This document shows positions 1-35,808 of a DNA stretch of 35,808 bases, in pieces (the stretch's first letter is position 1; the number at the start of each line of letters is the position of its first letter). Under the pieces are notes generated by a model, which did not search any database, had not been told where the DNA came from, and saw nothing but the letters and a program-made list of their open reading frames with translations. A program made the translations under genes and the position numbers. This stretch comes from a virus: positions 1 through 35,808 of the IMG/VR virus record IMGVR_UViG_3300025286_000059; one strand, written 5' to 3'.

Positions 1-524
1 TTTTCATATTGTGTACTTTGATTTGAATAATGAGCCAATAATTTTTGTGCTTCAATTTCTTTATCTACATCTCCTGCTTCTCGTGCAGCTTTTAATGATG
101 CTGTTGCACCATCTAAACCAGTTTTAGCAGACTGTCCAAATTGCTCTAAATATTGTTGTTCTCGCGTTGTTAGTTTAGTTTTTAATTTACTTTGTTCGGA
201 AACAACATTACGTGCATATTCAGTTGCAGTATCGCGTTGTCGTTCTGCTTCACGCAATTTTCGGGTAAGTTTACCAATACGTTTTTGAACGCCTTCACTA
301 TACTCTTCAATTTCTTTTTCTTGGGTAGTAGTTTCTTTTAGTTTTGTTTCTTCAGCTTTTGGTTCTTCTTTTGGTTCCTCTACAACTTCTGTTACATTTT
401 CATTTTCTTTGACTTCTACAACAGAGTCTTCGTTGGTTTTTTTCTCTTCTGGTAAATGAACATCAAATGCATTGCCTGTATCATCAATGTCAACTAATGA
501 ATCATCTTTGGTTTTTGGTGGCAT
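1..524 (-). CDS. Charged coiled-coil protein, scaffold-like (partial, runs off the left edge)
   Basis: Open for all of its 174 visible codons; the C-terminus lies outside the window. It starts MPPKTKDDSLVD behind an AGGAGG site. Residues 1-65 are very acidic and low in complexity (runs of Glu, Val, Lys), and from about residue 70 a charged, Gln-rich helical region likely to form a coiled coil follows. No catalytic motif is seen. A charged, helical, Glu-rich protein next to structural genes fits a phage scaffolding protein or head-assembly cofactor, but this rests on composition and position only. The gene is the last visible member of the minus-strand morphogenesis block. Confidence 0.7.
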   Translation of the reverse strand, partial: MPPKTKDDSLVDIDDTGNAFDVHLPEEKKTNEDSVVEVKENENVTEVVEEPKEEPKAEETKLKETTTQEKEIEEYSEGVQKRIGKLTRKLREAERQRDTATEYARNVVSEQSKLKTKLTTREQQYLEQFGQSAKTGLDGATASLKAAREAGDVDKEIEAQKLLAHYSNQSTQYE

Positions 525-540
525 AGTTTCCTCCTATGGG

Positions 541-1008
541 TTAAAATAAATGAAGTATATCGTCTGGATCTTTAATTGTTGCGAGCACTTCATCGTCATT
601 TAATATTCTTACTTCCCCACCTTCTATATGAAATCGCGAACCAGCATATCGCGCGTGCAAAATCCATTCCCCTTTTTTACACCACGCACCAGTTGGAAAT
701 TTCTCTTCGTCCTTATAGGCTAAAGACCCTACAGCTAAAACATAACTACAGACTGTTGCAACTTGTTGTCGTTCTAATGTTGAATCCGAAAGATACAAGC
801 CTCCCTTTGTTTTACTTACTCCTCTAAAAGGCAATACTAATAATCGCCATCCTGTTGGAATGGGTAACTTACCAGAAACAGATTGTTTTAAATCTTCAAA
901 AGATTTTTCTTCTTTTGCTTTTTCTTCATTTAATTTATTTTCTAATGCATGAACGCGTGCCGGAATCGGCTCATTAGAATTAGTTTCCTGAATTTTGTTC
1001 GTCGTCAT
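541..1008 (-). CDS. GroES/Cpn10-like phage co-chaperonin
   Basis: 155 aa. After an approximately 45-residue charged leader comes a Cpn10-like domain: IPTGWRLLVLPF (beta strand 1), KTKGGLYLSDST with a mobile-loop-like segment, then VLAVGS, and near the end GEWILHARYAGSRF, EVRILNDDEVLATI. These match the order of the GroES signature (opening P-x-x-R-x-L-V, KT-x-x-G, VxAVG, KY-x-G, L-x-x-D-D-I-L-A). Known role of such phage proteins: cap the host GroEL to fold a capsid protein. The ATG at 1008 is preferred because AAAAAGGAGC lies just before it; an upstream in-frame ATG (1053) would sit deep inside the previous gene. The 3' neighbour is the scaffold-like gene, which fits a head-folding role. The N-terminal leader is not part of Cpn10. 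Confidence 0.8.
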   Translation of the reverse strand: MTTNKIQETNSNEPIPARVHALENKLNEEKAKEEKSFEDLKQSVSGKLPIPTGWRLLVLPFRGVSKTKGGLYLSDSTLERQQVATVCSYVLAVGSLAYKDEEKFPTGAWCKKGEWILHARYAGSRFHIEGGEVRILNDDEVLATIKDPDDILHLF

Positions 1009-1189
1009 AAGCTCCTTTTTTAAGCAAGTTAGAGAGTTCTTGTAAGCTTTCACTATAAGCTTTTCGTTGTCCTATTAAATACTGGTATTTCTCTAGGTTG
1101 TCAACCCCTTGAAGAATAGTTTCTTCAACAGAGGCTATTCTCTCTTTAAGTTCTCGCTGGAACTTATAAATAAGATTCATTTCATCCAT
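980..1189 (-). CDS. Small helical protein of unknown function
   Basis: 69 aa, predicted almost entirely helical (ELKERIASVEETILQG, LEKYQYLIGQRKAYSESL), probably a short coiled coil. Its ATG overlaps the stop of a 19-codon hydrophobic gene (TAATG), and its 3' end overlaps the GroES-like gene by 29 bp, so all are probably translated by coupling. The QxxLIGQRxAY pattern recalls small proteins found near tail or lysis genes of podoviruses, but I cannot name the family. No catalytic residues are visible. Confidence 0.75.
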   Translation of the reverse strand: MDEMNLIYKFQRELKERIASVEETILQGVDNLEKYQYLIGQRKAYSESLQELSNLLKKGAYDDEQNSGN

Positions 1190-1248
1190 TACGTACCTAC
1201 GATCGTAAAGAAGATAAAAATAAACATATATGGTAGAATTTCAATCAT
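1189..1248 (-). CDS. 19-residue hydrophobic miniprotein next to the holin
   Basis: The frame encodes MIEILPYMFIFIFFTIVGT. Both ends are stop/start overlaps: the holin stop TAA shares its last A with this ATG, and this TAA shares its last A with the ATG of the 69-aa gene. A single acidic residue followed by a continuous hydrophobic run fits one membrane span. It fills the 58 bp between two genes exactly, which supports real translation. The role is unknown; the position right after the holin suggests a lysis accessory such as an antiholin or holin partner (inference). Confidence 0.55.
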   Translation of the reverse strand: MIEILPYMFIFIFFTIVGT

Positions 1249-1637
1249 TATTTCTTCATCATTTTAGCAGCGCTTGATACTCCCTTTATACCAAAACTCG
1301 CTGATATGGCAATATATAAAAGATGTTGATAGTACTCAGGTAATTCTTGGAGAGCAATAAATCCAGTCTTTACAAACTCAGTACAGCCGGGAATAAAAAC
1401 GAGAACAGCAGGAAACAGAAGTACAATAAGACTTACTTCGTCTTTCCAAGATCCTTGCATCTGACCAACAGCAGTCTTTTCCCATTCAACCTTACCTGCT
1501 ATTTGTTGTTCCATTAAAGCAGTGTCCGCTTTAATTTTAGTAAGCTTCTGCTCTGCCTTTGCTTTTTTAGTTGCGACAATGCCTTTTACAGCCTCACCCG
1601 CAACACCGAGCAACGGTTTTATGAGTAAATGAAACAT
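1248..1637 (-). CDS. Holin, GTA/3TM-holin-like
   Basis: 129 aa. The N-terminus is amphipathic, then a Lys/Glu-rich helix (about 20-62), then SWKDEVSLIVLLFPAVLVFI (about 63-82, first clear membrane span), a loop, ELPEYYQHLLYIAISASFGI (about 98-117, second span) and a basic tail KMMKK. The SWKDE...IPG...LP..YQ...A..ASFGI layout is that of the 3-TM holin family known from gene transfer agents and many marine phages, which makes the inner-membrane lesion at lysis. The endolysin candidate lies 24 kb away (25325-25843), so the lysis genes are split. The upstream gene ends only 3 bp before; the SD is weak, so coupling is likely. Confidence 0.75.
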   Translation of the reverse strand: MFHLLIKPLLGVAGEAVKGIVATKKAKAEQKLTKIKADTALMEQQIAGKVEWEKTAVGQMQGSWKDEVSLIVLLFPAVLVFIPGCTEFVKTGFIALQELPEYYQHLLYIAISASFGIKGVSSAAKMMKK

Positions 1638-1640
1638 AAA

Positions 1641-1934
1641 CTATTTCTTTTTTTGATCAACGCCTTCAACGGCTTTAACAGGAGTATACGTAGTACCGCC
1701 AATCCAGCTTGCACTTTGTTTCCTATCTGGACGTACAGCACCTTGACCTTTAATGACAACTGTTTGTGTATCTTTTGCACTTGTCATTTCAATATCAACA
1801 GGAGAACAATAGCCATCAACCATTTTTCCAGGTATTTTAACTGATCCAGGATTTTTAAATGGAGAAGTCTTGTAAGAGTTTCCACCCTTTCCAATAAATT
1901 TTCCACCTAATCCCATGACTACATTTTTTACCAT
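1641..1934 (-). CDS. Small virion-block protein, unknown
   Basis: 97 aa, Gly/Lys-rich N-terminus (MVKNVVMGLGGKFIGKGG) and a probably beta-rich middle (VDIEMTSAKDTQTVVIKGQG), no transmembrane segment or catalytic motif. The ATG at 1934 has AGAGG just upstream. It sits between the small basic structural genes and the holin on the same transcript, so a minor virion or head-completion role is possible. I do not recognise the family. Confidence 0.75.
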   Translation of the reverse strand: MVKNVVMGLGGKFIGKGGNSYKTSPFKNPGSVKIPGKMVDGYCSPVDIEMTSAKDTQTVVIKGQGAVRPDRKQSASWIGGTTYTPVKAVEGVDQKKK

Positions 1935-1935
1935 T

Positions 1936-2205
1936 TTATCCTCTTAATTTACTTAAAGTTTTTGCTAAGTTTGCTTGTTTAACTGTGCGCGAGCTATAAT
2001 CTTTAGGATTACCTCGTACTTTTTTTCCAAATGCTGCTGTACTCATGTTAGCTGCTTTTGCTTTTTTTGTAAAGGCTCCAGGACGTTTAATTGCTTTTTG
2101 AATCCATTTACCATCTGCTGCTTTTACACGGCCCCCTCTTTTATACAAATCTTCTCTTGTACTCATTGGTTTAGCAGCGCGTGGATTATAAAATTGTGGT
2201 GGCAT
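1936..2205 (-). CDS. Small basic virion-block protein
   Basis: 89 aa, strongly basic. Residues about 26-70 carry VKAADGKWIQKAIKRPGAF and KAANMSTAAF, a pattern (KWIQKAIKxPGA) that recurs in small proteins of phage structural modules. A net positive charge suggests contact with packaged DNA, though no DNA-binding fold is evident. It starts at a TAATG overlap with the upstream gene and also has a GGAGG site, so initiation should be efficient. Confidence 0.75.
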   Translation of the reverse strand: MPPQFYNPRAAKPMSTREDLYKRGGRVKAADGKWIQKAIKRPGAFTKKAKAANMSTAAFGKKVRGNPKDYSSRTVKQANLAKTLSKLRG

Positions 2206-2504
2206 TATCTTCCTCCGCGTCCACCTTTGGCTTTCTTGATTCTGCCGCCTTTTTTAGCCATCGTGCTGACTGCAGAATAAGGACGTCTTCCAAGTGCGCG
2301 TTCCATGCCTTTACTTTCTGCTCTCCGCGCTGCAAGGTTTCCAGTTACTCCTCTGTTTCTTGCTCCCAAAGATTCATCCAGTCGTGCATTGTATCCTTGA
2401 CCACCAACTCTTAATTTTGCTCTACCACCTTTTTTATAAGTTGTCGTTGGTCGTCTTTTAGATTTCATAACGTCTTGGTCTCTTGTCCATACTTTTCCTA
2501 CCAT
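2205..2504 (-). CDS. Basic Gly/Arg-rich virion-block protein
   Basis: 99 aa, no acidic core, rich in Lys, Arg and Gly. Features: KKGGRAKLRVGGQGYNARL, DESLGARNRG, RRAESKGMERALGRRPYSAV, and a C-terminal KKGGRIKKAKGGRGGR tail. The DESLGxRxRG / AESKGME block is the most likely conserved core. It has a strong AAGGAGG site before the ATG and ends in a TAATG overlap with the next gene. The composition fits a nucleoid-type or internal head protein; function is not known. Confidence 0.75.
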   Translation of the reverse strand: MVGKVWTRDQDVMKSKRRPTTTYKKGGRAKLRVGGQGYNARLDESLGARNRGVTGNLAARRAESKGMERALGRRPYSAVSTMAKKGGRIKKAKGGRGGR

Positions 2505-2514
2505 CTTTTCCTCC

Positions 2515-2823
2515 TTAATCGAATATAATTGTTGCTAAGTCGCAATTGGTGACATCACCATAAATGCCTTCGGTAAATAAAATACCATCTTCAGCAATGT
2601 ACTCATTCCATGTATCACCATCAGAAGCACCCCACTGCATTTGATATTTAAGTGTGCCTGTTGCATCAGAGCCATCATATAATTTAATAATAGCATTCGC
2701 CCCTGTAGCTAAACCAGAAACACCCTTCACGCGCGCACGCGCGATAGCAACCGTTCCACCGATCGCAGTCTTAAATGTAGCATCAGCTGTGATGATTGAT
2801 TGTTTTACATCTGTTGTTGACAT
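2515..2823 (-). CDS. Small beta-rich virion protein (possible decoration protein)
   Basis: 102 aa, neutral to acidic, rich in Thr, Gly, Ala, with alternating hydrophobic residues typical of a beta sandwich (FKTAIGGTVAIARARV, AIIKLYDGSD, TGTLKYQMQW). It ends with EGIYGDVTNCDLATIIFD. Proteins of this size and pattern next to portal and head genes are often decoration or fibre-base proteins; here that is only an inference from composition and place. The ATG follows AAAGGTAAATAGTT. Confidence 0.75.
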   Translation of the reverse strand: MSTTDVKQSIITADATFKTAIGGTVAIARARVKGVSGLATGANAIIKLYDGSDATGTLKYQMQWGASDGDTWNEYIAEDGILFTEGIYGDVTNCDLATIIFD

Positions 2824-2825
2824 AA

Positions 2826-2999
2826 CTATTTACCTTTATCTTGACGAGAACCAGTACTGCTGCTATCGAATTTTTCATAGCGTGCTAGATTTTTAGTCCC
2901 TTCAAAATTTCGTTTTACATCGACACCTGCAGTCACTTTTCCACCTTGTGGTTTTAAAGGACCCGGTTCTCCATAATAAACTTCTTTTGCAATTCCCAT
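2826..2999 (-). CDS. 57-aa hydrophilic protein in the structural block
   Basis: Starts MGIAKEVYYGEPGPLKPQGG and ends in a Ser/Gly/Lys tail. It fills the gap between the 102-aa gene (2 bp away) and the 44-aa gene (16 bp away) on the same strand. GEPGPLKPQGG suggests an extended Pro/Gly segment; the rest is basic and probably disordered. No recognised family. Support is positional and from the amino acid composition. Confidence 0.6.
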   Translation of the reverse strand: MGIAKEVYYGEPGPLKPQGGKVTAGVDVKRNFEGTKNLARYEKFDSSSTGSRQDKGK

Positions 3000-3015
3000 A
3001 ATAATTACCTATTAG

Positions 3016-3150
3016 TTATTTGTTTCGTTTTAACATAACACCACCGCTCTTGGCAATAACTTTCTTGCCATATTTTTTAGTCCAACGGTCCGCAATCTCA
3101 GGGTGGTTCTTCCACAGATAGCGACGCTGTTTTATTGACTTAAAGGGCAT
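3016..3150 (-). CDS. 44-aa basic phage protein (MPFKSxxQRRYLW family)
   Basis: Starts MPFKSIKQRRYLWKNHPEIA, then DRWTKKYGKK. This N-terminus (MPFKS-x-x-QRR-[YF]-[LM]-W-x-x-HPEIA-x-x-W) is a very common small phage protein that accompanies structural modules; its function is unknown to me. The ATG overlaps the portal stop as TAATG, so it is probably translated by ribosomes leaving the portal gene. Length and motif agree with the family. Confidence 0.85.
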   Translation of the reverse strand: MPFKSIKQRRYLWKNHPEIADRWTKKYGKKVIAKSGGVMLKRNK

Positions 3151-5666
3151 TACCGACCTTTCAATGTACGGACATCATACCGTTTTGTCAAGTCTGACTG
3201 GCGTTTTGCCTTATTAGCAAGATGTTGTTTATCCATCGTGACCTTCGCTCTTAGATTAGCAATATCCTCTGTTTGCTCCATTTTATCCCGAGCAAGACGA
3301 TCACCTTGCAGAAGTTTGACCTTGTCTAAATTAATGCGCGCCTCATCATCTTTCGCTTTACGTTCATTCTCCATGGCCTTTAAATCTAGTTCTTGTGCTT
3401 TTAATTTCACCAGTGGATCCCCATCAAGCATATTATTTATTTTCTTCTCTTCGTTTAAGAACTCTTCGGTTAATTCTGCAATCAAGACTGCAATACGCGA
3501 TTCCACTTTATTTTGCAGAGCCTCTAATTGTTGTTGGGCTTGAGGGTTCTGCTGTGCCATTTGTGGATTCTGCTGCATCATCTGTACTTGTTGTGTGAGT
3601 TGTTGGATTTGTTGAATCTCTTGTATCATTTCTATTTCCACTTGTTCTTGAGCCATCAGAGAAATATGCTCCATAATATTTTTCTCGAGCTCTCCAAAAA
3701 TCATAGGATTATTTTTAACCAAGCTTGTTGACATAAACGCCAAGTGTGCTGTGATATGAGCCCGATGGTCTTGACCACGATAGGCTTGGAAAGGTTTTCC
3801 TGCCAATCCATTAATATGTTCTTGGGCAGGATTTAACGGCATATCAGGTTGGGGAGGGGGTAATATTTGATCAATATTCTTGACTCCCATAGCTTGATAC
3901 ATGGATCTATAGGCTTCGTACATATTATGCATTTCAGGATTAGTTTGTGCCAGTTGCAATTCTGTTTGTGCCAATGTCACACGCTGTGACATCGAGAAAA
4001 TATTTGGATCGGCAACCGGTACAATATCCACACGATCATCAAAGTCTTGTGTTTTAATCATCCGATTTCCACCAACAACATCGTACGGATATTCTGGTGG
4101 TAAATAAAGTTTGAAAATTTTTGCAAGCAAATTAAATTCTTCCTTCATGCCCGAGTAGAGGCGTTTATGAATCGCAGACATCACACGGGAGCCACGTTCT
4201 AATAATGCAACTGTGGTTCCAACAGCAGCTGCTTGATTGCCATCACCCACTTGCATATCTGCAATTCCTGCAAAACGCTGACCGGCATCAACAACATAGC
4301 CTAATAAATTAAAAAGAGTTTGACTTGGTTCTTTGTAAGGCAACGTCATGAATCCTTCTTTAACCGTTCCTCCTGGACTATCGACATCTCTCCATTCTCC
4401 AGGTTGCAATGGAACCGCATCATCTCTAATTCTGATTCCTCGTGATTTAAAACCAGCAGGTAGATTCGATAATGTTCCCGCATCCAAGAGTTGTCTTAAC
4501 GCACTTGTTGCTGTACGCGATAAGCCACCAATCATATGAATGAGACCAAGGCCATAGAATCCAAGACCGGGGAGAAATTTAAAATGCACAAAGTATTTAA
4601 TTTTATGTTTAAGAGGATCGTCTGGATTATAGTTTCTGCGAATAGCTAAAATCTTTGTTTGTGATTCCTCGATGGTTACGATGTAGGGCACTTTAATACC
4701 ACTCGGTTCTCCTGTCGGATCCTGATCTTCAAAGCCTTCTAAATCCAAATCCACATGCATCTCTAAAATATTATAGACCTCTTCTTTGGCCCCACGTTTA
4801 ACCCCTGAGATCTCTTCTTCTGTTTTTTGTAATTGATCTTCAATGATCGCTGGATCATGAAGGTCGATGTCTTTATAGAATCCCTTGACTTGTGCTTTTC
4901 TCAATTCATTGTGTGTCATCTTGACAACGTGCGTTATCCGCTCTGATTCTTGTAAAGAGGTTGCATAATATGGCACGACTAAATCATCGGCCGGTATAAA
5001 TTTAGAAACAGCACGCCCGAGCATTTCATCGTAATACACTTTTTTAAATGTTGATCCTGCAAGGGGTAGATAGAATAACATCTGATCCAATTCTTGATCG
5101 TACTCTTCCATCTTGTTCATGATTTCATAATTCATGAAGTCCTTGACCCTTTGCGCTTGGTCCTCGCGCATACGATCAGCCATTCCTACAATTTGTGTAC
5201 GGACCGGTCCGTCTGAGGGGAGGAGTTCTTTGTATGCTTGTGCTTGAAATTGGGTGACGGCTTCTGCGAGCACGGGATGCGTTGCACCCGATGCGCCTTG
5301 AAACGGTTCTGTACGTTCTTCGTATTTATAACCTAACAACCCGAGGCCTTTCCTATAGGTATTAATCCATTCGGAGCGTGATTCATTATCTTCTTTGTAG
5401 AGTTCAACAAGGTCCGAGGCTAAAGGGCCAAGGACGTCGTCTGGTAACAATTCTGCTAAGTTTCCAAAATGTTCACCACTGTCTTGTGGGGCAACTTTTC
5501 CTGGTTCAAAGTCAACCGTTACACTGCCATCTTCTTCCTCAATAACATCGACACCGGGATCCATTTGTTCTTGAATCTTTTCTTCAGTCACCTCTATCGT
5601 TTCCTCTTCAGGAGGAATCGTTACAGATTGTCGTACATTGGGAAGTGCTTTATCTATCTCAGCCAT
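3150..5666 (-). CDS. Portal protein (head-to-tail connector)
   Basis: 838 aa. The dodecameric ring at one capsid vertex through which DNA enters and leaves. Residues 1-70 are acidic and extended. The region about 95-165 has the portal signature of podovirus-type portals (YKYEERTEPFQGASGATHP then AEAVTQFQAQAYKELLPS). The central part (about 340-480) has long loops and TATSALRQLLDAGTLSNLP. The C-terminal 150 residues are Gln-rich helical coiled coil (QEIQQIQQLTQQVQMMQQ), as in portal barrels. It lies three genes downstream of terL, which is the usual cluster. The length is at the upper end for portals. SD is weak (TAGG). Confidence 0.85.
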   Translation of the reverse strand: MAEIDKALPNVRQSVTIPPEEETIEVTEEKIQEQMDPGVDVIEEEDGSVTVDFEPGKVAPQDSGEHFGNLAELLPDDVLGPLASDLVELYKEDNESRSEWINTYRKGLGLLGYKYEERTEPFQGASGATHPVLAEAVTQFQAQAYKELLPSDGPVRTQIVGMADRMREDQAQRVKDFMNYEIMNKMEEYDQELDQMLFYLPLAGSTFKKVYYDEMLGRAVSKFIPADDLVVPYYATSLQESERITHVVKMTHNELRKAQVKGFYKDIDLHDPAIIEDQLQKTEEEISGVKRGAKEEVYNILEMHVDLDLEGFEDQDPTGEPSGIKVPYIVTIEESQTKILAIRRNYNPDDPLKHKIKYFVHFKFLPGLGFYGLGLIHMIGGLSRTATSALRQLLDAGTLSNLPAGFKSRGIRIRDDAVPLQPGEWRDVDSPGGTVKEGFMTLPYKEPSQTLFNLLGYVVDAGQRFAGIADMQVGDGNQAAAVGTTVALLERGSRVMSAIHKRLYSGMKEEFNLLAKIFKLYLPPEYPYDVVGGNRMIKTQDFDDRVDIVPVADPNIFSMSQRVTLAQTELQLAQTNPEMHNMYEAYRSMYQAMGVKNIDQILPPPQPDMPLNPAQEHINGLAGKPFQAYRGQDHRAHITAHLAFMSTSLVKNNPMIFGELEKNIMEHISLMAQEQVEIEMIQEIQQIQQLTQQVQMMQQNPQMAQQNPQAQQQLEALQNKVESRIAVLIAELTEEFLNEEKKINNMLDGDPLVKLKAQELDLKAMENERKAKDDEARINLDKVKLLQGDRLARDKMEQTEDIANLRAKVTMDKQHLANKAKRQSDLTKRYDVRTLKGR

Positions 5667-5678
5667 AATATGCCTATT

Positions 5679-8159
5679 TTAAGTTAATGATACTATACCT
5701 TCTTTTCTCTTTTGTCCATAAGGATCTGGTCCTGCTTCAGGAGGAAGAGCCCATGGTTTAAGTGGATCAAGAGTTGTGATTCCTCCGCCTGCATATGGTT
5801 GGAGTGCATAGCTAAAATGTGTTCTTATATCTTCCATGGGAGAAGCGGGTGCGCGCTCTACACCATAGAAATCTTTTCCTCCTTCTTCCATGCTTTTAAT
5901 TTGTTCCTTATACCCGTACACAGGATGTTCTATCATTAACTCTTGGGGTGTGTATTCTTTAAAAGAATCTGTTTCTTCTCCACCGAAAGCTTCACCAAGT
6001 TCCCTCCAACCTGTTCCAATAAGTGGGCCCCAAATTACACCTTCATCTCCTTTAGCTCCAATCATTTCTCGATATCCTCTATCAAGACCCAAAGTGCCAG
6101 CTGTCTTGTTCCATTCTTCAGCAGTTAAACTTTCCATCATATTTTGTAGGGTCAGTAAACCCATATCCGGATCACGATTTTTACCTGCAAAATACTCATT
6201 ATATAATTTTTCTACATTTTGTTCGCTATCTTTAATTTGAGATTTTAACTCATCACTAATCTCAAACGCAGAGCCCTGTTCAGCATATCCATATCTTTCA
6301 CTAAATGCTAATCTCTTTTTAAGTGATGTTAATCTCTTTTCTTCTTTTTTAACGTTGAGCCAATCCATCATCGCTTTGATCTCATTCTCAGGAAGACCTT
6401 TTTCAATAGCATGGTTTAGCACTGCTTTTTCATCTGTATCAAAATCAATAAGATTCCATGTACTCGCTTCAATTGCTTTACCCAAACCCTTGTAGAATGA
6501 CTGACCTTTACTCCAATTATTCAATACCTCCGCTAAAACAAAATAACCCTCTCCTTTAAGGAAAGGTAAAGCTTTTTTCATTGCTGATGTTTGCATAATT
6601 TTCTCAATAGGAGCGCCGTTTGATAAGGCTATCGCCGCTTGTTTAGCTAAAGCGGGATTTTGTTTTATAAACTTAGCAATCTCATCGTCTAATATTTTTT
6701 TTGGTCTAATTCTTCCTGTTGCCTCGTCTATGAGCCCCCAGTCTTTTCCAACCCGTATTAATTCTTTTCTATACGCTTCACCTCGAGGTCCTAATTTTGC
6801 TAATTCTTCCTGGGTTAATAGATCAATAGGTTTTGTTAAATTTTTAGGTGTGATTTTTTTCTCGTCAAACTTAAATTCAATACCTCTGGTCATTCCTCCC
6901 GTTAGCTCATTCAAAAAACTCTGACGATTCTTAATAAGGCTTTTAATTTCTAATTTGCGTGCTTTAGAAGCATTTGGGTATTCCTTGATTAGTCTCTCAA
7001 TAGGATCATTAAAATTGAGCTGCTTAAAAGTATTTAAGTCGCCTTGTACCAAGCTATCAATTTTTAATTGTCCTAACTCACCATACGTCCTAGTCCACAA
7101 GTGTTCTGCCTCTCCTCCCATTTTAGAAAGAATTCCTGTATTGGGGCTAAAATACTTAATTGCAGCATTTCTAAATCGGGTGGCTAATTTACTATTACCC
7201 TGTGCGTCCAATTGATCCGCAGCGATTAAAATTTTATTGTAGTTACCAGCCTTGTTTCTAGTTTTGCCGTCTTTTAGCCAATTAGAACGGTCCCCTTTAC
7301 TAACGTCATGCGTTAATGTTGTTTTTGTACCTGAAGGAATTTTTCCCTCCACTTTTAATTGGTAAAGTTGATCAATTCGATGTTGAAAAGCTTTTGGTCG
7401 GGCATCTGGAAATTGTTTTTCAAACAGAGCCTTAACTTCCTCATATGTTAAAGAAGGATTCTTATTATTTAAATTATCTAAAAATTTTAATTGCTTTGTT
7501 TTATCAATAGATCTTATACTCTTTAGCCCTGGAGACCAATCATCAAGAGCTTGTTTAACTTCGTCAGGTAGTTCGTCAACAACATACCCTGGAATTTTGA
7601 TTTTTCCATCTTTCCATTTTTTAAAAAGCTTGTTAATTGTTTCATAAATATGATTAGGGTCTTTACTTCTAAATTTTATTAAACTATCTGCAACTTTTTC
7701 CTCCCCCGTGAACTGACCATGTCGAGCATACTGATTCATGAACTCCTTCACTATCAGGGTAGTTTTATACGTAATTGCATTCAACCAACCGTTTTTATTG
7801 GCGATCTTATTAATAATCTCATTTAAAGTGTCTCTATTTTTAATAGGGAAGCCTTTTTTATTTAAAAGCTTGTGTAAATCTTCTTCATTATATTTACCAG
7901 TTGTACCTCCCTTCCAATCTAACACGTTATATCCATCTTTCCTTTCAACTAGGTTTGTTAAAATATCTTCAGCTTTTTTTATAACTGTAGGGTCATCAAT
8001 TGCTGATATTCCTGTGCCTGTACCTGAAGTTTTTGTCGCATAATGCGTAACCCCCGGTTCTACGATACCACCCGGTTTAAACCCTGGTCGGTCTTTGATG
8101 GGCTGATCACGAAGATAATGCTTTATATTTTCTATGACTTGAAATTTATTATAGGGCAT
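5679..8159 (-). CDS. Large virion/ejection-type protein with GGRPGF-like motifs
   Basis: 826 aa from the ATG at 8159; a TTG at 8177 in the same frame is less likely. Overlaps the upstream gene by 11 bp. Near the N-terminus: DRPGFKPGGIVEPGVTHYA. Then about 550 residues of Lys/Asn-rich helical sequence and a C-terminal tail with YAGGGITTLDPLKPWALPP and GPDPYGQKRK. No enzyme motif is evident. Size, mostly helical content and position between terL and portal suggest an internal (ejected) core or tail-tube protein, as in podoviruses (inference). The GG/RPGF motif is shared with both upstream genes. Confidence 0.7.
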   Translation of the reverse strand: MPYNKFQVIENIKHYLRDQPIKDRPGFKPGGIVEPGVTHYATKTSGTGTGISAIDDPTVIKKAEDILTNLVERKDGYNVLDWKGGTTGKYNEEDLHKLLNKKGFPIKNRDTLNEIINKIANKNGWLNAITYKTTLIVKEFMNQYARHGQFTGEEKVADSLIKFRSKDPNHIYETINKLFKKWKDGKIKIPGYVVDELPDEVKQALDDWSPGLKSIRSIDKTKQLKFLDNLNNKNPSLTYEEVKALFEKQFPDARPKAFQHRIDQLYQLKVEGKIPSGTKTTLTHDVSKGDRSNWLKDGKTRNKAGNYNKILIAADQLDAQGNSKLATRFRNAAIKYFSPNTGILSKMGGEAEHLWTRTYGELGQLKIDSLVQGDLNTFKQLNFNDPIERLIKEYPNASKARKLEIKSLIKNRQSFLNELTGGMTRGIEFKFDEKKITPKNLTKPIDLLTQEELAKLGPRGEAYRKELIRVGKDWGLIDEATGRIRPKKILDDEIAKFIKQNPALAKQAAIALSNGAPIEKIMQTSAMKKALPFLKGEGYFVLAEVLNNWSKGQSFYKGLGKAIEASTWNLIDFDTDEKAVLNHAIEKGLPENEIKAMMDWLNVKKEEKRLTSLKKRLAFSERYGYAEQGSAFEISDELKSQIKDSEQNVEKLYNEYFAGKNRDPDMGLLTLQNMMESLTAEEWNKTAGTLGLDRGYREMIGAKGDEGVIWGPLIGTGWRELGEAFGGEETDSFKEYTPQELMIEHPVYGYKEQIKSMEEGGKDFYGVERAPASPMEDIRTHFSYALQPYAGGGITTLDPLKPWALPPEAGPDPYGQKRKEGIVSLT

Positions 8160-10167
8160 GATTTTGCAAATTGGCAATACCGCCTGTACCGAAATAGCGC
8201 TGTACGGTGCCGCCTTGGGCTTTACCCAGTAATTCTCCTGGTGAAAAAGAATCTATTACTTCTTGTTGGTGTTTTGTTGATAATTCATTAAAAGGGATCC
8301 CCACACTCCATGGAAGGATTTCTAGCGCACGAGTTTTTAATTTGTCTTGTGCAATCTCCATAGCTCTACTAAAGCCAGTGCCTTCTTTAAAACCGGGCCT
8401 TCCGCCTGAAGAAAAATGATGACCACCACGTCCATGACCTGTTGATCCAATACCCCCAGCTTGCGCTCCTCCACCTCTTGGGTCTTTCGCTTTTTCTAAA
8501 GCTTTTGCTTGAGCAGCAAAATTGGCTAGATTAGTTTTTGTCGTCGAACCACCCTTTGTACCTGGTGGGCCTTCTTGCGTTCCATACTTCGCTATAGATT
8601 TCTGATAAGGTGACCGATAGTAACCCCTCGAGGTATCTTCAAAAGGATTAATGCCAAAGCCAATGGCTCTTTTATGTTCAGGAATTAATCTCGATTTGGC
8701 AATTAGATCAAAAGCTTCTGGTGTATAACTTAAATCTCCTTTATTAATAAGTCCTTTAGTTGTTAAATAATCTTCACCAGGTCTTCCGAAAGTTTCTTCA
8801 TCATATCGTGGTCCATACATTAAATCATGCATATAATTCCATTGTTCTTCTCCCTTATCTTTCCCAATGCCCGGCGCTCGGCTTTCTGTTTCCCATTCCT
8901 CTCTGTCTGGTTTATATTGCCATCCTAAATGACTTACTTCATGACCAAAAGCGTTCGCCCACGCTTGTTCTCCTAAAGCTTGGGCCATTTCAGGTTCGTT
9001 CCATTGTGAATATTCTGCAATAACATCTTCTTTTGGTGGAACATTCAGTCCACCTTTAAGAAATCCACTGTCAAAAGGAGAAGCCATTGCCAGCGTCGAT
9101 GGAACAATTTTATTAATTATCTTAGAAGATAGTGAACCTAGGCCGGTAGCATCCCAGTTTTCTAAACCTGCCTGAAAGACAGGACTATCTTCATATGTAA
9201 CTGGTTGCGTGTAAGATGAAGATATATCTTGATACTGCCCTAAGTTTTTAGCTTTTATGAGATCTGATCCAGCCTTTTTCATTTTATCAAACGTACTCTC
9301 CCCCTCAGAGAGAAACGGCGTACTCAGCCAATCACCAAGTGATGGCGTCCCATCTTGAAAACCGGGCCTTCCACCATGGGCTAAGGACATGAGGCCACCT
9401 TGGGCAGAATCCATTCTACCCCAAGGATTTCTGCCCTCTGTACCTGTTGGCGCAGATTGTCCTTTTTCTTTTTCTGTTTTCCTTAGAGCTTCTATCTGTT
9501 GATTTGTTAATGCTGTTCGTTTCTTCTTTTCGCTACCATCCCCTTGCGAACCATCACCCGTTATGACCTCGGCAACTTCCGGCGCAGACCATTCAATAGT
9601 AGTGTAAGGTTCATCTTGTTTCGTCCTGAAAAAATTTAGTGCTTTTGTGTATGGATTCATACTCAAAAGATTATAACCCATCTTTATTAGACCCGGGAAA
9701 CCAAAACGAGAAGGATAAGAGGCGCCCGTCGGTGTACCTACAAGAGTTTCTTCAGGGTCATCTCTCCAGTCCCATGCCTCTCCGGTTTCAGGACCCACTG
9801 CAATTTTATTTATACCTCTTAGTTTATCATAATCATATCCAACTGTTCCGGTTAGAGGACCCACTGTAATTTCATCACCTTGAGGGTTGATACCTTTTTC
9901 TAGTGCAGCCCTATAAAGCTCATTATCCGTCATGTCTCTTAGAACATTCTTTGTATAAACTCCCCCACTTAATGGATCCTCTTGTAAGGTGCTATATCCT
10001 TCCGGTCCTCCCATATCAACCCCAGGAGGTTGAGGGTCAGAAGGAGGTGGGTCCCCATAACCAAAAAGATCATAGATACTTGATCCAGACTTCGATGCAA
10101 TTTTATCGTAAGCAGTTTTAAACTCGGGGCTTTTTAATTGGTCATATAACTCTGAATATGTAGCCAT
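8149..10167 (-). CDS. Large virion-type protein with an HEVSH metallopeptidase-like motif
   Basis: 672 aa. Residues 40-60 are Pro/Gly-rich; AQGGLMSLAHGGRPGFQDG lies at about 255-273; FGHEVSHLGW at 407-416 is a textbook HExxH zinc site (H409, E410, H413) in a helix; EEQWNYMHDLMYG (about 440-452) could supply the third ligand. A second motif SSGGRPGFKEG lies at 587-597 and AQGGTVQRYFGTGGIANL near the C-terminus. A virion protein carrying a peptidase-like domain could trim head proteins or act during entry, but peptidase activity is inferred from HExxH alone. The gene begins 1 bp from the upstream gene with an overlap (shared A). Confidence 0.7.
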   Translation of the reverse strand: MATYSELYDQLKSPEFKTAYDKIASKSGSSIYDLFGYGDPPPSDPQPPGVDMGGPEGYSTLQEDPLSGGVYTKNVLRDMTDNELYRAALEKGINPQGDEITVGPLTGTVGYDYDKLRGINKIAVGPETGEAWDWRDDPEETLVGTPTGASYPSRFGFPGLIKMGYNLLSMNPYTKALNFFRTKQDEPYTTIEWSAPEVAEVITGDGSQGDGSEKKKRTALTNQQIEALRKTEKEKGQSAPTGTEGRNPWGRMDSAQGGLMSLAHGGRPGFQDGTPSLGDWLSTPFLSEGESTFDKMKKAGSDLIKAKNLGQYQDISSSYTQPVTYEDSPVFQAGLENWDATGLGSLSSKIINKIVPSTLAMASPFDSGFLKGGLNVPPKEDVIAEYSQWNEPEMAQALGEQAWANAFGHEVSHLGWQYKPDREEWETESRAPGIGKDKGEEQWNYMHDLMYGPRYDEETFGRPGEDYLTTKGLINKGDLSYTPEAFDLIAKSRLIPEHKRAIGFGINPFEDTSRGYYRSPYQKSIAKYGTQEGPPGTKGGSTTKTNLANFAAQAKALEKAKDPRGGGAQAGGIGSTGHGRGGHHFSSGGRPGFKEGTGFSRAMEIAQDKLKTRALEILPWSVGIPFNELSTKHQQEVIDSFSPGELLGKAQGGTVQRYFGTGGIANLQNHAL

Positions 10168-11225
10168 TATATTCTCTCCTCAAATAAAGTTCCGACGCCG
10201 CCACCATGGGCAAAGTCACCATTCATTTTTGGTTTTGTTTCCATTAAGTCCTTTAATGCCTTGTCCTGTTTTTGTTCAAGAGTTTCAATTCCAGTTTTTC
10301 TATGGGGTAACCGTATCTCGGTTCCTAATTCTTTCTGGAGACCTTTAATTCCTTCCTCGGCTATGAAAGGATTTCCTCCCTCCGTCACTATTTCTTCTGC
10401 TGCACTAAATCTTCCTGGTCCTTTCCCCCAGTCACCTTCCCCAGGAACTTTTGTTCCTTTTGCTCCCTTATGAAAGGCGAGCCATGAATCGGATGGAATA
10501 CCAAAGGGTTGATCAAGAAGAGGGGAAAGTTTGTAAAAACTTTCTGGATCATTAACCACATTTTCAATAAACTTGTTAATAGAATGAATCTCATCATTAG
10601 GATGAAAGCTTAAACGTGCCTCTCTATTTTTTACTGCTAGATCATGTAAAGCAGGATTGTCAATGAGCTCATCACCTTTGGCAGTAGATGACATACTATT
10701 GCCAGTGCGTTTAAGTACTTTTACACGCTGAAGTAAGTTTTCAAACTGGGCATTGGATAATAGATGCACCTTCTCTAATATTGTATTAATAAATTTATTT
10801 TCGTTTTCGAGGTATTTCTCATGGTCCAAATTAATATGATGGCGGTTTTTATAAGCCCAAGCCTCTGCAACATCATCATAATTCGATAAAGACCCCACTT
10901 CTTTTTGGACCCCTTTCATGAGATCTTCTGGTGTCTCTACAACTCTTAATGGTGGTCGAGTTTTAAACATTTTCAAAATTTCTGGATCAGGAAGACGACG
11001 GAAAAAATAATCCGCATTAGTAAGTTCTTGGCCCAAAATCTTTAAGCGATCAATCCTGTCCCCCATCTCAAACAAGATCTCTTTCGTCAGTCGCTGTGAC
11101 CCAGGATTTTTATATCCAATGTGATCGCGAACAAACTTTCCACCCCGTTTAATAAAGTCGGCAACGTTATCTGCCTTCTGTGCAATCTTTGCAAGTTCTA
11201 GTGCTGCTACTTTCCATATTGACAT
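10167..11225 (-). CDS. Virion-block protein downstream of terL
   Basis: 352 aa, largely helical; N-terminus MSIWKVAALELAKIAQKAD, then a basic segment (IKRGGKFVRDHIGYK). The C-terminus ends in NGDFAHGGGVGTLFEERI, which resembles the GG-x-x-x-L tails of the next two genes. No catalytic motif. The ATG overlaps the terL stop (TAATG). Together with the next two genes it forms a three-gene set between terL and portal linked by this C-terminal motif, so the three products probably act in the same structure (inference). Confidence 0.7.
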   Translation of the reverse strand: MSIWKVAALELAKIAQKADNVADFIKRGGKFVRDHIGYKNPGSQRLTKEILFEMGDRIDRLKILGQELTNADYFFRRLPDPEILKMFKTRPPLRVVETPEDLMKGVQKEVGSLSNYDDVAEAWAYKNRHHINLDHEKYLENENKFINTILEKVHLLSNAQFENLLQRVKVLKRTGNSMSSTAKGDELIDNPALHDLAVKNREARLSFHPNDEIHSINKFIENVVNDPESFYKLSPLLDQPFGIPSDSWLAFHKGAKGTKVPGEGDWGKGPGRFSAAEEIVTEGGNPFIAEEGIKGLQKELGTEIRLPHRKTGIETLEQKQDKALKDLMETKPKMNGDFAHGGGVGTLFEERI

Positions 11226-12703
11226 TAGTAATACTCATATTTTTTATGATAAATAGGCTCATCCTTATAATCTTCTGGATGAGTAAGCAGGCCGCCTTGG
11301 CGAAACCGCATGACCGCTTGGGTCATGGAGTCAACCAAATCGTCATTGTCACCATAAGGAAATGCCGCGCATTCCTCGATGACCTCCTGTGCAAACTTAT
11401 CGTCGGGCGCCCAGATCAATTTACTTTCAAACAAAGGTGCCACAGCGTTTACTCTTGCATGTTTATCATTTCCACGGCTCGGTGTAAAGTTTAAAACAGG
11501 AATTCCCATTTGTCTGAGTTCATGCGTTAAGGGGAGGCCTGAAGCTTTTGCTTCAACCACAACTGATTCAGGCGACCAAAATTTATATAAGGCTAAAGCT
11601 TTACGCCTTAATTCTGGGAATTCCCAGCGTCCTTTCTCTGCATCGACTAAGATAAGCGCGGTGGTCTTTGAGTCTTGGTCCGGGTAGAAAACACCCCAGG
11701 TGGTGATGGCTGAAAAATCAGCCGTTTCTTTTTTCAAAAATGCCGTGTCATAACTTTGTATGACATGGTGGAGTTTAGGAACCTTCCCGCTCCACTTCTG
11801 CCACCACTCTCTCTTGATGATGGCCCCTTCCTCGGCGGTGGGGTTCTGCATCCATTGCGCATTCCATTTCGATACAGGCAACGTTGCTTTTTGTTTTTCC
11901 AGTTCATCCACTTTCCAATATTGTGGCCACAGACTTTTCTTGCTCGGCAAGATGGCAGGGAATTCGATCACGTCCCATTGGTCCGCCTTCGCTTCCTTTT
12001 GGGAACGAAGGAGGAGTCCGGTTAAATCCTTGACGGACCAACGGGTCATCACGAGCACGATTGCCCCACCGGGTTGGAGACGCTGACGGGGTCCCGATGT
12101 ATACCACTCGTATGCCCTCTCTAGTGCTGAAGGGCTCAGCGCGTCTTGTTCTGAATGCGGATCATCAATAATTAAAAGATCTGCACCACGACCGGTAATG
12201 GCACCACCCACACCAGCTGCGTAATACTCACCACCTTGAGCCGTCTCCCAACGACCAGCGGCTTTTGAATCTTCTTGGAGTCTCGTTTTAAAAATTTGTT
12301 GGTACTCAGGTGAATCAATCAGGTTCTTTGCTTTTCTCCCAAAGCGCACTGCTAACTCTCCTGTGTGTGTTGTTTGAATGATCTTGGACCGTGGATCACG
12401 GCCCATCCACCATGAAGGTAAGAGAAAGGATGCAAATTCTGATTTAGTATGACGCGGGGGCATGTTGACAATCAACCGTTTTATTTGACCACGGGCCAAG
12501 GCTTCAAACTTCTTTGCAACAATCTTGTGGTGATGACCTTGAATAAATTCTGGCCACATCATTTTTACAAAATCTAAAAAATTATTTTTTGCATTATTTT
12601 GTTTTGTAACTTCTTGATGCCGGATCCAATACTGCATATACGACTTACGCACATCAAGCGGTAATTTTTTTAATTCCGACAGTGACATATTTTGTAGGTT
12701 CAT
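11225..12703 (-). CDS. terL: Terminase large subunit (packaging ATPase/nuclease)
   Basis: About 492 aa from the ATG at 12703. Walker A-like PPRHTKSE (about 82-89), Walker B LLIIDD (176-181) followed by PHSEQ, coupling motif VLVMTRWS, then an RNase H-like nuclease domain with SYDTAF, VVEAKASGLPL and DDLVDSMTQAVMRF holding the acidic residues. This is the complete ATPase-plus-nuclease order of tailed-phage TerL, which pumps DNA through the portal and cuts concatemers. Start is uncertain: an in-frame ATG at 12802 would add 33 residues read through a terminator-like hairpin, ATG 12721 is also possible, and none has a clear SD. terS is 6.7 kb away on the other strand. Confidence 0.93.
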   Translation of the reverse strand: MNLQNMSLSELKKLPLDVRKSYMQYWIRHQEVTKQNNAKNNFLDFVKMMWPEFIQGHHHKIVAKKFEALARGQIKRLIVNMPPRHTKSEFASFLLPSWWMGRDPRSKIIQTTHTGELAVRFGRKAKNLIDSPEYQQIFKTRLQEDSKAAGRWETAQGGEYYAAGVGGAITGRGADLLIIDDPHSEQDALSPSALERAYEWYTSGPRQRLQPGGAIVLVMTRWSVKDLTGLLLRSQKEAKADQWDVIEFPAILPSKKSLWPQYWKVDELEKQKATLPVSKWNAQWMQNPTAEEGAIIKREWWQKWSGKVPKLHHVIQSYDTAFLKKETADFSAITTWGVFYPDQDSKTTALILVDAEKGRWEFPELRRKALALYKFWSPESVVVEAKASGLPLTHELRQMGIPVLNFTPSRGNDKHARVNAVAPLFESKLIWAPDDKFAQEVIEECAAFPYGDNDDLVDSMTQAVMRFRQGGLLTHPEDYKDEPIYHKKYEYY

Positions 12704-12771
12704 GATAACTTTATAACCCATAAAACTGTGCAAATCAAAGAATAAAGGGTAAAGAAAAGGAACCTTCTTTG

Positions 12772-12794
12772 AAAAAAGGGGGGTCCCCCTCTTT
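12772..12794 (-). terminator. Terminator-like hairpin upstream of terL
   Basis: On the minus strand a stem AAAGAGGGG / CCCCCTTTTTT closes over a three-base loop (four G-C pairs, one mismatch, then G-U and A-U pairs) and ends in a U run. Placed between the 99-aa gene and terL, it could stop early transcripts or act as the terminator partner of the two alternative hairpins at 12827-12877. Confidence 0.5.
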
Positions 12795-12826
12795 GTATCC
12801 ATTCTAATTTGGGCTTGGTCTAGGGA

Positions 12827-12877
12827 CCTTCTGCCGCGGGCGGAGAAGGCACAATGAATAAAGCCAACCCGCGGCAG
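12827..12877 (-). promoter_or_regulatory. Two mutually exclusive hairpins (attenuator-like leader)
   Basis: CTGCCGCGGG (12831-12840) pairs perfectly with CCCGCGGCAG (12868-12877), a 10-bp stem with a 27-base loop. The same 12831-12840 bases also belong to a local hairpin of nine pairs, CCTTCT-CCG with a bulge around a CGGG loop (12827-12849). The two cannot form together. This is the only GC-rich spot in an AT-rich stretch and lies before a terminator-like hairpin. It could be an attenuator for the late genes or a packaging site; both are inferences. Confidence 0.5.
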
Positions 12878-12885
12878 CCATCGTC

Positions 12886-13185
12886 CTAATCTAATAGGAC
12901 CATGTACTCTTTAACAAAGTGTTGTTGAAACCAATCTAATCCCTTGCGAAGTTTGGTCCAGTCTTCCTTCTCCTCTGCCTTCTTGATGATGTCATAGACT
13001 GCTACTGCGAAATACGGGAGTGAAACAGATTCCCCGCTATATGGATTCTGAACAGTCTCCAATAGGTCATAGTTTTCTCCCCCATAGTTTGCACCGTTGA
13101 ATGGCAGTAGGTATCTCTTCCCTTTCCATTCTACTGAGGTTCTTAGCTTGCCGCTTGTTGCGCCTCTAAATTGTTTTAGTGTCAT
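12886..13185 (-). CDS. Small protein of unknown function in the regulatory region
   Basis: 99 aa: N-terminal beta-rich part (KLRTSVEWKGKRYLLPFNG), then NPYSGESVSLPYFAVAVYDII and a helical C-terminus with Trp residues (LDWFQQHFVKEY). No known motif. It has a strong AAAGGAGG site and its own promoter (13210-13238). Its position as the first gene upstream of the late block and its promoter class suggest early or middle expression. Confidence 0.8.
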   Translation of the reverse strand: MTLKQFRGATSGKLRTSVEWKGKRYLLPFNGANYGGENYDLLETVQNPYSGESVSLPYFAVAVYDIIKKAEEKEDWTKLRKGLDWFQQHFVKEYMVLLD

Positions 13186-13209
13186 AATTCCTCCTTTATT
13201 TAATAACTA

Positions 13210-13238
13210 ATCCTACACTATCCTACATCTAAAGTCAA
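13210..13238 (-). promoter_or_regulatory. Sigma70-like promoter (TTGACT-17-TAGGAT)
   Basis: Minus-strand -35 TTGACT (13233-13238), 17-bp spacer containing a second TAGGATAG, -10 TAGGAT (13210-13215). It reads into the 99-aa gene about 25 bp downstream. The -35 overlaps the last codons of the gene at 13235-13438. Virtually the same sequence precedes two other minus-strand genes. Confidence 0.75.
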
Positions 13239-13438
13239 GCCTTTTCTTGAGGCATAAATACCCCAATAGTTTTATTCTCCTTATTAGGGAAACCAACCAA
13301 CTCATCAAAAAGCTTTTCGTTATGCTCTGATAAACCGATAGCACCCATCGCCTCTTGTATGTCGTCCAATCGATATAACCAATTATCAACACGATGAATA
13401 ACGCCGTCCTTTTCTCCAACAGGTAAAACTTTAACCAT
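13235..13438 (-). CDS. 67-aa protein of unknown function
   Basis: Starts MVKVLPVGEKDGVIHRVDNW and contains YRLDDIQEAMGAIGL and FPNKENKTIGVF. Two ATGs follow AAAGGAGGA directly; the second (13438) has the better spacing. No family recognised. Its 5' leader contains a long stem with a possible pseudoknot and is followed by the same AAAGGAGGAATGATGG sequence as the plus-strand gene at 16445. Confidence 0.75.
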   Translation of the reverse strand: MVKVLPVGEKDGVIHRVDNWLYRLDDIQEAMGAIGLSEHNEKLFDELVGFPNKENKTIGVFMPQEKA

Positions 13439-13453
13439 CATTCCTCCTTTCTT

Positions 13454-13503
13454 GAGCCTTGATGAGTGGGTCAAGGCTCGATTAATTGCACTCCCACCCG
13501 AGC
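13454..13503 (-). promoter_or_regulatory. Structured 5' leader with possible pseudoknot
   Basis: GAGCCTTGA (13454-13462) and TCAAGGCTC (13471-13479) form a perfect 9-bp stem with an 8-base loop. On the minus-strand RNA the loop bases CCCAC can pair with an upstream GTGGG (13493-13497 on the map), an H-type pseudoknot, while GCTCG/CGAGC (13476-13480 with 13499-13503) gives a competing hairpin. The SD follows the stem at once, so folding could control translation of the 67-aa gene. Confidence 0.5.
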
Positions 13504-13513
13504 GTTGAGGAAA

Positions 13514-13780
13514 CTATCGGGCCAATGTACTAGCGAAACCTTTCACTACTTTAGGATATCGCGGCGCAATAACCGTTTCAAGAATGTCTAACGCCTCTTT
13601 TAATACCTTGTCTCTGTTTCCTTTAAATCCATATTGTCTTTTTAAAATTATATATGGATTAGCTTTCCTGGTCATCACAGCACCCGGAAAACTTTTTCTT
13701 AGCTTCTGTTCCATTAATAATGCATGAACCAACTGACAATATCCAAATACTTTAATCTCATCTTCATTATCTAACATCAT
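13514..13780 (-). CDS. 88-aa protein of unknown function
   Basis: Starts MMLDNEDEIKVFGYCQLVHA; helical with a basic central part (EQKLRKSFPGAVMTRKANPY) and C-terminal LEALDILETV-like helix. The ATG at 13780 has GGAGG eight bases upstream and overlaps the stop of the 25-aa membrane miniprotein (TAATG). An upstream in-frame ATG at 13807 would run through the miniprotein and has no SD. Function unknown. Confidence 0.75.
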   Translation of the reverse strand: MMLDNEDEIKVFGYCQLVHALLMEQKLRKSFPGAVMTRKANPYIILKRQYGFKGNRDKVLKEALDILETVIAPRYPKVVKGFASTLAR

Positions 13781-13857
13781 TAATAAGTCCTCCATAAAAA
13801 GATACACAATATAAGAATCAATATTGGTATACTTACTAATATTATTATTGCTTCCAT
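13780..13857 (-). CDS. 25-residue single-span membrane miniprotein
   Basis: Encodes MEAIIILVSIPILILILCIF followed by LWRTY. One acidic residue, a 20-residue aliphatic span and a basic end (positive-inside rule suggests a cytoplasmic C-terminus). AAAGGAGG stands eight bases before the ATG, a promoter (13890-13918) lies just upstream, and the stop overlaps the next ATG. These signals together support a real gene. Function unknown. Confidence 0.7.
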   Translation of the reverse strand: MEAIIILVSIPILILILCIFLWRTY

Positions 13858-13889
13858 AACGTATTCCTCCTTTATTTAGTTATGTCTTA

Positions 13890-13918
13890 ATCCTACACTA
13901 TCCTACATCTAAAGTCAA
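13890..13918 (-). promoter_or_regulatory. Sigma70-like promoter (TTGACT-17-TAGGAT)
   Basis: -35 TTGACT (13913-13918), 17-bp spacer with internal TAGGATAG, -10 TAGGAT (13890-13895), then the AAAGGAGG site of the 25-aa membrane miniprotein. Nearly identical to the promoters at 13210 and 14265. Confidence 0.75.
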
Positions 13919-13924
13919 GAACAA

Positions 13925-14236
13925 TTAATGTTTTGTTTCTTTACCTACATCCTTAATTTGCTCATAAAAGGTTTTCGCCTCATCACTTTCCGATGCCAAG
14001 TTAATCACCTTCTCTAACATTAAAAGAGACATAACCCACAAAGCCTCATCCTGGGTCAAATCTTTTCGGCACTGCTCAAAGCGCCTTAACCTATCCTCCG
14101 CATCCTTGCCGTGATGCACAAACATGCAGCACAATAATACATCCATGCTCAAATGGTCTGGCATTCTTTGATTCCAACCCTTGTAAAAATTGTGTGCCTT
14201 CTCACTTGCGCCTTCAAATATTTTATGTTTAACCAT
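13925..14236 (-). CDS. 103-aa Cys/His-containing helical protein, unknown
   Basis: Starts MVKHKIFEGASEKAHNFYKG and carries VLLCCMFVHHGKDAEDRLRRFEQC in the middle; otherwise helical (DEALWVMSLLMLEKVINLA). The Cys and His residues are not spaced as a zinc ribbon. Strong AAAGGAGG site. It is the leftward arm of a divergent pair whose promoters flank a perfect palindrome (14301-14321), so it is probably co-regulated with the rightward genes. It could itself be the regulator, but no DNA-binding motif is obvious. Confidence 0.8.
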   Translation of the reverse strand: MVKHKIFEGASEKAHNFYKGWNQRMPDHLSMDVLLCCMFVHHGKDAEDRLRRFEQCRKDLTQDEALWVMSLLMLEKVINLASESDEAKTFYEQIKDVGKETKH

Positions 14237-14264
14237 AGTTCCTCCTTTATTAAGTTAATAACTA

Positions 14265-14293
14265 ATCCTATACTATCCTAGATTTAAAGTCAA
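14265..14293 (-). promoter_or_regulatory. Leftward divergent promoter
   Basis: -35 TTGACT (14288-14293), 17-bp spacer, -10 TAGGAT (14265-14270), reading into the 103-aa gene. Its -35 lies 7 bp from the palindrome at 14301-14321. Confidence 0.78.
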
Positions 14294-14300
14294 GGCTTTT

Positions 14301-14321
14301 CTTTTAGAATGATTCTAAAAG
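14301..14321. promoter_or_regulatory. Perfect palindromic operator between divergent promoters
   Basis: Arms CTTTTAGAAT and ATTCTAAAAG around a central G: 10-bp perfect dyad. Exactly 7 bp separate each arm from the -35 box on that side, so one bound dimer would touch both promoters equally. Related dyads occur at 15632, 15661 and 16708. Confidence 0.75.
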
Positions 14322-14328
14322 ATAGTGC

Positions 14329-14357
14329 TTGACATTATCTCCCATAGGGTGTAGGAT
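14329..14357 (+). promoter_or_regulatory. Rightward divergent promoter
   Basis: -35 TTGACA (14329-14334), 17-bp spacer, -10 TAGGAT (14352-14357), followed by ATAAAGGAG before the ATG at 14386. Partner of the leftward promoter at 14265-14293. Confidence 0.78.
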
Positions 14358-14385
14358 AGACTATTAATTAAATAAAGGAGATATT

Positions 14386-14550
14386 ATGTCAAGATTAAAA
14401 GATCATCTAATTGGACTACAAGAAGAATTAGAACAAGAGATTTGTGATAATAAAACTATGACCCTTGAGCAGTTGATAAAGAAATACAGCGACCAAGTGC
14501 CAAAGGCTATCTTAACAGAAATCTGGGAGAATGTAGAAAAAAAGACTTGA
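14386..14550 (+). CDS. 54-aa helical protein, unknown
   Basis: Starts MSRLKDHLIGLQEELEQEIC, then LEQLIKKYSDQVPKAIL and ends EIWENVEKKT. It looks like two helices, possibly a helix-turn-helix-like pair (TLEQLIKKYSD...AILTEIW), but too short to assign. AAAGGAG stands before the ATG and a clear promoter precedes it. Its stop codon overlaps the -35 box of the next promoter. As first gene of the rightward arm it is a candidate small regulator (inference). Confidence 0.75.
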   Translation: MSRLKDHLIGLQEELEQEICDNKTMTLEQLIKKYSDQVPKAILTEIWENVEKKT

Positions 14551-14575
14551 CTTTATATCCCAGATGCTGTAGGAT
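14547..14575 (+). promoter_or_regulatory. Sigma70-like promoter overlapping a stop codon
   Basis: -35 TTGACT (14547-14552) overlaps the TGA of the 54-aa gene; 17-bp spacer; -10 TAGGAT (14570-14575); then ATAAAGGAG and the ATG at 14604. Confidence 0.75.
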
Positions 14576-14603
14576 ATATTATTAATTAAATAAAGGAGAT
14601 ATT

Positions 14604-14975
14604 ATGGATAAAATTGAATTAGAAAATAAAATACATAACAAACCAGTTACTATGACATTTATATCAAAGTCTGGCAAGTTTTGTGTAAGAAATGGAATAG
14701 CAGAAATATCAGAACACCCAAATACAATTATTATTAAAAATCCAGTTACAGAAAAATATGCGTCAGCGTGTGTTGAAAATATTTTTGCAATTCGTGGAAA
14801 AGAAAGTAAAGAGAATTTTTATTTATACACGGATCATGGCGTACTTGAGGAAAGAAAATTAAAACCAATTAAAGAAATTGTGCAAGAGGCGACAAGTATA
14901 GAGGACACGTTAAAAAAATTAATGAAAGAATTGAACGGAGATTTTTTGGTCAAAAACCAATTTGGAGAGAAATAA
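14604..14975 (+). CDS. 123-aa protein of unknown function
   Basis: N-terminal half is beta-rich (KPVTMTFISKSGKFCVRNG, NTIIIKNPVTEKY, NIFAIRG), the C-terminal part helical and basic (RKLKPIKEIVQEATSIEDTL). It recalls a small barrel followed by a helix, but no family is recognised. It has its own promoter and SD, and its stop overlaps the ATG of a 33-aa membrane miniprotein (TAATG). Confidence 0.8.
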   Translation: MDKIELENKIHNKPVTMTFISKSGKFCVRNGIAEISEHPNTIIIKNPVTEKYASACVENIFAIRGKESKENFYLYTDHGVLEERKLKPIKEIVQEATSIEDTLKKLMKELNGDFLVKNQFGEK

Positions 14976-15076
14976 TGACACTGTTAAATATTTTTTCATT
15001 CTTAATTGTAGTTATGCCACTAGCATATTTAATTAGAGAGGTAAACAAATATGAGCGAGAACGTACTAACCGATAA
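14975..15076 (+). CDS. 33-residue membrane miniprotein
   Basis: Encodes MTLLNIFSFLIVVMPLAYLI followed by REVNKYERERTNR: one hydrophobic span of about 18 residues and a charged C-terminal tail. Starts at a TAATG overlap with the 123-aa gene and its 3' end overlaps the next gene by 26 bp. No SD of its own, so coupling is likely. Third small membrane gene in such a setting in this window. Confidence 0.6.
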   Translation: MTLLNIFSFLIVVMPLAYLIREVNKYERERTNR

Positions 15077-15308
15077 CGACTTAAAAAAATTAGAGAAGCT
15101 CGGAGTAAAAATCCGAGCGTGTCTCAGTTGCAATATTAATGATACAGGTGTGCCATGTCGAACAGATAGACTTGAATCGATTAAACTTATGCAGGAATAT
15201 TTACTGGTCCATGACATACTAACCATACCGATAAAGCTACAAGACAAAGAGCTTAACGAAATTATAGAAGAAAAAATTAAAAATAGAGTCAATGAAGAAA
15301 AGAAATAA
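15051..15308 (+). CDS. 85-aa protein, first copy of a tandem paralogue pair
   Basis: Starts MSENVLTDNDLKKLEKLGVK and shares IRACL, NDTGVPC-x-TDRLE, LMQEYL and HDI with the next gene at matching positions (about residues 20-60). The C-terminus (KLQDKELNEIIEEKIKNR) is a charged helix without counterpart. C25/C28 and C38 may bind metal, but the second copy keeps only part of them. AGAGGTAAACAAAT precedes the ATG. Function unknown. Confidence 0.8.
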   Translation: MSENVLTDNDLKKLEKLGVKIRACLSCNINDTGVPCRTDRLESIKLMQEYLLVHDILTIPIKLQDKELNEIIEEKIKNRVNEEKK

Positions 15309-15634
15309 TGAGCAAGAATGTATTAACCGATAAAGACTTAGAAAAATTAGCCAAGCTCGGAGTAAGAATCCGAGCCTGTCTGTGGAATAGGAATGACACC
15401 GGTGTGCCATGTCAAACGGATAGATTAGAGGCGGTCAGACTTATGCAAGAATATTTAACTATTCATGACATAGTATCCGTCCCGTTAATAGAAACATGTG
15501 CTTCCCTAAATGCCCCATCTAAAACAGGCTCAAGCTCAAGCACTCTAACAGTACATGTGTACAACGGTGTTGTGGATCATATTGATGGGCTCCCCAATGG
15601 ATGGCTGTACGACATTGTGGAGCATACTGGGTAG
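15308..15634 (+). CDS. 108-aa protein, second copy of the tandem paralogue pair
   Basis: Residues 1-60 repeat the previous protein (MSKNVLTDKDLEKLAKLGVR, IRACL, NDTGVPCQTDRLE, LMQEYL). The rest is different: a Ser run (TGSSSSTL) encoded by AAGCTC hexamers, then VHVYNGVVDHIDGLPNGWLY. It starts at a TAATG overlap with copy one. The changed C-terminus suggests a duplication followed by replacement of the tail, with the intergenic hexamer repeat caught inside the reading frame. Confidence 0.8.
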   Translation: MSKNVLTDKDLEKLAKLGVRIRACLWNRNDTGVPCQTDRLEAVRLMQEYLTIHDIVSVPLIETCASLNAPSKTGSSSSTLTVHVYNGVVDHIDGLPNGWLYDIVEHTG

Positions 15635-15677
15635 AATGATTCTAAAGCAAGCTCAAGCACTTTAGAATCATTCTAAA
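15632..15677. promoter_or_regulatory. Two AGAAT-N-ATTCT palindromes upstream of a promoter
   Basis: First dyad TAGAAT-G-ATTCTA (15632-15644, overlapping the stop of the paralogue gene); second TTTAGAAT-C-ATTCTAAA (15661-15677). They bracket AAGCTC hexamers and lie just before the -35 at 15687. The core matches the operator at 14301-14321. Confidence 0.65.
15645..15660 (+). repeat. Short AAGCTC hexamer block
   Basis: AAGCAAGCTCAAGCAC between two palindromes. A related block (GGCTCAAGCTCAAGCAC, 15527-15543) is inside the preceding gene. Confidence 0.55.
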
Positions 15678-15686
15678 AGATAATAG

Positions 15687-15714
15687 TTGACATGGGTATA
15701 GGATAGTGTAGGAT
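15687..15714 (+). promoter_or_regulatory. Sigma70-like promoter (TTGACA-16-TAGGAT)
   Basis: -35 TTGACA (15687-15692), 16-bp spacer that contains another TAGGATAG, -10 TAGGAT (15709-15714), then AAATAAAGGAG before the ATG at 15751. Confidence 0.72.
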
Positions 15715-15750
15715 ATACTTTTAACATTAATTAAATAAAGGAGAAATATT

Positions 15751-16371
15751 ATGGGAGTAGATTGTTATGGGTTTAACCCAGTTATAAAAGAAGGTTCAAG
15801 TAAACCAAAAGAACCAAAAGACTTTAGTAAACTTACGGAGAAAGACCAACACGCCTATTGGGACGCTAGGGAGAAATACCAACAAGAGAACAAAGGTGTG
15901 TATTTTAGAAATAGCTGGTGGTACTGGCGACCAATGTGGAAGTTTGTCAATGAGAAATGTAACGACCTGATTAACCAAGAGCTATACGCTAAAGGACATG
16001 GAAATGATGGAGAGGTTGACCAAGAGTTAGCCATTGACATTTCTAAACGCATACTGACCAAAGAAGTTCTTGACGAAGCAAAAAGAAAACAGGAAGAGTA
16101 TGATAAAGACATAAAGCCGAAGAAGAAATTTAACAAGCTTCTTATCAAAGCAGGGCAATTGTATTTTGATGAAATTATTGAGCCAATGTATCCTGATAAA
16201 AAGAACTTTACACCAGCAGACTTGGAAAAACTGGACGAAGATGCTTACAAGAAATGGGCAACCCTTATATTTGATTTGCAATATAGAGAAACCAGCTATC
16301 CGTTTAGCTGGGAAAATGTAAAAGAGTTCGGTGAGTTTTGTGCCCAATCAGGTGGGTTTGAAATTCGCTGA
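15751..16371 (+). CDS. Conserved phage protein of unknown function (MGVDCYGFNP type)
   Basis: 206 aa. The N-terminus MGVDCYGFNP, then GVYFRNSWWYWRPMWKFVN and a C-terminal PFSWENVKEFGEFCAQSGGF form a recognisable pattern seen in hypothetical proteins of many phages (MG-x-D-x-Y-G-x-NP ... YFRN-x-WWWRP). I know no function. The middle (about 95-150) is a charged helical stretch. C5 and the aromatic cluster YFRNSWWYWRP suggest a compact hydrophobic core. Own promoter with two upstream palindromes. Confidence 0.8.
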   Translation: MGVDCYGFNPVIKEGSSKPKEPKDFSKLTEKDQHAYWDAREKYQQENKGVYFRNSWWYWRPMWKFVNEKCNDLINQELYAKGHGNDGEVDQELAIDISKRILTKEVLDEAKRKQEEYDKDIKPKKKFNKLLIKAGQLYFDEIIEPMYPDKKNFTPADLEKLDEDAYKKWATLIFDLQYRETSYPFSWENVKEFGEFCAQSGGFEIR

Positions 16372-16375
16372 AATT

Positions 16376-16432
16376 CTCTGACTAGTAGATGCACGTGCAG
16401 GCAATCTAAGGTACCGCAACTACTAGTCTGAG
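16376..16432 (+). promoter_or_regulatory. Long stem-loop directly before an SD
   Basis: CTC-T-GACTAGTAG (16376-16388) pairs with CTACTAGTC-T-GAG (16420-16432): 12 pairs with a single T/T mismatch. The 31-base loop contains the self-complementary TGCACGTGCA and GGTACC. AAAGGAGG follows the stem immediately. It fills the space between the 206-aa gene and the 61-aa gene. Could be a translational switch, an RNA-processing signal or a protein-binding site. Confidence 0.6.
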
Positions 16433-16444
16433 AAAGGAGGAATG

Positions 16445-16630
16445 ATGGAAGAAGAACTAGAACTAAAAAAAGAATTTAACAAGATCAAAGAAAAGGTTAT
16501 AGAGCTACGCGGGAGCAAGCTTAACCCCTGCAAAGGAGGCAGCCCAATGGTATGCACCTGCAACTCATTCGATAAGATCGTGGATACCATCGAAGATATG
16601 GAAAGAGAAATTCTAACATTTAATCTATGA
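16445..16630 (+). CDS. 61-aa helical protein with a Cys cluster
   Basis: Starts MEEELELKKEFNKIKEKVIE; CKGGSPMVCTC gives three Cys in the middle; ends with a helix TIEDMEREIL. The first ATG (16442) is only one base from the SD; the second (16445) has better spacing. The start region AAAGGAGGAATGATGG is the same as that of the 67-aa gene at 13438. Function unknown; three Cys could bind a metal. Confidence 0.72.
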   Translation: MEEELELKKEFNKIKEKVIELRGSKLNPCKGGSPMVCTCNSFDKIVDTIEDMEREILTFNL

Positions 16631-16663
16631 CCTTGGCCCAAGGACCAGGGGCCGGTGCAGCTG

Positions 16664-16707
16664 AAGCAGGCTCAAGCTCAAGCTCAAGCAGGCGCAAGCT
16701 CAAGCAG
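16664..16707 (+). repeat. AAGCTC/AAGCGC hexamer array
   Basis: Consecutive CTCAAG units interrupted by CAGG and CGCAAG, six or seven units in all. Lies between the 61-aa gene and the palindrome/promoter of the 82-aa gene. Preceded by a small CCTTG/CAAGG hairpin (16631-16643). Confidence 0.7.
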
Positions 16708-16736
16708 TTTAGAATGGTTCTTAGAACCATTCTAAA
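16708..16736. promoter_or_regulatory. 29-bp perfect palindrome upstream of a promoter
   Basis: Arms TTTAGAATGGTTCT and AGAACCATTCTAAA around one T: 14-bp perfect dyad, the longest in the AGAAT/ATTCT family. Ends 9 bp before the -35 at 16746, a position suited to an activator or repressor. The dyad could also form an RNA hairpin. Confidence 0.72.
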
Positions 16737-16745
16737 AGATATTTC

Positions 16746-16774
16746 TTGACCGGAGGATACATATGGGATATTAT
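16746..16774 (+). promoter_or_regulatory. Sigma70-like promoter (TTGACC-17-TATTAT)
   Basis: -35 TTGACC (16746-16751), 17-bp spacer, -10 TATTAT (16769-16774), then AAAAGGAGGAAGATT before the ATG at 16795, leaving a 5' leader of about 15 bases. Confidence 0.68.
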
Positions 16775-16794
16775 GGGATAAAAGGAGGAAGATT

Positions 16795-17043
16795 ATGACA
16801 CCATCAGAAAAAAGAGTTTTGGCTGTGCTCGGAAAGTTCGAGTCGTTCTGGGACCTGGAGCACCGGGTCCAGAGCCACAGATTCCAAAACTTTATGATAA
16901 AGGCACACATCTCGGACGAATTCCGCGGGGAGCTCGACCTACTGCTGGACACGAAGCACGATGAAATGCGAGCGCGACGCGAAATGCGCAGCATCGCCCG
17001 GGCCCAGGATGAGAAGAGCAGCCTTGACCCTGAGATCCACTAA
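16795..17043 (+). CDS. 82-aa helical protein, unknown
   Basis: Starts MTPSEKRVLAVLGKFESFWD; all-helical prediction with a basic C-terminal segment (KHDEMRARREMRSIARAQDE). Clear promoter and SD. More GC-rich than most neighbours. No recognised family. The basic helix may contact nucleic acid, but this is only a composition argument. Confidence 0.72.
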   Translation: MTPSEKRVLAVLGKFESFWDLEHRVQSHRFQNFMIKAHISDEFRGELDLLLDTKHDEMRARREMRSIARAQDEKSSLDPEIH

Positions 17044-17050
17044 CCAAGAT

Positions 17051-17068
17051 CCGGGCCGCAAGGCCCGG
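17051..17068 (+). terminator. GC-rich hairpin after the 82-aa gene
   Basis: CCGGGCC-GCAA-GGCCCGG: perfect 7-bp stem with a GNRA tetraloop, 7 bp after the stop. No U run follows, so it is either a stabilising 3' hairpin or a weak/rho-assisted terminator. Confidence 0.55.
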
Positions 17069-17072
17069 ACAG

Positions 17073-17116
17073 GGACAAGCTCAAGCTCAAGCTGTAAAAA
17101 GCGCAAGCTCAAGCTT
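17073..17116 (+). repeat. AAGCTC/AAGCGC hexamer array merging into a -35 box
   Basis: GGACAAGCTCAAGCTCAAGC, then a spacer, then GCGCAAGCTCAAGCTTGACA: the last unit runs into the -35 TTGACA of the GP88 promoter. Confidence 0.7.
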
Positions 17117-17143
17117 GACATTGACTCTAGGATAATATAGGAT
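17115..17143 (+). promoter_or_regulatory. Promoter of an apparently leaderless gene
   Basis: -35 TTGACA (17115-17120; a second TTGACT follows at once), 17-bp spacer, -10 TAGGAT (17138-17143). The ATGATG start begins 3 bp after the -10, so the usual start point of transcription falls on the A of the second ATG. No SD is present. Confidence 0.7.
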
Positions 17144-17146
17144 ACT

Positions 17147-17782
17147 ATGATGACGACACAGAAACGTTTAAAAGAATTAACCGGTGGCCTGGGAAAACCT
17201 TCAAAGATGCCGGGCCTAAGCTATGGTCTTCCCGCCATTCATTGCAAGACCGGGGCCAAACTGGCCAAGATCGAAGGTACCCCGTGCTTTAACTGTTATG
17301 CATTAAAGGGTAATTATCAATACCCGTCCGTAGCCATGGCCCAAGCTGCAAGGCTCAAGGCGATTGACTCCGATGAATGGGTGGATGCAATGGTGGAATA
17401 TATCCCGCTGTTAACCTCTAAGCTTAAGCGGCCAAAATATTTTAGGTGGCACGATTCAGGGGACGTACAAAGCCGGGCGCATTTTTTAAAAATTATTGCT
17501 ATTGCAAAAGCGCTGCCTGATTTTAAGTTCTGGCTGCCAACACAAGAGCGCGAATTCGTCGCTGGAATTTCCACTCCAGACAATCTCGTGGTCCGTGTGT
17601 CAGGGTCCAAGGTCAACGGCCGCGCTCCAAACTTTCATAATACGTCCACAGTCATAACGGCGCTGTGGGCGCTCCCTCCTGGCGGCTGGGAATGTCCAGC
17701 CCCGAAGCAAAAAAACTATTGCGGCGATTGCCGCGCCTGCTGGGATAAGACGGTCCGGTCTGTAAGTTACCATGAGCATTAA
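17147..17782 (+). CDS. GP88-like cysteine-rich phage protein
   Basis: 211 aa. MPGLSYGLPAIHCKTGAKLA (21-40), GTPCFNCYALKGNY (44-57), YFRWHDSGDVQSRAHF (98-113), FWLPTQERE and a C-terminal CGDCRACWD (192-200) match the gene-product-88 family of phages in order. Cys 33, 47, 50, 192, 195 and 198 could hold one or two iron-sulfur clusters or zinc; the biochemical role is not known. Located downstream of a leaderless-type promoter with no SD; start at 17147 or 17150. Ends close to a convergent gene. Confidence 0.8.
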   Translation: MMTTQKRLKELTGGLGKPSKMPGLSYGLPAIHCKTGAKLAKIEGTPCFNCYALKGNYQYPSVAMAQAARLKAIDSDEWVDAMVEYIPLLTSKLKRPKYFRWHDSGDVQSRAHFLKIIAIAKALPDFKFWLPTQEREFVAGISTPDNLVVRVSGSKVNGRAPNFHNTSTVITALWALPPGGWECPAPKQKNYCGDCRACWDKTVRSVSYHEH

Positions 17783-17796
17783 CGATGATCCCATAG

Positions 17797-17817
17797 CCCA
17801 GGAACCCGGTTCCTGGG
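17797..17817. terminator. Hairpin between convergent genes
   Basis: CCCAGGAA-CCCGG-TTCCTGGG, perfect 8-bp stem, 14 bp after the GP88-like stop. No clear U run. It may protect the 3' end or help end transcription of the plus-strand genes. Confidence 0.5.
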
Positions 17818-17838
17818 TCCTTCTCCATGACTCAAGGC

Positions 17839-17925
17839 CCAAGCGCAAGCGCAAGCGCAAGCTGAGACAAGCGCAAGCTGGAAAAAGCGCAAGCTCAAGC
17901 TGGGTCAAGCGCAAGCGCAAGCGAA
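17839..17925. repeat. Largest AAGCGC/AAGCTC hexamer array
   Basis: About eleven hexamer units: CCAAGCGCAAGCGCAAGC, then GACAAGCGCAAGCTGG, AAAGCGCAAGCTCAAGC and TCAAGCGCAAGCGCAAGC. It fills the gap between two converging genes and ends 1 bp before the stop of the nuclease gene. Confidence 0.75.
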
Positions 17926-17926
17926 C

Positions 17927-18331
17927 CTAAACTGTCGGTTCTAGTTTGATCAATGAATCATGAATCTTGGACCATGTGTAAGGGTCCATAGGACCTTGGA
18001 TCAAGGGCAAAGCGTCAAGGCCCTTGTCTAAAAGCTCTTGGATCTTTATCCCCTGATAAAGTATTAAGGCACTTTGACCAAGGGCCTTAATAAGAATAAA
18101 CGTGGGGCCAGGACAGGTCTTATGGAAGGCAATTTGGTGTGGGGAAAAGTCAACTTTTTTACTCCGTGTGACTTTTAGCTCCAATGTGAAGAATCCGCGG
18201 TTAGGGTGGGCACACAACAAGTCAGGAAGTCCGGGAACTGCCATATTTTCAATGCGATAAAACAGAATTCCAGGGAGGTTTTTTCGTACGTCGTAACCAA
18301 ATGATGATTCCAATTTTTTAGAGTAAGTCAT
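17927..18331 (-). CDS. VRR-NUC/RecU-like PD-(D/E)xK nuclease
   Basis: 134 aa. GLPDLLC (34-40) supplies the first Asp (D37), and FFTLELKV (47-54) supplies E51-x-K53, giving the PD...ExK core; VDFSPHQIAFH (60-70) and FILIKA follow, as in VRR-NUC and RecU-type Holliday-junction or branch nucleases. Likely role: resolve branched DNA before packaging or in recombination. Length is normal for standalone phage versions. No strong SD; the upstream region has TAACCATA dyads, so regulation by a repressor is possible. Confidence 0.75.
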   Translation of the reverse strand: MTYSKKLESSFGYDVRKNLPGILFYRIENMAVPGLPDLLCAHPNRGFFTLELKVTRSKKVDFSPHQIAFHKTCPGPTFILIKALGQSALILYQGIKIQELLDKGLDALPLIQGPMDPYTWSKIHDSLIKLEPTV

Positions 18332-18367
18332 GTGTAAAAACTGTCCATAATAATTACAGGTAATAAG

Positions 18368-18388
18368 TATGGTTAATTTTTAACCATA
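18368..18388. promoter_or_regulatory. TATGGTTA palindrome upstream of the VRR-NUC gene
   Basis: TATGGTTAA-TTT-TTAACCATA, 9-bp perfect dyad, plus another TAACCATA half-site at 18394-18401. Lies in the intergenic leader of the nuclease gene; no confident -10/-35 pair is seen, so the operator role is an inference. Confidence 0.5.
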
Positions 18389-18429
18389 ATATCTAACCAT
18401 ACTATATCAACCCAATATATAGCAAATAA

Positions 18430-18687
18430 TTATATGATTTTAGGACGTTCACCCGGCTTGTTCTTTCGGAAAGGAGTAGTCTCAACAGTACCTATAAGCT
18501 TACCTAAACGAAACGTGAGCTCCGCTTTTGAATCAGCACCTTCAGCATCAGCTAAGCCAACATACTCTCCTTCATAAACCTTAACCACATTATCTACTTT
18601 ATTAGTAATCTTGACTTCGATCTTTGTAAGATCATTTATTTTATTAATTGCTTTTTTCAGATCTTCTGCACGTTCAAGTTTTGCCAT
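18430..18687 (-). CDS. 85-aa protein of unknown function
   Basis: Starts MAKLERAEDLKKAINKINDL; the middle is beta-rich (IEVKITNKVDNVVKVYEGEY) and ends with FRKNKPGERPKII. The ATG at 18687 follows GAGGAGG; the next in-frame upstream ATG lies in the preceding gene and lacks an SD. Overlaps the 108-aa gene by 14 bp. No family recognised. Confidence 0.75.
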   Translation of the reverse strand: MAKLERAEDLKKAINKINDLTKIEVKITNKVDNVVKVYEGEYVGLADAEGADSKAELTFRLGKLIGTVETTPFRKNKPGERPKII

Positions 18688-19000
18688 TGGTGTCCTCCTC
18701 ATGTAAACGAACCCAGTCATTAATTCCTTCATGAAGTTTGTTCAGATTCTTTGTTTGAACATATTGCTCTAACGCTTGCGTGACAACCTTTACAATTTCT
18801 TTTGTTGCTTCATCCCCAGATTGGACTGGAATCTCAAATTTAAATTTAGACTTCCCTTTAACAACCATCTCATTTAGACGAATACGGAGACGCCCATTAA
18901 TGCGTTGGTGATCTTGATTAATCTGTTTCAAATTATTAATCTCGATACGCAGTTCCCTGATGGTATCTAATAGCTGTTGGCATTTTAGTTTGTAATCCAT
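18674..19000 (-). CDS. 108-aa coiled-coil protein, unknown
   Basis: Residues 1-45 form a clear heptad-type helix (LLDTIRELRIEINNLKQIN), followed by KSKFKFEIPVQSG and a second helix (VVTQALEQYVQTKNLNKL). Probably a dimeric coiled coil. Start overlaps the end of the NUMOD3 gene by 16 bp; SD weak (GAGAAAGAA). Function unknown. Confidence 0.72.
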   Translation of the reverse strand: MDYKLKCQQLLDTIRELRIEINNLKQINQDHQRINGRLRIRLNEMVVKGKSKFKFEIPVQSGDEATKEIVKVVTQALEQYVQTKNLNKLHEGINDWVRLHEEDTNGKT

Positions 19001-19170
19001 TTCTTTCTCAAACTCAAAGCTTCAGACATTTTTCTCCTTGTTTCCGCGGAAAGTCTTGCCCCTTTCCAAGCTTCAGACAGTTTTCTTTTATGTTCTGGAG
19101 AGAGGGTTCTTCTTCTAATAGCTTCAGACATTTTTCTTCTTGTTTCTTCAGAATGTTTACCTGTATTCAT
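18985..19170 (-). CDS. Stand-alone NUMOD3-repeat protein (homing endonuclease remnant)
   Basis: 61 aa made of three copies of the NUMOD3 pattern: SEETRRKMSEA, SPEHKRKLSEAWKG, SAETRRKMSEA. These helical DNA-contact modules normally follow a GIY-YIG or HNH nuclease domain, as in the 249-codon gene at 21362; here no nuclease domain precedes them. GAGGT lies 8 bases before the ATG, so it looks translated. Either a decayed endonuclease or a free DNA-binding peptide. Confidence 0.75.
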   Translation of the reverse strand: MNTGKHSEETRRKMSEAIRRRTLSPEHKRKLSEAWKGARLSAETRRKMSEALSLRKKWITN

Positions 19171-19197
19171 CGTATTTTACCTCGTATGATTTAGTTG

Positions 19198-19316
19198 CAT
19201 TGGATTTTTATGTAACCATACGCGTATCCAATGTTAAACGCGATTCTATCTAGCTACCTTCCAAGGACTTATCCGAATAACTCCGTCGCCCGGGAAGGAT
19301 TATTGACTTCGCGACG
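19198..19316. repeat. Cluster of inverted repeats in the terS upstream region
   Basis: CATTGGAT/ATCCAATG (19198-19205, 19226-19233), CCTTCC/GGAAGG (19257-19262, 19293-19298) enclosing a GGA-c-TTAT-CCGA-ATAA-c-TCC hairpin (19265-19284), and CGTCGC/GCGACG (19284-19289, 19311-19316). Also a palindrome ATACGCGTAT. Non-coding, between divergent genes. Possible packaging, attachment or replication site, or a small RNA. Confidence 0.45.
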
Positions 19317-19343
19317 TCTGCAGAGCCAATATAAAATATATAG

Positions 19344-19372
19344 TTGACTTAGGGCGTAATGTCAAGTAGTAT
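19344..19372 (+). promoter_or_regulatory. terS promoter
   Basis: -35 TTGACT (19344-19349), 17-bp spacer, -10 TAGTAT (19367-19372). Predicted transcript starts near 19379 and has a 70-base leader with a long hairpin. Confidence 0.7.
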
Positions 19373-19398
19373 TTACTCGTTATAGAAGAGTACCACAA

Positions 19399-19432
19399 AT
19401 GCCGGCCATTTCGTCCACGACGTGGTCGGCAT
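19399..19432 (+). promoter_or_regulatory. Leader hairpin before the terS SD
   Basis: ATGCCGGCCA pairs with TGGTCGGCAT (10 pairs, one G-U) and is capped by CGTC-CAC-GACG. AAGGAG follows 7 bases later. Third case in the window of a strong stem just before a ribosome site. Confidence 0.55.
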
Positions 19433-19448
19433 TACTATAAGGAGATAT

Positions 19449-19985
19449 ATGGGAATTCCAAAAAGACTTACAGAAAAACAAATGAAATTTGCCCAACTGT
19501 TAGTACACAGTGAGGGTGAAAAGACACCTACAGAATGTGCTGTCGAGGCAGGCTATGACAAAGGTTCTGCATCTGTTAGGGCATCAGAACTACGTAACCC
19601 AAAAATATATCCTCTCGTTGTAAAGTATGCAGGAGATCTTAGAGAAGAAGTACACAAAAAATATGCTATTGATTTTGACAGACACATATCAAAGCTTGCG
19701 CGTATTAGGGATAAAGCCTTAGACTCTAAAGCATGGTCCGCTGCTGTTAATGCAGAAGTAGCACGAGGAAAGGCTGCTGGACTTTATATTGAACAAAAGA
19801 TTATTCGTACCGGTAAGCTCGAGGATATGACACAACAAGAACTAGAGTCAAAGATGCAACAGATCATTGATGATCATAGTGTTATTCTTCAGGGAATACC
19901 TGTCAAACAAATTAAAAAAGAGATGAAGAAAAAGCGACTTAAAAGACCGCTATCAAAATTACCAAAACAATTACCACACCAATAA
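19449..19985 (+). CDS. terS: Terminase small subunit
   Basis: 178 aa. LTEKQMKFAQLLV, TPTECAVEAGYDKGSASVRASEL and LRNPKIYPLV form the helix-turn-helix of the Terminase_2-type small subunits, which bind the packaging site and feed DNA to TerL. A helical middle (oligomerisation) and a basic tail (KKEMKKKRLKRPLSKLPKQ) follow. The ATG at 19449 is set by AAGGAGATAT. It is on the plus strand while terL is on the minus strand 6.7 kb away, an unusual split; the own promoter fits separate expression. Confidence 0.82.
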   Translation: MGIPKRLTEKQMKFAQLLVHSEGEKTPTECAVEAGYDKGSASVRASELRNPKIYPLVVKYAGDLREEVHKKYAIDFDRHISKLARIRDKALDSKAWSAAVNAEVARGKAAGLYIEQKIIRTGKLEDMTQQELESKMQQIIDDHSVILQGIPVKQIKKEMKKKRLKRPLSKLPKQLPHQ

Positions 19986-20055
19986 TAATCTTGCGATATG
20001 TCTTGTCATCCCACAGTCCTTTGGCTTGAGCTATAAGTTCTAATATTTTTTCCAT
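19939..20055 (-). CDS. 38-aa membrane miniprotein antisense to the terS 3' end
   Basis: Starts MEKILELIAQAKGLWDDKTY, then RKIIIGVVIVLVILIAVF: charged helix plus one C-terminal span. TAGGA lies 9 bases before the ATG, which is 2 bp after the metallopeptidase stop. Its last 47 bp overlap the terS end on the opposite strand. The clean amphipathic/TM pattern supports coding; function unknown. Confidence 0.6.
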   Translation of the reverse strand: MEKILELIAQAKGLWDDKTYRKIIIGVVIVLVILIAVF

Positions 20056-20057
20056 GT

Positions 20058-20495
20058 TTATTTCCTACGTTTAATCTTTTTTCTTTTACGCGCTTTAGCC
20101 CCGCTTTGCAAGCACTGAATTGTTTTTTCTGTGCCATGCACCTGTGCGTTTAACCATGGTAAGAAGCTAGGGTTATCCTTAATAACACCTAACATCATGT
20201 TAGAAAAGATATTAACAACCTGTTCTTCTTTCGTGTCATCTAGGATAGGTTTATCACCGGCACTCAGACCTCCAATCCACATACATGCATGCCCTACTTC
20301 ATGAAACAAAGTATTGGCAGCTTCCGGTTCACTTAACTCAGCATTAACCTCAATCTTATTCTTGCGGTTATCGTACTCACCATACAATGCGTCCTTATGA
20401 AACATGGTTGGTACTACTTCAACATTAACATCTTGATAGCCAACTTTAATCTTCTTAAATGGTATTCTCGTTTTGTGTTTCGGTTTTTCAGTCAT
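20058..20495 (-). CDS. HExxH metallopeptidase-like protein
   Basis: 145 aa. NTLFHEVGHACMW (61-73) is an HExxH site with H65, E66, H69; TKEEQVVNIFSNM (88-100) supplies the downstream Glu (E90 or E91) of gluzincins. This pattern resembles ImmA/IrrE-like and related phage peptidases, which can cleave repressors; the substrate here is unknown. The C-terminus is very basic (KARKRKKIKRRK). No standard SD; the gene starts 9 bp from the inverted repeat at 20505. Confidence 0.75.
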   Translation of the reverse strand: MTEKPKHKTRIPFKKIKVGYQDVNVEVVPTMFHKDALYGEYDNRKNKIEVNAELSEPEAANTLFHEVGHACMWIGGLSAGDKPILDDTKEEQVVNIFSNMMLGVIKDNPSFLPWLNAQVHGTEKTIQCLQSGAKARKRKKIKRRK

Positions 20496-20504
20496 TTTAA
20501 AATT

Positions 20505-20743
20505 CCCTATATAGTGATATTTCAGAGTAAACTATATTTTCATAAAACAAAAGTTATATTTGGTGTACAATTGCAAGTGTAAGGTACTGATATTATTTAC
20601 TTGTTACAGATAAATTATTTCCTATAACACCTGTCACAGATATAACCCTTGATATTCCTCACTTGTTACCGTGTGACAGATAAATATGGCATATTCATAA
20701 TAAAAATATTTTTTAAGTTACCCGTAGATATCACTATATAGGG
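20505..20743. repeat. AT-rich intergenic region closed by a perfect 16-bp inverted repeat
   Basis: CCCTATATAGTGATAT at 20505-20520 and its exact reverse complement at 20728-20743. The enclosed 207 bp are AT-rich and hold three GTNACAGATA repeats. The right arm overlaps the stop of the exonuclease gene. Candidate origin of replication, recombination site or small mobile element. Confidence 0.65.
20601..20686 (+). repeat. Iteron-like direct repeats
   Basis: TTGTTACAGATAAAT (20601-20615), CTGTCACAGATATAA (20631-20645) and GTGTGACAGATAAATA (20671-20686), consensus GTNACAGATAWA, spaced 30 and about 40 bp. A further CTTGTTACC half-unit is at 20662-20670. Confidence 0.6.
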
Positions 20744-21372
20744 TTTTTTTCATGAGCCCCTAGTCTTTCCAAAAAGGCATGCTTGGCCCAGCCCAGACCG
20801 GCCCCTTCAATCTTAAAGGTCTGTAGAAGTAGGTCTTTGGTACAGACCAGAATTACGGCTTGTTCTATATGTGTGTTGAAATTGTGGTCATGTGCCATAG
20901 CGTAGGCTGCAGCTTGTAGATAGTAATCCTCAACCCATTCAAGCTTCTTGGGCCGATTTGCTTGCTTAAAGTCTATAACCGTCTCTTTACCATTATAAAT
21001 CCCTAAAAGGTCTGAATAGCCATGATAAAGATCTGGGTACACCAGATGTGATTCAAGTCCCCAGATCTCCTCTAAGGGCGTTAAACCGATATCTAAGATC
21101 CGACCAGCCATGGGCCTTGCTTCTTGGCCCACGGGCGTTAGATCCTCATAACCATGGCCCTTGAGCCTTGCCTCAATCATCTTGTGCATAGCCTTCCCCC
21201 TATTAGCACTCTCCTCCATGATCCGCTTGGCCTCCTCCTCGCCTACTCTCTTTCTCCATGTCTCAAGACCACTATCATCCTTAGTCCCGGACAAGATCCG
21301 CGTTACAGAAGGCAAAGCCTCATCCCTCACGGACCACTGACCATAGTTAAATTTGTCTAGGTTAAGTTTCAC
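20734..21372 (-). CDS. RecB/Cas4-like PD-(D/E)xK exonuclease
   Basis: 212 aa. NRGKAMHKMIE (57-67) with His63, then LESHLVYPDLYHGYSDLLG with D121, IDFKQA (133-138: D134-F-K136) and the QxxxY-type motif YYLQAAAYA (150-158). This is the full set of the RecB-family nuclease fold; phage members act as 5' exonucleases in recombination or host-DNA breakdown. GTG start at 21372 with GGAGGAATC just before it; overlaps the upstream homing gene by 11 bp. Confidence 0.85.
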   Translation of the reverse strand: MKLNLDKFNYGQWSVRDEALPSVTRILSGTKDDSGLETWRKRVGEEEAKRIMEESANRGKAMHKMIEARLKGHGYEDLTPVGQEARPMAGRILDIGLTPLEEIWGLESHLVYPDLYHGYSDLLGIYNGKETVIDFKQANRPKKLEWVEDYYLQAAAYAMAHDHNFNTHIEQAVILVCTKDLLLQTFKIEGAGLGWAKHAFLERLGAHEKNPI

Positions 21373-22108
21373 GATTCCTCCGTTTTGTTTCTACCATTTT
21401 TCTCACCACTTCCGGTCTTTTCATTGGATTATTAATAGAAAATTTTCTTCTTGTTTCTGCAGAGGGTGGCGGTCTTCTTTTCCCAGCTTCTGCCATTTTT
21501 CTTCTTGTTTCTGTAGAAAAGGTTTTTCCATAATTAGGATTCTTTTCTCCTTCCTTAGCTTCACCCATTTTTCTTTTTGTCTCTGCAGACTTCTTTACGC
21601 CTTTCATAGCTTCACCTATTTTTCTTCTTGTTTCTGCAGAAATTATTTTCCCTTTATGAGCTTCACCCATTTTTCTTTTTGTCTCTGCAGACTTCGTTTT
21701 TCCATAATTATGATTCTTTTCTCCGCTCATAGCTTCACCTATTTTTCTTCTCACTTCCGGCCTTTTTGCAGGATTATCCTCTCCGAACATGGGGGGAGGA
21801 GGCCATGATCCACATTTATTCACATAGCGATTACTCTCTACAGCATACCCATCAAGATGACGTTTTTCCTCTTTCAGTACCTCTTCTTCAGTTCCCGTCA
21901 TAAGAATTTTTATGATGTAGTCATCAGGATTTTTTTTAAAAGATTTTTCATACTTGCTATCTTTCTCAAAAGGACCGCTCGAGAAATAGACTTTACCAAT
22001 GTCCTGTAAAGGAGGACACTCATTCGCCCGGCGTGAACCGACATACCTTCTTGTCGTGATTTTATGCATCAACCAATAGACGTATGGACTAATTAAGTTT
22101 AGCTTCAC
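21362..22108 (-). CDS. GIY-YIG endonuclease with NUMOD3 repeats
   Basis: 248 aa. YVYWLMHKITTRRYVGSRR (9-27) is the GIY-YIG motif in a Y-V-Y...Y-V-G form with R26; HLDGYAVESNRYVNKCG continues the domain. From residue about 115 at least five NUMOD3 units follow (RPEVRRKIGEAMSG, SAETKRKMGEAHKG, SAETRRKIGEAMKG, SAETKRKMGEAKEG, STETRRKMAEAGK). Domain order equals free-standing phage homing endonucleases, which cut intron-less or intein-less alleles to spread. GTG start (22108) overlaps the HNH gene. Flanking sequences at both ends are similar (see findings). Confidence 0.85.
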   Translation of the reverse strand: MKLNLISPYVYWLMHKITTRRYVGSRRANECPPLQDIGKVYFSSGPFEKDSKYEKSFKKNPDDYIIKILMTGTEEEVLKEEKRHLDGYAVESNRYVNKCGSWPPPPMFGEDNPAKRPEVRRKIGEAMSGEKNHNYGKTKSAETKRKMGEAHKGKIISAETRRKIGEAMKGVKKSAETKRKMGEAKEGEKNPNYGKTFSTETRRKMAEAGKRRPPPSAETRRKFSINNPMKRPEVVRKMVETKRRNRET

Positions 22109-22634
22109 GCTTCTTTTTCTCCTCCAAGTTAAGCTCCATGATACGCAGAGTACAGCTACCTTTTTTTAAATTCTCTTTTGTCGTAACAAACCATATATTC
22201 TCGACTGTATATCCTTTCGTGTTATCAATCCGATCAGCACTGATTCTATTTGAAAGATGTCTTTCCTTGTGGGTAGTCTGTTTAAAATCCATTGTGCCTC
22301 CCCCAAGACGACACGCATAACCCGTTTCCTTTTTCTGCTCTTCCCATGCATTCACAAATTGCTCTTTTGTCATCTCAACTTCATATTCACTCTTCTTCAT
22401 GTGGGTCCATATCTGCATAAGAGCCCCTTTTTCTGTACTCTTACTTTTTTTAACGGCTGCAGCATGTTTTTCCCTCGCCCCAGGAACTACATGCCTATGC
22501 ACTGTTGAATGATCGAGAGAGGTAAGCTCTGGATCAGCTTTAAGCTCTTTTTCAATTGTGTGATAAGATGCACCTTCTGCACGACGCTTGATCATGTACG
22601 CTTCATCTTTTTCTGTAATTATTCTTTTTGCCAT
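22089..22634 (-). CDS. HNH-type endonuclease with N-terminal helix-turn-helix
   Basis: 181 aa. Residues 10-50 look like a helix-turn-helix (AEGASYHTIEKEL...SLDHSTVHRHV). The C-terminal ISADRIDNTKGYTVENIWFV (131-150) and the following KENLKKGS match HNH-like homing nucleases of the SxDRID-x-x-x-GY-x-x-x-N type. Catalysis would need the upstream His, here probably H126; I cannot confirm it. Adjacent to a GIY-YIG gene, so the pair forms an endonuclease island between the exonuclease and SET genes. Confidence 0.78.
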   Translation of the reverse strand: MAKRIITEKDEAYMIKRRAEGASYHTIEKELKADPELTSLDHSTVHRHVVPGAREKHAAAVKKSKSTEKGALMQIWTHMKKSEYEVEMTKEQFVNAWEEQKKETGYACRLGGGTMDFKQTTHKERHLSNRISADRIDNTKGYTVENIWFVTTKENLKKGSCTLRIMELNLEEKKKREAKLN

Positions 22635-22966
22635 TTTATTTTATACAATGTATATTTAACCGTAAGTTCTTCTTCTTTCTCAATTTTTCTATCTGTGTGC
22701 AAATAATAAATGAGCGTGGGATCTCCATTATAGGCCGTGTAACACAGACGCTTAGAACAATTGGGGGTATCCGAATGATTAATAAATCCACCCAAGGGGG
22801 TGCGGATAACACCCTTATCAAAGCCTGTAGCTAGTCCCAAGTCAGCCTTGATATGAATAATTCCAAGATCTTCGCCTTTAGCAATATCTTCTAACGCAAA
22901 CAGCCCTAGACCATGCAACTTAGAGCGCTTAATAGTAAGGTTAGGGGGAAGGGGTCTATACTGCAC
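22619..22966 (-). CDS. SET-domain protein (putative lysine methyltransferase)
   Basis: 115 aa, a minimal SET domain. HGLGLFALEDI (18-28) is the N-terminal signature; GGFINHSDTPNC (59-70) is the NHSxxPNC S-adenosylmethionine/knot motif; RKIEKEEELTVKY (93-105) is the ELTxxY motif ending in the catalytic-type Tyr. SET enzymes transfer methyl groups to protein lysines. The GTG at 22966 is preferred (GGAGG five bases before it); an upstream GTG at 22978 would sit on the SD. Target unknown; host or virion protein. Confidence 0.78.
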   Translation of the reverse strand: MQYRPLPPNLTIKRSKLHGLGLFALEDIAKGEDLGIIHIKADLGLATGFDKGVIRTPLGGFINHSDTPNCSKRLCYTAYNGDPTLIYYLHTDRKIEKEEELTVKYTLYKIKWQKE

Positions 22967-23090
22967 GTTTACCTCCACAGCATGGCTCTAGCACCTGCGT
23001 ACAGCGCTCACATTGAAGGTGCCCTTGGGTAAAGATCCCTTTAACCCAACTGAAACAATGATAACAAAAAATCATATTCTCTTTTTGCAT
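22956..23090 (-). CDS. 44-aa zinc-ribbon miniprotein
   Basis: Starts MQKENMIFCYHCFSWVKGIF, then CERCTQVLEPCC. CxxC pairs 9/12 and 27/30 form a treble-clef or ribbon-type zinc site. It starts inside the preceding zinc-ribbon gene and its end overlaps the SET start and SD. Such layout suggests strong translational coupling. Role unknown. Confidence 0.65.
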   Translation of the reverse strand: MQKENMIFCYHCFSWVKGIFTQGHLQCERCTQVLEPCCGGKRAV

Positions 23091-23206
23091 GGATAACACA
23101 TCCTATTAAAGCGACTAACCGAGTGGAAAGGATTTCCACAGGTAAGACATTTTCGTATAGTACAATCAACCCTCTTCACTTTAAAGTGGCGTTGAAAACT
23201 GTTCAT
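23072..23206 (-). CDS. 44-aa zinc-ribbon miniprotein
   Basis: Starts MNSFQRHFKVKRVDCTIRKC, then LTCGNPFHSVSRFNRMCYPC. CxxC pairs at 20/23 and 37/40 with His in between; basic N-terminus. AAAAGGAGTC just before the ATG. Overlaps the next zinc-ribbon gene by 19 bp. Probably nucleic-acid or protein binding (inference). Confidence 0.68.
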   Translation of the reverse strand: MNSFQRHFKVKRVDCTIRKCLTCGNPFHSVSRFNRMCYPCKKRI

Positions 23207-23220
23207 GACTCCTTTTGGCA

Positions 23221-23799
23221 TTAAGGTGTCTCCTTGGGGAATTCAACATTAAAAGCCATATTAATACGATGACGGACAGAGTTATTAGGACCAACATCGT
23301 GGAGTAAATGAGAAGGAAACAACATAAGTTCCCCATCGCGTGGCTTATGATCCACCAGATCATGGAACGGCAGTGGTGGTTTAACTTGGCGTGTCCATTG
23401 GTTAATGGTTCCAAGATGAAGGTTACCGGTATCTTCTGCTTGGATGTAATAGACACCTGATAAAATGGCGCCCGACATGACATGATGATGAAGCATGTTA
23501 TACGAACCGGGGTCATTGACGTTAAACCAGTACTTAATGACAGCTTCCATCTTCTTATCTCCAAAATAAAACTTCGACCATTCATTAAGAACGGATAAAA
23601 TAAGATGCAAGAGTTGCTCTTCGTGTTGTGATTTAAACAGACCTCTCCAGCAGCCATGATTAGATCCTGGAAGAGACTCGGGGTGTTCCCGTTTGTACTG
23701 CATAATCTCTGCTTGAAGTCGTGGGTTTAAAGTCTTGTACCCATCGTAGATGGTGTGAAAGATACGGGTCTCATTGACTAATGTATTAAATGTTTTCAT
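23221..23799 (-). CDS. 2OG-Fe(II) oxygenase (copy 1)
   Basis: 192 aa. YWFNVNDPGSYNMLHHHV (90-107) carries the first iron ligands (H104/H106); SGVYYIQ, then ELMLFPSHLLHDVGPN (157-172) carries the distal His H167, and R178 in VRHRINMAFNV would bind 2-oxoglutarate. The layout is that of the 2OG-FeII_Oxy_5 group common in cyanophages and other marine phages. Such enzymes hydroxylate proteins or other substrates using oxygen and 2-oxoglutarate; substrate unknown. ATGA overlap with the upstream gene. Confidence 0.8.
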   Translation of the reverse strand: MKTFNTLVNETRIFHTIYDGYKTLNPRLQAEIMQYKREHPESLPGSNHGCWRGLFKSQHEEQLLHLILSVLNEWSKFYFGDKKMEAVIKYWFNVNDPGSYNMLHHHVMSGAILSGVYYIQAEDTGNLHLGTINQWTRQVKPPLPFHDLVDHKPRDGELMLFPSHLLHDVGPNNSVRHRINMAFNVEFPKETP

Positions 23800-24041
23800 G
23801 TTTGAATGTATACAGGAGTGCTCTTGCCTACATAAGACCCCACAATATGAAAATTAAAATGTTCAATCGCGTCTTCTTCACTCATATCCTTCATAAGTTT
23901 TTTAATAACTTTATGATAATCATAAGCAAGGATAGGTTCACCACTAAATGAATAGACTACACCCATTACACAATCATCAAAGCCATCTGTTGTGAGCCAT
24001 TCATGGTCGGGGAAAAGATCACTAATTTCCTTTAATGTCAT
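23796..24041 (-). CDS. Conserved small phage protein (paralogue of 25836-26111)
   Basis: 81 aa. WLTTDGFDDCVMGVVYSFSG, then ILAYDYHKVIKKLM and EEDAIEHFNFHIVGSYVG, ending TPVYIQ. The same scaffold appears in the 91-aa protein at 25836: G-[FL]-D-x-x-V-x-G, a Y-x-x-x-K block, x-x-x-A-I-x-F/H-x-x-N and a terminal P-V-x-[IV]. Found alone in many phages with no known role. AAAGGAGG lies upstream of the ATG inside the preceding gene. Confidence 0.75.
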   Translation of the reverse strand: MTLKEISDLFPDHEWLTTDGFDDCVMGVVYSFSGEPILAYDYHKVIKKLMKDMSEEDAIEHFNFHIVGSYVGKSTPVYIQT

Positions 24042-25332
24042 AAGTCTTTAAATCCTCCTTTATTTGTTTCATGGTCCATTTACGTAGAACCTTTACACTG
24101 TCATACCAGTATCCCTTGGTACCCTTCGTACCCCACCGCCAGTCGCCAGGAAAATAGGAGAGCATCCATACGGGCTTTCCCATGGTCCCTGCGACGTGGA
24201 CAGGTGCGGTATCGACCGAGATGACGAGATCGAGCTTTTCAATAATGGCCGCTGTATCTTCAAATGTTTTCATATCTTTAGAAAAATTATGAACGACTGT
24301 TCCTTTACAGTCATTAGCAGCGACTCCTTTTTGTAACGAGACAAATTTAACATGAGGAATATCGAGGAGGGGTTCGAGCTGAGAGAACGCAAGAGAGCGC
24401 TTGTTATCCATGCGATGGGCAGGATTACCAGCCCAACAGAGTCCAACCTTAATAAAGTTACGATAGTCTACATCAACCAGAAGCTTCTCCCATTTCTTAC
24501 GACAACTATCACTCACCTTAATAAAATTAATGGGAGTGGGAGGTGTAGGGGAAGGAAAACGGTGTGGTAGGGACAAAAGCCCACAATGATAATCATGGGG
24601 TGGGATAGGTTCGTCTGCATAGTGAATACTATATGCACCACACTCAGTTAAGAGCTTCCCAAACTGCATTTCCTTTTGAAATGCACATAAGAGAATCTTA
24701 CAGCCTTGGTCCTTGAGCCTTGGTAAGTAGCGCGCCATCATGACCGAGTCACCAAAGCCTCCTTCACAATAGACAATGATCGTTTTGTTCTTGAGCCTTT
24801 GTCCAGTCCAATAGGGCGACGTATAAGGGCGCTCTTCGACATCACGCTGGATCTCGTACTGCTCCCAGCCTTCTTCAAATCGACCTACTTTTAAGAGACA
24901 AAGAGCATAATAAGATCGAAGGACATAGAAATTAGGTTTAATCTCTAAGCACTTTTCATAAAAATATAAAGCCTTATCATTTTTGTTCTGTTGCATATAG
25001 ATGTCTGCAATATTAGCCAGCACCTCTGGACGGAGAGGATCAATCAGCTTGGCAACATTTAAAAATTTAAATGCCTCCACATACTTGCCTTTCTTGCCTG
25101 CAATGATTCCAAGATTAAGGGCGGGTGCAAAGGCTTTAGGGTTTAAGTCATGGGCTTTTTTATAAAACATTTCTGCTTCATCCTGGAATCCCAGTTCCAG
25201 CATACGCATGCCAGCCAGTTGATACTTCTCTTCCATACCCGCTAAGCGGTATTGTGAGAAATCATCAGGCACCGCATAGGATGGTGAGAAATCATAAGGT
25301 CCAACGAATTCTATTTTAGGAGGTTTAGCCAT
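24022..25332 (-). CDS. TPR-fused GT9/heptosyltransferase-like protein
   Basis: 436 aa. Residues about 35-165 are tetratricopeptide repeats (AEMFYKKAHDLNPKAFAPAL; KALYFYEKCLEIKPNFY). Then a GT-B-like domain: GGFGDSVMMARYLP (191-204), VGLCWAGNPAHR (296-307) and DLVISVDTAPVHVAGTMGKP (368-387), the sugar-donor motif of ADP-heptose-type transferases. Fusion of TPR and GT9 domains is known in bacteria and marine phages; possible roles are surface glycosylation or modification of virion proteins. Start at ATG 25332, not the TTG upstream. Confidence 0.82.
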   Translation of the reverse strand: MAKPPKIEFVGPYDFSPSYAVPDDFSQYRLAGMEEKYQLAGMRMLELGFQDEAEMFYKKAHDLNPKAFAPALNLGIIAGKKGKYVEAFKFLNVAKLIDPLRPEVLANIADIYMQQNKNDKALYFYEKCLEIKPNFYVLRSYYALCLLKVGRFEEGWEQYEIQRDVEERPYTSPYWTGQRLKNKTIIVYCEGGFGDSVMMARYLPRLKDQGCKILLCAFQKEMQFGKLLTECGAYSIHYADEPIPPHDYHCGLLSLPHRFPSPTPPTPINFIKVSDSCRKKWEKLLVDVDYRNFIKVGLCWAGNPAHRMDNKRSLAFSQLEPLLDIPHVKFVSLQKGVAANDCKGTVVHNFSKDMKTFEDTAAIIEKLDLVISVDTAPVHVAGTMGKPVWMLSYFPGDWRWGTKGTKGYWYDSVKVLRKWTMKQIKEDLKTYDIKGN

Positions 25333-25843
25333 ATGCAAGATCCATAATCTCCTGTATTCTATAAATCATCTTAATTACTTTCTTGCGATACTCCGCATCC
25401 GTTGCATAGTCATCTAAGCCTTCGAGTAATTCTTCCCATGTATAGTCACCACGCGCTAAGACTTCACGAAAGTAGGTATAAGTTTTAGATGTTAAAAGAA
25501 GTTCCATGTAATCGGCAACAGAGAAACACAAATTAGGATATGCACGCATTCCAAAGTTTGCATCTTCCATTCCTTGAACTTTTATGTGAGGCCGTGTAAG
25601 ATCCCAAGTCTTGATTCCATAATAATTATTTCCTTCCCGTGCAAAGCGCGACAACCCCCAGTTCGATTCATGCATGGCTTGTGCTGCAGCTAGAACCACC
25701 GGAAAGTCAAGTGTGTTGGAGTATTCATTGTATTGTTTAACACATTTGGCGATATCAAAGATGAGTTGATGTTCGGAGGGAACACTGGTGTGCTCAACGG
25801 GAGCAAAGGTAAGACAAAAACTAACGAGTGCTTCTTTAATCAT
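25325..25843 (-). CDS. Glucosaminidase endolysin candidate
   Basis: 172 aa. VVLAAAQAMHESNWGLSRFA (49-68) with catalytic-type Glu59, REGNNYYGIKTW (69-80) and FGMRAYPNLCFSVADYMELL (97-116) are the signature of the N-acetylglucosaminidase (FlgJ/Bax) family, which cuts peptidoglycan glycan strands. The N-terminus (ALVSFCLTFAP) could be a weak signal or membrane segment; if so export could be independent of the holin. It is embedded in accessory genes, far from the holin. Starts at an overlap with the 91-aa gene stop. Confidence 0.78.
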   Translation of the reverse strand: MIKEALVSFCLTFAPVEHTSVPSEHQLIFDIAKCVKQYNEYSNTLDFPVVLAAAQAMHESNWGLSRFAREGNNYYGIKTWDLTRPHIKVQGMEDANFGMRAYPNLCFSVADYMELLLTSKTYTYFREVLARGDYTWEELLEGLDDYATDAEYRKKVIKMIYRIQEIMDLAYG

Positions 25844-26111
25844 GTTTGAACTCCGTTACCCAGACAGGACTCTGAGGTCCTCTAAAGTCTGCCATGTAGT
25901 TTTTTTTAATAAACTGGATAGCTTTCTCATATGTCATATCAGGTGGTGAGTTGGCTTCAATAATTTTAGCTGCCTTCTCGACCGAGTAACAGAGGGTAGG
26001 AGTAAAATCTTGACGTTCAGCTATTCCAATAACAGCTTCGTCTAATCCCTCTAAAGGTTCTAGTTTAACGCGTGGATAAATTAAAGCCAAGCGTTTAACT
26101 CTTGGGTGCAT
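25836..26111 (-). CDS. Conserved small phage protein (paralogue of 23796-24041)
   Basis: 91 aa. LEGLDEAVIGIAERQDFTPT, then LCYSVEKAAKIIEA, TYEKAIQFIKKN and PVWVTEF; aligns along its length with the 81-aa protein. AGGAAG before the ATG; overlaps the oxygenase gene by 17 bp. Role unknown. Confidence 0.72.
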   Translation of the reverse strand: MHPRVKRLALIYPRVKLEPLEGLDEAVIGIAERQDFTPTLCYSVEKAAKIIEANSPPDMTYEKAIQFIKKNYMADFRGPQSPVWVTEFKHD

Positions 26112-26925
26112 TTTCTTCCTCTCTTCTTTTTTTCTTTGCTACGTGTTCTTCTAATGTTTTCTTGTCTAAAATAAAGACCCCTAGATTGAGTAGGTCTTTC
26201 TCTTCTTTGGGAACGGCTAAGAGATTGGCTGAAAACGAGCGCCGCTCTCCTTCCCCGCGGAACGGATAGACTGCATGGTGTAACCAACTGGGAAAGAATA
26301 ACATCAGTCCCACTTGTGGTTTGATGGCATAAAGATTTGCACATAGATTCGATCTGAATCCATCCATGAGTACAAAAAAACCAGCTTCATCACGTTCATT
26401 TCCTTTTTCAATACACTCGGGAACCTTGGTCCAGGTCACACACGAGACGGTGCCATGATGTTTATGCACAGGATTATAATCTCCTTTGTATTGCGCAACG
26501 GTCCATGCGGACATTACAGTAACAAGTTGAAGTTCTTTAGGTCCACCGGTTTTAATTCCTTTCTCAAATGGAACATGGCTTTGATTGGTAAGACTTGAGA
26601 CGGGATCCTGGGTTTGCATTTTATCAACACGCTGAATGTATTGTTCAGTTAACTTGCTGAGATATTCAGCGAGTGAAGGTAACTTACCTCCCGGCATCAC
26701 TTCTGTTAAATTTTTTCCTGGAATTTCTATTTCTTTTTCGACATTGCCAACTAACGCATGAGAGTAATCAAGTTCTTTATTTTTAATTTTATCTGCACGC
26801 ACGGTGTCATGGTACTTATTAATCCAGTCAACATACTCGGGTTCCATCTTCACCTGCATCACAACAGGCCCAAATGGTTTAACCATATGGAGTCCTACGT
26901 TAAGACTTTTTTTCTGGTCAGACAT
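26095..26925 (-). CDS. 2OG-Fe(II) oxygenase (copy 2, longer)
   Basis: 276 aa. VMSAWTVAQYKGDYNPVHKH (137-156) holds the H-x-H ligands (H154, H156); GLMLFFPSWLHHAVYPF (206-222) has the distal His H216 or H217, and R228/R229 the co-substrate Arg. The first 120 residues are a longer N-terminal region than in the other two copies. Fold class 2OG-FeII_Oxy_5. The Lys/Glu-rich tail is a solvent-exposed helix. AAAGGAGAAGAA just before the ATG. Substrate unknown. Confidence 0.78.
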   Translation of the reverse strand: MSDQKKSLNVGLHMVKPFGPVVMQVKMEPEYVDWINKYHDTVRADKIKNKELDYSHALVGNVEKEIEIPGKNLTEVMPGGKLPSLAEYLSKLTEQYIQRVDKMQTQDPVSSLTNQSHVPFEKGIKTGGPKELQLVTVMSAWTVAQYKGDYNPVHKHHGTVSCVTWTKVPECIEKGNERDEAGFFVLMDGFRSNLCANLYAIKPQVGLMLFFPSWLHHAVYPFRGEGERRSFSANLLAVPKEEKDLLNLGVFILDKKTLEEHVAKKKRREEENAPKS

Positions 26926-27067
26926 TTCTTCTCCTTTGCTCGAGCATCCGCTCAGCTTTAATAATTAATTTTTCACACTCCATCATATCGTAATGGCCTA
27001 TTGTTCCGTGACACCACTTTAACAATCTTACAATTGTTTGTAAATCTTGCAATGTCCATTCTTCCAC
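26918..27067 (-). CDS. 49-aa helical protein, unknown
   Basis: GTG start; sequence starts VEEWTLQDLQTIVRLLKWCH and continues with a basic helix (KLIIKAERMLEQRRRNV). It fills the space between the ribbon-helix-helix-like gene (TAG/GTG overlap) and the oxygenase (8-bp overlap). Supported by packing and helical amphipathicity; no SD. Confidence 0.55.
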   Translation of the reverse strand: MEEWTLQDLQTIVRLLKWCHGTIGHYDMMECEKLIIKAERMLEQRRRNV

Positions 27068-27255
27068 TATGCACCGCCGTTGACTTTGAGTTTCCTAGAC
27101 TTTTTAAGTTTCGCAAACTTGTCATCAATCAGCGATTCTACCGTTTTGCTCTTGGACAAACGTGTATGTGGTAGAATATTTTCTGTCAAAATATTTAACT
27201 TCTTATACGCATTCTTAGAAATTGTAATATTCTTATATAGATTAATATCTGTCAC
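27067..27255 (-). CDS. Ribbon-helix-helix-like small DNA-binding protein
   Basis: 62 aa. KNITISKNAYKKLNILTENI looks like the ribbon and first helix, and RLSKSKTVESLIDDKFAKL like the second helix of RHH regulators; the tail is basic (KKSRKLKV). Could be a regulator or an antitoxin-like protein; no toxin gene is next to it. GTG start at 27255 with AAGGAGG 8 bases away. Confidence 0.62.
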   Translation of the reverse strand: MTDINLYKNITISKNAYKKLNILTENILPHTRLSKSKTVESLIDDKFAKLKKSRKLKVNGGA

Positions 27256-27268
27256 CCTGTATACCTCC

Positions 27269-27448
27269 TTAATGTTTGGTTATTGTTGTTAATGCACTCT
27301 CGACTGTCCTTTTAAGATCCATCAATAAAAGACCAATTCGTGTAGTCAGTTCTTTTTCTTTCTTTAATTCAGCCTTTAAAGCCATCATTTCTAGCTTTAA
27401 TTCTTGGACATCGTGAGCGAGAGTATGGCCTTTATTATCATTATCCAT
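27269..27448 (-). CDS. 59-aa coiled-coil protein
   Basis: Starts MDNDNKGHTLAHDVQELKLE; long heptad helix (ELKLEMMALKAELKKEKEL) then RIGLLLMDLKRTVESAL. Its promoter -10 ends 7 bases before the ATG and there is no SD, which suggests a leaderless transcript. First gene of this leftward operon. Confidence 0.68.
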   Translation of the reverse strand: MDNDNKGHTLAHDVQELKLEMMALKAELKKEKELTTRIGLLLMDLKRTVESALTTITKH

Positions 27449-27454
27449 TGCACT

Positions 27455-27482
27455 AATATATACTTTTTTGTAGGATAGTCAA
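27455..27482 (-). promoter_or_regulatory. Minus-strand promoter, leaderless configuration
   Basis: -35 TTGACT (27477-27482), 16-bp spacer, -10 TATATT (27455-27460); the A of the ATG (27448) lies at the expected start point. Confidence 0.65.
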
Positions 27483-27546
27483 GCCTCTTGACAAAATAAA
27501 ATAATCCTTTAAAAATAAACACATAATATTCTACTTCCTTTCTTAT

Positions 27547-27574
27547 GAGTAGTCTCCTCCCCCGGGGACTACTC
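27547..27574 (+). terminator. Terminator-type hairpin with T run on the plus strand
   Basis: GAGTAGTCTCC and GGGGACTACTC form 11 pairs (one G-U) around a TCCCCC loop, followed by TTTTT. The T run is on the plus strand, where no gene ends; it may stop antisense transcription or act as a 3' hairpin for the oxygenase whose stop lies inside it. Confidence 0.6.
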
Positions 27575-28195
27575 TTTTTCTGTTAAGAGAGCATTAAAAG
27601 AAATTACAATGCGCTCTTTTGTGCCTTGATACACTTTTGCATCATGCAAGAGGTATGAGGGGAATATAAACAAATGATCGTTCTGGGGTGTAATGCTGGT
27701 TGCTGTATGTGACTGTGAGGCTACATCTGTACACAGAGCCTCTTGTGGATTATAGAAGGTGTTAGATCCGTTGTCCTTGGTCGAATCCCCTACATCCACG
27801 TAATAGAGTCCACCCCACGCACAGTTAGGGTGACGGTGTGGTCCATGATAGCCTCCGCTACGGGTAATATGAAACCAGCTCTCTAAAAAATTAAGATCAA
27901 GTTTTTTCTCATCAACAGCCGGGTTATTATATTTAGCTACTTTAAGCATACAGCCTGCAATAAATCTTTTTAATTGATCCAGTCCTGCATGTTCCTTTTT
28001 AAAAAGACCAAAATCACTCTCATAAAGATTCGCTTTAATTTCCGGTGATGTGTGTGAATCAATGGCATCGTACCCACGTGCTGAACTTTCTCGGATCTCA
28101 CGCAGGAATGCACTCAGGGATTCCCTGTGCGTTTCTGCTTCTCCATTCTTAAAGGCGTAGCCTTCAACTTTAAATAAGAGTGTTGGTTGTATCAT
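27569..28195 (-). CDS. 2OG-Fe(II) oxygenase (copy 3)
   Basis: 208 aa. ESWFHITRSGGYHGPHRHPN (105-124) with H120/H122, WGGLYYVDVG, LFIFPSYLLHDAKVYQG (175-191) with distal H184, and R195 in KERIVISFN. These are the best-preserved family motifs of the three copies. Likely fold and chemistry as for the other two. Starts with an ATGA overlap with the 50-aa basic gene. Confidence 0.82.
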   Translation of the reverse strand: MIQPTLLFKVEGYAFKNGEAETHRESLSAFLREIRESSARGYDAIDSHTSPEIKANLYESDFGLFKKEHAGLDQLKRFIAGCMLKVAKYNNPAVDEKKLDLNFLESWFHITRSGGYHGPHRHPNCAWGGLYYVDVGDSTKDNGSNTFYNPQEALCTDVASQSHTATSITPQNDHLFIFPSYLLHDAKVYQGTKERIVISFNALLTEKE

Positions 28196-28344
28196 CGTCC
28201 CTGCCTGTGGTAAGCCTTCCAGCTATGTCGTTTCTTTTTGTTCATCATACATAATGAAGTGTTTGTAGACTGTCCTATGCTTGTCTTCTTTACTGTTGGT
28301 CTATGGGCTACAATTATATCTTTTCTAAATTTCTTCCGGCTCAT
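28192..28344 (-). CDS. 50-aa basic phage protein
   Basis: Starts MSRKKFRKDIIVAHRPTVKK and carries TSIGQSTNT and KKKRHSWKAYHRQGR. The VKKTSIGxSxNT ... KKRxxWKxYRGQGR pattern resembles small basic proteins of tailed phages. Overlaps both neighbours (20 bp with the zinc-ribbon gene, 4 bp with the oxygenase). Probably nucleic-acid binding (inference). Confidence 0.7.
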   Translation of the reverse strand: MSRKKFRKDIIVAHRPTVKKTSIGQSTNTSLCMMNKKKRHSWKAYHRQGR

Positions 28345-28654
28345 TTAAATATAGATAGTCTGGTGGTGCATTCTTGTTAATAGAAACATGTGCTTCCCCA
28401 ATAACATCATACGTGATTTTTCCATTTTTCTTTTGTTCAAGTAACCCTCCACAGAGTGTACATTGAAAGAGAACAGCCGGAGCTTTCTCAGGAAGCTGAA
28501 CCAAGTTGGTTCTCTCCTTACACTTCGGGCAGTCCCCTACGACCAGAGACTTAGTGTATGTGTGCGTATCATCACCATATCCTAAGAATCTGTCTATTAA
28601 CAACTGCTTCTTTTCGTCAGCTGTCAGACTGGTTATTTTCTTTTTTTCGGTCAT
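28325..28654 (-). CDS. Zinc-ribbon protein
   Basis: 109 aa from MTEKKKITSLTADEKKQLLI. CPKC at about 42-45 and CTLC at about 65-68 form a classic zinc ribbon; flanking parts are charged. Overlaps the 40-aa gene at its start and the basic gene at its end. The ribbon may bind nucleic acid near the replication genes. Confidence 0.72.
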   Translation of the reverse strand: MTEKKKITSLTADEKKQLLIDRFLGYGDDTHTYTKSLVVGDCPKCKERTNLVQLPEKAPAVLFQCTLCGGLLEQKKNGKITYDVIGEAHVSINKNAPPDYLYLNEPEEI

Positions 28655-28739
28655 ATTTAGTTTTATCCTTATACACTTTGTGTTTAAAGTCAATGAGTGC
28701 CTTGGCAATAGGGTTACGCTTTTTTGGCAGTTTAATCAT
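28617..28739 (-). CDS. Small basic protein after polA
   Basis: 40 aa from MIKLPKKRNPIAKALIDFKH; Lys/Arg-rich. MKLPKxRNPxAxAL is a pattern I associate with small phage proteins beside replication genes. The start is uncertain: an in-frame TTG at 28847 (or ATG 28841) inside polA would add up to 36 residues. No SD. Confidence 0.6.
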   Translation of the reverse strand: MIKLPKKRNPIAKALIDFKHKVYKDKTKYDRKKENNQSDS

Positions 28740-28806
28740 AAAATACCAGCGGCGTGACAATAAAATAATATTATCAAGATCAAAAATAATTGTGTGTGGG
28801 CACGCA

Positions 28807-30672
28807 TCAATGCATATCTCCCCAGCTGTCGCCGGATTCATAATCAACTTTGTTAGGTATTTCTAATTCTACCGCATTCTCCATAATATTAATAATCTTT
28901 TTTGCCTGGGATTCATTTTCAAGTGAAAGGTCTAACTCATCGTGTATTTGTATATGAGGAACAATACCTTCCTTATAAAGATCCAACATAGATTTTTTAG
29001 TCATGTCGGCAGCTGATCCTTGGATAAGTTTGTTAAGAGCCTTGTAGGTAAAGGCACGTTTAATCCCTGGGCCATACTCTTTAAGAGCTTCTTCATGGAG
29101 CAAAGGCTTATGCATTCCAAAAGAACGTGGCTGCCACATGTTAAACCTACAACGGCGACCACCTAGAGTCCTGATCACTCCTGATGATTCGGCTCTGTCT
29201 GCTACTGCATATGTTAGTTGTTTAACAAATGGTACGCGCTCGTGATATTGTTTGAATAATTCTTCAGCTCGTTCGTTATCAATACCAAGTTCTGCTGCTA
29301 ATTTTCCTTTCCCCATTCCATAAAATAATCCCAAGTTAATAGTTTTCGCTTGTGCCCGTGGAATATCAGCCATATCTGCCACTATTTGGTGAAAGTCTAC
29401 ATTTTCTCTTTGGTAAGCTTCAACAACATCACTCACTCCCACAAGTCTTTGAAGGGATGCGTAGTGTACAACTAGTCTGGGCTCTTGCTGATTGTAATCA
29501 AAAACAGCCCACTTACATCCTTCTTCTGGAATAAATAAGGACCGAATCAATGGCCCTAAGTCTTTATTTCTGGCTGGAATCTGCTGTAAATTGGGGTTCG
29601 CATATGAAAATCTTCCCGTGACTGTGCCACCATCATCTGAGCGTAGCTGATTAATGTCTGCATGAATACGTCCATTGTGATGATGTTTAAGAATAGTATC
29701 AATAAAAGTAGTGTGGGCCTTATTAGTCTCGCGTGCTGCTACAATAAGTTGTGCGAGTTTATGGGGGTGATTAGAAAGAAAGCCTTTGGTGAAAGAGGGT
29801 TCCTCTGATTTTTCTGTTCTGTCATAAGGTAGTTTAAGCTTATCGAATGCTTTGGCAATAGAACGTGCAGCCCATATCTCTACATTCAGTCCAGTTAATC
29901 CTTTAATGGCTACTAATATCTTTTCCTCTTTTGCAGCTAAGGATCGTTTTAATTGATGGGCTTTCACTTCATTAACTCGAACTCCTTGGAAACGCATATC
30001 CACGAGGCATGGGAAAAGATCGGTTTCTAATTTGAAAACGTCGGTGAGATCTTGTGCACTAATTTCTGTTTGTAATCGTTTCCATAGTTTAAAAGTAAGA
30101 TCTGCGTCTTGTTCCGCATAGCCCCCAACGTAAAGAGGGGGGAGTTTATACATCTCTGATTTAGGATTTACGCCCCATTCTTTGCCGGCCTCAACTAATC
30201 CGCTTTCATTTTTTCCTTTCCCAAGATAATCTCTTCCCAATGCATCAAGTGTATAACTGCGTCTGTTCTCATCAATAACAGAAGCGGCCATCATAGTATC
30301 TACGATTGGCCCTTGAACCTTGTACCCTGATCCTTTGAGCCAGCAGACATCATACATCGCATTATGAAAAACTTTCGTTGCGGGGGAATTCAATATTGCT
30401 TGGAGCCATGCACGTGCACGCTCAGTGTCCACGTTTCCTGTTTCATGGCCCACGGGGTAATAGCCTTTAAAATTTTCTGATGCAACAGCAATGCCAATGA
30501 TGCGTCCTTTTTGAATAATGGCACCGGAGCCTTTGATCTTTAAGTTAGGATCGTATGTTTCTAAGTCAATGGCTATTGTATCTTCTTTGGTGAGGTTTGG
30601 AAATTGAGCGGGGACTACCCATTCTGGAGGAGGGGAAAATAAACTTTTAAATTGCATTTGTCTACTCGTCAT
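28807..30672 (-). CDS. polA: Family-A DNA polymerase with 3'-5' exonuclease
   Basis: 621 aa. Exonuclease: IAIDLE (D36, E38), HNAMYD (D108), YAEQD (Y185, D189), all intact, so proofreading is likely. Polymerase: motif A FDYNQQEPR (391-399, D392), motif B R439-x3-K443-x3-L447-x3-Y451, motif C IQIHDEL (D578). The motif-B residue aligned with E. coli 762 is Leu447. No 5'-nuclease domain. Start at 30672 is fixed by AAAGGAG 7 bases away; it overlaps the DUF3310 gene by 11 bp. Replicates the phage genome together with the primase and helicase upstream. Confidence 0.95.
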   Translation of the reverse strand: MTSRQMQFKSLFSPPPEWVVPAQFPNLTKEDTIAIDLETYDPNLKIKGSGAIIQKGRIIGIAVASENFKGYYPVGHETGNVDTERARAWLQAILNSPATKVFHNAMYDVCWLKGSGYKVQGPIVDTMMAASVIDENRRSYTLDALGRDYLGKGKNESGLVEAGKEWGVNPKSEMYKLPPLYVGGYAEQDADLTFKLWKRLQTEISAQDLTDVFKLETDLFPCLVDMRFQGVRVNEVKAHQLKRSLAAKEEKILVAIKGLTGLNVEIWAARSIAKAFDKLKLPYDRTEKSEEPSFTKGFLSNHPHKLAQLIVAARETNKAHTTFIDTILKHHHNGRIHADINQLRSDDGGTVTGRFSYANPNLQQIPARNKDLGPLIRSLFIPEEGCKWAVFDYNQQEPRLVVHYASLQRLVGVSDVVEAYQRENVDFHQIVADMADIPRAQAKTINLGLFYGMGKGKLAAELGIDNERAEELFKQYHERVPFVKQLTYAVADRAESSGVIRTLGGRRCRFNMWQPRSFGMHKPLLHEEALKEYGPGIKRAFTYKALNKLIQGSAADMTKKSMLDLYKEGIVPHIQIHDELDLSLENESQAKKIINIMENAVELEIPNKVDYESGDSWGDMH

Positions 30673-30871
30673 AGTCTCTCTCCTTTATCATTTCTAAATA
30701 ATGCATCGCTTTATTTATATCGGCTGCGTGTCCTTTGTCGCGATGCCGACATACATACTTTATAACATTACCTTCTGCCCATAGCAAACCATTTTTATTA
30801 ATAAATTCAGCAGGTTGAATTTTAAATTTTAAGTAGTGATTTCCTTTGATTTGTTTTTTAAGTGATTTCAT
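30662..30871 (-). CDS. DUF3310 small protein
   Basis: 69 aa. GNHYLKFKIQPAEFINKNGL, then GNVIKYVCRHRDKGHAADI-NKAMHYLE: the HY...IQP.E.I...GN.IKYV.R...K....D..KA..YL pattern of DUF3310, which also occurs in T7 gp1.7, a nucleotide kinase. This short version holds only that domain, so enzymatic activity is uncertain. Overlaps the helicase stop by 4 bp. Confidence 0.82.
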   Translation of the reverse strand: MKSLKKQIKGNHYLKFKIQPAEFINKNGLLWAEGNVIKYVCRHRDKGHAADINKAMHYLEMIKERDYDE

Positions 30872-32376
30872 ATATGGTATGTGCGTTCAGGATTCTCCGG
30901 CTCTACAATATGTAAAGTTTTTTTTGTGCGCGTAACACCAACATAATACAAGCGATGTTCATCATCAGGGTTTTTATGAAACCCTTCTTCTGTTATTATT
31001 GTTAATTGAGGAAGTAAAACTACATTTGTTGATTCGCCACCTTTTGCTGCATGAATTGTAGAAATTGTGATCCTTGGCGCTTGCTTCAAGTCCTCACCAT
31101 TACGAAGCATAGCGCGAATATACTCACTTTGCCTGTCGGTAACACTGTCAAACGCTTCATACCATTCCTCTTGCGTCAATAATCCATAATGCTTCAAACA
31201 TTCCTTAAAATTATATTCGTTGTCCTTATCCATTGTTTTTAATTGTTTATACCCATGTTTAATTTTTCCACCTGCAACAGTCATATAACTATAGATACTA
31301 TTAATATCTGAATAGGGTAATCGAATCTCTCCACGTTTCCATTTGGTCCAATTCCTAATTGCTTTTAGAAGTTGTGGATTGGCGGAAGTGTTATGACGGT
31401 ATTGATAAAACCACCCTGCCTGTTCACACCGATCACGAAAAGGTTCAAGTAAATAATTTGTGCGTGCAAGAATAAGCCACTGTCCTTTGCTCATATCTAT
31501 TTCTTCATGATTATTATAATAATAAATTGCACCGAGTTCATCATGAGGCAACCATTCTTTTTGTCTGCGTTTTTCAATGCGATTAACAATAACTTGTGAA
31601 AGTTCGTGAACCACTTGTGGTACGCGGTATGATTTTTTTAGAACTTCGATGTGACCATTTAATTTTCTAAAATGTTCGACATCCGCACCAGCCCAACGAA
31701 AGATAGCTTGATCGTCGTCACCTGCAATATAGACATCTTCTGAATGTTGAGTAAGTTTTTGAACCAATTTCCATTGGAGGTGACTGAGGTCTTGTGCCTC
31801 ATCGATGAAGATAACTTTGAACCGAGGAAATGTAGCGTTTTCAATGGCTTGCGTGAGCATATCACTAAAATCTAGGAGTCCATAATCTAGTTTGTATTGC
31901 TTTAAGCCGCGATCAATTGCTTCCAATAAGTGCCATTCAACATCACCCGCGTGTTCATTTTGATCAAATTGTTCACGTGTACTCACTCCTCTCGCTTTCG
32001 CTAATTCTATAATACTTAAATATTCGGAATCAGAGGAAAAATAATCACTTTCCTCGGATTGGTGTGAAGCATATTCAACCTGAGTTCCCATAAGTTTTCC
32101 AAAATGTCGGTAGTGTCCATTGTTCATGACTTTATCTTTGTTTATTCCTAATGTGCGAAAAGCAAAAGAGTGAAGTGTTTGGAAATATTTTAATTCATCT
32201 TTTTCAAAATTAAATTTAACACATGCACGATTGATGGCTTCATTTGCTGCACGTTTAGTAAATGCAAAATATCCAATCTCTTTTGGAAGAGCTCCTTTTT
32301 CTAAATATTGTTCTACTAATTGCAAGAGTCGAGTTGTTTTCCCCGTACCAGGTGGGCCTAAAATTATTGTTTGCAT
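30868..32376 (-). CDS. SF1 (UvrD/Rep-like) helicase
   Basis: 502 aa. Motif I GPPGTGKTT (7-15), Ia FAFTKRAANEA, II VIFIDEAQDLS, III AGDDDQAIFRWAGAD, IV KSYRVP, V ISTIHAAKGGES, VI RLYYVGVTRTKKTL: complete for a UvrD/Rep-type 3'-5' helicase. No DnaB-like helicase is seen, so this may unwind the fork or work in recombination. Length is shorter than UvrD; the 2B insert is reduced. Three bases separate it from the next gene. Confidence 0.92.
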   Translation of the reverse strand: MQTIILGPPGTGKTTRLLQLVEQYLEKGALPKEIGYFAFTKRAANEAINRACVKFNFEKDELKYFQTLHSFAFRTLGINKDKVMNNGHYRHFGKLMGTQVEYASHQSEESDYFSSDSEYLSIIELAKARGVSTREQFDQNEHAGDVEWHLLEAIDRGLKQYKLDYGLLDFSDMLTQAIENATFPRFKVIFIDEAQDLSHLQWKLVQKLTQHSEDVYIAGDDDQAIFRWAGADVEHFRKLNGHIEVLKKSYRVPQVVHELSQVIVNRIEKRRQKEWLPHDELGAIYYYNNHEEIDMSKGQWLILARTNYLLEPFRDRCEQAGWFYQYRHNTSANPQLLKAIRNWTKWKRGEIRLPYSDINSIYSYMTVAGGKIKHGYKQLKTMDKDNEYNFKECLKHYGLLTQEEWYEAFDSVTDRQSEYIRAMLRNGEDLKQAPRITISTIHAAKGGESTNVVLLPQLTIITEEGFHKNPDDEHRLYYVGVTRTKKTLHIVEPENPERTYHI

Positions 32377-32379
32377 AGG

Positions 32380-33330
32380 TTATGTTTTTTTCTTCTTATT
32401 ATGAGAGTTTGCAAAGTGAGCTTTAATTGCTGGATTTCTGCTATCGGGAGTTGCATAGCCCAATGTGTCGTGCGTTTCTTTTATTGTTTCAAATCTAGGG
32501 TCTCTACCAGAGGGGGCTTTGTGGTCTCGCAAATAAATAAATGTGCCCATCAGGGAAATTTTGTATAGTTTTATATTTCCACACACAGAACAGTATTTAA
32601 GGTTTACCTTATAGTCTACTGTAGGGATATCAAGTTGTTTTTTCCAATCCTCAACTGAGCGGCAAAAACAATCCCCGCACAACCCTCCATGTTTAGGTAA
32701 GGGTTTTTTGGCAGAAGGTGAGTTGCTTCTTATTGCAGGGTGATTCTGGGCTTCATTCCACCTAGTGTTAATTTTTTTTATTAGGTGGGGAGGTGGTGTG
32801 TCAACAGATGCTTCATCATTTTTGAATTTGAAAAAGAGCGAGAGATCTTTATTGGCTGTAGGAACATGTAAATCCACGAGAGAGGAATCTTTTTTAGGTA
32901 CTACCCAATACGCAGGCTTCAAACGATACTTCATCTCATCATATATAACTTGATATCCTGCAAGTAGGCGTTTACCGGGCGTAATTATAAGAGGGTGTTC
33001 TCCTAAAATAAGAAAAGGCCAGTTTTTTGCATTGAGGTGGTTCATGATGAGGGATTTTTTTATTTTCTCTTTTAGCTCCTGTATGCCCTGACCGTTGAAA
33101 TCCTTAGCTTCAGAGAAGGGTTTAATTTCCGTAATAATAGTATTACTAAAACCATAAGTAATTTGTTGGTCCGGCTCATAGCCGTTACTATTATCGAACT
33201 GTGGTTCTGGCTGTACTCGAGCTTCCTGATCCGGGCATTTAAATATTGTCTTTATAAAGTTGTACCATATTGCTTCCAGTCTAGAACGAAACACATGTCC
33301 ATCAATCTCAACAGCGGATCCTTTTGTCAT
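32380..33330 (-). CDS. PD-(D/E)xK nuclease-like protein with zinc ribbon
   Basis: 316 aa. VFRSRLEAIWYNFI (13-26, E19), YEPDQQI (51-57, D54) and TEIKPF (67-72, E68-x-K70) form the E...D...ExK core of a restriction-type nuclease fold. Further on GLCGDCFC and YCSVCGNI give a zinc ribbon, and the tail is basic (HNKKKKT). Probably a DNA nuclease or DNA-repair factor in the replication operon. Lies 2 bp from the primase gene. I do not know a named family with this exact order. Confidence 0.68.
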   Translation of the reverse strand: MTKGSAVEIDGHVFRSRLEAIWYNFIKTIFKCPDQEARVQPEPQFDNSNGYEPDQQITYGFSNTIITEIKPFSEAKDFNGQGIQELKEKIKKSLIMNHLNAKNWPFLILGEHPLIITPGKRLLAGYQVIYDEMKYRLKPAYWVVPKKDSSLVDLHVPTANKDLSLFFKFKNDEASVDTPPPHLIKKINTRWNEAQNHPAIRSNSPSAKKPLPKHGGLCGDCFCRSVEDWKKQLDIPTVDYKVNLKYCSVCGNIKLYKISLMGTFIYLRDHKAPSGRDPRFETIKETHDTLGYATPDSRNPAIKAHFANSHNKKKKT

Positions 33331-33332
33331 AT

Positions 33333-34844
33333 TTAAAAACTATCCTCCTCTTTAAATTTAGGTAAAGTAATTGTTAATTGATCAATATTTGTCATTTGTA
33401 TGACCCGAACACGTTGGGTGGTTTTAGGGTCTATCCTAATAGTTTTAGATTTAGCACCTATATTCGTGAGGGACATTTCTGTCCATCGTTCTGACCTATC
33501 CCATTTTTTCTTAGTTAGATAGGTCCACAAGTTTTCAAATAAAAAAATTATTTCTCCTTCAATTGCCACAGGTACTCCACGTTTCAAATCGGCGATAACT
33601 TTCCCTTGTGTTCGGTTAGTACAAAAATCTTTAAGGTAGCGCTGCAATCTCACCAAGGGATCGGAATCTCCTGACGAAGGAATTACGGTAACTTCATCCA
33701 TTAAACCATTTATTAATAATCTCCAATCTTCATCCTTAACTTTAGGAGGCATATGATTCAAAGCATCTATGCATTTTTTCTGAAAACGTGTTTGCATTTG
33801 TATTTCATCTGTGTCGAGTTCAAGACGTTGTCCATCTACATTTAAGAACCAGATAGGAGGAGCAGTGTCGTATTTTGCTAAAGAACTAAGAATAGGCATC
33901 TGTCTATCTTCACCTCCAATACCGTACTTCCGAGTACGACACAGAGCCTTGTTACAAAAAGATACAATAGGCTGCTGTGTGCATTTATAAAAATAATCTT
34001 TTTTAACCAAAGACTTCTTAACACTTTCAACTTCTTTTGAGCCTAATGGCTTACTCATATATTTATAATTATATTCATCAACTAAATTTTCCCACCTATC
34101 CGGATCAAACTTACGGGCATACACTCCCATGTTATAGAGAGCCTCGTTTCGTTGTCCTTCACCGACTTTATTCGCACATAAGGTTTGTAAACATGGTGGG
34201 CCTTCATACATATCTTCTGCGTTGCTACGAATATTTAATTTACTTAAATTTTCTAATGCAGTCGTACCATACATTTTCATAAACTCCTCTAAGGTTGCTT
34301 GTTTACCTTCCTTTGTGAAAGCATATCGTGTAGTCTTATTACCCCCGTGATAAGGCATATTTAAAAAGTTTCCTACGTCTTTAGGGTCGTTAAGAGAAAT
34401 TTGTTTTGGAAATATTTCTTTATTGGCATATCCCAGAACCGCTGCAATCTCGATCAATGTATTTCGCATAAGTTCGGCACTTACTTTATTTGTGGTGAAT
34501 AAAAAAATATGGGCACCACCACTTTTTGAACGAAAAACAATAAGAGGTAACTTTAGTTTATTAATTTTTTTAACCAGAGAAGTGTGATTAAAAGGATAAT
34601 CGTCTATGTCAATGCACCCCCATGAACAGAGATTTTTACGGTTAATGGGAATAATTCCTAAACTAGGATTCTTTCCCTCCAAGTGACTTTCCCAAAGTTT
34701 ATCTGTAACTTCTTCTCGAACAATTTTTATTTTTCCTTTAACTTTAACAGTGGCACTTTTGTCAGGAGGAGCATATTGAAGCCCATAAGCGTCTTCTAAC
34801 CCCTCAAAAATGAATTTAAATTTAGTAATTATTTCTGTCTGCAT
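33333..34844 (-). CDS. Archaeo-eukaryotic-type primase (AEP)
   Basis: 503 aa. WGCIDIDDY (75-83) gives the D79-x-D81 metal site, and FRSKSGGAHIFLF (104-116) the S-x-H motif (S108, H112); GNFLNMPYHGG follows. This matches TOTE-type/viral AEP primases rather than DnaG. The middle (QRNEALYNMGVYARKFD) resembles the PriCT helical domain, and CTQQPIVSFCNKALC could be a zinc site. It would make primers for PolA. No SD; the -10 TATAAT ends 7 bases before the ATG, so a leaderless start is possible. Confidence 0.85.
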   Translation of the reverse strand: MQTEIITKFKFIFEGLEDAYGLQYAPPDKSATVKVKGKIKIVREEVTDKLWESHLEGKNPSLGIIPINRKNLCSWGCIDIDDYPFNHTSLVKKINKLKLPLIVFRSKSGGAHIFLFTTNKVSAELMRNTLIEIAAVLGYANKEIFPKQISLNDPKDVGNFLNMPYHGGNKTTRYAFTKEGKQATLEEFMKMYGTTALENLSKLNIRSNAEDMYEGPPCLQTLCANKVGEGQRNEALYNMGVYARKFDPDRWENLVDEYNYKYMSKPLGSKEVESVKKSLVKKDYFYKCTQQPIVSFCNKALCRTRKYGIGGEDRQMPILSSLAKYDTAPPIWFLNVDGQRLELDTDEIQMQTRFQKKCIDALNHMPPKVKDEDWRLLINGLMDEVTVIPSSGDSDPLVRLQRYLKDFCTNRTQGKVIADLKRGVPVAIEGEIIFLFENLWTYLTKKKWDRSERWTEMSLTNIGAKSKTIRIDPKTTQRVRVIQMTNIDQLTITLPKFKEEDSF

Positions 34845-34851
34845 ATTATTT

Positions 34852-34907
34852 ATTATAACGTTAAATAAGAATCAACATAATAGCGCGACTTTATAGCGGT
34901 CGCTATA
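34852..34907 (-). promoter_or_regulatory. Primase promoter region with a palindrome
   Basis: -10 TATAAT (34852-34857 on the minus strand) close to the primase ATG; the -35 is weak. Upstream lies TATAGCG-GT-CGCTATA (34892-34907), a 7-bp dyad suitable as an operator. Confidence 0.5.
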
Positions 34908-34932
34908 GGATACCACCTTACTATTCCATTAA

Positions 34933-35736
34933 TTAAAACGGAGACTTACGCTGTTCTTCAGTTTGTTCTGGCTTAGGAGCTGCAATTTGTGAGTGAATCA
35001 TTTTATTATCAAAGGAATCAGCGAGGCTGAGAGCCTTTTCAAACAATGCATCATCCGTTCCATCAACCAATGGTTCAAGTCTTTCAATACCCCAGTTATA
35101 CCAACTTCCCTTATCATTCGACTGTTGGGCAGATTTTAACTTATAATAGTGACTGAAAGAAGGAGGAGTAAAATAACCATCTTGTCCTTTAAACTGAACA
35201 TCGGTCATCAAATTATTCCATCTTCTGCTCACTTTTAAATTGGTCGATTTAAAAGTAACAACTGCAGGCTTAGGTGCACTACCCTCTGATACTAACAGCA
35301 CAAAATGATACGCAGTTTTTTCTAGATAATTTCCGTTAGGAAGTCTATCTTTAAAAGACCCATCTCGTGTTGTTTGTTTTAGGATATCACTGGTAATAGC
35401 ATGAAAAGCTATAGGAGATTTAGGGCCTGTGCCCCTATCTGCCCATTCTACATATTGGATCGCAAAGCCCCAAGGAATAACCTGAACACCTTCATCTCCA
35501 TCATACAGAGTGTCTCCAGCAGGATCCAATATCATACCGGGTTGAGCTCCTTTCACATGGCTTGCATCATTTTTATTATTTTCTGGTGAACCATTTTGAA
35601 GAAGTTTCAATGTTGGCATTGACTTGTCTTCCTGTCGGATATTTTCCAATCCACGCGATTTGACGGATTCAAATTTTGAAACCATACCAACCGCTGTCGA
35701 TTGTTTCTTTACTACTTTGTTCTTCGTTTCTGACAT
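34933..35736 (-). CDS. Putative single-stranded DNA-binding protein
   Basis: 267 aa. LKLLQNGSPE, VKGAQPGMILDPAGDTLYDG, VQVIPWGFAIQYVEWADRG, NGNYLEKTAYHFVLLVSEG and FKSTNLKVSRRWNNLM make a beta-rich core with aromatic residues. The pattern resembles a family annotated in many phages as ssDNA-binding, usually beside replication genes, as here. The C-terminus is acidic/Gln-rich (PKPEQTEEQRKSPF), as in many SSBs. AGAGGTAAAATACT before the ATG. The SSB role is moderate confidence only. Confidence 0.65.
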   Translation of the reverse strand: MSETKNKVVKKQSTAVGMVSKFESVKSRGLENIRQEDKSMPTLKLLQNGSPENNKNDASHVKGAQPGMILDPAGDTLYDGDEGVQVIPWGFAIQYVEWADRGTGPKSPIAFHAITSDILKQTTRDGSFKDRLPNGNYLEKTAYHFVLLVSEGSAPKPAVVTFKSTNLKVSRRWNNLMTDVQFKGQDGYFTPPSFSHYYKLKSAQQSNDKGSWYNWGIERLEPLVDGTDDALFEKALSLADSFDNKMIHSQIAAPKPEQTEEQRKSPF

Positions 35737-35742
35737 AGTATT

Positions 35743-35808
35743 TTACCTCTTTATTTTAGTTTGCTGACCACTAAATGTATTGAATATATCGGGAGGCAGG
35801 TCCTGGCC
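35743..35808 (-). CDS. C-terminus of an upstream gene (partial)
   Basis: Open to the right edge; the last 21 codons read GQDLPPDIFNTFSGQQTKIK then R and TAA. It ends 6 bp before the putative SSB start on the same strand, so it belongs to the replication operon. Too short to name. Confidence 0.55.
   Translation of the reverse strand, partial: GQDLPPDIFNTFSGQQTKIKR

Follow-up and report, generated by a model that had tools for sequence, protein, structure and literature searches.

A candidate operator for the host iron regulator Irr at four promoters of an HTVC023P-type marine phage

A symmetric dyad between divergent promoters

The stretch of DNA analysed here (the window) is 35,808 bases long and has a GC content of 39.7%. 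It comes from an uncultured tailed phage and is incomplete, covering about 36 kb where 55-60 kb would be expected. The region of interest lies between the genes for the small terminase (19422-19985, a weak Terminase_2 match) and the large terminase (11225-12802) and is made up of small genes of unknown function. Seven copies of a TTGAC-N16/17-TAGGAT promoter occur there inside 4 kb, and they are alike in the flanking Shine-Dalgarno region too (Table 1).

Two of these promoters point away from each other. An earlier note on this DNA had described them as near-identical and sigma70-like, with a palindrome exactly midway, and TTGAC-N17-TAGGAT on both sides confirms that description. It had also given the palindrome 10-bp arms (14301-14321), each 7 bp from a -35 element. 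Both figures are correct, the first being slightly understated: TCTTTTAGAATGATTCTAAAAGA at 14300-14322 is a perfect dyad with 11-bp arms and a single-nucleotide centre at 14311. Inside it, at 14303-14319, is a 17-bp core of Irr type, TTTAGAATGATTCTAAA. The symmetry reaches beyond the dyad: 14234-14310 and 14312-14388, arms of 77 nt, show 70% complementarity, each promoter unit being an inverted copy of the other. For the first ORFs of the two units, of 103 and 54 aa, no match in Pfam or PHROGs and no family were found.

The same box stands before two further promoters of the window, so that there are four box-bearing promoters in all. The 17-bp box stops 9 bp short of the -35 at each of them, and the distance from its centre to the -35 is always 18 nt (14311 to 14293, 14311 to 14329, 15669 to 15687 and 16728 to 16746). 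At least four promoters of the same family have no box.

Table 1. Promoters, boxes and first genes around the dyad
Feature	Position	Strand	Remarks
Box-free promoter, same family	13210..13238	-	
Box-free promoter, same family	13890..13918	-	
103-aa ORF, first gene of leftward promoter	13925..14236	-	AGGAGG ribosome-binding site
Leftward sigma70-like promoter	14265..14293	-	TTGACT 14293-14288, N17, TAGGAT 14270-14265; -35 start 18 nt from box centre
Rightward sigma70-like promoter	14329..14357	+	TTGACA 14329-14334, N17, TAGGAT 14352-14357; -35 start 18 nt from box centre
54-aa ORF, first gene of rightward promoter	14386..14550	+	Ribosome-binding site upstream
Box-free promoter, same family (internal control)	14547..14575	+	
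Degenerate extra box GGTAGAATGATTCTAAA	15630..15646		14/16; overlaps end of gene 15308-15634
Second perfect box TTTAGAATCATTCTAAA	15661..15677		Centre 15669
Promoter TTGACA-N16-TAGGAT	15687..15714	+	-35 18 nt from second box centre; before 206-aa gene 15751-16371
Overlapping box pair TTTAGAATGGTTCTTAGAACCATTCTAAA	16708..16736		Right-hand box centre 16728
Promoter TTGACC-N17-TATTAT	16746..16774	+	-35 18 nt from right-hand overlapping box centre; before 82-aa gene 16795-17043
Box-free promoter, same family	17115..17143	+	Before GP88-family gene 17147-17782 (PF17338)

The dyad is more than a chance feature. Scored against TTTAGAATNATTCTAAA, the window gives two matches of 16/16 (14303 and 15661) and two of 14/16; simulating the window 100 times with a first-order Markov model gave 14/16 at best. 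The half-site TTAGAAT, which forms a perfect 7-1-7 site twice in the window, comes first among 140 half-sites of the same composition. Hence 14300-14322 looks like a real regulatory dyad. Its being a terminator or structured RNA was considered and rejected, with no Rfam match and no T-run after the dyad; the extended copy at 16708 was called terminator-like by the scan, yet it runs directly into a promoter.

Several other features of the same region may be mentioned. A doubled AGGATA with a 10-bp period (TAGGATAGTGTAGGAT) is frequent in the promoter family (window 13210-17143, locus L093 at about 16880-17240, and HTVC027P) and could represent either an additional regulatory site or a -10 feature specific to phages. 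Arrays of a 7-bp CAAGC/GCTTG repeat adjoin boxes and promoters in the window (about 15640-15660, 16680-16707 and 17090-17115) and are also present in many relatives (L016, L056, L065, L067, L093 and HTVC027P). Genes 15051-15308 and 15308-15634 are adjacent, and their N-termini (MSENVLTDNDLKKLEKLGVKIRACL / MSKNVLTDKDLEKLAKLGVRIRACL) represent a tandem duplication. The gene behind the second box (15751-16371), marked by the motif MGVDCYG, has homologues in HTVC023P (13077-13670, 32%) and in the distant Actinomycetia phage DSL-LC01; in L100 and L151, MGLDMYA genes whose start is similar are preceded by boxes.

The phage group and the spread of the box

Judged by TerL, by the polymerase and by the primase-helicase-polymerase module, the window phage is a member of the HTVC023P-type pelagiphage group. 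Its TerL is 69% identical to that of the Pelagibacter phage HTVC027P and 54% to that of HTVC023P, the corresponding values for DNA polymerase A are 57% and 53%, and the window has primase, helicase and polymerase domains as these two phages do. The GC content of both (35-36%) is below that of the window, a point that we count against the reading as a host Irr operator developed below. Since Pelagibacter is the host of the isolates nearest in terminase and polymerase, the window phage probably infects an alphaproteobacterium. There is no tRNA in the window to serve as a host clue, and no nucleotide relatives were found among GenBank phages. Elsewhere the window codes for three 2OG-Fe(II) oxygenases, which are iron-dependent enzymes (PF13759; 23221-23799, 26095-26925 and 27569-28195), and for a SET-domain protein (PF00856; 22619-22978). 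Homing-endonuclease-like repeats are seen in genes 18985-19170 and 21362-22108, the former giving a PHROG homing endonuclease match when scanned.

In a set of 80 viral loci (664 kb) picked by terminase similarity only, TTAGAAT again ranks first of 140 half-sites of the same composition; it occurs there in 6 perfect copies, the mean being 0.07. When all IMG/VR contigs were searched for a box followed by TTGACA within 30 bp, at least 119 stretches were obtained, compared to 6 for a permuted dyad. If TTAGAANNNTTCTAA alone is required, the three free bases are TNA in more than half of the cases, which is what a 7-1-7 site demands. The setting can also be the same as in the window: in L016, L048, L056 and L067 a box lies 2-4 kb upstream of the terminase, and the promoter is directed away from it. 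L067 has an overlapping box pair 10 bp from TTGACA and about 3.8 kb from the terminase, the latter distance being 3.9 kb in the window.

The earlier note proposed a search of relatives for a dyad conserved at the same spacing. The dyad does recur with TTGAC promoters, but the spacing does not hold, as the box lies 2 to 30 bp from the -35 in distant phages (the search stopped at 30). It is the pair of box and promoter that is conserved and not the divergent pair, for the symmetric divergent arrangement was found, across the fetched viral loci, only in the window and in the near-identical contig L012. In two loci, L122 and L134, TTGAC is present on both sides of a box near CCGATACATAGAA-like repeat arrays; this is possibly a different operator.

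The genes linked to the boxes are mostly different small ORFs. Two kinds recur. One encodes a relative of HTVC027P gp35 and the other a GP88-family protein; the promoter before the window homologue of the latter (17147-17782) has no box, but likely homologues of this gene in other phages follow one. In HTVC027P the organization is similarly divergent, with the same promoter, TTGACA-N17-TAGGAT, before gp34, and the box is absent. None was found at 0-1 mismatches in the whole records of HTVC027P and HTVC023P, nor in DSL-LC04, while 023Pt_psg01 has one site at 1 mismatch. As HTVC027P and HTVC023P lack the site, it is dispensable, which we likewise count against its being an Irr operator. Some box-bearing phages have Bacteroidota-like promoters and, among the matches listed, a Polaribacter box stands before a feoB-like gene, which suggests that the reader in that group is another Fur-family protein.

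Could the dyad nevertheless be a neutral, AT-rich inverted repeat with no protein partner? An inverted duplication of promoters would by itself yield some symmetry, and the arms are indeed 70% complementary. We regard this as very improbable in view of the first rank among 140 half-sites in relatives, the 119 or more stretches against 6 in IMG/VR and the four equal spacings.

The same box beside iron genes of bacteria

TTAGAAT-N-ATTCTAA has the 7-1-7 form of Fur-family sites. From its sequence, the dyad is best read as an Irr box (iron control element, ICE) of Alphaproteobacteria. The Irr consensus that we used, based on published Irr work and on the cellular loci read in this analysis, is TTAGAA-N3-TTCTAA with extended arms TTTAGAA-N3-TTCTAAA, and the sites at 14303 and 15661 agree with it at 16/16. 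The location also agrees with that of an Irr box, as the boxes are at four TTGAC promoters.

A scan for GTTTAGAATNATTCTAAAC, with one genome per species, gave among the matches listed mostly Alphaproteobacteria, together with a few Flavobacteriales and others. The genes adjoining these matches, named by reading their sequences, encode, among the matches listed, an MbfA-like membrane ferritin (30 loci), an IrpA-like protein (23), the iron ABC transporter afuA (6), nfuA (3) and rubrerythrin (3). Of these, mbfA is an experimentally shown Irr target (PMC3413700, PMC7540006), and a change of TTCTAA to AGCTTC in its ICE derepresses it (PMC7540006). In Rhodobacter, Irr binds sites 40-50 nt upstream of mapped starts (PMC3413700, PMC6956336).

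The likeness is closest in SAR11. The exact 17-mer is present in 21 of 117 Pelagibacterales genomes, and in 18 of the 21 it is beside an irr-like gene and/or rubrerythrin. Each of the 30 irr loci that were read has a TTAGAA[TC]GATTCTAA box between irr and rubrerythrin, with the TTGAC -35 of rubrerythrin following at 3-4 bp; the commonest form of this SAR11 box is identical to the window core. The best NCBIfam matches of the SAR11 irr protein are IrrA and Irr, the 110-aa piece scoring under their cut-offs. Genes of irr type are found in most of the 117 genomes, where weak matches represent other Fur paralogues.

Thus the window and the cellular Irr boxes have in common the 17-bp sequence, the 7-1-7 symmetry and a sigma70-like promoter alongside. 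They differ in that the window box is on a phage and between divergent promoters, and in that it is 6 bp further from the -35 than the SAR11 rubrerythrin box. They also differ at the centre base, G or C being common in phage boxes. In a comparison of viral loci L013-L452 with cellular loci L217-L296, the centre is G/C in 118 of 166 viral boxes, whereas it is A/T in 68 of 71 rhizobial ones and mostly G in SAR11. The outer A at -3, absent from the central box of the window, is present in 188 of 272 viral sites (69%) and 116 of 146 cellular sites (79%). We count two of these differences, the closer spacing in SAR11 and the rhizobial A/T centre, against the reading as an Irr operator. A G/C centre creates GANTC, and CcrM methylation was entertained as the main reason for the dyad; this idea was dropped because phages of Bacteroidota type show the same centre bias (10/14).

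Potential readers of the box and its potential role

What protein might recognize the box? Searches for a Fur-family gene in the window, in the fetched viral ORFs and in 30 box-bearing viral records gave none. (A 52-aa Fur-family match in L151, with E of 0.008, was judged to be noise.) Because the box-bearing contigs that were searched yielded no such gene, the likeliest reader is the Irr of the host. The earlier note envisaged a phage genetic switch or an early/late control hub, with the small proteins encoded here as potential ligands of the dyad. This part of it is not supported: the small proteins beside the dyad match no DNA-binding family in Pfam or PHROGs, the dyad is of a host type, and the box-bearing promoters are alike and not opposed. 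The lambda divergent switch also has its operator between divergent promoters. However, it works with two opposed promoters of different occupancy and a phage regulator gene beside the operator, while the window has like promoters equidistant from one symmetric site, and no phage repressor gene was found alongside.

A regulator encoded by the phage might still read the dyad, which would then be an ordinary phage operator resembling an Irr box by chance. Several boxes are clustered among many small genes of unknown function, and the window is only a fragment, so genes are missing from it. Yet the same site is found in many different phages as well as at cellular iron genes beside irr, and the lack of Fur-family genes in all 30 box-bearing records and of DNA-binding families among the neighbours makes such a regulator improbable.

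We consider it reasonably likely that the dyad is an operator for host Irr, acting at four promoters of this HTVC023P-type phage. If this is correct, the scheme may be as follows. The four box-bearing promoters would serve small genes that are probably involved in host takeover. In cells poor in iron or heme, Irr would be stable and bind the box; upon a rise in heme it would be released or degraded. A symmetric box at the same distance from either -35 element would allow one Irr dimer to act on both units. Here the suggestion of the earlier note that a single regulator might switch leftward and rightward genes together finds support. The two units would be coupled to the same signal whether Irr activates or represses, and the iron state of the host may set transcription of the small phage genes. 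That the host has Irr and that Irr binds the phage copies we infer, as we do the time of expression and the sign of the effect.

Regarding this sign, Irr reportedly acts in both directions (Rudolph et al. 2006). With a transcription start about 7 nt after the -10, the box centre would be at about -53/-54 at all four promoters. The equal spacing there and the position of the box outside the -35 incline us modestly towards activation by contact with RNA polymerase over a block by overlap. Caution is called for by the role of Irr as a repressor at mbfA and by the spacing in other phages, which varies in a way that suits an activator less well. Irr or another host Fur-family protein might instead repress both promoters, keeping early transcription low when the cell is short of iron and letting it rise when heme and iron are plentiful. 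Irr is described as repressing at low iron (PMC3413700), and the box of mbfA serves repression (PMC7540006). Moreover, the SAR11 box is 3 bp from the -35, a distance at which a dimer on the box would overlap with polymerase. On the other hand, the phage box ends 9 bp before the -35, equally at four sites, which is unusual for simple occlusion, and we think repression of this kind rather unlikely.

An iron link is plausible in the pelagiphage group, because infection by HTVC027P raises expression of host irr and iron-uptake genes (PMC12753301) and because pelagiphages carry iron enzymes and ferrochelatases (PMC9599517). The former observation might also be taken to mean that the boxes are decoys: multiplied phage genomes, with up to four to five boxes per phage, would soak up Irr and deregulate host iron genes, any effect on phage promoters being secondary. 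Decoys, though, have no need to be tied to promoters as these boxes are, and HTVC027P is without the box, so its effect on irr must have another cause. We find this possibility more doubtful still than that of a phage-encoded regulator.

The reading as an operator for host Irr can be compared with known systems. Host Fur or DtxR exerts iron control over phage-borne toxin promoters, where a host metalloregulator likewise acts on a phage-borne promoter; those are single cargo genes of prophages, in contrast to the promoter set of a probably lytic marine phage. The closer parallel is with the PhoB/Pho boxes of cyanophages (P-SSM2 pstS; S-PM2d, PMC10976474), in which the operator of a host nutrient-stress regulator is likewise on a marine phage promoter. 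There the nutrient is phosphate and the regulator a two-component activator; here it would be iron and a Fur-family protein. Use of PhoB was demonstrated by gel shift and RNA-seq, whereas use of Irr by the window phage is predicted from sequence, and it should be kept in mind that not all host-regulator boxes predicted in a cyanophage were bound in gel shifts (PMC10976474). The strategy of a marine phage exploiting a nutrient regulator of its host is a known one, and an Irr operator would be a new version of it. No report of Irr boxes in phages was found in the literature searched, which is not proof that there is none.

A broader suggestion can be made more tentatively, and we stop somewhat short of favouring it: many marine phages, of alphaproteobacteria and probably also of Bacteroidota, may have placed a host Irr or Fur-family box at promoters of small takeover genes, so that host iron or heme gates the phage programme. 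If true, this would be an equivalent for iron of the PhoB system of cyanophages, present in many phage lineages. Iron limits growth over much of the ocean. If the iron sensor of the host acted directly on the DNA of phage promoters, this would offer a mechanism by which iron supply alters infection. SAR11 phages of HTVC023P type are described as widespread (PMC9599517), and the early genes of HTVC027P are all of unknown function (PMC12753301). Irr would be a candidate regulator of early genes in this group.
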